From Nocardiopsis trehalosi NBRC 14201 (GTDB lineage Bacteria; Actinomycetota; Actinomycetes; Streptosporangiales; Streptosporangiaceae): a stretch of DNA of 36,058 bases. The stretch is from positions 1 to 36,058 of the forward strand of contig NZ_BCRK01000048.1 of the NCBI RefSeq assembly GCF_001552555.1, in the 5' to 3' direction. Under the pieces are notes generated by a model, which was not told the DNA's origin, did not search any database, and was given only the letters and a program-made list of their open reading frames with translations. Shown here one piece after another: positions 1-36,058 of this stretch; the stretch's first letter is position 1, and each line of letters begins with the position of its first letter. The translations under genes were made by a program, and so were the position numbers.

Positions 1-94
1 CCCCGCCGCCCCGGCCGCCGTCGCGGCCGGGGCGGCGGGTGCGGGCATGCGGAGCCGCCCCCGGCGGCGATGGCGGGAGCGGCCACGGTGCCGG
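1..94. other. Window edge, no gene seen
   Basis: This stretch is extremely GC-rich and lies downstream of the minus-strand transglutaminase gene. Open frames cross it on both strands, but they are Arg/Gly/Pro-rich in the way expected of shadow frames in such DNA. I see no ribosome binding site, promoter or recognisable protein here. Confidence 0.5.
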
Positions 95-133
95 GGACCC
101 CCTACGCCGATGCAACCCGCACGGAGGGGGTCC
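95..133 (-). terminator. Inverted repeat downstream of tgpA-like gene
   Basis: A perfect 9-bp inverted repeat (GGACCCCCT at 95-103, AGGGGGTCC at 125-133) encloses a 21-base loop. It sits about 70 bases beyond the stop codon of the minus-strand operon, so it could end that transcript. There is no T-run on either side, so it is not a classic intrinsic terminator. It could instead be a protein-binding site or belong to a gene outside the window. Confidence 0.35.
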
Positions 134-201
134 GCGCCGGCGGGACCGCACGCCTGTGGACGTCCCCGCCCCGCCGCCCGCCCGCCGTCGCGGCCGGGTG
201 G

Positions 202-2523
202 TCAGGGGGCGGGGGTGGGCCGCGGGCGGGGGGCGGGGGCGCCGGTCCGGCGCAGGAGGGAGCGCGGGAGCAGCAGCGCCCGCAGGCGCGCCGGGCGGCC
301 GGCCGACGCCCGCAGGGCCGCGCGGGCGGTGCGGGTGTCCGCCGCCAGGCCCGCCGGGACCTCGGGTTCGGGGGCGTAGCGGGCGCTCTCCTCGGCCAGG
401 GCCACCCGGTCCAGGGCGGCCCGGCCCGCGCCCGTCAGGCCGCGCTCCGCCGCGATCCGCCGGGCCGCCGACCGGGGGCTCTCCGCCGGGTTCCACGCCA
501 CCCCCAGGTCCACCGCGTCGTCGCGCACCTCGGCCCACGCGGCGTGCGCCCGCGCGGGCGGCCCCGCCGCCCGGGCCCACCGGGCGCGGCGCACCAGCGC
601 GCGCACCAGAGCGGGGGCGGCGGCGAGCAGCAGCACCCCGGCCGCGGCCGGCACGGCCGGCCACCACGCGGCCGCGCCGCCCGGCGCGGTCTCGGCGGCG
701 GTGTCCGCGCCGGGGGCGTCGGCCTGCGGGGCGGCGGACCCCTCCTCCTCGGCCGCCGACTCCTCGGCGGTGTCCTCGGGGGCGCCGTCCTCGGGCGCGG
801 CGGAGGCGGCGGGCTCCTCGGGGGCCGCCTCGGCGGGGGCGGCGTAGGGCGGCACCGACGCGGTGCCCTGCCCGGCCGCCGACGACGGGGTCGGCTCGAA
901 CCGGAGCCACCCCTGCCCCTCGAAGTACAGCTCCGGCCACGCGTGGGCGTCGGACGACGACACCCGCCAGCGGCCGTCCCCGGCCGGGGTGCCCGCCGTG
1001 TAGCCGACCGCCACCCGGGCCGGGATGCCGACCTGCCGGGCCATCAGCGTCATGGCCGCGGCGAACTGCTCGCAGTAGCCCACCCGGCTGTCGAACAGGA
1101 AGTAGGGCAGGGGGTCGGCGCCCGGCGGGACGCCGGGCGGGCGCAGGTCGTAGGTGAACCGGTCGTCCGTGGTGAACCAGTCCTGGAGGGCCACGGCCCG
1201 CTCGTGCGGGGTCGCCGCGTCGGCGGTCAGCGTCTCGGCCAGTTCGGCCACGCGCGGGTCGACCCCGCCGGGCACGTCCAGGTAGCGGGCGTCCAGGCCC
1301 TGCGGGGGACCGGCGGCGCGGTCGAGGTCGGCGGCGTCGGGCTGCCGCGCGAGGCTCTCGACCCGGTAGGCGAGGCCGCCGCGCGGCTCGCCGGTGGTGA
1401 ACACCATCAGGCTGTCGGGGTCGGCGAACCAGTCGCCGTCGACGGCCAGCTCGCGCGCCGGGTAGGGCAGCGGCAGGAAGTCCGGGGCCGCGCGCGCGTC
1501 GAGGGTGACGCTGGTCGCGACGGTCGCCCCCGGGTCGCCCGTCCGACCCGCCGGCGCGGGTAGCGGGTCGTCGCCGACCAGGGTGTCGCCGGCCGCCTCG
1601 ATGGGCGACATGGTCCAGTTCTCGCCGTCGAACGCGTCCAGCACGTAGGAGCGCAGGTACTCCGGCCGGTCGGCGGTGGTGGTGTACTCCAGGACCGGCC
1701 GGTCGCCGGTGGCTGCGAGGTCGCGGCGCAGGCTGACCAGCGGGTGGGTGGTGGTGATGGTCTCCCCGCCCAGGCGGGTCCCCGCGGCGAGGTCGTAGAG
1801 GGCGCCGGAGCCCAGCCCCGGCCAGGCCAGGGGCAGCAGCAGCGCGGGCGCGATCGCGGCGGCCGCGATGCCGGCGCCGGCGGCGGCGTGCCGCAGCCCG
1901 CCCAGGGCCGGCGCGGCGGCGTCGTGCGGCGCGGGGACGGGCGGCCCCCACTCGGCGCCGCGCACCCACGCGTCGACGGCCAGCAGCAGGACGTAGCCCG
2001 CGGCGGCCAGCGCGAACGCCCACCGGTCCAGGCCCGCGTCGTGGACCACCAGCGGCACGGCCAGCAGCGCCGCGAGCGGCAGCGCCACGAGGGCGGGCAT
2101 GCGGGCGGTCACGGCCAGGAAGTCGGCGACGATCGCGGCCAGCCCGACCCCGGCGGCGATGACCAGGACCACCCCCGGGGTGGCGGACACCGGGGGCGGG
2201 CTCACGTCGATCTCGGCCCGCCCGGCGGTGAACAGGTCGAGCAGCGCGGTCAGCGAACCGCCGGTGGGGACGGCGCCGAGGACAGCGGTGTCGGCGGCGA
2301 AGACCGCGGTCAGCGCGCACAGCACGAGCACCGCCTGCACGGCGGGCAGCACCGCCACGGCGACCGGGAGGAAGCGCAGCACCGCGCCCGCCGCGGCGAC
2401 CAGCACCACCGCCAGCAGCGCGGGCGACCACCAGCCGGAGCCGGTGACCAGCGGGGACAGCGCGGGCAGGGCCAGCGCGATCACCGCGGCCGCCGCCGCG
2501 GTGAGCACCGCCTTGCCGATCAT
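202..2523 (-). CDS. TgpA-like membrane transglutaminase-domain protein
   Basis: A 773-residue membrane protein. The N-terminal ~220 residues hold several hydrophobic helices (DUF3488/TgpA_N type), followed by an extracytoplasmic transglutaminase-like core. The catalytic triad is visible as Cys484 in GYCEQFA, His527 in DAHAWPEL and Glu543 in RFEPTP. After the core come an acidic Ala/Glu/Pro linker (about 550-620), one more membrane helix, and a cytoplasmic tail resembling DUF4129. The start ATG overlaps the stop of the upstream DUF58 gene (ATGA at 2520-2523), implying translational coupling. A longer reading through to 3711 is rejected because it would read DUF58 DNA out of frame. The family is widespread in actinobacteria beside MoxR and DUF58 genes. 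Its substrate is unknown, and a cell-surface peptide-crosslinking or protease role is inferred. Confidence 0.9.
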   Translation of the reverse strand: MIGKAVLTAAAAAVIALALPALSPLVTGSGWWSPALLAVVLVAAAGAVLRFLPVAVAVLPAVQAVLVLCALTAVFAADTAVLGAVPTGGSLTALLDLFTAGRAEIDVSPPPVSATPGVVLVIAAGVGLAAIVADFLAVTARMPALVALPLAALLAVPLVVHDAGLDRWAFALAAAGYVLLLAVDAWVRGAEWGPPVPAPHDAAAPALGGLRHAAAGAGIAAAAIAPALLLPLAWPGLGSGALYDLAAGTRLGGETITTTHPLVSLRRDLAATGDRPVLEYTTTADRPEYLRSYVLDAFDGENWTMSPIEAAGDTLVGDDPLPAPAGRTGDPGATVATSVTLDARAAPDFLPLPYPARELAVDGDWFADPDSLMVFTTGEPRGGLAYRVESLARQPDAADLDRAAGPPQGLDARYLDVPGGVDPRVAELAETLTADAATPHERAVALQDWFTTDDRFTYDLRPPGVPPGADPLPYFLFDSRVGYCEQFAAAMTLMARQVGIPARVAVGYTAGTPAGDGRWRVSSSDAHAWPELYFEGQGWLRFEPTPSSAAGQGTASVPPYAAPAEAAPEEPAASAAPEDGAPEDTAEESAAEEEGSAAPQADAPGADTAAETAPGGAAAWWPAVPAAAGVLLLAAAPALVRALVRRARWARAAGPPARAHAAWAEVRDDAVDLGVAWNPAESPRSAARRIAAERGLTGAGRAALDRVALAEESARYAPEPEVPAGLAADTRTARAALRASAGRPARLRALLLPRSLLRRTGAPAPRPRPTPAP

Positions 2524-3755
2524 CGGGTACCTCCCAGGGGGGCGGAGCGCAGCGGGAGCCGGCGCCAGGCGCCGGCGAGGTCGCGCGGCGAGGCGATCTC
2601 CAGGACGGTCCACCCGGACTCGGACAGGGCCTCGCCCGCGCGGAGGGCCGCGTCGGGCGCCGGCCACGCGGCGGTGCCGCACAGCACGGCCACGCGCGGG
2701 TGGTCGCGGGCGGCGCCCACCCGGCCGAGCGCGGCGACGTCGTCGGGGCCCAGCGCGCCGAGGACGGCCACCACCAGGCCGGTCCCGGTCACCGGGGCGG
2801 CCGCCAGCAGGTCGGCGCCGTCCGCGAGGGAGGCGTTCTCCGACGGCGGGGCCACGGCCAGCGCGTCCAGGACGGCGTCGGGCCGGGTGGCGGCGATCTC
2901 GCCGGCGTCGGTGAGCAGCCGGACGTCCTGGAAGCGGCCGAGCAGGTGCAGGGTGACCGACGCCGCCGCGGCGACCGCCGTCTCCACCGACGCGTCGGGG
3001 CCGGCGCCCGCGTGCGCGCGGCGCCGGGTGTCGACCAGCACGGTGCTGCGGTCGCTCCACTGCTGCTCCTCGCGGCGCACCATCAGTTCGCCGTGCCGGG
3101 CGGTGGAGCGCCAGTGGACGCGGCGCAGGTCGTCGCCGTGCCGGTAGGCGCGCGGGACCGGGTCGTCGTGGCCGCCGCCGGCCATGGTGCGGCCGGTGCT
3201 GTCGCCGCCCTCGGCCGCACCGCCGCGCGGGGGCGCGTCGTCCAGGTCGACCACCGGCGGGGTGACGAGCAGGGACATGTGGCCGCCCACGTCGCGCCGG
3301 ACGCGCACGCAGCCGAGCGGGTCGGTGAAGGAGACCCGCAGCGGGCCGATGGGGTACAGCCCGCGCGCCTGGGTGCGGACCCGGTAGGCGAGGTCGCGGA
3401 CGCCGCGCGGACCGAGGTGGCCGATGGTGAACCGGGGCCGCTCGCCCAGCGCGTAGGGCAGGCCGTCCTCCACCAGCAGGCCGCCGATCGGCAGCACGGA
3501 CGCCGAGTTGGCGACCCGCACCAGGACGCGGGCGTCGGTGCCCGCGGCGACCCGGTCCGGCCGCAGGGCCCGGCTGTGCGCCACGCGGCGGGGACCGCGC
3601 AGCACGGCCGGCACCGACAGCAGCGGCAGCAGCAGCACGAGGACGCCCACGCCCACCAGGTCGCGCTCGCCGAGGGCGAACCCCCCGGCGGTGGCCGCGG
3701 CCCCGGCGCACAGCAGGCCGACGCCCCGGGCGGTGAAGATGCGCAGCGGGTTCAC
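2520..3755 (-). CDS. DUF58 domain protein
   Basis: A 411-residue protein with two hydrophobic segments near the N terminus (about residues 10-50). A soluble domain follows, and its middle contains the DUF58 signature around VHWRSTARHGELMVRREEQQ. That signature precedes a von Willebrand A-like fold whose strand reads STVLVDTR. DUF58 proteins pair with MoxR ATPases and transglutaminase membrane proteins, and the three genes here run in one direction with a 61-base gap and a 4-base overlap. A scaffold or client-presentation role for the MoxR ATPase is inferred from this family pairing. No enzyme active site is visible. The GTG/ATG choice is not in doubt: translation starts at MNPLRIF after a GGGAG-type ribosome site. 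Confidence 0.88.
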   Translation of the reverse strand: MNPLRIFTARGVGLLCAGAAATAGGFALGERDLVGVGVLVLLLPLLSVPAVLRGPRRVAHSRALRPDRVAAGTDARVLVRVANSASVLPIGGLLVEDGLPYALGERPRFTIGHLGPRGVRDLAYRVRTQARGLYPIGPLRVSFTDPLGCVRVRRDVGGHMSLLVTPPVVDLDDAPPRGGAAEGGDSTGRTMAGGGHDDPVPRAYRHGDDLRRVHWRSTARHGELMVRREEQQWSDRSTVLVDTRRRAHAGAGPDASVETAVAAAASVTLHLLGRFQDVRLLTDAGEIAATRPDAVLDALAVAPPSENASLADGADLLAAAPVTGTGLVVAVLGALGPDDVAALGRVGAARDHPRVAVLCGTAAWPAPDAALRAGEALSESGWTVLEIASPRDLAGAWRRLPLRSAPLGGTR

Positions 3756-3816
3756 CTGGGCTCCCTCTCGGCGGGGGCGGGCCGCGCCGGGCGGCGGGCG
3801 CGGGGCGGCACCGCGG

Positions 3817-4809
3817 TCAGCGGGGCGTGGGGATCGGCAGCCGGGAGACGATGCCCGCGATGACGCTCTCGGGGCTGCGGCGCCCCATCTGCGCCTCGGC
3901 GCTGGGCAGCAGCCGGTGCGCCAGAACGGGGACGGCGAGGGCCTGGATGTCGTCGGGCACCACGTAGGAGCGGCCCTCCAGCGCGGCGTAGGCGCGGGCG
4001 GCGCGGACCAGGTGCAGCGTGGCGCGGGGGGAGGCGCCCAGCCGCAGCGCGGAGGAGGTGCGGGTGGCGGTCACCAGGTCGACCGCGTAGCGGCGCACGC
4101 CCGGGGCGACGTGGACGGTGCGGACGTGGTCGACCATGGTCCGCACGTCGGCGGCCGTGGCGACCGGGGCGAGGTCGTCCAGCGGGGAGCGCGCGCTGTG
4201 GGTGTCGATCATGTCGAGTTCGGCCTGCGCGGTGGGGTAGCCGACGGAGATGCGCGCCATGAACCGGTCGCGCTGCGCCTCGGGGAGGGGGTAGGTGCCC
4301 TCCATGTCGGCGGGGTTCTGGGTGGCCACCACCATGAAGGGGCGCTCCAGCGGGCGGGTCTCGCCGTCGACGCTGACCTGCATCTCCTCCATGCACTCCA
4401 GCAGGGCCGACTGGGTCTTGGGGGAGGCGCGGTTGATCTCGTCGCCCAGCACGATGTTGGCGAACACCGGGCCCGGGTTGAACTCGAACTCGTGCCGCTC
4501 CTGGTGGTAGACGCTGACGCCGGTGATGTCGGCGGGCAGCAGGTCGGGGGTGAACTGCACCCGCTGCACCGAGCAGTCGACGGCGCGGCCCAGCGCCTTG
4601 GCCAGCATGGTCTTGCCGACCCCGGGGATGTCCTCGATGAGCAGGTGGCCCTCGGCGAGGAGCACGGTCAGCGCCATGCGCACGACCTCGGGTTTCCCCT
4701 CGATGACGGTCTCGATGGCCTGCCGGATGCGGTCGGCGACGTCGAGGACGGCGGAGGAGCCGCCCGGCGTCTGGTCGCCCTGCCCGTTGTACCGCGTGCC
4801 GAGTGACAC
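3817..4809 (-). CDS. MoxR-family AAA+ ATPase
   Basis: A 330-residue ATPase of the MoxR group. Walker A is GVGKT at residues 63-67 (Lys66). Walker B is VLGDEINR at 120-127 (Asp123, Glu124). A sensor-1 region follows (VVATQNPADMEGTYPLPEAQ), then the typical C-terminal helical lid. Translation starts at a GTG (4807-4809) with GGGAG on the minus strand five bases upstream. MoxR proteins act as chaperone-like ATPases that assemble or activate partners with metal-ion or membrane domains. Here the partners are probably the adjacent DUF58 and transglutaminase proteins. The gene is first in its operon and diverges from mraZ. Confidence 0.93.
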   Translation of the reverse strand: MSLGTRYNGQGDQTPGGSSAVLDVADRIRQAIETVIEGKPEVVRMALTVLLAEGHLLIEDIPGVGKTMLAKALGRAVDCSVQRVQFTPDLLPADITGVSVYHQERHEFEFNPGPVFANIVLGDEINRASPKTQSALLECMEEMQVSVDGETRPLERPFMVVATQNPADMEGTYPLPEAQRDRFMARISVGYPTAQAELDMIDTHSARSPLDDLAPVATAADVRTMVDHVRTVHVAPGVRRYAVDLVTATRTSSALRLGASPRATLHLVRAARAYAALEGRSYVVPDDIQALAVPVLAHRLLPSAEAQMGRRSPESVIAGIVSRLPIPTPR

Positions 4810-4851
4810 GTGTCTCCCTCTCCGCGCAGTGCCCTGGAGTTGACGGGTTCG

Positions 4852-4880
4852 AGGCTAAAGCCAAAGCGGGGGGATGGAAA
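4852..4880 (-). promoter_or_regulatory. Candidate promoter of the moxR operon
   Basis: On the minus strand, TTTCCA (4880-4875) lies 17 bases before TAGCCT (4857-4852). TAGCCT is a good actinobacterial -10 hexamer. Transcription would begin near 4845, leaving a leader of about 36 bases before the GTG of the MoxR gene. This is a pattern match only. Confidence 0.45.
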
Positions 4881-4881
4881 A

Positions 4882-4910
4882 TTGAAACGGGAAAATGCGC
4901 CTGGTATGGA
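4882..4910 (+). promoter_or_regulatory. Candidate distal promoter toward mraZ
   Basis: TTGAAA (4882-4887) and TATGGA (4905-4910) are separated by 17 bases. A TGG just before the -10 gives an extended -10 look. The site lies in an unusually AT-rich patch for this genome and overlaps the upstream part of the moxR promoter, so the two could interfere. It is about 257 bases before the mraZ start and could serve mraZ or a short RNA. Confidence 0.4.
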
Positions 4911-5084
4911 GCGATACGTTCCGTTGCTGCCCTGGTACCCGTTGTCGACGCCGCCGCGCGTCGGGCGCCCGGGCACCCCGCCGCCCGGGCCCGCGCCCGC
5001 CCCCGCCCACCCCTCCACCCCGCCCCCCACCCCGTGACCAGCGGTTTCCCGGCCGCGCGGGCGCCGGGGCGCGGAGCGAAACTG

Positions 5085-5112
5085 TTGACCGTGGGGAAGA
5101 GTGGAGTACAGT
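5085..5112 (+). promoter_or_regulatory. Candidate mraZ promoter
   Basis: TTGACC (5085-5090) and TACAGT (5107-5112) with a 16-base spacer make a sigma-70-like promoter. Transcription would start around 5119, with a leader of about 48 bases. The -10 region lies inside the MraZ box repeats, which fits autoregulation by MraZ binding over the promoter. Confidence 0.6.
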
Positions 5113-5126
5113 GGGGCATCGTGGGG
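5092..5126 (+). promoter_or_regulatory. MraZ box, four direct repeats
   Basis: Four TGGRG pentamers start at 5092 (TGGGG), 5102 (TGGAG), 5112 (TGGGG) and 5122 (TGGGG), exactly 10 bases apart. This matches the known MraZ operator pattern, in which TGGGN repeats separated by 5-bp spacers are bound by the MraZ ring on one helix face. The array overlaps the -10 and start region of the candidate mraZ promoter, so MraZ likely controls its own operon. Confidence 0.8.
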
Positions 5127-5166
5127 CGGGCGACTGCCCCGCGTGGGGGCGTGGGAGGTGGGGCCG

Positions 5167-5598
5167 GTGTTCCTCGGCACCCACACACCGCGCCTCGACG
5201 AGAAGGGACGACTGTTCCTTCCGGCGAAGTACCGCGACGAACTGTCGGGGGGGCTGGTGATCACGAAGGGCCAGGAGCGCTGCCTCTACGTCTTTCCCAT
5301 GGACGAGTTCCGGCGCGTCACCGACGCCCTCCGATCGGCTCCGGTCACCGCCAAGGCGGTTCGCGACTACAGCCGTGTCCTCTTCGCCAGCGCGTCCGAC
5401 GAGACCCCCGACAAGCAGGGGCGCGTGACCGTCCCGTCCGGCCTGCGCGCCTACGCCGGGCTGGACCGCGACTGCGTCGTCATCGGGGCGAACACGCGCC
5501 TGGAGATCTGGGACGCGCGGGCCTGGGCCCGCTACGAGGCCGAACAGGAGCAGGCATTCGCGGATCTGTCGGAGGAGGTGTTGCCGGGGGTGCTGTGA
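5167..5598 (+). CDS. mraZ: Transcriptional regulator MraZ
   Basis: A 143-residue protein with two tandem SpoVT/AbrB-like MraZ domains. Each carries the conserved DxxGR element: DEKGR at residues 11-15 and DKQGR at 82-86. MraZ forms a ring that binds TGGGN direct repeats and represses the dcw promoter. Four such repeats lie just upstream. The GTG at 5167 is chosen because it follows GGGAGG (5153-5158) and gives the canonical N terminus [15 protein letters not shown] longer frame from 5101 would place its start inside the operator. It is the first gene of the dcw cluster and is followed by an unusually long 240-base interval before rsmH. Confidence 0.95.
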
Positions 5599-5670
5599 CT
5601 CCGCGGGACGCCGCCTCCGGCCTCGACACCCGGACGCCGCGCGCCGCGAGGACACCGCCGTCCAAGCCCT

Positions 5671-5780
5671 GTCTGGAGTACGGCCTCCAGACGCGACCGG
5701 ATGCCAGCTGACGCATCTTCCCCGGCGCCAGGTGGCGGCCGCGCGGACCTCCGCGGGGCCCGGCCCGCGTCTGGAGGCCG
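5671..5780 (+). promoter_or_regulatory. Competing RNA stem-loops in the mraZ-rsmH leader
   Basis: Segment 5671-5692 is a perfect hairpin with 8-bp arms (GTCTGGAG, loop TACGGC, CTCCAGAC). The right arm of this hairpin is also part of a 15-base segment (5681-5695) perfectly complementary to 5766-5780. The two structures cannot form together. In between lies another GC hairpin around CGCGGACCTCCGCG. The 3' arm ends 46 bases before the rsmH ribosome site. This arrangement resembles an attenuator or an RNA-processing element. Function is inferred and no known riboswitch family was recognised. Confidence 0.45.
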
Positions 5781-5838
5781 CCGGACGGGGTAGCGCGCCG
5801 GGGGGCGCCGAGGGACGGAACGAGAACGAGGGGGAACC

Positions 5839-6813
5839 GTGCTCATGGGGGACATCGCCGACGAGGCCGGGGCGGCACACGTCCCGGTCATGCTCGACCG
5901 GATCGTCGACCTCCTCTCACCGGCCCTCTCCGCGCCCGGTGCCGTCCTGGTCGACGGCACCCTCGGCCTCGGCGGGCACGCCCACGCGCTGCTCGCCGCC
6001 AACCCCGGCGCCCGCCTCGTCGGCATCGACCGCGACACCACGGCCCTCGACCGCAGCCGGCGGCGCCTCGCCGCCTTCGCCGACCGCACCGAGTTCGTGC
6101 ACGCCGAGTACGACGCCGTCCCGCGCGTCCTCGACGACCTCGGCATCGCCGAGGCCCAGGCCGTCCTGCTCGACCTCGGCGTGTCCTCGCCCCAGCTGGA
6201 CGAGGCCGAACGCGGCTTCGCCTACTCCTACGACGCCCCGCTCGACATGCGGATGGACCGCACCCAGGAGCGCACCGCCTTCGACGTCGTCAACACCTAC
6301 CCCGCCGCCGCGCTCACCCGCATCCTGCGCGAGTACGGCGAGGAGCGGTTCGCCGGCCGCATCGCCCAGGCCATCGTCCGCGAGCGCGCCGCCGCCCCCC
6401 TCGACTCCACGCGCCGCCTCGCCGACCTCGTCCGCGACGCCATCCCCGCGGCCACCCGCCGCACCGGCGGCCACCCCGCCAAGCGCGCCTTCCAGGCGCT
6501 GCGCATCGAGGTCAACGCCGAACTCGGCATCCTCGAACGCACCCTCCCCGCCGCCGTCGACCGGCTCGCCGTGGGCGGGCGCATCGCCGTGCTGTCCTAC
6601 CACTCCCTGGAGGACCGCATGACCAAGCGCGCGCTGGCCGCGCTCGCCACCGACACCACGCCCCCCGACCTGCCGGTGCCGCTGCCCGACCGCAGCCCCG
6701 AACTCCGCCTCCTCACCCGGGGGGCCGAACTCCCCGGCGACGACGAGAACGAGCGCAACCCGCGCGCCGCCTCCGCCCGGCTGCGCGCCGCCGAACGGGT
6801 GCGCCGGCCGTGA
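5839..6813 (+). CDS. rsmH: 16S rRNA (cytosine-1402-N4)-methyltransferase RsmH
   Basis: A 324-residue S-adenosylmethionine-dependent methyltransferase that modifies C1402 in the decoding site of 16S rRNA. The SAM-binding loop DGTLGLGGH is at residues 39-47. The family's [13 protein letters not shown] segment follows, and near the C terminus is [14 protein letters not shown]. Length is normal for the family. The GTG at 5839 is preferred over an in-frame ATG at 5845 because GAGGGGG ends five bases before it. The gene lies between mraZ and ftsL as in most bacteria. Transcription probably reads through from mraZ across the structured leader described above. Confidence 0.96.
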
Positions 6814-6862
6814 CCCCGCCCACCGGCGCGCACGGACCGGCCGACCAGCAGGGAGGGACCCC

Positions 6863-7294
6863 ATGACCCCGGCCACCGGCGACCCCGCCGCCCGCACCAA
6901 GCGCGCCGCGCGGCGCACCCGCCCCGCCGGGCGCACCCGCGCCGCGGCACCCGCCCGCGCCCGCGCGGGCGGGCGCGGCACCGCCGCCGCGCCCCCGCGC
7001 ATGCCGTTCGTCCTGCTCATCCTCGGGCTGCTCGGCGGCGCCCTCATCAGCCTGCTGGCGCTGCGCACCATCCTCATCGAGGACGCGTTCGCCATCAGCA
7101 CCCTCCAGGAGGAGAACGCCGAACTCGCCAACCAGGAGGAGGCGCTGCGCGAGGAGGTGCTGCACGCCGAGTCGCCCGACCGCATCGCCGAGGAGGCCGA
7201 GGCCCTCGGCATGGAGCAGGGCGACGCGCCCGCCACCCTGGACCTGGAGACCGGGGAGTTCGGCGGCGCGGACGACTCCGCCGCCGACGAGTAG
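6863..7294 (+). CDS. ftsL: FtsL-like septal membrane protein
   Basis: A 143-residue bitopic protein in the ftsL position between rsmH and ftsI. The first ~46 residues are a basic Arg/Ala-rich cytoplasmic tail. One membrane helix spans roughly 47-68. An extracytoplasmic coiled-coil segment of about 76-113 (LQEENAELANQEEALREEV) follows, then an acidic end. FtsL forms a complex with FtsB and FtsQ that activates FtsWI at the septum. The start ATG is preceded by GGGAGGG. FtsL sequences are poorly conserved, so the assignment rests on topology, coiled coil and position. The long basic tail is unusual compared with proteobacterial FtsL. Confidence 0.85.
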   Translation: MTPATGDPAARTKRAARRTRPAGRTRAAAPARARAGGRGTAAAPPRMPFVLLILGLLGGALISLLALRTILIEDAFAISTLQEENAELANQEEALREEVLHAESPDRIAEEAEALGMEQGDAPATLDLETGEFGGADDSAADE

Positions 7295-7381
7295 AACGGG
7301 CGCCGCGGTGCCGACGACGACGCAGATGGAGCGCCCCATGAACGCCGCCCGACGGAGCGCGCCGGCCCCGGGAGGCGCCAG

Positions 7382-9349
7382 GTGACCCCCTCCCGCGACG
7401 GCCGCTCCCGCGACCCCCGCCGCCCCGGCGCGTCCTCCGGCCGCTCCTCCTCCCGTGGGCCCGTGCGCCGCGGCGGCCGCCAGCCCCGCCCCGGCGCCGC
7501 GCAGCCGCCCCGCCCCGCCCGCGCCGAGGCCCCCCGGCGCCGCCCCGCCGACCCCCCGCCCCGGCCGCGCCGCCGCCCCGCCGGCTCCGGCGGCACCGTG
7601 CCGCCGCTGCGCCGCGTCTTCCGCCGCGGCGACCCGCGGCGCCGCATCCACACCGCCGGCGTGCTCATGTCGGTGGTGCTCCTGCTGTTCGCCGGCCGGC
7701 TGGTGCAGATCCAGGCGTTCGACGCCGCCGAGTACGCCTCGGAGGCCGCCGAACTCCGCCTCACCAGCATCGACATCCCCACCACCCGCGGCGAGATCAC
7801 CGACGCCGACGGCAACCCCTTCGCCATGTCCGTCGAGGTCCGCACCGTCTTCGTCGACCCCGTCGACGTCCGCGACGACGAGCGCGACCGCATCGCCGAC
7901 GAACTGTCGGACCGCCTCGGCCTCGACCGCGACGAGGTCCTCGCCCGGCTCGCCGAGGAGCCCAGCCGCTACGAGGTCGTCGCCGAGGACGTCGCCCCCG
8001 CCGAGTGGGACGACATCGCCGAACTCGGCCTCCAGGGTGTGGGCGCCCTCACCGACTACAAGCGCGTCTACCCCGAGGACACCGGCGCGGCCGACCTCGT
8101 CGGGTTCACCGGCGCCGACGGCACCGGCCTGGAGGGGCTGGAGGGCGTCCTGGACGACACCCTCGCCGGCCGGCCCGGCCGGCAGCAGATCGAGACCGGC
8201 GTGTCCGGCACCCAGATCCCGCTGGCGGGCGGCCTCGCCGAGGAGCCGGTGCCCGGCAAGGACGTCCGGCTCACCCTGGACCAGGACATCCAGTGGTTCG
8301 CCCAGCAGTCCCTCGCCGAGCGCGCCGAGGAGCTCGACGCGGTCGGCGGCAGCGTCATCGTCATGCGCCCCACCGGCGAGATCGTCGCGATGGCCGACTA
8401 CCCCAGCTACTCCCCGGCCGACATCGAGTCATCCACCCCCGAGGACCGCGCCAACGGGGCGGTGGCCGAGGCGTTCGAACCCGGCAGCACCAACAAGGTG
8501 ATCACCGTCGCCGGCGCCCTGGAGGAGGGGGTCACCACCCCCGAGACCGTCTACACGGTGCCCTACTCCCTCCAGCGCTACGACCAGACCTTCCGCGACT
8601 CCGAACCGCACGAGACCGAGCGGCTCACGCTCAACGGCATCATCGCCCAGTCGAGCAACACCGGGACCATCCAGGTCGGCGAGCAGCTCGGCGCCGAGCC
8701 CCTGCACTCCTACCTGTCCGACTTCGGCTTCGGCCGCCCCACGGGGCTCGACCTGCCCGGGGAGAACGCCGGCATCCTCACCGAGCCCGAGGACTGGTGG
8801 GGCACCCAGCTGCCCTCGGTCTCCTTCGGCCAGGGCCTGTCGGTCAACGCCGTGCAGATGGCCGGGGTCTACGCCACCATCGCCAACGACGGCGTGCGCA
8901 CCGAACCCACCCTGGTCGCCGGGACCGTCGACGACGCTGGCGAGTTCACCCCCGCGCCCGAGCCCGAGGAGCAGCGCGTCGTCGGCTCCGAGACCGCCGC
9001 CGACCTCCGGCTGATGCTGGAGTCCGTCACCGGCGACGACGGCACGGCCGCCGACGTCGACATCCCCGGCTACCGGGTGGCCGGCAAGACCGGCACCGCC
9101 AACCGCGTCGACCCCGAGACCGGCAGCTACGACGACGGCGGCTACACGTCCTCCTTCGTAGGGTTCGCGCCCGCCGACGAGCCCGAGCTGATCGTCCAGG
9201 CCGTCCTGCACAACCCGCAGGGCGCCTACTACGGCGCCGAGGCCGCCGGGCCGGTGTTCACCGACGTGATGTCGTTCGCGCTGAAGACCCTGGAGGTGCC
9301 GCCCACCGGCACCGAGGCCCCCGACCTGCGCCTCTTCGAGGACCAGTGA
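7382..9349 (+). CDS. ftsI: Septal penicillin-binding protein FtsI (PBP3)
   Basis: A 655-residue class B penicillin-binding protein, the monofunctional transpeptidase of the septum. An 85-90 residue Arg/Pro-rich cytoplasmic tail comes first, then a membrane anchor (about 92-112), a PBP dimerisation domain, and the transpeptidase domain. Active-site motifs are present: STNK at 369-372 (nucleophile Ser369), SSN at 424-426 and KTG at 569-571. No PASTA domains follow. The GTG start is set by GGAGG six bases upstream. It acts with FtsW, encoded downstream. The basic N-terminal tail resembles that of mycobacterial FtsI, which contacts the DivIVA homologue Wag31. A similar contact here is inferred. 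Confidence 0.95.
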   Translation: MTPSRDGRSRDPRRPGASSGRSSSRGPVRRGGRQPRPGAAQPPRPARAEAPRRRPADPPPRPRRRPAGSGGTVPPLRRVFRRGDPRRRIHTAGVLMSVVLLLFAGRLVQIQAFDAAEYASEAAELRLTSIDIPTTRGEITDADGNPFAMSVEVRTVFVDPVDVRDDERDRIADELSDRLGLDRDEVLARLAEEPSRYEVVAEDVAPAEWDDIAELGLQGVGALTDYKRVYPEDTGAADLVGFTGADGTGLEGLEGVLDDTLAGRPGRQQIETGVSGTQIPLAGGLAEEPVPGKDVRLTLDQDIQWFAQQSLAERAEELDAVGGSVIVMRPTGEIVAMADYPSYSPADIESSTPEDRANGAVAEAFEPGSTNKVITVAGALEEGVTTPETVYTVPYSLQRYDQTFRDSEPHETERLTLNGIIAQSSNTGTIQVGEQLGAEPLHSYLSDFGFGRPTGLDLPGENAGILTEPEDWWGTQLPSVSFGQGLSVNAVQMAGVYATIANDGVRTEPTLVAGTVDDAGEFTPAPEPEEQRVVGSETAADLRLMLESVTGDDGTAADVDIPGYRVAGKTGTANRVDPETGSYDDGGYTSSFVGFAPADEPELIVQAVLHNPQGAYYGAEAAGPVFTDVMSFALKTLEVPPTGTEAPDLRLFEDQ

Positions 9350-9411
9350 CCCCGCCCGGCGCGCCCCGGCGCCCCGAGCGCGGCGATTAACCCCCCGCCC
9401 ACCACAGCCGA

Positions 9412-9417
9412 TAGCCT
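9412..9417 (+). promoter_or_regulatory. Candidate -10 for a leaderless murE transcript
   Basis: TAGCCT lies six bases before the GTG start of murE, the spacing expected if transcription begins at that GTG. No Shine-Dalgarno sequence is visible in front of murE, which supports a leaderless start. A convincing -35 is not seen. The murE gene could still be translated from the upstream operon transcript. Confidence 0.45.
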
Positions 9418-9423
9418 CTCGGC

Positions 9424-11037
9424 GTGCCACCGGTAATGCGACCTGAACACCACCGACTCCGCCCGCTGTCCGAACTCGCCCGCCTGCTCGGCCCGGACGC
9501 GTTCCTGACCTGTGTCGACGGGGCAGACGCCCCCCTCGGCACGGCCGCCGCGGCGGACCCCCCGGACGGCGGCGACCGGACCGACGGCGTCGAGGCCGTC
9601 ATCACCGGCGTCACCCACGACTCCCGCCGGGTGCGCCCCGGCGACCTCTACGCGGCGCTGCCCGGCGACACCGCGCACGGCGCCGACTTCGCCGCGCAGG
9701 CGGCCGAGTCCGGGGCGGTGGCCGTCCTCACCGACCCCACCGGCTACGACCGCGCCGCCGCCACCCGGCTGCCCGTCCTGACCGTGGCCGACCCCCGCGC
9801 CCGCCTCGGCGAGGTCGCGGCGTGGGTCTACGGCGACCCGTCCGAGGAGCTGCTGCTCATCGGCACCACCGGCACCAGCGGCAAGACCACGGTCACCTAC
9901 CTGGTCGAGTCCGGGCTGCGCGCCGCCGGGCTGCGCACGGGGCTGATCGGCACCGTCGAGATGCGGGTCGGCGACGAGCGCGTCGCGTCCGCGCTCACCA
10001 CCCCCGAGGCCACCGACCTGCACGGGCTGTTCGCCGTCATGCGCGAACGCGAGGTCGCGGCCGCCGCCATGGAGGTCTCCAGCCACGCCCTGGCCAAGGG
10101 CCGGGTCGGCGGCGCCCACTACGACGTCGCGGTCTTCACCAACCTGTCGCAGGACCACCTGGACTTCCACGCCGACCTGCGCGAGTACTTCGACACCAAG
10201 GCGCGGCTGTTCACGCCCGAGTTCTGCCGGATCGCCGTGGTCAACCGCGACGACCGGTTCGGCCGGGTCCTCATCGACATGGTCGAGGCGCGCGGCGACG
10301 TGCCCGTCACCACGTTCTCCGCCGAGGGCGACCCCGAGGCCGACTGGCGCGCCGTCGACGTCCGGCTCGACCCCGAGGGCTCCACGTTCCGCGTCGTCGG
10401 CCCCGGCGGAATGGAGGCCGACGGCTCCGTGCCGCTGCCGGGCGCGTTCAACGTCGCCAACGCCATGGCCGCCGTCGTCGGCCTGGTCGAGGCCGGCATC
10501 CCGCTGCACGAGGCGCTCGCGGGCGTCGCCGCCGCGCCGGGTGTCCCCGGCCGCATGGAGCGCGTGGACGAGGGTCAGGACTTCACCGCCGTTGTCGACT
10601 ACTCCCACAAACCGGGCGCCATCGAGGCGGCCCTGGGGTCGCTGCGCGGCATCACCGAGGGCCGCCTGGCCATCGTCGTGGGCTGCGGCGGCGACCGCGA
10701 CCGCGCCAAGCGCCCGCTCATGGGCGAGGCCGCCGCCCGCCTGGCCGACTCCCTCATCATCGCCGACGACAACCCGCGCACCGAGGACCCCGTCCTCATC
10801 GCCGCCGCCATGCTGGAGGGCGTCGCCAAGGTCCCGGCCGACGCCCGGGCGCGCGTCGTCGTGGAGTTCGACCGCGCCGCCGCCATCGACCGCGCCGTGC
10901 GCGAGGCCGGCCCCGGCGACACCGTCATCGTGGCCGGCAAGGGCCACGAGACCGGTCAGTACGTCGAGGGGCGGGTCCTGCCGTTCGACGACCGCGAGGC
11001 CCTGCGCGACGCGCTGCGGCGACGCGCCGAGGGCTGA
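9424..11037 (+). CDS. murE: UDP-MurNAc-tripeptide synthetase MurE (meso-DAP type)
   Basis: A 537-residue Mur ligase that adds the third amino acid to UDP-MurNAc-L-Ala-D-Glu. The ATP-binding loop GTTGTSGKTT is at residues 147-156 (Lys154). The carbamylated-lysine region reads EYFDTKARLF. DNPR at 449-452 is the signature of enzymes that use meso-diaminopimelate, so the organism probably makes A1-gamma-type peptidoglycan. The enzyme is cytoplasmic. The GTG at 9424 has no ribosome site but has a -10-like TAGCCT six bases upstream. An ATG at 9436 is the alternative start. A 241-base interval with its own promoter candidates separates it from murF. Confidence 0.95.
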   Translation: MPPVMRPEHHRLRPLSELARLLGPDAFLTCVDGADAPLGTAAAADPPDGGDRTDGVEAVITGVTHDSRRVRPGDLYAALPGDTAHGADFAAQAAESGAVAVLTDPTGYDRAAATRLPVLTVADPRARLGEVAAWVYGDPSEELLLIGTTGTSGKTTVTYLVESGLRAAGLRTGLIGTVEMRVGDERVASALTTPEATDLHGLFAVMREREVAAAAMEVSSHALAKGRVGGAHYDVAVFTNLSQDHLDFHADLREYFDTKARLFTPEFCRIAVVNRDDRFGRVLIDMVEARGDVPVTTFSAEGDPEADWRAVDVRLDPEGSTFRVVGPGGMEADGSVPLPGAFNVANAMAAVVGLVEAGIPLHEALAGVAAAPGVPGRMERVDEGQDFTAVVDYSHKPGAIEAALGSLRGITEGRLAIVVGCGGDRDRAKRPLMGEAAARLADSLIIADDNPRTEDPVLIAAAMLEGVAKVPADARARVVVEFDRAAAIDRAVREAGPGDTVIVAGKGHETGQYVEGRVLPFDDREALRDALRRRAEG

Positions 11038-11041
11038 CCGG

Positions 11042-11060
11042 GGGCGCCGCGGCGGCGCCC
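11042..11060 (+). terminator. GC hairpin just after murE
   Basis: GGGCGCCGC and GCGGCGCCC form near-touching complementary arms starting five bases after the murE stop codon. There is no T-run after it. It may stop or slow transcripts ending at murE, consistent with separate promoters for murF. Confidence 0.35.
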
Positions 11061-11076
11061 GCGCCCGTCGTGCGAA

Positions 11077-11106
11077 CGTGATCACGACGTGGCCGGAATT
11101 CCGGCC
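11077..11106. repeat. Two adjacent perfect palindromes upstream of murF
   Basis: CGTGATCACG (11077-11086) and GGCCGGAATTCCGGCC (11091-11106) are both perfect palindromes, separated by four bases. They lie in the murE-murF interval, upstream of the candidate murF promoters. They could be binding sites for dimeric regulators or simply GC-rich chance symmetry; the 16-bp one is long for chance. Confidence 0.4.
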
Positions 11107-11176
11107 TGGGCGCGACTCGCGTCACCAAACATGTTCTAAGGTAGGTCCGGCAATCGCCGCCCGGCCCCGTGGTGTG

Positions 11177-11207
11177 TTGACACCGCCTCGCGGTTGACGA
11201 GTACTGC
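11177..11207 (+). promoter_or_regulatory. Candidate murF promoter
   Basis: TTGACA at 11177-11182 is a perfect -35 hexamer. AGTACT (11200-11205, 17-base spacer) or TACTGC (11202-11207, 19-base spacer) could be the -10. A second weaker -10-like site, TAAGGT, is at 11137-11142. An internal promoter here would drive murF-mraY-murD and possibly more of the cluster. Confidence 0.45.
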
Positions 11208-11284
11208 GCTGACCCCGTTTTCGCGCACTGCACCCGTCGAGGCGCCCCAGGCGCGGAGGACCGGGCCCGACATGAGGAGTGGAT

Positions 11285-12697
11285 TTGATCGCGCTGACGC
11301 TCGATCGGATCGCTGAGATCACCCAGGCCCGCCTAGGGCCGTCGGCGCGCCCGGAGGCCGTCGTGGACGGCCCCGTCGTGGTCGACTCCCGGCAGGTGCG
11401 CCCCGGCTCGCTGTTCGTGGCGCTGGGCGGTGACCGGGCCGACGGCCACGACTTCGCCGACGCCGCCGTCGCCGCGGGCGCCGCCGCCGTCCTGGGATCG
11501 CGGCCGGTCGCGGCGCCCGAACTGCTGGCCGACGGCGGTGACGCCGAGGTCGTGGCCGCGCTGGGCCGACTGGCCCGCCACGTCGCCGGCCGGCTCACCG
11601 GCGCCGACATCGTCGGGGTCACCGGATCCTCCGGCAAGACCACGACCAAGGACATGCTGGCCCAGGTGCTCGGCGGTCTCGGCCCCACGATCGCCCCGCC
11701 GGGCTCGTTCAACAACGAGATCGGCCACCCGCTGACCGTGCTGCGCGCCGACGCGGCGACCCGGTTCATCGTGCTGGAGGTCGCCGCCCGCGGCATCGGC
11801 CACATCGCCCACCTGTGCGAGATCGCGCCCCCGCGCATCGGCGTCGTGCTCAACGTCGGCAGCGCCCACATGGGCGAGTTCGGCGGCCGCGACGCCATCG
11901 CCCGCGCCAAGGGCGAACTGGTCGAGGCGCTGCCCGCGGCGGCCGACGGCGGCGTCGCCGTCCTCAACGCCGACGACGACGCCGTGCGCGGCATGGCCCC
12001 GCGCACCGCCGCCCGCGTCGTGACCTACGGCACCGCCGCCGACGCCGACGTGCGCGCCGCGGACGTCCGCCTCGACACCGCCGGGCGCCCCGCGTTCACC
12101 CTGCACGTCGGCGGCGCGAGCGCCGAGGTCCGCCTCGCCCTGGTCGGCGTGCACCAGGTGCACAACGCGCTGGCCGTCGCCGCCGTCGCCGCCGAGTTCG
12201 GCATGGGCGCCGAAGCGATCGCCGCGGCCCTGGGCGCCGCCGGGCCGGTGAGCCGGTGGCGCATGGAGGTCACCGAACTCGACGACGGCGTGACCGTCGT
12301 CAACGACGCCTACAACGCCAACCCCGAGTCGATGGCCGCCGCGCTGCGCACGCTCGCCGTGCTCGCCGCGCAGCGGCGCTCCATCGCCGTCCTCGGGTAC
12401 ATGGCCGAACTGGGCGGCGAGGCCCGCGCCGAGCACGAGGCCGTCGGCCGGCTCGCGGCCGAGACCGGCGTCGCGACGCTGGTCATCGTCGGAGAGGACG
12501 CCGCCCCGATCGCCGACGGCGCGCGCGGCGCGCCCGGATGGGACGGGGAGGTCCTGCGGGTCTCCGACGCCGCCGAGGCCGCCGCCGTGCTGCGCGGCCG
12601 GCTGCGGCCCAAGGACGTCGTCATGGTGAAGGGATCACGCGTGGCCGGGCTGGAACACGTCGCCGAGCGGCTCGTCTCCGGGGAGGCGGCCCAGTGA
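11285..12697 (+). CDS. murF: UDP-MurNAc-pentapeptide synthetase MurF
   Basis: A 470-residue cytoplasmic ligase that adds D-Ala-D-Ala to the UDP-MurNAc-tripeptide. The ATP loop [10 protein letters not shown] is at residues 111-120 (Lys118), followed by the [11 protein letters not shown] segment typical of MurF and the [11 protein letters not shown] motif. I chose the TTG at 11285 because GAGGAG (11274-11279) sits five bases before it and the resulting [12 protein letters not shown] matches MurF N termini. A GTG at 11279 overlaps the ribosome site and is less likely. The stop codon overlaps the mraY start (GTGA at 12694-12697), so the two are translationally coupled. Confidence 0.94.
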
Positions 12698-13749
12698 CCG
12701 GCATCCTCGTCGCGGCAGGGCTGTCCCTGCTGGTCTCCCTGCTCAGCATGCCGCTGGTCATCCGCATCCTGTTCAAGTTCAAGTTCGGCCAGGAGGTCCG
12801 CGACGACGGCCCCGAGGGCCACAAGACCAAGCAGGGCACGCCCACCATGGGCGGCATCGTCATCATCCTCGGCGCGATCATCGGCTACTTCGCCTCGCAC
12901 CTGGTGCTGCGCACCGCCCCCACCGTGTCGGGCCTGCTGGTGATGTTCCTGTTCGTCGGCATGGGCTGCGTCGGGTTCCTCGACGACTTCATCAAGATCT
13001 ACAAGCGGCGCAGCCTGGGCCTGCGCAGCGGCGCGAAGATGCTGGGCCAGACCATCGTCGGCGTGGGCTTCGCCGTCGGCGTCACCCAGTTCCCCAACGG
13101 CTACGGCTACACCCCGGCCTCGCCCCAGCTGTCCTTCCTGCGCGACTTCGGCCCGCCCATGATGCTCGGCGTGTTCGTCATCTGGGCGCTGTTCCTCATC
13201 GTCGGGTTCTCCAACGCCGTCAACCTCACCGACGGCCTGGACGGGCTGGCCACCGGCGCCACCATCCTGTCGCTGGTCGCCTACGTCATCATCGGCAACT
13301 GGCAGCTGCGGCAGAGCTGCGTGGCCTACCTGTCGCCCAGCTGCTACCCGGTCCGCGACCCGCTCGACCTCGCCGTGGTCGCCGCGGCGGTCCTCGGCGG
13401 CTGCATCGGCTTCCTCTGGTACAACGCCCCGCCCGCCAAGATCTTCATGGGCGACACCGGGTCGCTGGCCCTGGGCGGCCTCATCGTGGGCCTGGCCATC
13501 ACCACCCGCACCCAGCTGCTGCTGCTGGTCATCGGCGGCCTGTTCGTCCTCATCACCATGTCGGTCATGATCCAGATCAGCTCGTTCCGGCTGACCGGGA
13601 AACGCGTGTTCCGCATGGCGCCCCTCCAGCACCACTTCGAGCTCAAGGGCTGGGCCGAGACCACCATCGTCATCCGGTTCTGGATCATCCAGGGCCTGCT
13701 GGTGGGCATCGGCATCGGCCTGTTCTACCTGGAATGGATGCCCCGCTAG
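12694..13749 (+). CDS. mraY: Phospho-MurNAc-pentapeptide translocase MraY
   Basis: A 351-residue polytopic membrane enzyme with about ten helices that transfers phospho-MurNAc-pentapeptide to undecaprenyl phosphate, making lipid I. The Mg-binding pair Asp97-Asp98 in FLDDFIK is present, along with the [12 protein letters not shown] loop, the [12 protein letters not shown] segment and the late HHFELKGW motif. Length is typical. It starts at a GTG overlapping the murF stop, with GGGAGG nine bases upstream. A much longer open frame in the same phase (from 11815) is only murF DNA read out of frame. Its lipid I product is the substrate of MurG, encoded in the same cluster. Confidence 0.96.
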
Positions 13750-15182
13750 TGGCCGCCGCCCCGCGCGATCCCGCGTTCGCCGCCCGGCTCGACGGCGCCC
13801 CCGTGTGCGTCGCCGGGCTGGGCGTGTCCGGCCCGCCCGTGGTCCGCGCCCTGCTGCGCGGCGGCGCCGAGGTCACCGTCGTCGAGGCGCGCGACGACGA
13901 CGCCGCCCGGCGCGCGGCCGAGCCGCTGCGCGCCGCCGGCGCCCGCGTCACCCTGGGCGGCGCCGACCTGCCGCCCGGGACCGGCCTGGTCGTCACCTCG
14001 CCCGGGTGGCGCCCCGACGCCCCGCTGCTCGTCGCGGCCGCCGACGCCGGCGTCGAGGTCATCGGCGACGTCGAACTCGCCTGGCGGCTCTCGCCCGCCG
14101 ACCAGACCTGGCTCGCCATCACCGGTACCAACGGCAAGACCACGACCGTGCGCATGCTGGAGGCGATGCTGCGGGCCGACGGCCGCGACGCCGTCGCCGT
14201 CGGCAACGTCGGCACCCCCGTGATCGAGGCCGCGCTGCCCGGCCCCGACGGCCGGTACCCCGCGGTCCTCGCCGTGGAGCTGTCGAGCTTCCAGCTGCAC
14301 TGGTCGTCGTCGCTGCGGCCGCACGCCGCCACCGTCCTCAACGTGGCCGCCGACCACCTCGACTGGCACGGCGGGCTGGAGCCCTACGCCGCCGCCAAGG
14401 GCCGGGTGTACGCCCCGGGCACGGTCCGCGTCGTCAACACCGCCGACCCGTGGTCGGCCCGGCTCGCCGCCGAGCACGGCGACCCCGCCGCACCGCTCGT
14501 CGGCTTCACCCTCGGCACCCCCCGCCCCGGTGAGGTCGGCGTGGTCGAGGACCTCCTGGTGGACCGGGCGTTCACCGCCGACCCGGAGCGCACCGCCGAG
14601 GAGCTGGCGTCGCTGGCCGACGTGCGCCCCCCGGCACCGCACAACGTGGCCAACGCGCTCGCCGCCGCGGCCCTCGCCCGCTCCGTCGGGGCCGCGCCCG
14701 CCGCCGTGCGCGCCGGCCTCGCCGCGTTCGCCCCCGAACCGCACCGCATCGCGCACGTCGCCCAGGTCGCCGGGGTCGACTACGTCGACGACTCCAAGGC
14801 CACCAACCCGCACGCCGCCGCCGCCTCGCTGACCGCCTACCCGTCGGTGGTGTGGATCGCCGGCGGCCTGCTGAAGGGCGCCGACGTGGCCGAGCTGGTG
14901 CGGGCCGCCGCGCCGCGGCTGCGCGGCGCGGTACTGCTGGGCCGCGACCGCGACCGGCTGCGCGACGCCCTCGCCGAGCACGCCCCCGGCGTCCCCGTGG
15001 TCGACGTCGCCGACACCGGGCCCGACGCCATGGCCGGCGTCGTCGCCGCGGCCGCCGGCCTCGCCCGCCCCGGCGACACGGTGCTCCTCGCCCCGGCCGC
15101 CGCGTCGATGGACATGTTCCCCGACTACAAGGCGCGCGGCGACCGGTTCGCGGCGGCCGTCGGCGCCCTCGGCGGGGACTGA
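13749..15182 (+). CDS. murD: UDP-MurNAc-L-Ala:D-Glu ligase MurD
   Basis: A 477-residue cytoplasmic ligase adding D-glutamate to UDP-MurNAc-L-alanine. An N-terminal Rossmann-like UDP-binding segment ([10 protein letters not shown]) precedes the ATP loop GTNGKTTT (Lys130). Later come the [10 protein letters not shown] element and the closing [17 protein letters not shown] motif of MurD. I place the start at the GTG that overlaps the mraY stop (TAGTG at 13747-13751), with GGAATGGA upstream. The ATG at 13734 lacks a ribosome site and would overlap mraY by 16 bases. Either start leaves the domains intact. Confidence 0.94.
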
Positions 15183-15322
15183 GGGCCGCCCCGGGAGGGG
15201 CCGCCGCCCCACCGGAACCGGAGCGAAAACCCCAACACGCGCGATATGTCCGAGGTTCTGCGCCGTGTTGCCGCCAGACTTGGTCGACGCTGGGGAATGC
15301 ACGGCGTGGGCGGAGGCGGCGT

Positions 15323-16693
15323 ATGGCGGTGTCGACAACGGTCCCGGCGGCCACCCGGCCTCGGGAGCGCCGGGCGGCCGAGGACGGCAGGGGGCGGCTG
15401 CGGCTGCGGGAGGTCCCGCAGCTGCTCGACCGGCCGCTCACCTCCTACTACCTGATCCTGGGCAGCAGCGGGCTGCTGATCACCCTGGGCCTGACCATGG
15501 TGCTGTCGTCGTCCATGGTCGACTCCTACACCGAAACCGGGTCGGCGTTCTCCCTGTTCCAGAAGCAGGTGGTCGCCGCCGCCGTCGGCCTGCCGCTGCT
15601 CGTCCTCGCCTCGCACCTGCCCATCCGGATGTTCCGGATCGTGGGCTACCCGGCGATGCTGGTCTCGGTCGCCCTGCTGCTCGTCACCGTCTTCCGCGGC
15701 GAGGAGTACGGGTACGGCGCGGTGCGCTGGCTGGAGGTCGGCGGCCTCACCATCCAGGCGTCGGAGCCCGCCAAGCTCGCGTTCGCCCTGTGGGGCGCCA
15801 ACGTCCTCGCGCGCCGCGTCGAGCTGAAGCAGATGGTCGAGTGGCGCCAGCTCCTCATCCCGCTGCTGCCGGGCTGCGGCACCCTCGTCCTGCTCGTCCT
15901 CCTCGGCACCGACCTCGGTACCACCTTCGTGCTGCTCAGCACGTTCCTCGCCCTGCTGTGGGTGGTGGGCGCCCCCGGCCGGCTCTTCGTGGGCATGATC
16001 GGCCTGGTCGCGTCGCTCGGCGGCATCATGATCGCCGTCGAACCGTTCCGCATGGCCCGCGTCACCTCGTTCCTCAACCCCGAGGCCGACCCGAGCGGGT
16101 CGGGCTTCCAGCTGCTGCACGGCCTCTACGCCCTGGGCACCGGAGGCCTGTTCGGCGTCGGCATCGGCGGCAGCCGCGAGAAGTGGGGGTTCCTGCCGCA
16201 CCCGGAGAGCGACTTCATCTTCGCCATCATCGGCGAGGAGCTGGGGCTGATCGGCACCCTGCTCGTCGTCGGCCTGTTCGGCGTGCTCGGCTACGCCGGT
16301 CTGCGCGTCGCGGCCCGCGTGCGCGACCCCTTCGTCCGGCTCGCCGCCGCGGCGGTCACCGCCTGGATCGTCATCCAGGCGCTGGTCAACATCGGCACGG
16401 TGGTCGGACTGCTGCCCATCACCGGCATCCCGCTGCCGCTGGTCTCGGCCGGCGGATCGTCGCTGATCCCGACCATGGTGGGGCTCGGCATCCTGCTCGC
16501 CTTCGCCAAGAGCGAGCCCGACGCCCGCCGGGTGCTGGCCGCGCGCGGTCCGGGGCGGGTGCAAAGGGCTCTAAGCTGGCTTCGCCTGGACAGTGCGGGC
16601 ACCGGCGACGGCAAGCGGACCGGGGGCGGCGCGCAGGCGAAGAACGTATCGCGACCCACGCAGGTCCAAGCGAGGAGGAATCGGCGACGATGA
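15323..16693 (+). CDS. ftsW: Septal peptidoglycan glycosyltransferase FtsW
   Basis: A 456-residue SEDS-family polymerase with about ten membrane helices that polymerises lipid II glycan strands at the septum with FtsI. Conserved SEDS segments include [21 protein letters not shown], the catalytic aspartate Asp297 in [16 protein letters not shown], and [12 protein letters not shown] ~55-residue basic C-terminal tail ends in RRNRRR. The start ATG at 15323 follows GGAGG by six bases; longer upstream frames run through murD out of phase. Its stop overlaps the murG start (ATGA at 16690-16693). The 140-base murD-ftsW gap shows no convincing promoter. Confidence 0.95.
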
Positions 16694-18093
16694 GGGTAGC
16701 CCTCGCCGGAGGTGGCACGGCCGGGCATATCGAGCCCGCGCTCTCCCTGGCCGACGCGCTTCGGCGCATCGACCCCCACACCCAGATCGTGTGTCTGGGC
16801 ACCGAGCGGGGACTGGAGACCCGGCTCGTCCCCATGCGGGGCTACGAGCTGGGCGAGATCCCGGCGGTGCCGCTGCCGCGCAAGCTCACCCCCCAGCTGC
16901 TGTCGGTCCCCGGCAAGCTCGCCAGCGCCATCAGCGCCGCGGGCGACCACCTGGACCGCATCGAGGCCGACGTCCTGGTGGGCTTCGGCGGGTACGTGGC
17001 CACCCCCGGCTACCTGGCGGCCCGCCGCCGGCGCATCCCCATCGTCGTGCACGAGGCCAACCCGCTGCCCGGGCTGGCCAACCGGCTGGGCGCCCGGCTC
17101 ACCCCGCACGTCTACACCGGCCACCCGCACACCGAGATCCGCAACGGGCGCTACATCGGCATCCCGCTGCGGCAGCAGATCTCCACGCTCGACCGGCTCG
17201 CCATGGGCGACAAGGCGCGCGCCCACTTCGGACTCCGCCCCGAGCTGCCCACGCTGCTCATCTTCGGCGGCTCCCAGGGCGCGCAGGCCGTCAACCAGGC
17301 CGCGTTCGACGCCGGCGACCACTTCCGCGCGGCGGGCGTGCAGGTGCTGCACGTGGTCGGCCCGAAGAACGCCGACGAGCCCGAGGACCGCACCCGCGAC
17401 GGCGTCCCCTACGTGGTGGTGCCCTACGTCGACCGGATGGACCTCGCCTACGCGGCCGCCGACGTCGCCATGTGCCGCTCCGGCGCCATGACCTGCGCCG
17501 AACTCACCGCGGTGGGGCTGCCCGGCGCGTTCGTGCCGCTGCCCATCGGCAACGGCGAGCAGCGCCTCAACGCCGAGCCGATCGTCGAGGCCGGCGGCGG
17601 GCTGCTCGTGGCCAACTCCGACCTCACCCCGCAGTGGATCGTGCAGCACCTCATCCCGCTGCTGACCGACACCGACCGGGTCGTCGCCATGTCCGAGGCC
17701 GCCGGCCGCATGGGCCGCCGCGACGCCGACATGGAACTCGCCCGCGAGGTCATCGCGGTCGCCCGCGGCGATCGCCCCGCCGGCGACCCGCTGGCCGACG
17801 AGGCCGAGGACGACGCGGGCTACGACCCGGCGCCGGGCTACGACCAGGCGCCCGGACACCCGCAGCAGCAGTACGGCCACGCCCCGGACCAGGGCTACGG
17901 CAACCCGCAGGGGTACGGCCCGGGGCAGCCGCAGGGGTACGGCCACCCGCAGCAGGGCTACGGGCCCGGTCAGCCGCAGGGCTACGGCCACCCCCAGCAG
18001 GGGTACGGCCAGGCCCCCGGCAACCCGCAGGGTTACGGCCCGGGTCAGCCGCAGGGCTACGGCCCCGGCTACGAGGGCGGGGACCGGCGATGA
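16690..18093 (+). CDS. murG: Lipid II synthase MurG with long repeat tail
   Basis: A 467-residue GT-B glycosyltransferase that adds GlcNAc to lipid I on the inner membrane face, forming lipid II. Residues 1 to about 360 are an ordinary Mur[16 protein letters not shown] at the N terminus, [33 protein letters not shown], and the acceptor/UDP region [11 protein letters not shown] with [16 protein letters not shown]. Typical MurG proteins are about 350-380 residues. Here residues 377-467 form an extra tail rich in Gly, Tyr, Gln and Pro (GYGPGQPQ-type repeats). The tail continues in frame to an ATGA overlap with murC, so it is not a frameshift product. AGGAGG lies 11 bases before the start. Confidence 0.95.
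17893..18072 (+). repeat. In-frame [15 protein letters not shown] repeats in the MurG tail
   Basis: The tail is built from GYG-started units. A 15-codon unit ([15 protein letters not shown]) occurs twice back to back, at 17911-17955 and 17956-18000. By my reading the two copies differ at six third-codon positions and at no amino acid. Shorter units [16 protein letters not shown] and GYGPGQPQ flank them. The synonymous-only divergence suggests that the peptide sequence is under constraint. Confidence 0.9.
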
Positions 18094-19517
18094 GCCTCGT
18101 GCCGCCGACCGAACCCGTCCCCGTCGGGAAACTCGGCCGCGTCCACTTCGTCGGCATGGGCGGGGTCGGCATGTCCGGCATCGCCCGGGTCCTCCTGCAG
18201 CGCGGCGTCGAGGTCTCCGGCAGCGACGCCAAGGACGGCCCGCTGCTGCGCGAACTCCAGACCCTGGGCGCCGAGGTGCACGTCGGCCACGCCGCCGCCA
18301 ACGTCGGCACCGCCGACACCGTCGTCGTCTCCTCGGCGGTCCGCCCCGACAACCCCGAACTGGTCGAGGCCCGCGCCCGCGGGCTGCGGGTGCTGCCGCG
18401 CGCCGCCGCCCTGGGCGCCCTGCTGCTCGACCGCCGCGGGGTCGCCGTCGCCGGAACGCACGGCAAGACCACCACCACCTCCATGCTCACCGTGGTCCTG
18501 CGCGAGGTCGGCGCCGACCCCGGCTACGTCATCGGGGGCACGCTCACCACCACCGGCCGCAACGCCGGCGCGGGCACCGGCGACATCATGGTCGCCGAGG
18601 CCGACGAGAGCGACGGCTCCTTCCTCATGCTCTCCCCGGCCGTGGCCGTCGTCACCAACGTCGAGGCCGACCACCTCGACAACTACGGCGGCCTGGAGGA
18701 GATCCACGCCAACTTCGCGGCGTTCGCCGAGCGCGTGGGCGACGCCCTCGTCGTCGGGATCGACGACCCCGGCGCCCGCCGGGTCGCCGACACCGCCCGC
18801 GCCCGCGGCCTGCGCGTCCGCACCTACGGCGAGCACCCCGACGCCGACTACCGCGTGTCCGGCGTCACCGCCCAGGGCTTCCGCACGTCGTTCACCCTCA
18901 CGGTGCGCGGTGGCGAGCCCCTGGCCTGCGCCATCGCCGTCCCCGGCCGGCACAACGTGCTCAACGCGGCGGCGGCCGTCGCGGCCGCCGACGAACTCGG
19001 CCACGCCCCCGAGGCCGCCGCGGCCGGACTCGCCGCCTACACCGGCGCCGCCCGCCGGTTCGAACCGAAGGGCGAGGCCGGCGGGGTCGCCGTCTACGAC
19101 AGCTACGCCCACCACCCCACCGAGATCGCGGCCGACCTGCGCGCCGCCCGCGCCGCTCTCGACACGCGCGGGGGCGGCGGCGCGCCGGGCCGGGTCGTGG
19201 CGGTGTTCCAGCCCCACCTGTACAGTCGCACCCGGATCTTCGCCGCCGAGTTCGCCGAGGCGCTCACCCTCGCCGACGCCGTGGTGGTGCTGCCCGTCTA
19301 CGCGGCCCGCGAGGACCCCGAGCCCGGGGTCGACTCCGGGCTCATCACCCGCGGCGTCGCCCACGACCGGGTGTACCCGGTGGCCGACGGCGCCGCCGCC
19401 GTCGCCCGCGCCGCCGGACTCGCCGCGCCCGGCGACATCGTCCTGACCATGGGCGCCGGCGACGTCACCGAACTCGGACCCGACATCGTCGCGGCGCTGG
19501 GAGCCGCGACCGCCTGA
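18090..19517 (+). CDS. murC: UDP-MurNAc:L-alanine ligase MurC
   Basis: A 475-residue cytoplasmic ligase that adds L-alanine to UDP-MurNAc, the first step of stem-peptide assembly. The N-terminal [14 protein letters not shown] motif binds UDP-sugar. The ATP loop GTHGKTTTT (Lys126) follows, then EADESDGSF, the ADHLDNYG segment and the YAHHPTEI motif. Length and order are normal. Its ATG overlaps the murG stop (18090-18093), so ftsW, murG and murC are all translationally coupled. The gene ends 45 bases before ftsQ, with no terminator seen between them. Confidence 0.96.
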
Positions 19518-19562
19518 CCCCGCGGCCCCCGACCGCCGCGGCACGAGGAGCGCAGAACCACC

Positions 19563-20318
19563 GTGAGCACCACGCAGGAGGACTCCGCCCCCGCCGCCGA
19601 CGGCGCGGAGGGGGCCGCCGACCCGGCGGCGGCGCGGCGCGCCGACCCCTGGAAGGCCGCGTTCGTCATCCTGCTGATCGCCGCCGTGCTCGCGGTGGTG
19701 GCCTGGGTCCTCCTGGGGTCGCGGCTGCTGGTGGTGCGCGACATCGAGGTCACCGGCACCGACCGCATCGACCGCGCCGCCGTCGCCGACGCCACCGGGG
19801 TCACCACCGGCACCCCGCTGGCGCGGGTCGACACCGAGGCCGCCGCGCGCGGCGTCCGCGGCCTCGACCTGGTCGAATCCGTCCGGGTCACCCGGGCGTG
19901 GCCGGCCGCCCTGCGCGTGGAGGTCACCGAGCGCGCCCCGCTGCTCAGCGTCCGCGCCGGCGACGGCTACCTCCTGGTCGACGGCGACGGGGTGCGGGTC
20001 GACGGCGCCGCCACCCGGCCCGAGGACCACCCCCTGGTCTCCGTGCGCGGCGAGGTCGAGGGCAGCCCGGCGGTGGCCGCGGCCGCCGCCGTGGTCGGCG
20101 ACCTCCCCGACGACCTGCGCTCCCGCGTCACCGAGATCAGGGCCGACGAGCCCGCCGCCATCGAACTCGTCCTGGCCGACGGCGCCACCGCGGCCTGGGG
20201 CGACACCGAGCGCGGCGCGGAGAAGGCCGAGATCCTCCGGCTGCTGATCGCCGAGCACCCGCCCGAGGAGGGGCGGGAGTACGACGTCAGCGCCGTCGGG
20301 ACCGCGGTCGTGCGGTGA
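19563..20318 (+). CDS. ftsQ: Cell division protein FtsQ
   Basis: A 251-residue bitopic divisome protein. A short acidic cytoplasmic tail (1-28) precedes one membrane helix (about 32-53). An extracytoplasmic POTRA domain begins at VVRDIEVTGTDRIDRAAV, and the FtsQ/DivIB beta domain follows. FtsQ binds FtsL and FtsB and recruits them to the septum. The GTG at 19563 is preceded by AGGAG at a suitable distance. The gene ends the murC-ftsQ run; a 387-base interval with promoter signals follows before ftsZ. Sequence identity in this family is low, but topology and position make the call secure. Confidence 0.93.
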   Translation: MSTTQEDSAPAADGAEGAADPAAARRADPWKAAFVILLIAAVLAVVAWVLLGSRLLVVRDIEVTGTDRIDRAAVADATGVTTGTPLARVDTEAAARGVRGLDLVESVRVTRAWPAALRVEVTERAPLLSVRAGDGYLLVDGDGVRVDGAATRPEDHPLVSVRGEVEGSPAVAAAAAVVGDLPDDLRSRVTEIRADEPAAIELVLADGATAAWGDTERGAEKAEILRLLIAEHPPEEGREYDVSAVGTAVVR

Positions 20319-20402
20319 CCGGCCGCGACCGCCCGGCCGGGGCGCGGACAATCCCGACGCGACGCGCCGGGGCGCACATCGCCTCACCGCACGACACGCC
20401 GT

Positions 20403-20474
20403 TAGGCTGATCTCGTGGTTAGTTGCCCGGCGGGAGGCCGCGGCTTACTGTCGAGAAGCACTACCTTTGGTTGA
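20403..20474 (+). CDS. Possible leaderless 19-residue leader ORF before ftsZ
   Basis: TAGGCT (20403-20408) could act as a -10, with GTG at 20415 six bases later, the same geometry seen before murE. The GTG opens a 19-codon frame (starting MVSCPAGGRG) that stops at TGA 20472-20474, inside the candidate ftsZ -35 hexamer. It contains a TTA leucine codon, rare in GC-rich actinomycetes. There is no ribosome site and only a weak -35. The coordinates include the -10 element; the ORF itself is 20415-20474. This is a speculative regulatory peptide or chance frame. Confidence 0.3.
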
Positions 20475-20502
20475 CATAAGTATTCACTTGAGACGTTAGG
20501 GC
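20471..20502 (+). promoter_or_regulatory. Candidate ftsZ promoter
   Basis: TTGACA (20471-20476) is a perfect -35 hexamer in an AT-rich patch. Possible -10 elements downstream are GACGTT (15-base spacer) or TTAGGG/TAGGGC (19-20 base spacers). In Streptomyces coelicolor, ftsZ is known to have several promoters in the ftsQ-ftsZ interval, and this site is in the equivalent place. The resulting leader before ftsZ would be about 200 bases long and GC-rich, with CCGGCCGG-type repeats around 20561-20620. Confidence 0.55.
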
Positions 20503-20705
20503 GGTTGCGGGCGATGTCCCGGAGCCCCGGGACACCCGTCCGACGCCCAGGGGGACCCCGCCGGCCGGTCGGCCGGTCGGGTCTCCGCAAGACAGGAGAA
20601 CCGGACAGCCGGCCGGTCGGTCCGCCCACGGGGGGAGCGGCTGAGGCGCCCCGCGCGAACCGCGGGGCGCACGGCGGGCAGATGCGAGCGGAAAGGCCCC
20701 TCGTC

Positions 20706-22070
20706 GTGGCAGCACCGCAGAATTACCTCGCGGTCATCAAGGTCGTCGGTATCGGCGGCGGCGGCGTCAACGCCGTCAATCGAATGATCGAAGAGGGACT
20801 CAAGGGCGTCGAGTTCATCGCCATCAACACCGACGCTCAGGCGCTGCTCATGAGCGATGCCGACGTCAAACTGGACGTCGGCCGCGAACTCACCCGCGGC
20901 CTCGGCGCGGGCGCCAACCCCGACGTCGGCCGCAAGGCCGCCGAGGACCACCGCGAGGAGATCGAGGAGGTCCTCAAGGGCGCCGACATGGTGTTCGTGA
21001 CCGCCGGCGAGGGGGGCGGCACCGGCACCGGGGGAGCGCCGGTGGTCGCCAACATCGCCCGGTCCCTGGGCGCTCTGACCATAGGAGTCGTCACCCGCCC
21101 CTTCGGTTTCGAGGGCAAGCGGCGCGCCACCCAGGCGGAGTCCGGCATAGCGATGCTGCGCGACGAGGTCGACACGCTCATCGTCATCCCGAACGACCGG
21201 CTGCTGTCGATCTCCGACCGCCAGGTCAGCGTGCTCGACGCGTTCAAGGCCGCCGACCAGGTGCTCCTCTCCGGTGTCCAGGGCATCACCGACCTCATCA
21301 CCACCCCGGGCCTGATCAACCTCGACTTCGCCGACGTCAAGTCGGTCATGTCGGGCGCGGGGTCGGCGCTCATGGGCATCGGGTCGGCCCGCGGCGACGA
21401 CCGGGCGGTGGCCGCCGCCGAGATGGCCATCTCCTCCCCGCTGCTGGAGGCGAGCATCGACGGCGCCCACGGGGTGCTGCTGTCCATCCAGGGCGGCTCC
21501 GACCTCGGCCTCTTCGAGATCAACGAGGCGGCGCAGCTCGTCGCGAACTCCGCGGCGCCCGAGGCCAACATCATCTTCGGCGCGGTCATCGACGACGCCC
21601 TCGGCGACGAGGTGCGTGTCACGGTGATCGCGGCCGGGTTCGACGAGCCGCGCAGCGAGGCCGTCACCCCGCCGAGAGCCGCGGCGGCCGTCCCCGAGGC
21701 GCCGCCCCGACGCGAACCCGCGCCGCCGCCCGCACCCCCCGCCCCGGCGGCGGTCGAGCCGCGGCCGGAACCGGTCAGCGAGCCCGAGCCGCCCGCGCAC
21801 GAGGAGCCGCCGCGCGCCGAGGCCCCCGAGCCCGAGCCCGAGCCGGACCCCGAGCCCGCGCGCGACCACGCCCCCGAGCCGGCCCCCGAGGAGCCGGCCG
21901 AGGACGCCCGCACCCGCGGCATCCACGCCGTCAACGACAACGGGTACGGCCAGGTCCGCCGCACCGGAACCGACAACGCCTTCACCCGCTCCGGCGAGAT
22001 CCCCACGCCCCGGCGCCGGGTGATCTTCGACGACCCCGACGACCTGGACGTCCCGGACTTCCTCAAGTAG
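20706..22070 (+). CDS. ftsZ: Cell division GTPase FtsZ
   Basis: A 454-residue tubulin homologue that polymerises into the Z ring. The GTP-binding signature GGGTGTG is at residues 103-109 and the N terminus [23 protein letters not shown] is canonical. The globular domain ends near residue 315. A Pro/Glu-rich disordered linker of about 120 residues follows, then the C-terminal peptide [10 protein letters not shown] that docks partners such as SepF. Start: GTG 20706 after GGAAAGG. The longer frame from 20505 would add ~67 non-homologous residues read from the leader. Downstream lies a strong terminator hairpin. No ftsA is present, as usual in actinobacteria. Confidence 0.97.
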
Positions 22071-22092
22071 CGCGCGGCGCTGCGGCGGCCTG

Positions 22093-22129
22093 ACCGGCGG
22101 CGGGGCATCCCCGCCGCCGGTACGCTTTT
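22093..22129 (+). terminator. Strong intrinsic terminator after ftsZ
   Basis: A perfect 13-bp stem (22093-22105 with 22109-22121) with the 3-base loop CAT is followed by ACGCTTTT. This is the best intrinsic-terminator-like structure in the window and lies 22 bases after the ftsZ stop. TACGCT (22121-22126), at its 3' foot, could also be a -10 hexamer for pgeF. Confidence 0.75.
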
Positions 22130-22169
22130 CCCGGTCCCATACGCCGCCGCAGGAGGAGCAGCGCACGAC

Positions 22170-22892
22170 ATGAGTTCCGCAATCGCGTTGGGGCCGGGTG
22201 TCTCCGCCGGCTTCACCGGGCGCTACGACGGCGGGGTCAGCGCCCCGCCGTTCGACACGCTCAACCTCGGCACGGGTGTGCCGGACGATCCGGCGGCGGT
22301 CGCCGAGAACCGGCGGATCGCCGGGGCCCGCCTCGGGTTCGACCCCGAGCGGGTGGTGTGGATGGCGCAGGTGCACGGCGCCGACGTCGCGGTCGCCGAC
22401 CGGCCCGGCGTCGTCGGGCGGGTCGACGCGGTCGTGACCACCCGCACCGACCTGGTGCTCGCCACCCTGGCGGCCGACTGCCTGCCCATCCTCGCCGCCG
22501 ACCCCGAGGCCGGGGTGATCGGCGCGGCCCACTCCGGGCGCCTGGGCACCCTGCGCGGCGTTGCCGCGGCGCTCGTCAAGGGCATGGCCGACCAGGGCGC
22601 CGATCCCGGCCGGATCAGGGTCGCCCTCGGGCCCGCCATCTGCGGCTCCTGCTACGAGGTGCCGGCGGAGATGCGCGACCAGGTGGCCAGGACCACACCC
22701 GAGGGTGCCGGGACGACCGCCGAGGGCACCCCGTCGGTCGACCTGCGGGCCGCCGTCACCGCCCAGCTCCGCGCGGCCGGTGTCGGCCATGTCACCTCCG
22801 ACGACCGCTGCACCCTGGAGACCCCCGACCTGTTCTCGCACCGGCGCGGGGCGCCGACGGGGCGGCTCGCCGGCTTCGTCTGGCGGTCCTGA
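22170..22892 (+). CDS. pgeF: PgeF/YfiH multicopper-oxidase-like protein
   Basis: A 240-residue member of the YfiH/PgeF family. The putative zinc ligands are His69 in QVHG, Cys104 in AADCLPI and His121 in AAHSGRLG. Family members are described as peptidoglycan editing factors that prevent L-Ser misincorporation in stem peptides, and as purine nucleoside phosphorylases or polyphenol oxidases. The editing role fits its place after ftsZ in a wall cluster. The third motif is HSGRLG where many relatives have HAGWRG, a modest departure. The ATG follows AGGAGGAG. The stop is one base before the start of yggS. Confidence 0.9.
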   Translation: MSSAIALGPGVSAGFTGRYDGGVSAPPFDTLNLGTGVPDDPAAVAENRRIAGARLGFDPERVVWMAQVHGADVAVADRPGVVGRVDAVVTTRTDLVLATLAADCLPILAADPEAGVIGAAHSGRLGTLRGVAAALVKGMADQGADPGRIRVALGPAICGSCYEVPAEMRDQVARTTPEGAGTTAEGTPSVDLRAAVTAQLRAAGVGHVTSDDRCTLETPDLFSHRRGAPTGRLAGFVWRS

Positions 22893-22893
22893 C

Positions 22894-23628
22894 ATGGCCG
22901 CACCCGGCCCCGGCGCCGACCGCGCCGAGCGGATCGCCGCCAACCTGGCGGCCCTGCGCGAGCGGATCGCCGCCGCGTGCGACGCCGCCGGGCGGCCGGC
23001 CGGCGACGTCACGGTCATCGCGGTCACCAAGACCTTCCCCGCCTCCGACGTGCGCGTCCTCGCCGGGCTCGGCGTGGCCGACGTCGGCGAGAACCGCGAC
23101 CAGGAGGCCGCGCCCAAGGCGGCGGCCTGCGCCGACCTCGGCCTGCGCTGGCACTTCGTCGGCCAGCTGCAGACCAACAAGGCGGCCTCCGTCGTCCGCT
23201 ACGCCCACACCGTGCACTCGGTCGACCGCGGGCGACTCGCCCGGGCGCTGGGCGCGCGGGCGCTTTCGGCCGGCCGCCGGGTGCGCTGCCTGGTACAGGT
23301 CAACCTCGACCCGGACTCGGCGGCCGGGGTACTGGGGCCGCGCGGCGGCGCCGACCCCGCCGACGCCCTGGCGGTGGCCGACGCCGTGGCCGCCGAGGAG
23401 GGGCTGGAGCTGGGGGGTGTCATGGCCGTCGCCCCGCGCGGCGGCGACCCCGCGGCGGCGTTCGCCCGGCTGCGCGCGGTCGCCGAGTCGGTCCGCGATC
23501 GCTACCCTCAGGCCAGGATGGTCTCGGCCGGCATGAGCGGCGACCTGGAGGCCGCCGTGGCGAACGGGGCGACACACGTCCGGGTGGGGACGGCGTTGCT
23601 CGATGATCGTGGCCCGATCGTGGGGTAA
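22894..23628 (+). CDS. yggS: PLP homeostasis protein YggS/PLPBP
   Basis: A 244-residue alanine-racemase-fold protein that binds pyridoxal 5'-phosphate. The Schiff-base lysine is Lys46 in VIAVTK. Other family segments are [28 protein letters not shown], the phosphate-contacting [14 protein letters not shown] and [10 protein letters not shown]. Members maintain PLP and amino-acid balance rather than catalysing a known reaction. In Gram-positive bacteria the gene commonly sits between ftsZ and sepF (as ylmE). Its ATG starts one base after the pgeF stop, so the two are probably co-translated. Confidence 0.93.
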
Positions 23629-23663
23629 TGTCCCCACATGGACCTTGGCGCCCATCTGTCGAG

Positions 23664-23694
23664 TTCGCCCGACCGGCGGACCTGGGCGTATACG
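23664..23694 (+). promoter_or_regulatory. Weak candidate sepF promoter
   Basis: TATACG (23689-23694) is a reasonable -10 about 50 bases before sepF. The nearest -35-like site, TTCGCC (23664-23669), is at a long 19-base spacing. The 115-base yggS-sepF gap holds no hairpin of note. Read-through from yggS is equally possible. Confidence 0.3.
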
Positions 23695-23743
23695 GAAGAA
23701 GTCATCTGCGGTGCCGCACCACAGGGACGACGGAGGACAAGAG

Positions 23744-24268
23744 ATGGCCGGCGCGATGCGCAAGATGGCGGTCTACCTCGGCCTCGTGGAGGACGACCGC
23801 TACGATCACCGCTATGCGGATGAATATGATGACTTCGACGACTTCGATGAAGGCGTCGAGGACCGGCGTGAGCGGGACCTCGATCCCCAGGGCGTTCCTC
23901 GGGCCGACTCCGTGATGGACGCGGACGGCTACTCCGCGTCGCCGGTCGAGCGGCGGACACCCCCCCACGCCGGCCCGGCCACCGCGGACCTCGCGCGAAT
24001 CACCACACTCCATCCGCGCACGTACAACGAAGCGCGTACTATCGGAGAGCATTTCCGGGAAGGTATACCGGTGATCATGAACCTCACCGAGATGGTCGAC
24101 AGCGACGCCAAGCGCCTGGTCGACTTCGCGGCGGGGCTCATCTTCGGTCTGCACGGCAGCATCGAGCGCGTGACGAACAAGGTGTTCCTGCTGTCCCCGG
24201 CTAATGTTGAGGTGACCGCTGAAGACAAGGCACGTATCGCTGAGCGAGGGTTCTTCAATCAGAGTTAG
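23744..24268 (+). CDS. sepF: Z-ring membrane anchor SepF
   Basis: A 174-residue protein that tethers FtsZ to the membrane and remodels filaments; it is the main FtsZ anchor in actinobacteria, which lack FtsA. The N terminus [18 protein letters not shown] is the amphipathic membrane-binding helix. A strongly acidic, aromatic-spaced stretch follows (residues ~17-47, DDFDDFDEG). The SepF dimerising core begins near 84 with [17 protein letters not shown] and ends with [12 protein letters not shown]. The ATG at 23744 is fixed by GGAGG seven bases upstream. The core would bind the FtsZ C-terminal peptide DVPDFLK. Confidence 0.95.
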
Positions 24269-24307
24269 ATCATCACCGATGTCCAGAGATGGGGTCCGGG
24301 TCCGGCC

Positions 24308-24604
24308 GTGAGTATCGTCTTGACCGTGCTGTACTACGCGCTGCAGATCTTCCTGCTCGTGCTGATCGGCCGGCTCGTCTTCGAACTCGTACAGTCGTTC
24401 GCACGCTCGTGGCGACCCAGCGGGTTCGTTCTGGTACTGGCGGAGACCACCTACACGGTCACCGACCCGCCGTTGAGGTTCCTGCGTCGGTTCATCAAGC
24501 CCGTGCGTTTGGGGAGTGTGGCGCTGGACCTGAGCTTCACCGTCCTCTTCCTCGTCGTGGTGATCCTCAGCTCGATCGTGAGAAGCTCGATCCCGGTCGT
24601 CTAG
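24308..24604 (+). CDS. YggT family membrane protein
   Basis: A 98-residue protein with two membrane helices (about 3-25 and 72-95) and a short amphipathic loop containing the family motif TDPPLRFLRRFIKPVRLG. YggT/YlmG proteins lie between sepF and divIVA in many Gram-positive bacteria and are linked to division or membrane organisation, but their molecular role is unclear. The GTG start at 24308 has only a weak ribosome site. A 129-base gap with a promoter candidate follows before divIVA. Confidence 0.9.
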   Translation: MSIVLTVLYYALQIFLLVLIGRLVFELVQSFARSWRPSGFVLVLAETTYTVTDPPLRFLRRFIKPVRLGSVALDLSFTVLFLVVVILSSIVRSSIPVV

Positions 24605-24667
24605 AAGATCACGGATGTCGGAAAGGTACGCTGCCCTTCCGATATGTGGTCTTGGTCATGATCTGGA

Positions 24668-24695
24668 TTGCCGTAAGGTCACGATCAGGTAGCGT
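24668..24695 (+). promoter_or_regulatory. Candidate divIVA promoter
   Basis: TTGCCG (24668-24673) and TAGCGT (24690-24695) are separated by 16 bases. Transcription would start near 24702, about 30 bases before the divIVA ATG. This fits separate control of divIVA from the sepF-yggT transcript. Confidence 0.55.
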
Positions 24696-24733
24696 CCCTA
24701 CGGACAGAGTCCAAGCGCGCCAAGGAGACGAAC

Positions 24734-25612
24734 ATGCCGCTGACACCCGCGGATGTGCGGAATAAGCAGTTCAGTACGACCCGGCTACGGCCGGGCTACG
24801 ACGAAGAAGAGGTTGATGCGTTCCTCGACGAAGTCGAGTCCGAACTTGACCGGTTGATCCAGGAGAACGAGGAGCTGCGCGGCAAGCTGGCCGAGTGCCT
24901 GCGGGGCAAGGTCCCCAACGCCGGGATGCAGGACTTCCAGCAGCCCCAGGAGCAGCTGGCCCCCGAGCCCCCTCCGCAGCCCGAGCCGGTCCGGCCCGAG
25001 CCGATCCCGCAGCCCGTCGAGCAGCAGCCCATGCCGGCCATGGCCTCCAACATGGGCCTGCCGGGCGCCGAGGACAACATGGACACCGCCGCGCGGGTCC
25101 TCGCCCTCGCCCAGCAGACCGCCGACCAGGCCATCTCCGACGCCCGCCGCGAGGCCGACGAGACCCTCGGCCGCGCGCGCCACGAGGCCGACGACATCCT
25201 CGGCAAGGCCCGCCGCCAGGCCGAGCAGATCGTCAACGAGGCCCGCGCCCGGTCCGAGAACCTCGACCGCGACGCCCAGGAGCGCCACCGCCAGGTCATG
25301 GGCTCCCTCGTGCAGCAGCGCGAGGAGCTGGAGCACAAGGTCAGCGAGCTCAAGGACTTCGAGCGCGAGTACCGCAGCCGCCTGAAGGACTACTTCGAGC
25401 GGCAGCTGCGCGAGCTCGCCGAGGGTGCCAACGAGCTCAGCGGCCCCGGCCCCAACACCACCGGCGGCTTCCAGACCATGGCCCCCACCGGCGGTTCGCC
25501 GTCGCTCCAGCACGGCGGCCCCGCGGGTCCGCCGGCCGGCAACCCGTTCGCCCAGCCGGAGCCCGCGCAGCACGGCGGCTTCCACCCGGGCGAGCCGCAC
25601 GACCGGCGCTGA
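24734..25612 (+). CDS. divIVA: Polar growth scaffold DivIVA (Wag31)
   Basis: A 292-residue coiled-coil protein that marks cell poles and hyphal tips and directs wall growth in actinobacteria. The N-terminal membrane-curvature domain ([18 protein letters not shown], then [20 protein letters not shown]) covers residues 1-60. A Pro/Gln/Glu-rich linker (about 70-105) precedes a long coiled coil (about 115-235) rich in Ala, Arg and Glu. A Gly/Pro-rich tail ends the protein. AAGGAG lies before the ATG. A short GC hairpin follows immediately after the stop. Confidence 0.96.
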
Positions 25613-25627
25613 CCCCGCGGCGCGGGG
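25613..25627 (+). terminator. Short GC hairpin after divIVA
   Basis: CCCCGC (25613-25618) and GCGGGG (25622-25627) enclose GGC directly after the divIVA stop codon. There is no T-run. It may attenuate transcription into the next gene. Confidence 0.35.
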
Positions 25628-25677
25628 GCTCCGCGCCGACGCACAACAGAACCCTTGAGTAAAGGCTCTCACTTCCC

Positions 25678-27627
25678 GTGTTCATCCTCAGCCTCGTCAC
25701 CCTCGTGGCGGCTCTGGTCGTCATCGCGGTGGCCGTGGTGCTCGCCGAGACCACGCTGGTCTACATCGCCCTCGGACTGGGCGGCCTCGGGGCCGTCTTC
25801 CTCGTGGCGGAGCTGGTCAGACACCGCGCGCACCTGACGGGCGGACAGGATGGGACGACGGGACGCGGGGCCCCGCCGGCGCACGCCCCGTGGACGGACG
25901 GTTTGGGGAAGGCGTCCGTCCCCTCCGCGGCCACCGCGGTGGGGCCCGCGACCGGCGACCAAGGGCGGCGCACGCCCGCGCCCGTACCGGCCCACCCGCC
26001 GGTACGGGCGGGCGCGTCTCCCAGCGGCGCCTGGGAGCGGCCCCGACCCGGAGCCGGCGCCCCGTACGGAGCGCCCGGCCAGGGCACCGCCTCCGGTGCC
26101 CCCGCCGCCACCCGCGCGTACGGTGTCCCCGCCGCCGCGCCCCCCGGCACCCCGCCGGGCCCGGCCGAGCCCGCCACCGGCGCGGCGGCCTCGGACCCCC
26201 GGCCGCCCTCCGACCCGGCCCACGGCCGCGGCACCGGCGACCGGCCCGACCCTTCCGCCGCCCCGCGGCCCACCGGCGCGTACCCGCACGGCGCCGCGCA
26301 CCCCGACGATCCCCACTTCGAGCCCACCGACACCGGCACGGCCCTGTGGCTGAACGCCCCCGACACCCCGGCGCCCGCCGACCGCGCGTCCGGCCCCACG
26401 CCGCCCACCTCGGCCGGCCCGCCGGACACCCCCACCGCCGCGGTCCGCAACGGCCCCCCCGAGGCCCCGCCCGCCGACCCCGGCCCCGACGCGCCCACCG
26501 TCCGGCCGACCGCCGACGCCGCCCCCGGCGGCGGCACCCCCGACACTTCCGGCGCCGCGTCCGCCGACACCGGCCCCGACGCGCCCGTCGTCCCGTCGGC
26601 CGCCGACGCCGCCTCCGGCGGTGACACCCCCGCTGACGCGCCCGCAGACGGCGCCGAGACCACGTCCTTCGGGGCGTTCGTCGAGCGCCTGCAGAACGGC
26701 CACCCGGCCGGCGGGGCCGCCCCGGACACCCCGGAACCCGACCCGGCCCACGCGTCCGGCGCCGTGTCCGACGCCGACGACGACCTCGACCTGGTCGCCG
26801 AACCCCTCCCGGCCGCCGACGCGCCCGACCCCGAGCCGACCGACGCCGCGCCGGAGACCGCCGTCGACGCGCCCGCCGACCCGGTCGACGTGGACTCCGA
26901 GACGCCCGCCGACCCGGGCCCGCCCGCCGAGGCCGACGCCCCGGCGGTGGCCGAGGTCACCGCCGCCTCCCCGGCCGTCGGCAGCGACGCGGACACCGAC
27001 ACGCCCGACCCCGGGCACGGCGCGGCGGCGGAGCCCGCCGACCCCCAGGACGCGCCGGCCCCCGATCCGGCCCCCGCTGGATCGGACACCGACCCCGGCC
27101 CGGCCGCCACCGACCGGGACGACCCGGCCGACACGCCCGACCCGGCCGACGGCGCCGGCACGTCCGCCTCCGGAACCGGCGGCGCGGACACCCGGGACGA
27201 CCCGCCCTCGGACGGCGCGGGACAGGAGGCGGCGGACACCGCCGACTGGGCGCCCGGCGACCCGGGTCCCGACGCCACCGCGCCCGACGGTGCTGTGGAC
27301 GAAGCCCCGGGCGGCGGCACCACCGCCGCCGACGGTCCCGCAGACCCGGCCCCGGTGGACGACCCGCGCCTCACCGGTGCCGAGGACGACATCGACGGCC
27401 CGGCGGTCCTCGCCGCGCCCGGCGCCCCCGACCCCGAGGACGGCCCCGAGACCGGCTCGGGCGCCCCCGCGCGCTTCACCTACCGGCTTCCGGGGCGCCC
27501 CGCCGAGGACACCGCCGACCACCGGGACGGCCACGGATCCGGAACCGGCGCCGCCGAATCCTCGCCCGCTCCGGACGGTGAGCCGGACACCACCACGGGG
27601 CACAACCGTCCCGCGACCGACGACTGA
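25678..27627 (+). CDS. Membrane protein with long acidic disordered domain, unknown function
   Basis: A 649-residue protein I do not recognise. Two hydrophobic helices (about 2-23 and 27-47) are followed by LVRHR, then about 600 residues of Pro, Ala, Asp, Gly and Thr without an evident fold. The disordered part is strongly acidic toward the C terminus. It includes an imperfect repeat with a 30-codon period starting near 26482 and 26572 (GPDAPTV..., GPDAPVV...). With the two helices as a hairpin, both the N terminus and the long tail would be on the same side, probably cytoplasmic, but topology is uncertain. Start: GTG 25678, with AAAGG about 12 bases upstream. It follows divIVA by 65 bases in the same direction. 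Overlapping open frames here are Arg/Pro-rich shadows. Confidence 0.75.
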   Translation: MFILSLVTLVAALVVIAVAVVLAETTLVYIALGLGGLGAVFLVAELVRHRAHLTGGQDGTTGRGAPPAHAPWTDGLGKASVPSAATAVGPATGDQGRRTPAPVPAHPPVRAGASPSGAWERPRPGAGAPYGAPGQGTASGAPAATRAYGVPAAAPPGTPPGPAEPATGAAASDPRPPSDPAHGRGTGDRPDPSAAPRPTGAYPHGAAHPDDPHFEPTDTGTALWLNAPDTPAPADRASGPTPPTSAGPPDTPTAAVRNGPPEAPPADPGPDAPTVRPTADAAPGGGTPDTSGAASADTGPDAPVVPSAADAASGGDTPADAPADGAETTSFGAFVERLQNGHPAGGAAPDTPEPDPAHASGAVSDADDDLDLVAEPLPAADAPDPEPTDAAPETAVDAPADPVDVDSETPADPGPPAEADAPAVAEVTAASPAVGSDADTDTPDPGHGAAAEPADPQDAPAPDPAPAGSDTDPGPAATDRDDPADTPDPADGAGTSASGTGGADTRDDPPSDGAGQEAADTADWAPGDPGPDATAPDGAVDEAPGGGTTAADGPADPAPVDDPRLTGAEDDIDGPAVLAAPGAPDPEDGPETGSGAPARFTYRLPGRPAEDTADHRDGHGSGTGAAESSPAPDGEPDTTTGHNRPATDD

Positions 27628-27852
27628 CCCACCCGCCCCGCGCCGCGGGAACGAGATGGGGCCGGTTCGGGGCATGGTGCGGCACTTCCCCTGGGCGGTG
27701 GCGGAGGGGGCCATGGCGCCGGGGGAACCCCTGATTCCAGTCAAGCCGGTGGGAGTGGCCGCGCGCCAGGCGAATCCCGCACCTGTGGACGGCCTCGGCT
27801 CCCCGGTCGGCGCGCGCACGCGCATCCCGGGTCCCGCGCCGGGCGGGCGCGT
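27628..27852. other. Intergenic stretch, no gene seen
   Basis: The region between the acidic-protein gene and ileS is 310 bases long. Apart from the two hairpins annotated separately at 27853-27931, I see no ribosome site with a supported frame, promoter or RNA gene in this part. A small 5-bp hairpin (CCCGC/GCGGG) lies soon after the stop of the preceding gene. Confidence 0.5.
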
Positions 27853-27886
27853 ACCGCCCGCCCCGCCGAACGGCGGAGCGGGCGGT
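27853..27886. terminator. Hairpin 1 between convergent genes
   Basis: ACCGCCCGC (27853-27861) pairs perfectly with GCGGGCGGT (27878-27886). Inside, after one mismatch, five further pairs close a GAAC tetraloop. The site lies between the convergent acidic-protein gene and ileS and could terminate either transcript. Confidence 0.6.
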
Positions 27887-27897
27887 GCCCGCACCGG

Positions 27898-27931
27898 CCG
27901 GGGCCGCGCGGACCGGCCCGCGCGGCCCCGG
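27898..27931. terminator. Hairpin 2, bidirectional terminator next to ileS stop
   Basis: A perfect 14-bp inverted repeat (27898-27911 with 27918-27931, loop ACCGGC) begins six bases past the ileS stop codon. Together with hairpin 1 it forms a double structure between convergent genes. No T-run is present on either strand, which is common in GC-rich actinomycetes. Confidence 0.65.
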
Positions 27932-27937
27932 AGCCGG

Positions 27938-30900
27938 TCAGGCGGTGCGGCGGATCCAGACGGTCACGCCGAACTCCTCCGACGCCACGCTGTAGGCCGC
28001 GCCCTCCGGGCGGCCCTCGGTGAAGGAGGACGCCAGGACCTCGGCCGCGATCGGCCCCGCGTGCTCGGTGAGGGCCCGCGCCGTCACCGGGTCGGTGGCC
28101 GACCACCACAGGTCGATCCGGTCGGAGATGTCCAGGCCGCTCGACTTGCGGGCGTCCTGCACCAGCCGCACCGCCTCCCGCGCCAGCCCGGCCCGCTGCA
28201 GCTCCGGCGTGATGTCCAGGTCCAGCGCGACGGTCTCGCCGCCCTCGGAGGCCACCGTCCAGCCCTCGCGGGGCTGCTCGGTCACCAGCAGCTCCTCGGC
28301 GCTCACCTCGACCGGCTCGCCCTCGACCTCCACGTGCGCCCACCCGGTCGACCGGACCTGCGCGACCAGCCCGGCCGGCTCGGCCGCCTGGATGGCCTTC
28401 GCCACCAGCGGGGTGCGCTTGGCGAACCGCTTGCCCAGCGCCCGGAAGTTCGGCTTGACCGTGTAGTCGACCAGGTCGCCGCCGACCGCCGACAGTGAGT
28501 CGAGCTGCTGCACGTTCAGCTCCTCCGCGACCTGCGCCCGCAGCTGCTCGGGCAGCCCCGCGAACCCCGCGGCGCCGACGAGGACCCGCGACAGCGGCTG
28601 GCGGGTGCGCACCCCGGAGTCGACCCGGGCCGCCCGGCCCAGCTCGACCAGGCGGCGGGTGAGGGCCATCTGCTCCGACAGCTCCGTGTCGATCAGGTCC
28701 GCGCGGACCTCCGGCCACGTGGTCAGGTGCACCGACTCCGGGGCGTCGGGGCGGCGCAGCGCCGCCCACACGTGGTCGGTGAGGAACGGCACCATCGGCG
28801 CCATGACCCGGGTCAGGGTCTCCAGCGCCTCGAACAGGGTGGCGAACGCCGACGCGCCCTCGGGGGTGGCCGCGCCCGCCCAGAACCGCCGCCGCGACCG
28901 GCGCACGTACCAGTTCGACAGGTCGTCCACGAACGCGGTCAGCAACCGGCCCGCCCCCGCCGTGTCGAACCGCTCCAGCGCCGCGTCGACGTCCGCGACC
29001 AGCCGGTTCAGCTCCGACAGCAGCCACCGGTCGAGCAGCGGGCGGTCGGCCGGCGCGGGGGCGTCGGCGAGCCGGTCGTGCGTCCAGGCGTCGCCCGCGT
29101 TGGCGTACAGGGTGAAGAACGACACGGTGTTGTAGTAGGTGAGGAGCACCTTGCGGACGATCTCCTCCAGCGCCGCGTGGCCCACCCGGCGCGGCGCCCA
29201 CGGCGAACCGCTGGCCGCCATGAACCAGCGCAGCGCGTCGGCGCCGTGCCGCTCCATGACCTCCATGGGCTCCAGGATGTTGCCCAGGTGCTTGCTCATC
29301 TTGCGCCCGTCCTCGGCCAGGATGTGGCCGAGGCAGACGACGTTCTCGTAGGAGGACCGGCCGAACACCAGGGTGCTGACCGCCATCAGCGAGTAGAACC
29401 AGCCGCGGGTCTGGTCGATCGCCTCGCAGATGTACTGGGCGGGGAAGTTCGCCCGGAACACCTCGTCGTTGCGGTGCGGCGCCCCCCACTGGGCGAACGG
29501 CATCGACCCGGAGTCGAACCAGGCGTCGATCACCTCGGGCACGCGGCGGGACTCGCCGCCGCACTCGGGGCAGGCCAGGACGACGTCGTCCACGTAGGGG
29601 CGGTGCGGGTCGAGCGCGCTGAGGTCGGTGCCCGCCAGCTCGCCCAGCTCGGCCAGCGACCCGACGACGGTCAGGTGGTCGTCGGCGCAGGTCCACACCG
29701 GCAGCGGGGTGCCCCAGTAGCGGCTCCGCGACAGCGCCCAGTCGATGTTGTTGCGCAGCCACTCGCCGAAGCGGCCCTCCTTGACGTTCTCCGGGAACCA
29801 GGAGGTGTCGGCGTTCTGCGCCAGCAGCTCGTCCTTGATCGCGGTGGTGCGGATGTACCAGGACGGCAGCGCGTAGTACAGCAGCGGGGTGTGGCAGCGC
29901 CAGCAGTGCGGATAGCTGTGCTCGTAGGGCTGGTTGCGGAACAGCAGGCCGCGTCCGTCGAGGTCGGCCACCAGGGTGGCGTCGGCCCGCTTGAAGAACA
30001 CGCCGCCGACCAGGTCCAGGCCCTCCTCGAAGGCGCCGTCGGCGCGAACGGGGTTGACCACCGGCAGGCCGTAGGCGCGGCCCACCGCCATGTCGTCGGC
30101 GCCGAAGGCGGGGGACTGGTGGACCAGGCCGGTGCCGTCGTCGACGGTGACGTAGTCGGCCAGGACCACGAAGTGCGCCGGCTCCTCGAACGGCACCAGC
30201 TCGAACGGGCGCTGGTAGGTCCACCGCTCCATCTCGGCGCCCTCGAACCGCTCACCGGTGGGCGTCCAGCCCTCGCCCAGCACCGACGCCGCCAGCGGCT
30301 CGGCGAGGACCAGCCGCTCGGTGCCGTCGGTCATGACCACGTAGGCGACGTCGGGGTGCACCGCCACCGCGGTGTTGGACACCAGCGTCCACGGGGTGGT
30401 GGTCCACACCAGCAGCGACGCCGCCCGGTCGGGCGCGGCCAGCGGCCCGGAGGTCACCGGGAAGCGCACGTACACCGACGGGTCGACCACGGTCTCGTAG
30501 CCCTGCGCCAGCTCGTGGTCGGACAGGGTGGTGCCGCAGCGGGGGCAGTACGGGCTGATGCGGTAGTCGCGCACCAGCAGGCCCTTGCCGTGGATGGTCT
30601 TCAGCGCCCACCAGACGGACTCGACGTACTCGGGGTCCATGGTGCGGTAGGCGTCGTCCATGTTCACCCAGTAGCCCATGCGCCGGGTGAGGGCGGTGAA
30701 CGCGTCGACGTTGCGCAGCACGGACTCGCGGCAGCGGTCGTTGAACTCGGCGACGCCGAACTCCTCGATGTCCTTCTTGCCGGACAGGCCGAGCTCCTTC
30801 TCGACCGCGACCTCCACGGGCAGGCCGTGGCAGTCCCACCCGGCCTTGCGGTCGACGTGGAACCCCTTCATCGTCTTGTAGCGGGGGAACACGTCCTTGA

Positions 30901-31138
30901 ACACCCGGGCCTCGACGTGGTGCACGCCGGGCTGGCCGTTGGCGGTGGGCGGCCCCTCGTAGAACACCCAGCTCGGGTTGCCCCGGCTCTGCTCCAGGGA
31001 GCGCTCGAAGACCTTCTGCTCGGTCCAGCGGGCCAGCACGTCGTGCTCGACGGCGGGCAGGTCGACCTGCGCGGGCAGGGCGGGGAAGGGCCGCGGAGCG
31101 GCACCACGCGGGTTCGGCAACGGAAGGGACCTTTCCAT
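27938..31138 (-). CDS. ileS: Isoleucyl-tRNA synthetase (actinobacterial, eukaryote-like type)
   Basis: A 1066-residue class I aminoacyl-tRNA synthetase charging tRNA-Ile. The HIGH-equivalent GVHH is at 71-74, GWDCHGLPVE follows, and KMSKH is at 613-617. Cys pairs that may bind zinc occur in CPRCG, CWRCH and CPECGG. The central CP1 editing domain and C-terminal anticodon domain are present. Length and motifs match the type found in Mycobacterium and Streptomyces, a clade known for eukaryote-like features. Start: ATG 31138 is the first after the T-box, but lacks a ribosome site. A TTG at 31120 has GAAAGG nine bases upstream and gives an N terminus closer to relatives. A longer frame to 31189 would run into the T-box and is rejected. 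Confidence 0.95.
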   Translation of the reverse strand: MERSLPLPNPRGAAPRPFPALPAQVDLPAVEHDVLARWTEQKVFERSLEQSRGNPSWVFYEGPPTANGQPGVHHVEARVFKDVFPRYKTMKGFHVDRKAGWDCHGLPVEVAVEKELGLSGKKDIEEFGVAEFNDRCRESVLRNVDAFTALTRRMGYWVNMDDAYRTMDPEYVESVWWALKTIHGKGLLVRDYRISPYCPRCGTTLSDHELAQGYETVVDPSVYVRFPVTSGPLAAPDRAASLLVWTTTPWTLVSNTAVAVHPDVAYVVMTDGTERLVLAEPLAASVLGEGWTPTGERFEGAEMERWTYQRPFELVPFEEPAHFVVLADYVTVDDGTGLVHQSPAFGADDMAVGRAYGLPVVNPVRADGAFEEGLDLVGGVFFKRADATLVADLDGRGLLFRNQPYEHSYPHCWRCHTPLLYYALPSWYIRTTAIKDELLAQNADTSWFPENVKEGRFGEWLRNNIDWALSRSRYWGTPLPVWTCADDHLTVVGSLAELGELAGTDLSALDPHRPYVDDVVLACPECGGESRRVPEVIDAWFDSGSMPFAQWGAPHRNDEVFRANFPAQYICEAIDQTRGWFYSLMAVSTLVFGRSSYENVVCLGHILAEDGRKMSKHLGNILEPMEVMERHGADALRWFMAASGSPWAPRRVGHAALEEIVRKVLLTYYNTVSFFTLYANAGDAWTHDRLADAPAPADRPLLDRWLLSELNRLVADVDAALERFDTAGAGRLLTAFVDDLSNWYVRRSRRRFWAGAATPEGASAFATLFEALETLTRVMAPMVPFLTDHVWAALRRPDAPESVHLTTWPEVRADLIDTELSEQMALTRRLVELGRAARVDSGVRTRQPLSRVLVGAAGFAGLPEQLRAQVAEELNVQQLDSLSAVGGDLVDYTVKPNFRALGKRFAKRTPLVAKAIQAAEPAGLVAQVRSTGWAHVEVEGEPVEVSAEELLVTEQPREGWTVASEGGETVALDLDITPELQRAGLAREAVRLVQDARKSSGLDISDRIDLWWSATDPVTARALTEHAGPIAAEVLASSFTEGRPEGAAYSVASEEFGVTVWIRRTA

Positions 31139-31415
31139 CAGGAGGACTGCACCCGACGGAGGGACGAGGCGCGGGCCCCGCGGTACCACCCTCCTTGGAC
31201 GTGCGCCGGACCCACCACGGGGGTGGGCGCGCGCCCCACTTCGTTGTCGCCGCGGCCGGTTCTACTGGGCCGGTGCCCCCGCGTGAGCGGGGCACCGCGC
31301 CGTTCCTCCGGCGGCTCCGGGGTGATCTTCCCGACGGGCATGCCCCCGGGCTTCCACCGTCCCCGGGTCGCTGCGGGCTGTGTCCAGCGGTACTCGTCCC
31401 CATCCACGCCTTGCT
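31139..31415 (-). promoter_or_regulatory. T-box riboswitch controlling ileS
   Basis: The minus-strand leader contains the T-box sequence GGTGGTACCGCGG (31190-31178). GGAGGG (31194-31189) can pair with CCCTCC (31163-31158) to close the antisequestrator. Upstream are an AGTAGAACCGG element and a specifier-loop candidate GAAGATCACC, with the isoleucine codon ATC at 31326-31324. There is no terminator T-run and the structure ends at the ileS start, so control is probably at translation. Actinobacterial ileS genes are known to carry translational T-boxes with a short Stem I. Uncharged tRNA-Ile would expose the ribosome site. The 5' boundary is estimated from the promoter candidate. Confidence 0.88.
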
Positions 31416-31422
31416 GGGACCG

Positions 31423-31428
31423 AGGATA
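31423..31428 (-). promoter_or_regulatory. Candidate -10 of the ileS promoter
   Basis: TATCCT on the minus strand lies just before the T-box leader. Transcription would start near 31415, placing the whole T-box in the leader. No good -35 is seen at 16-18 bases. Confidence 0.4.
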
Positions 31429-31464
31429 GCCCACCTGGGCGGCGCTCCTCCGCTCTTCGCGCGG

Positions 31465-31470
31465 CATACT
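31465..31470 (+). promoter_or_regulatory. Candidate -10 of the small gene at 31512
   Basis: CATACT would give a start near 31477 and a leader of about 35 bases. No clear -35 is seen. It is back-to-back with the ileS -10 (37 bases apart), so the two promoters may compete. Confidence 0.3.
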
Positions 31471-31511
31471 GGCGTGCCGGGACACCACGGAGGCGGGAAG
31501 GGGCGGCGGGC

Positions 31512-31775
31512 ATGGGAGCGACGGGGGAGCGGGGGGCCGTCCTGGTGACGCTGCCCGACCGGGAGGACGCCGAGGAACTGGCCGAGCAGCTCCTCGACCA
31601 GGGGTACGCGCCGTGCACGGTCCACCGCGACATGCTCGCGGGCGAGGACGACGCGGAGGACGCGGACTGGGTGATCGAGGTGCGCACCGGCCCCCACGGC
31701 GGCACGGCCGTCTTCGACGAACCCCACCTGGCCGTCCTCGCCGAGGACTACGGCGGGTTCGCCGTCGCCGAGTGA
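31512..31775 (+). CDS. Small acidic protein of unknown function
   Basis: An 87-residue protein I do not recognise. It begins MGATGERGAVLVTLPDREDA, then ELAEQLLDQGYAPCTVHRDM and a D/E-rich loop, then WVIEVRTGPHGG, and ends in a region predicted to be helical. The beta-alpha-beta pattern (VLVTLP, DAEELAEQLLDQGY, CTVHRD, WVIEVRT) suggests a compact ferredoxin-like fold, such as small ACT-, SPOR- or DUF2007-type domains; this is inference. GGAAGGGG and GGCGGG precede the ATG. Coding is supported by ordered amphipathic composition and high G/C at third positions. It is divergent from ileS. Confidence 0.75.
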   Translation: MGATGERGAVLVTLPDREDAEELAEQLLDQGYAPCTVHRDMLAGEDDAEDADWVIEVRTGPHGGTAVFDEPHLAVLAEDYGGFAVAE

Positions 31776-31856
31776 CCGCGCCGCGCGGGTGCGCGCCCCC
31801 GGCGCCCGTCCCGGCGGGCGGCTTGCGGCGGCGTGTGCGTGTTGCGCCGTGGTTGG

Positions 31857-31885
31857 TTGATTCGCCCCCGGCGGCCGTTTAGGCT
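31857..31885 (+). promoter_or_regulatory. Promoter of the TraR/DksA-lspA-rluD operon
   Basis: TTGATT (31857-31862) and TAGGCT (31880-31885) are separated by 17 bases, the best-spaced promoter match in the window. Transcription would start near 31892, leaving a leader of about 90 bases before the zinc-finger gene. Confidence 0.6.
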
Positions 31886-31984
31886 TCCCGGCATCGCGTG
31901 AGCGGTAGGCACCGATTCGGTGTGTTCTCGCATGTCATACGGGGTTTTCGGGGCCGCGGGGGAGCGGCCGGCTGAGGGGGGCGC

Positions 31985-32428
31985 ATGGCGTCGACGACCA
32001 CTGCGGCGGGGGCCGTGAAGAAGGGGGCGGCCGCGGGCGGGCTCGTGGTCCGCACCGGCGAGGACCCGTGGAGCGCGGCCGAGCTGGCCGGGGTCCGCGG
32101 CGGCCTGGAGGAGGAGGCGGCCCGGCTGCGCGCGGAGATCACCGCCGCCGAGACCGAGCTGGCCGCGCGGCTGGCGGACTCGGTCGACGGGGCCGGCGAC
32201 GACCCCACCGACACCGGGGCCAAGACCTACCAGCGCGAGCGGGACCTGGCGCTGGCCTACAATACTCGTGACCTGCTCGCCCAGTGCGAACGGGCGATCA
32301 AGCGGATGGACGCGGGGACCTACGGCGCCTGCGAGTCCTGCGCCGGGCCCATCGGCAAGGCGCGGCTCCAGGTCTTCCCGCGGGCCACACTGTGTGTGCA
32401 GTGCAAACAGCGCGAGGAGCGTCGCTGA
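31985..32428 (+). CDS. TraR/DksA-family zinc-finger protein
   Basis: A 147-residue protein with an N-terminal low-complexity segment, a helical coiled coil (about 36-75) and a C-terminal C4 zinc finger. The cysteines are 116, 119, 137 and 140 in a CX2CX17CX2C pattern (CESCAGPIGKARLQVFPRAT, then LCVQC). DksA-type proteins enter the RNA polymerase secondary channel and modulate stringent control. Actinobacterial members of this group are less well characterised. The coiled-coil tip has DDPTDTGAKTYQRERD rather than the classical DxxDxA, so DksA-like activity is uncertain. Its stop overlaps the likely lspA start. Confidence 0.9.
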   Translation: MASTTTAAGAVKKGAAAGGLVVRTGEDPWSAAELAGVRGGLEEEAARLRAEITAAETELAARLADSVDGAGDDPTDTGAKTYQRERDLALAYNTRDLLAQCERAIKRMDAGTYGACESCAGPIGKARLQVFPRATLCVQCKQREERR

Positions 32429-33147
32429 CTCAGGTAGAGCCCTCCGGGGACGGACATCGGACCGGGAACGGGCGCGTCGCCGACTGGCGGCGGCTCGTTC
32501 TGCTCGTGAGCGTGGCGGTGGTCGCCCTGGCGGCCGACTTCGCCACCAAGGAGATCGCCCTCGCCCGGTTCACCCCGGGCGAGAGCGTCCCCGTCGTGGG
32601 TGAACTGCTGCGCTTCACCCTCGTCTTCAACACCGGCGCGGCCTTCTCCATCGGCTCCGACGTGCCGTGGGTGTTCTTCATCATCGCCACCGGCGTGGTG
32701 GTCTACATCCTCGTCATGGCGCGCCGCCTGCGCAGCCTCGGCTGGGCCTTCGCGCTCGGCCTGATCCTCGGCGGCGCGACGGGCAACCTGGTCGACCGGC
32801 TGTTCCGCCCGCCGTCCCCGTTCCACGGCGCCGTCGTCGACTGGATCCAGGTGCCCAACTGGCCGGTGTTCAACCTGGCCGACTCCGCCATCGTGGTCGG
32901 CGGCGTGCTCGCGGTCGTGCTCGCGTTCCGCGGCGTCAACATCGACGGCACGGTCGAGGGCGCGGACCGCCCGGACGCCACCGCCGACGCCGACGCCGAC
33001 GCCGACGGCGACGGCGACACCGACGAGACCCCCACCACCGGCGCCGGCGCGCCCGCCGCCCCGGTGCGCGGGGGCGACGACCGGCCCGCCGACGACCCCG
33101 CCGCCCCGCCCGCCGGCGGCGACCGCGGCCGCGAGGACACCGCGTGA
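32425..33147 (+). CDS. lspA: Lipoprotein signal peptidase LspA, likely CTG start
   Basis: A 240-residue membrane aspartic protease (from the CTG) that cleaves signal peptides of diacylated prolipoproteins. Four helices are visible. Conserved segments are [20 protein letters not shown] (catalytic Asp124) and [13 protein letters not shown] (catalytic Asp153). After residue ~172 comes an extra acidic Asp/Ala/Pro tail of about 70 residues. No ATG, GTG or TTG lies between the dksA-like stop and the first helix. CTG at 32425-32427 overlaps that stop (CTGA) and has GAGGAG (32414-32419) five bases upstream. A GTG at 32401 is the alternative, without a ribosome site. The stop overlaps the rluD-like start (GTGA). 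Confidence 0.9.
32983..33024 (+). repeat. Hexanucleotide repeat in the lspA tail
   Basis: GCCGAC occurs four times in a row (32983-33006), then GGCGAC twice and ACCGAC once, encoding alternating Ala/Gly-Asp. The 6-base unit keeps frame, so slippage would change tail length without breaking the enzyme. Confidence 0.8.
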
Positions 33148-34076
33148 CCGCCGGGGACCACCGCTCCATGCCCGTGCCCGACGGCCTGGAGGGCGACCGC
33201 CTGGACGCCGCCATCGCGCGGATGTTCGGCCTGTCGCGCACCCGCGCCGCCGAGATCATCGGCGCCGGCGGCGTGCTCGTCGACGGCGGGGCCGCCGCGA
33301 AGTCCGACCGCGTCCAGGCGGGCTCGTGGCTCGACGTCACGCTGCCGCCGCCGCCCAGCGCCCCGGTGGCCCGGCCCGAACCCGTGCCGGGGCTGCGCGT
33401 GGTGTACGAGGACGCCGACATCATCGTGGTCGACAAGCCCGTCGGCGTGGTCGCCCACCCCACGGTGGGCTGGACCGGCCCGTCGGTGCTGGAGGGCCTG
33501 CTCGCCTCGGGCGTGCGGCTGAGCACCAGCGGGGCCGCCGAGCGCCAGGGCATCGTGCACCGGCTCGACGCCAACACCACGGGGCTCATGGTGCTCGCCA
33601 AGAGCGAGCCCGCCTACAGCGCGCTGAAGCGGGCGTTCAAGGAGCGCACGGTCGACAAGCGCTACCACACGCTGGTGCAGGGCCACCCCGACCCGCTGCG
33701 CGGCACGGTCGACGCGCCCATCGACCGCCACCCCGCCGGCGACGGCCGCTGGGCCGTGGTCGCGGGCGGGCGGCCGTCGGTCACCCACTACGACACCCTG
33801 GAGGCGTTCCGCGCCGCCAGCCTGCTGGAGATCCGGCTGGAGACCGGCCGCACCCACCAGATCCGGGTGCACATGGCGGCGCTGCGCCACCCGTGCGTGG
33901 GCGACCACCTCTACGGCGCCGACCCCACCCTGGCCGAGCGGCTCGGTGTGCGCCGGCAGTGGCTGCACGCGATGCGGCTGGGGTTCGAGCACCCCACCGA
34001 GCACCGCCCGGTGGAGTTCTCCAGCACCTACCCCGACGACCTCGCCGCCGCGCTGGAGGCGCTGCGCGAGGACTGA
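33144..34076 (+). CDS. RluD-type 23S rRNA pseudouridine synthase
   Basis: A 310-residue RluA-family pseudouridine synthase. An N-terminal S4 RNA-binding domain (about 9-75, with [20 protein letters not shown]) precedes the catalytic domain. The catalytic aspartate is Asp142 in [26 protein letters not shown] and the [11 protein letters not shown] segment follow. Such enzymes modify helix 69 of 23S rRNA. The lspA-rluD order is common in Gram-positive bacteria. The GTG start overlaps the lspA stop. The 3' end overlaps the convergent transporter gene by 49 bases. Confidence 0.93.
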
Positions 34077-35032
34077 CCCGCCGGGGCGGCCCCCGCCGCC
34101 CCGGGCGCGGTCCGGCGGCGCGGCAGCCCGTGCGACAGTGCCGCACCCACCACGACCACGGCCGCGCCGACCGGCTCGTTCCAGGTGAGCGACTCGCCGA
34201 GCAGCAGCACCCCGGCGGCGATCGCCACGACCGGGATCACGTAGGTGACGGTGGCGGCCACGGTCGCGCCCGCCGCCGCGATCACCGCGTACTGGAGCAC
34301 GTAGGCCAGCCCGGTGCCCAGGGCGCCCAGGGCCGTGACCGCCGCCAGCACCTCCCACGGCAGCCGGGCGGGCGCGTCGGTGAACAGCGGGGTCACCACC
34401 GCCAGCACCGCCGTCCCGGCGAGGAGCTGGGCGGTGGCCATCTCCAGGGTGGTGTGGCCGGTCCCGGTCAGGTGGCGGCGCACATAGGGGGTGCCGATGC
34501 CGTAGCAGACGGTCGCGCCGACCGCGAGCAGCATCCCGGCGGTGTCGGCCCCGGCGAACCCCCGCCACACCCCGAACACCACGAGCACCCCGGCGAAGCC
34601 GGTGGCCAGCCCGGCGACCCGCATCCGGGTGGGCCGCTCGTCGCGGAGCAGCAGCAGCGAGAACACCACCGCGAACAGCGGGGTCGCCGCGTTGCAGATG
34701 CCCGACAGCGCCGACGGGATCGCCGTGGCGGCGTGGCCGAACAGCGTGAACGGCACGACGTTGAGCAGCAGCGCGGCGACCGTGAGGTGCAGCCACACGC
34801 GGGGCGAGCGCGGCAGCCGGCCGCGGCGCAGGAGCAGGATCACGGCCAGCGGGAGCAGCCCGGTCGCCATGCGGCCGAACGCCACCTGCAGCGGGGCCAG
34901 CACCTCGGCCGCGATGTCGATGAAGAGGAAGCTCAGCCCCCACACGAGCGCGAGGAGCAGGAACCTCGGCTGCCAGGCGGGCGGAGCGGGGCGGTCGGCG
35001 GCGGGGGGCGCCCCGGCGGCGGCGGTCGTCAT
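34028..35032 (-). CDS. DMT-superfamily (EamA) transporter
   Basis: A 334-residue membrane protein with about ten helices in two EamA repeats (about 24-150 and 165-300). The first repeat opens [18 protein letters not shown] and the second includes [14 protein letters not shown]. EamA proteins export small metabolites such as amino acids; the substrate here cannot be told. The last ~40 residues are Ala/Ser/Arg-rich, and the gene's 3' end lies over the end of rluD on the other strand. The gene shares a 73-base control region with the divergent LysR gene, so that regulator probably controls it. No clear ribosome site precedes the ATG. Confidence 0.9.
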
Positions 35033-35069
35033 GCACGAGGTGTACCGCGCGCGCGGGACTTAGGTCTAC

Positions 35070-35107
35070 TTCATTTCACTAAACCGCGGATGTAGCATCA
35101 CTTACAT
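35070..35107 (+). promoter_or_regulatory. LysR promoter and palindromic operator, probably leaderless
   Basis: TTCATT (35070-35075) and TAGCAT (35093-35098) are 17 bases apart; the -10 ends seven bases before the LysR ATG, so the transcript may be leaderless. ATGTA (35090-35094) and TACAT (35103-35107) form an inverted repeat with an 8-base gap over the -10 and start codon. This could be an autoregulatory site for the LysR protein. Confidence 0.45.
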
Positions 35108-36011
35108 GCTGAGTGTCGACCGCATGCGGGTCCTGCACGCCATCGCCGCCAACGGCTCGCTCACCGGCGCGGCCGCCGCGCTGCGGGTCACCAACTCCGC
35201 CGTGTCCCAGCAGCTCAGCAAGCTCGAACGCGAGGTCGGCCAGCCCCTCGTGCAGCGCAACGGGCGCGGCATCCGCCTCACCGACGCCGCCGAACTGCTG
35301 GTCGAGCACACCGGGCGCATCCTGTCCCTCGTCCAGCAGGCCGAGGCCGACCTGGAGGCGCACCGCGACGCCGTCCTCGGCCAGGTCCGGCTCGCGTCCA
35401 TCGCCACGGCGTCGCGCGGGCTCGCACCGGCAGCCCTGGTCGCCCTGCGCGACGCCCACCCCGGGCTGCGCGTGCGGCTGGTCGAATCCGAACCCGACAC
35501 CAGCGTCCCCGCCGTCGTCCGCGGCGACGCCGACCTCGCCGTGGTGGTCGACTGGGCCGGCGCCCCCATCCCGCTGCCGAAGGAGCTGCAGCGCGCGCCG
35601 CTGCTCCGCGACACCGCCGACATCGCCCTGCCCGCCGCCCACCCCCTGGCCCACCGCGACCTGGTCGACCTCGACGAGGTCCTGACCGAGCCGTGGATCA
35701 GCTGGAACGGCGGCTCCATCTGCGACGTGTGGCTGCACGGCATGCTCCGCGCTCAAGGGGTCGAGCCCGACATCGCCCACGTCGCCGAGGAGCACCAGAC
35801 CAAGCTCGCGCTCATCGCCGCCGGGCTCGGCATCGCCGTGATGCCCCGGCTGGGCCGCGGGCCCGTCCCCGACGGCGTCCGCCTGGTGCCGGTGCAGCCG
35901 GCGCTGGTCCGGCACGTCTACGTGGTGTGGCGGGCCGACGCCGCGCGCCGGCCCGCCGTCCGCGCCACCGTCCGGGCGCTGCGCGCGGCCGGGGCGGCGC
36001 ACACCGACTGA
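35106..36011 (+). CDS. LysR-family transcriptional regulator
   Basis: A 301-residue regulator. The winged helix-turn-helix covers about residues 4-62 (LSVDRMRVLHAIAANGSLTG, then SAVSQQLSKLEREVGQPLV). A linker helix and a two-lobed effector domain (about 90-295) follow, starting GQVRLASIATASRGLAPAAL. LysR proteins usually bind a divergent promoter and respond to a small-molecule ligand. The neighbouring EamA exporter is the likely target. The ATG at 35106 has no ribosome site but has a -10-like TAGCAT seven bases upstream. The gene is complete and ends 17 bases before the terminal G-run region. Confidence 0.93.
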   Translation: MLSVDRMRVLHAIAANGSLTGAAAALRVTNSAVSQQLSKLEREVGQPLVQRNGRGIRLTDAAELLVEHTGRILSLVQQAEADLEAHRDAVLGQVRLASIATASRGLAPAALVALRDAHPGLRVRLVESEPDTSVPAVVRGDADLAVVVDWAGAPIPLPKELQRAPLLRDTADIALPAAHPLAHRDLVDLDEVLTEPWISWNGGSICDVWLHGMLRAQGVEPDIAHVAEEHQTKLALIAAGLGIAVMPRLGRGPVPDGVRLVPVQPALVRHVYVVWRADAARRPAVRATVRALRAAGAAHTD

Positions 36012-36027
36012 GCCGCCGCCCCCGCTG

Positions 36028-36058
<31 letters not shown>

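Follow-up and report, generated by a model that had tools for sequence, protein, structure and literature searches.

The solved MurG chains that match the protein described here, PDB 1f0k/1nlm (E. coli MurG), 3s2u and 7d1i, represent three distinct sequences of 364–365 residues. They match our protein up to residues 334–360 and carry no tail, ending about where the tail reported below begins. This tail is encoded in the window, i.e. the whole stretch of DNA analysed, which comprises 36,058 nucleotides of Nocardiopsis trehalosi NBRC 14201 (contig NZ_BCRK01000048.1). Bordetella MurG is reported to oligomerise and has been proposed to act as a scaffold (PMC6420597). M. smegmatis MurG is described as enriched in a polar membrane domain, a marker of which delocalises upon DivIVA depletion (PMC7864634). 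In E. coli SSB, a Gly-rich linker with aromatic residues drives condensation, and a role is ascribed to its Arg and aromatic residues (PMC12143593). Among the papers listed by searches of the open literature, none dealt with a MurG tail of disordered or low-complexity type, and in those of the MurG-mentioning papers that were checked, ‘C-terminal tail’ referred to RuBisCO, RodZ or FtsZ and not to MurG. Together with the tail-less PDB chains, this is in line with an earlier note on this DNA, in which such a tail was said not to be known from characterized MurG proteins. Overall, the window encodes a known enzyme in a new form, seen in one genome and paralleled in further genera of its GTDB family.

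The murG frame and its repeat tail

The murG gene occupies positions 16690–18093 on the plus strand, as do all features of the locus given below, and its reading frame consists of 467 codons followed by TGA. The product passes the curated cut-off of TIGR01133 (260.2 versus 250.25 bits), and both PF03033 and PF04101 are above their cut-offs. The domain matches stop at residue 347 (Pfam GT28-C) and residue 352 (TIGR01133, residues 1–352), in agreement with the earlier note, which had the catalytic part complete by about residue 360. Based on these matches and the conserved columns of alignment A1, the catalytic part with its GT28 N and C domains was assigned to residues 1–358 (16690–17763). GGTAGH and GGSQGA, presumably the glycine-rich loops of the MurG family, are invariant across the 10 rows of this alignment, and murC follows murG, as in the dcw cluster. 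By the family model, this MurG is an otherwise ordinary GT28 enzyme, predicted to transfer GlcNAc to lipid I. The catalytic part is followed by an acidic linker (residues 359–375, 17764–17814), which aligns with the short acidic stretch that closes MurG in relatives, and by a Gly/Gln/Pro/Tyr tail (residues 376–467, 17815–18090), delimited by composition and predicted disorder. The frame then runs into murC (18090–19517, an open frame), which starts within an ATGA overlap at 18090–18093. The coordinates, the 91-residue length (377–467) and the in-frame run to this overlap had all been given correctly in the earlier note. No frameshift, which the same note had considered near position 17800, is apparent there, and DEAEDD, the acidic stretch directly preceding the tail, stays in frame when aligned to DEAEDDGEVYLDDGKDAR of a relative (L002). 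GC content at codon positions 1/2/3 is 0.86/0.54/0.95 for residues 367–467 and 0.77/0.49/0.97 for residues 1–366; with these values, the frame looks coding throughout. Elsewhere in the window, a 90-bp tandem repeat (1.9 copies, 86% match) is found at 26464–26632, and the last 30 positions of the contig (36029–36058) are all G. Such poly-G runs are typical of two-colour sequencing artefacts.

Residues 377–467 are composed of 27 Gly, 18 Gln, 17 Pro, 12 Tyr, 4 Asp, 4 Ala, 4 His, 2 Asn, 2 Arg and 1 Glu, with Ile, Leu, Val, Met, Phe, Trp, Cys, Ser, Thr and Lys absent from the count. The array is built in frame from GYG.P.QPQ-type units and the tail terminates in GYEGGDRR. The longest stretch that recurs exactly and without overlap in the tail has 15 residues, whereas 2000 shuffles that keep the composition never exceeded 8; the repeats exceed chance. 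The adjacent units A (residues 407–421, 17908–17952) and B (residues 422–436, 17953–17997) share one peptide. In addition, residues 444–458 (18019–18063) are identical in peptide to residues 404–418, with three codons differing, all silently. A decamer of the tail occurs three times, each time inside the tail, with the repeat copy number as read from a draft assembly of 368 contigs. The tail has no match in NCBIfam and none significant in Pfam (a keratin-associated match with an E-value of 3.7, far below the cut-off, was dismissed), and the tail alone has no match in the PDB. In the AlphaFold model, pLDDT is under 50 at residues 369–467 and no secondary structure is present there; the model was built from an alignment of only 10 sequences, and its scores are also low in parts of the MurG core. 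The tail is thereby predicted to be an intrinsically disordered low-complexity region.

A donor for the tail was sought in several ways. The best other match in a protein search of the same genome was unconvincing (E-value 0.049), in a search where the bias correction of HMMER may hide low-complexity relatives. The exact decamer, looked for in 341 family genomes, points to this gene only, and tblastn against a plasmid collection gave no match. Duplication of repeats in situ probably gave rise to the array.

The 3′ end of murG and MurG tails in relatives

In Nocardiopsidaceae, MurG ends in a short acidic stretch, which in 34 of the 38 proteins tallied has the form D(D/E)GKDxx and in 35 of 38 holds a Tyr or Phe. 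The codons for DDGKDxx contain GGGAAGGA or a near form, directly before the murC start, and this apparent Shine–Dalgarno sequence of murC could explain the constancy of the peptide (L002–L035 except L011). We therefore set aside DDGKDxx as a functional peptide, the ribosome-binding site encoded there being the simpler reason; peptide conservation at the end of Nocardiopsidaceae murG may reflect an effect at the RNA level. Predicted pairing with the anti-Shine–Dalgarno sequence averages −8.9 kcal/mol in 33 relatives, ranging from −12.0 to −5.5, the mean being taken over those of the 34 loci that have a murG/murC overlap, i.e. all but L011. For the stretch GAGGGCGGGGA within the last tail codons in the window (18073–18083), a bulged pairing of −10.4 kcal/mol is predicted, and the last murG codons look like the ribosome-binding site of murC. 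The array thus lies between the acidic stretch common to relatives and the Shine–Dalgarno-like site. With this site kept at the 3′ end, the operon could probably take about 80 extra codons with translation of murC unharmed. The GYD/GYG units may have arisen from the Tyr that relatives carry (GAYVDDGKDAR and similar).

The decamer, in any codons, was found in one of 341 genomes of the GTDB family, namely this one, whose genus is represented by that genome alone. A scan of contigs yielded 57 loci, 56 of them readable; L050 was dropped because its murG frame is broken in that record. None of the 56 has more than 32 residues past position 358 and none has GYG there. In the L050 record (Nocardiopsis sp. 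CNR-923), murG reads for 136 codons before it stops, due either to a sequencing error or to a true break. The GYG tail was likewise not found in the C-termini of 113 other family members and 55 other class members, a set that is not independent of the 57 loci, as it may include the same species. In the 55 class members outside the family, MurG extends at most 30 residues past position 358. Moreover, in a class-wide search of 394 genomes (392 matching), no other sequence among the matches listed passes query residue 400 free of stops. Given its absence from the relatives read and that of the decamer from 340 family genomes, the tail is not a shared MurG function. The earlier note had counted absence from close relatives against its proposal; this objection holds in part, as the tail is missing from all C-termini of relatives that were read.

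Long MurG tails of other kinds are nevertheless present in the GTDB family. At least 39 residues past position 358 were found in 12 of the 113 family genomes whose C-termini were read, a count that is not usable as a frequency, because the genomes were drawn from the best matches listed and the C-termini were selected in part for having space for a tail in the alignment or open frame. The 12 genomes belong to genera g13 (G029 and G028, the latter truncated at a contig end), g15 (G034 and G035), g20 (G046), g48 (G207) and g66 (G331, G332 and G334–G337); in g66, G333 gave no match and G338 a weak partial one, and both are outside the tail set. Loci L241–L246 (G331, G332 and G334–G337), L088 (G046), L089 (G029) and L221–L223 (G028, G035 and G034) hold these tails, which are long, fast-changing and of low complexity. 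The tails of other genera (39–255 residues past position 358) resemble the window tail in their position in MurG and in low complexity, whereas their sequences, rich in Pro, Ala, Gly, Gln or Arg, are unrelated to it. Those of g13, g20 and g66 are Pro/Gln-rich, and that of g20 contains QQYPGG repeats. Seven tails of g66 and g20 end in a GRH-containing basic tip (GRHRQAR, GRHRHAR, GRHRR, GRHRQTR or GRHARP), which is not present in the window protein. By eye, the codons of this tip hold no ribosome-binding site except in G332, which has GGAAGG. The tip is kept while the rest of the g66 and g20 tails varies and could be a membrane or partner contact.

A tree of 60 MurG cores places the window genome next to Streptomonospora (support 98/92) and well away from the other genera with long tails. 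The long-tail label, carried by 12 of the 60 rows, which were picked to include tailed genomes, requires six gains or losses, of which at least four are forced by well-supported branches. Most simply, the window tail is a separate gain. Such a pattern is compatible with the main rival to the reading that we prefer, namely, a tolerated and nearly neutral expansion, in which slippage and unequal exchange in GC-rich DNA would lengthen a free C-terminus and the composition would stem from codon and amino-acid bias instead of function. The absence of the tail from the relatives read, and the divergence in sequence and length of family tails with their repeated changes on the tree, speak for such an expansion, which we regard as a real possibility but a doubtful one.

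Silent change between repeat units

What argues against neutral expansion is the pattern of change within the array. Units A and B differ at six codons, all silently, as the earlier note had read them. With 10.3 synonymous and 34.7 non-synonymous sites, the chance that six of six changes are silent is ∼1.5e-4 (given 10.3/45 synonymous sites), a biased count, since the pair was singled out for its identical peptide; it has only 8 fourfold codons. The comparison was repeated with segments picked by DNA similarity alone. The three best offsets gave eight silent changes and one non-silent at 15 codons (pS 0.59, pN 0.02), three and two at offset 25 (0.30, 0.06) and three and five at offset 40 (0.21, 0.11). 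The weaker offsets, which reach the array front, gave three silent and 14 non-silent changes at offset 29 (0.21, 0.27), three and four at offset 44 (0.38, 0.14) and three and three at offset 55 (0.39, 0.12). Thus, pS exceeds pN at offsets 15, 25, 40, 44 and 55 but not at 29. Constraint is therefore clear only in residues ∼400–458 and is weak or absent in the array front. The proposal in the earlier note that the peptide was conserved after duplication is accordingly supported for the block 400–458 and hardly or not at all for the front, where poor conservation between units is what a neutral expansion would leave.

Fourfold Gly/Pro codons differ between A and B at six of eight positions, compared with 17 of 64 between the murG cores of the window and Streptomonospora mangrovi, and the corresponding fraction in seven nocardiopsid core comparisons is 0.26–0.38 (L040 was left out, an indel putting its codons out of register). 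Two random codons drawn from core usage would differ with an expected frequency of 0.42 for Gly and 0.49 for Pro. In this very small sample, A and B are about saturated at silent sites, while none of their 30 first and second codon positions has changed, which speaks against neutrality in the block 400–458. Three histories would fit: an array that predates the split from Streptomonospora, with later loss in the latter; mutation and recombination in the array that outpace those of the core; or assembly from units that were different at the outset. Many silent differences with an unchanged peptide suggest that the peptide of the main block is probably under purifying selection, as judged between units within one genome, the sole representative of its genus.

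Possible roles of the tail

The reading that we prefer, with a confidence slightly short of even, is that of a lineage-specific, intrinsically disordered tail with Tyr stickers on an otherwise ordinary MurG, the main-block peptide of which is probably kept by selection and which would add weak association with itself or with partners. Twelve evenly spaced Tyr residues on a flexible Gly/Gln/Pro chain would provide MurG, a peripheral membrane enzyme, with extra weak multivalent contacts, either with other MurG molecules, with Tyr-Gly-rich stretches of other proteins in the genome or with both, and these contacts would raise the local density of MurG at the membrane. The step from composition to clustering is an inference, and weak multivalent association as the effect of the tail is favoured at under even odds, also in the light of Tyr-Gly-rich stretches elsewhere in the genome and of what is published on Bordetella and M. 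smegmatis MurG and on the SSB linker. The suggestion of the earlier note that the tail clusters MurG with MraY, FtsW or DivIVA is a guess. The tail has a low charge (FCR 0.08), no aliphatic residue other than Ala and 13% Tyr. The spacing variance of its 12 Tyr is below that of each of 5000 random placements, an evenness that follows from the repeats themselves. In condensing tails, Arg is the usual cation-π partner of Tyr. Here there are only two Arg, both at the very end, and no Lys, so that partners for cation-π contacts within the tail are not available along its length. The likeness to condensate-forming repeats drawn in the earlier note is therefore supported by the predicted disorder and even Tyr spacing and weakened by the scarcity of Arg. 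By analogy, the tail may act in the manner of the bacterial SSB linker, which is rich in glycine and dotted with aromatics. The linker of E. coli SSB and the tail both combine much glycine with Pro, few charges and aromatics at intervals; in contrast to that linker, the MurG tail has 13% of its residues as Tyr and contains neither a GGXXGGG motif nor an acidic tip, the likeness being one of composition.

Tyr-Gly-rich stretches are found elsewhere in the genome. A pattern of three TACGG words has 39 matches, some overlapping, versus 19 for the reversed control; seven of the 39 lie in the MurG tail and several others are not low-complexity. On contig C14, a 176-codon frame (L197, 282–809, minus strand) without a Pfam match carries a C-terminal Gln/Tyr/Gly repeat (QGYGYGQQQQGYGYGQQ) and ends in QGYGYGQQ.... 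On C76, a MecA_N/transpeptidase frame (L216, 904–3063), cut by the locus end, has a long N-terminal YGGPSGPQ-type repeat before a likely membrane helix. A third Tyr-Gly-rich frame, on C25, is DUF3558-like but below the DUF3558 cut-off, and several further Tyr-Gly-rich proteins are apparently membrane-bound, as judged by eye. The stretches on C14, C25 and C76 share the Tyr/Gly/Gln/Pro vocabulary of the MurG tail, but the exact decamer is found neither in them nor elsewhere in the genome. Within the window, DivIVA and SepF contain no GYG, and repeats shared with either were rejected; FtsZ has one GYG without a repeat.

Apart from neutral expansion, a flexible spacer or solubility tail that keeps MurG soluble or sterically shielded with no specific contacts would fit the low charge, Ala as the sole aliphatic residue and the disorder of the model, and the unrelated tails of other genera would serve equally; yet a pure spacer needs neither evenly spaced Tyr nor an unchanged peptide, and we consider it unlikely. 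A bolder version of the preferred reading would make MurG a multivalent hub in the genus, whose tail co-assembles with Tyr-Gly-rich cytosolic stretches of membrane proteins, including the MecA_N penicillin-binding protein, and concentrates lipid II synthesis by tail–tail contacts, with g13, g20 and g66 having evolved the same trick by unrelated tails. To this we give little credence. Binding of one defined partner, e.g. by PxxP-type contacts, instead of general clustering, is suggested by five PxxP in the tail, three of them within PGQP, and for the SSB linker a binding role of its PxxP motifs has been put forward (PMC10164576). However, chance would readily give PxxP in a stretch with 19% Pro, and we consider a defined partner highly improbable. 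Finally, an assembly or base-calling artefact, for which the draft state of the genome (6.38 Mb, 368 contigs) and the poly-G contig end might speak, is practically negligible given the open frame with coding-like third positions up to the correct murC overlap, the silent differences between units and a genome 99.99% complete with 0.02% contamination.

The preferred Tyr-sticker reading bears on how MurG, the enzyme that makes lipid II, is retained at sites of wall growth. In Nocardiopsidaceae, extension of the MurG C-terminus would be limited by the ribosome-binding site of murC, and the repeated growth of MurG tails in the family marks this C-terminus as an evolutionary free end. Streptomonospora MurG, with a core about 90% identical and no tail, provides a natural pair with the window protein for testing the effect of disorder on the placement and activity of MurG.
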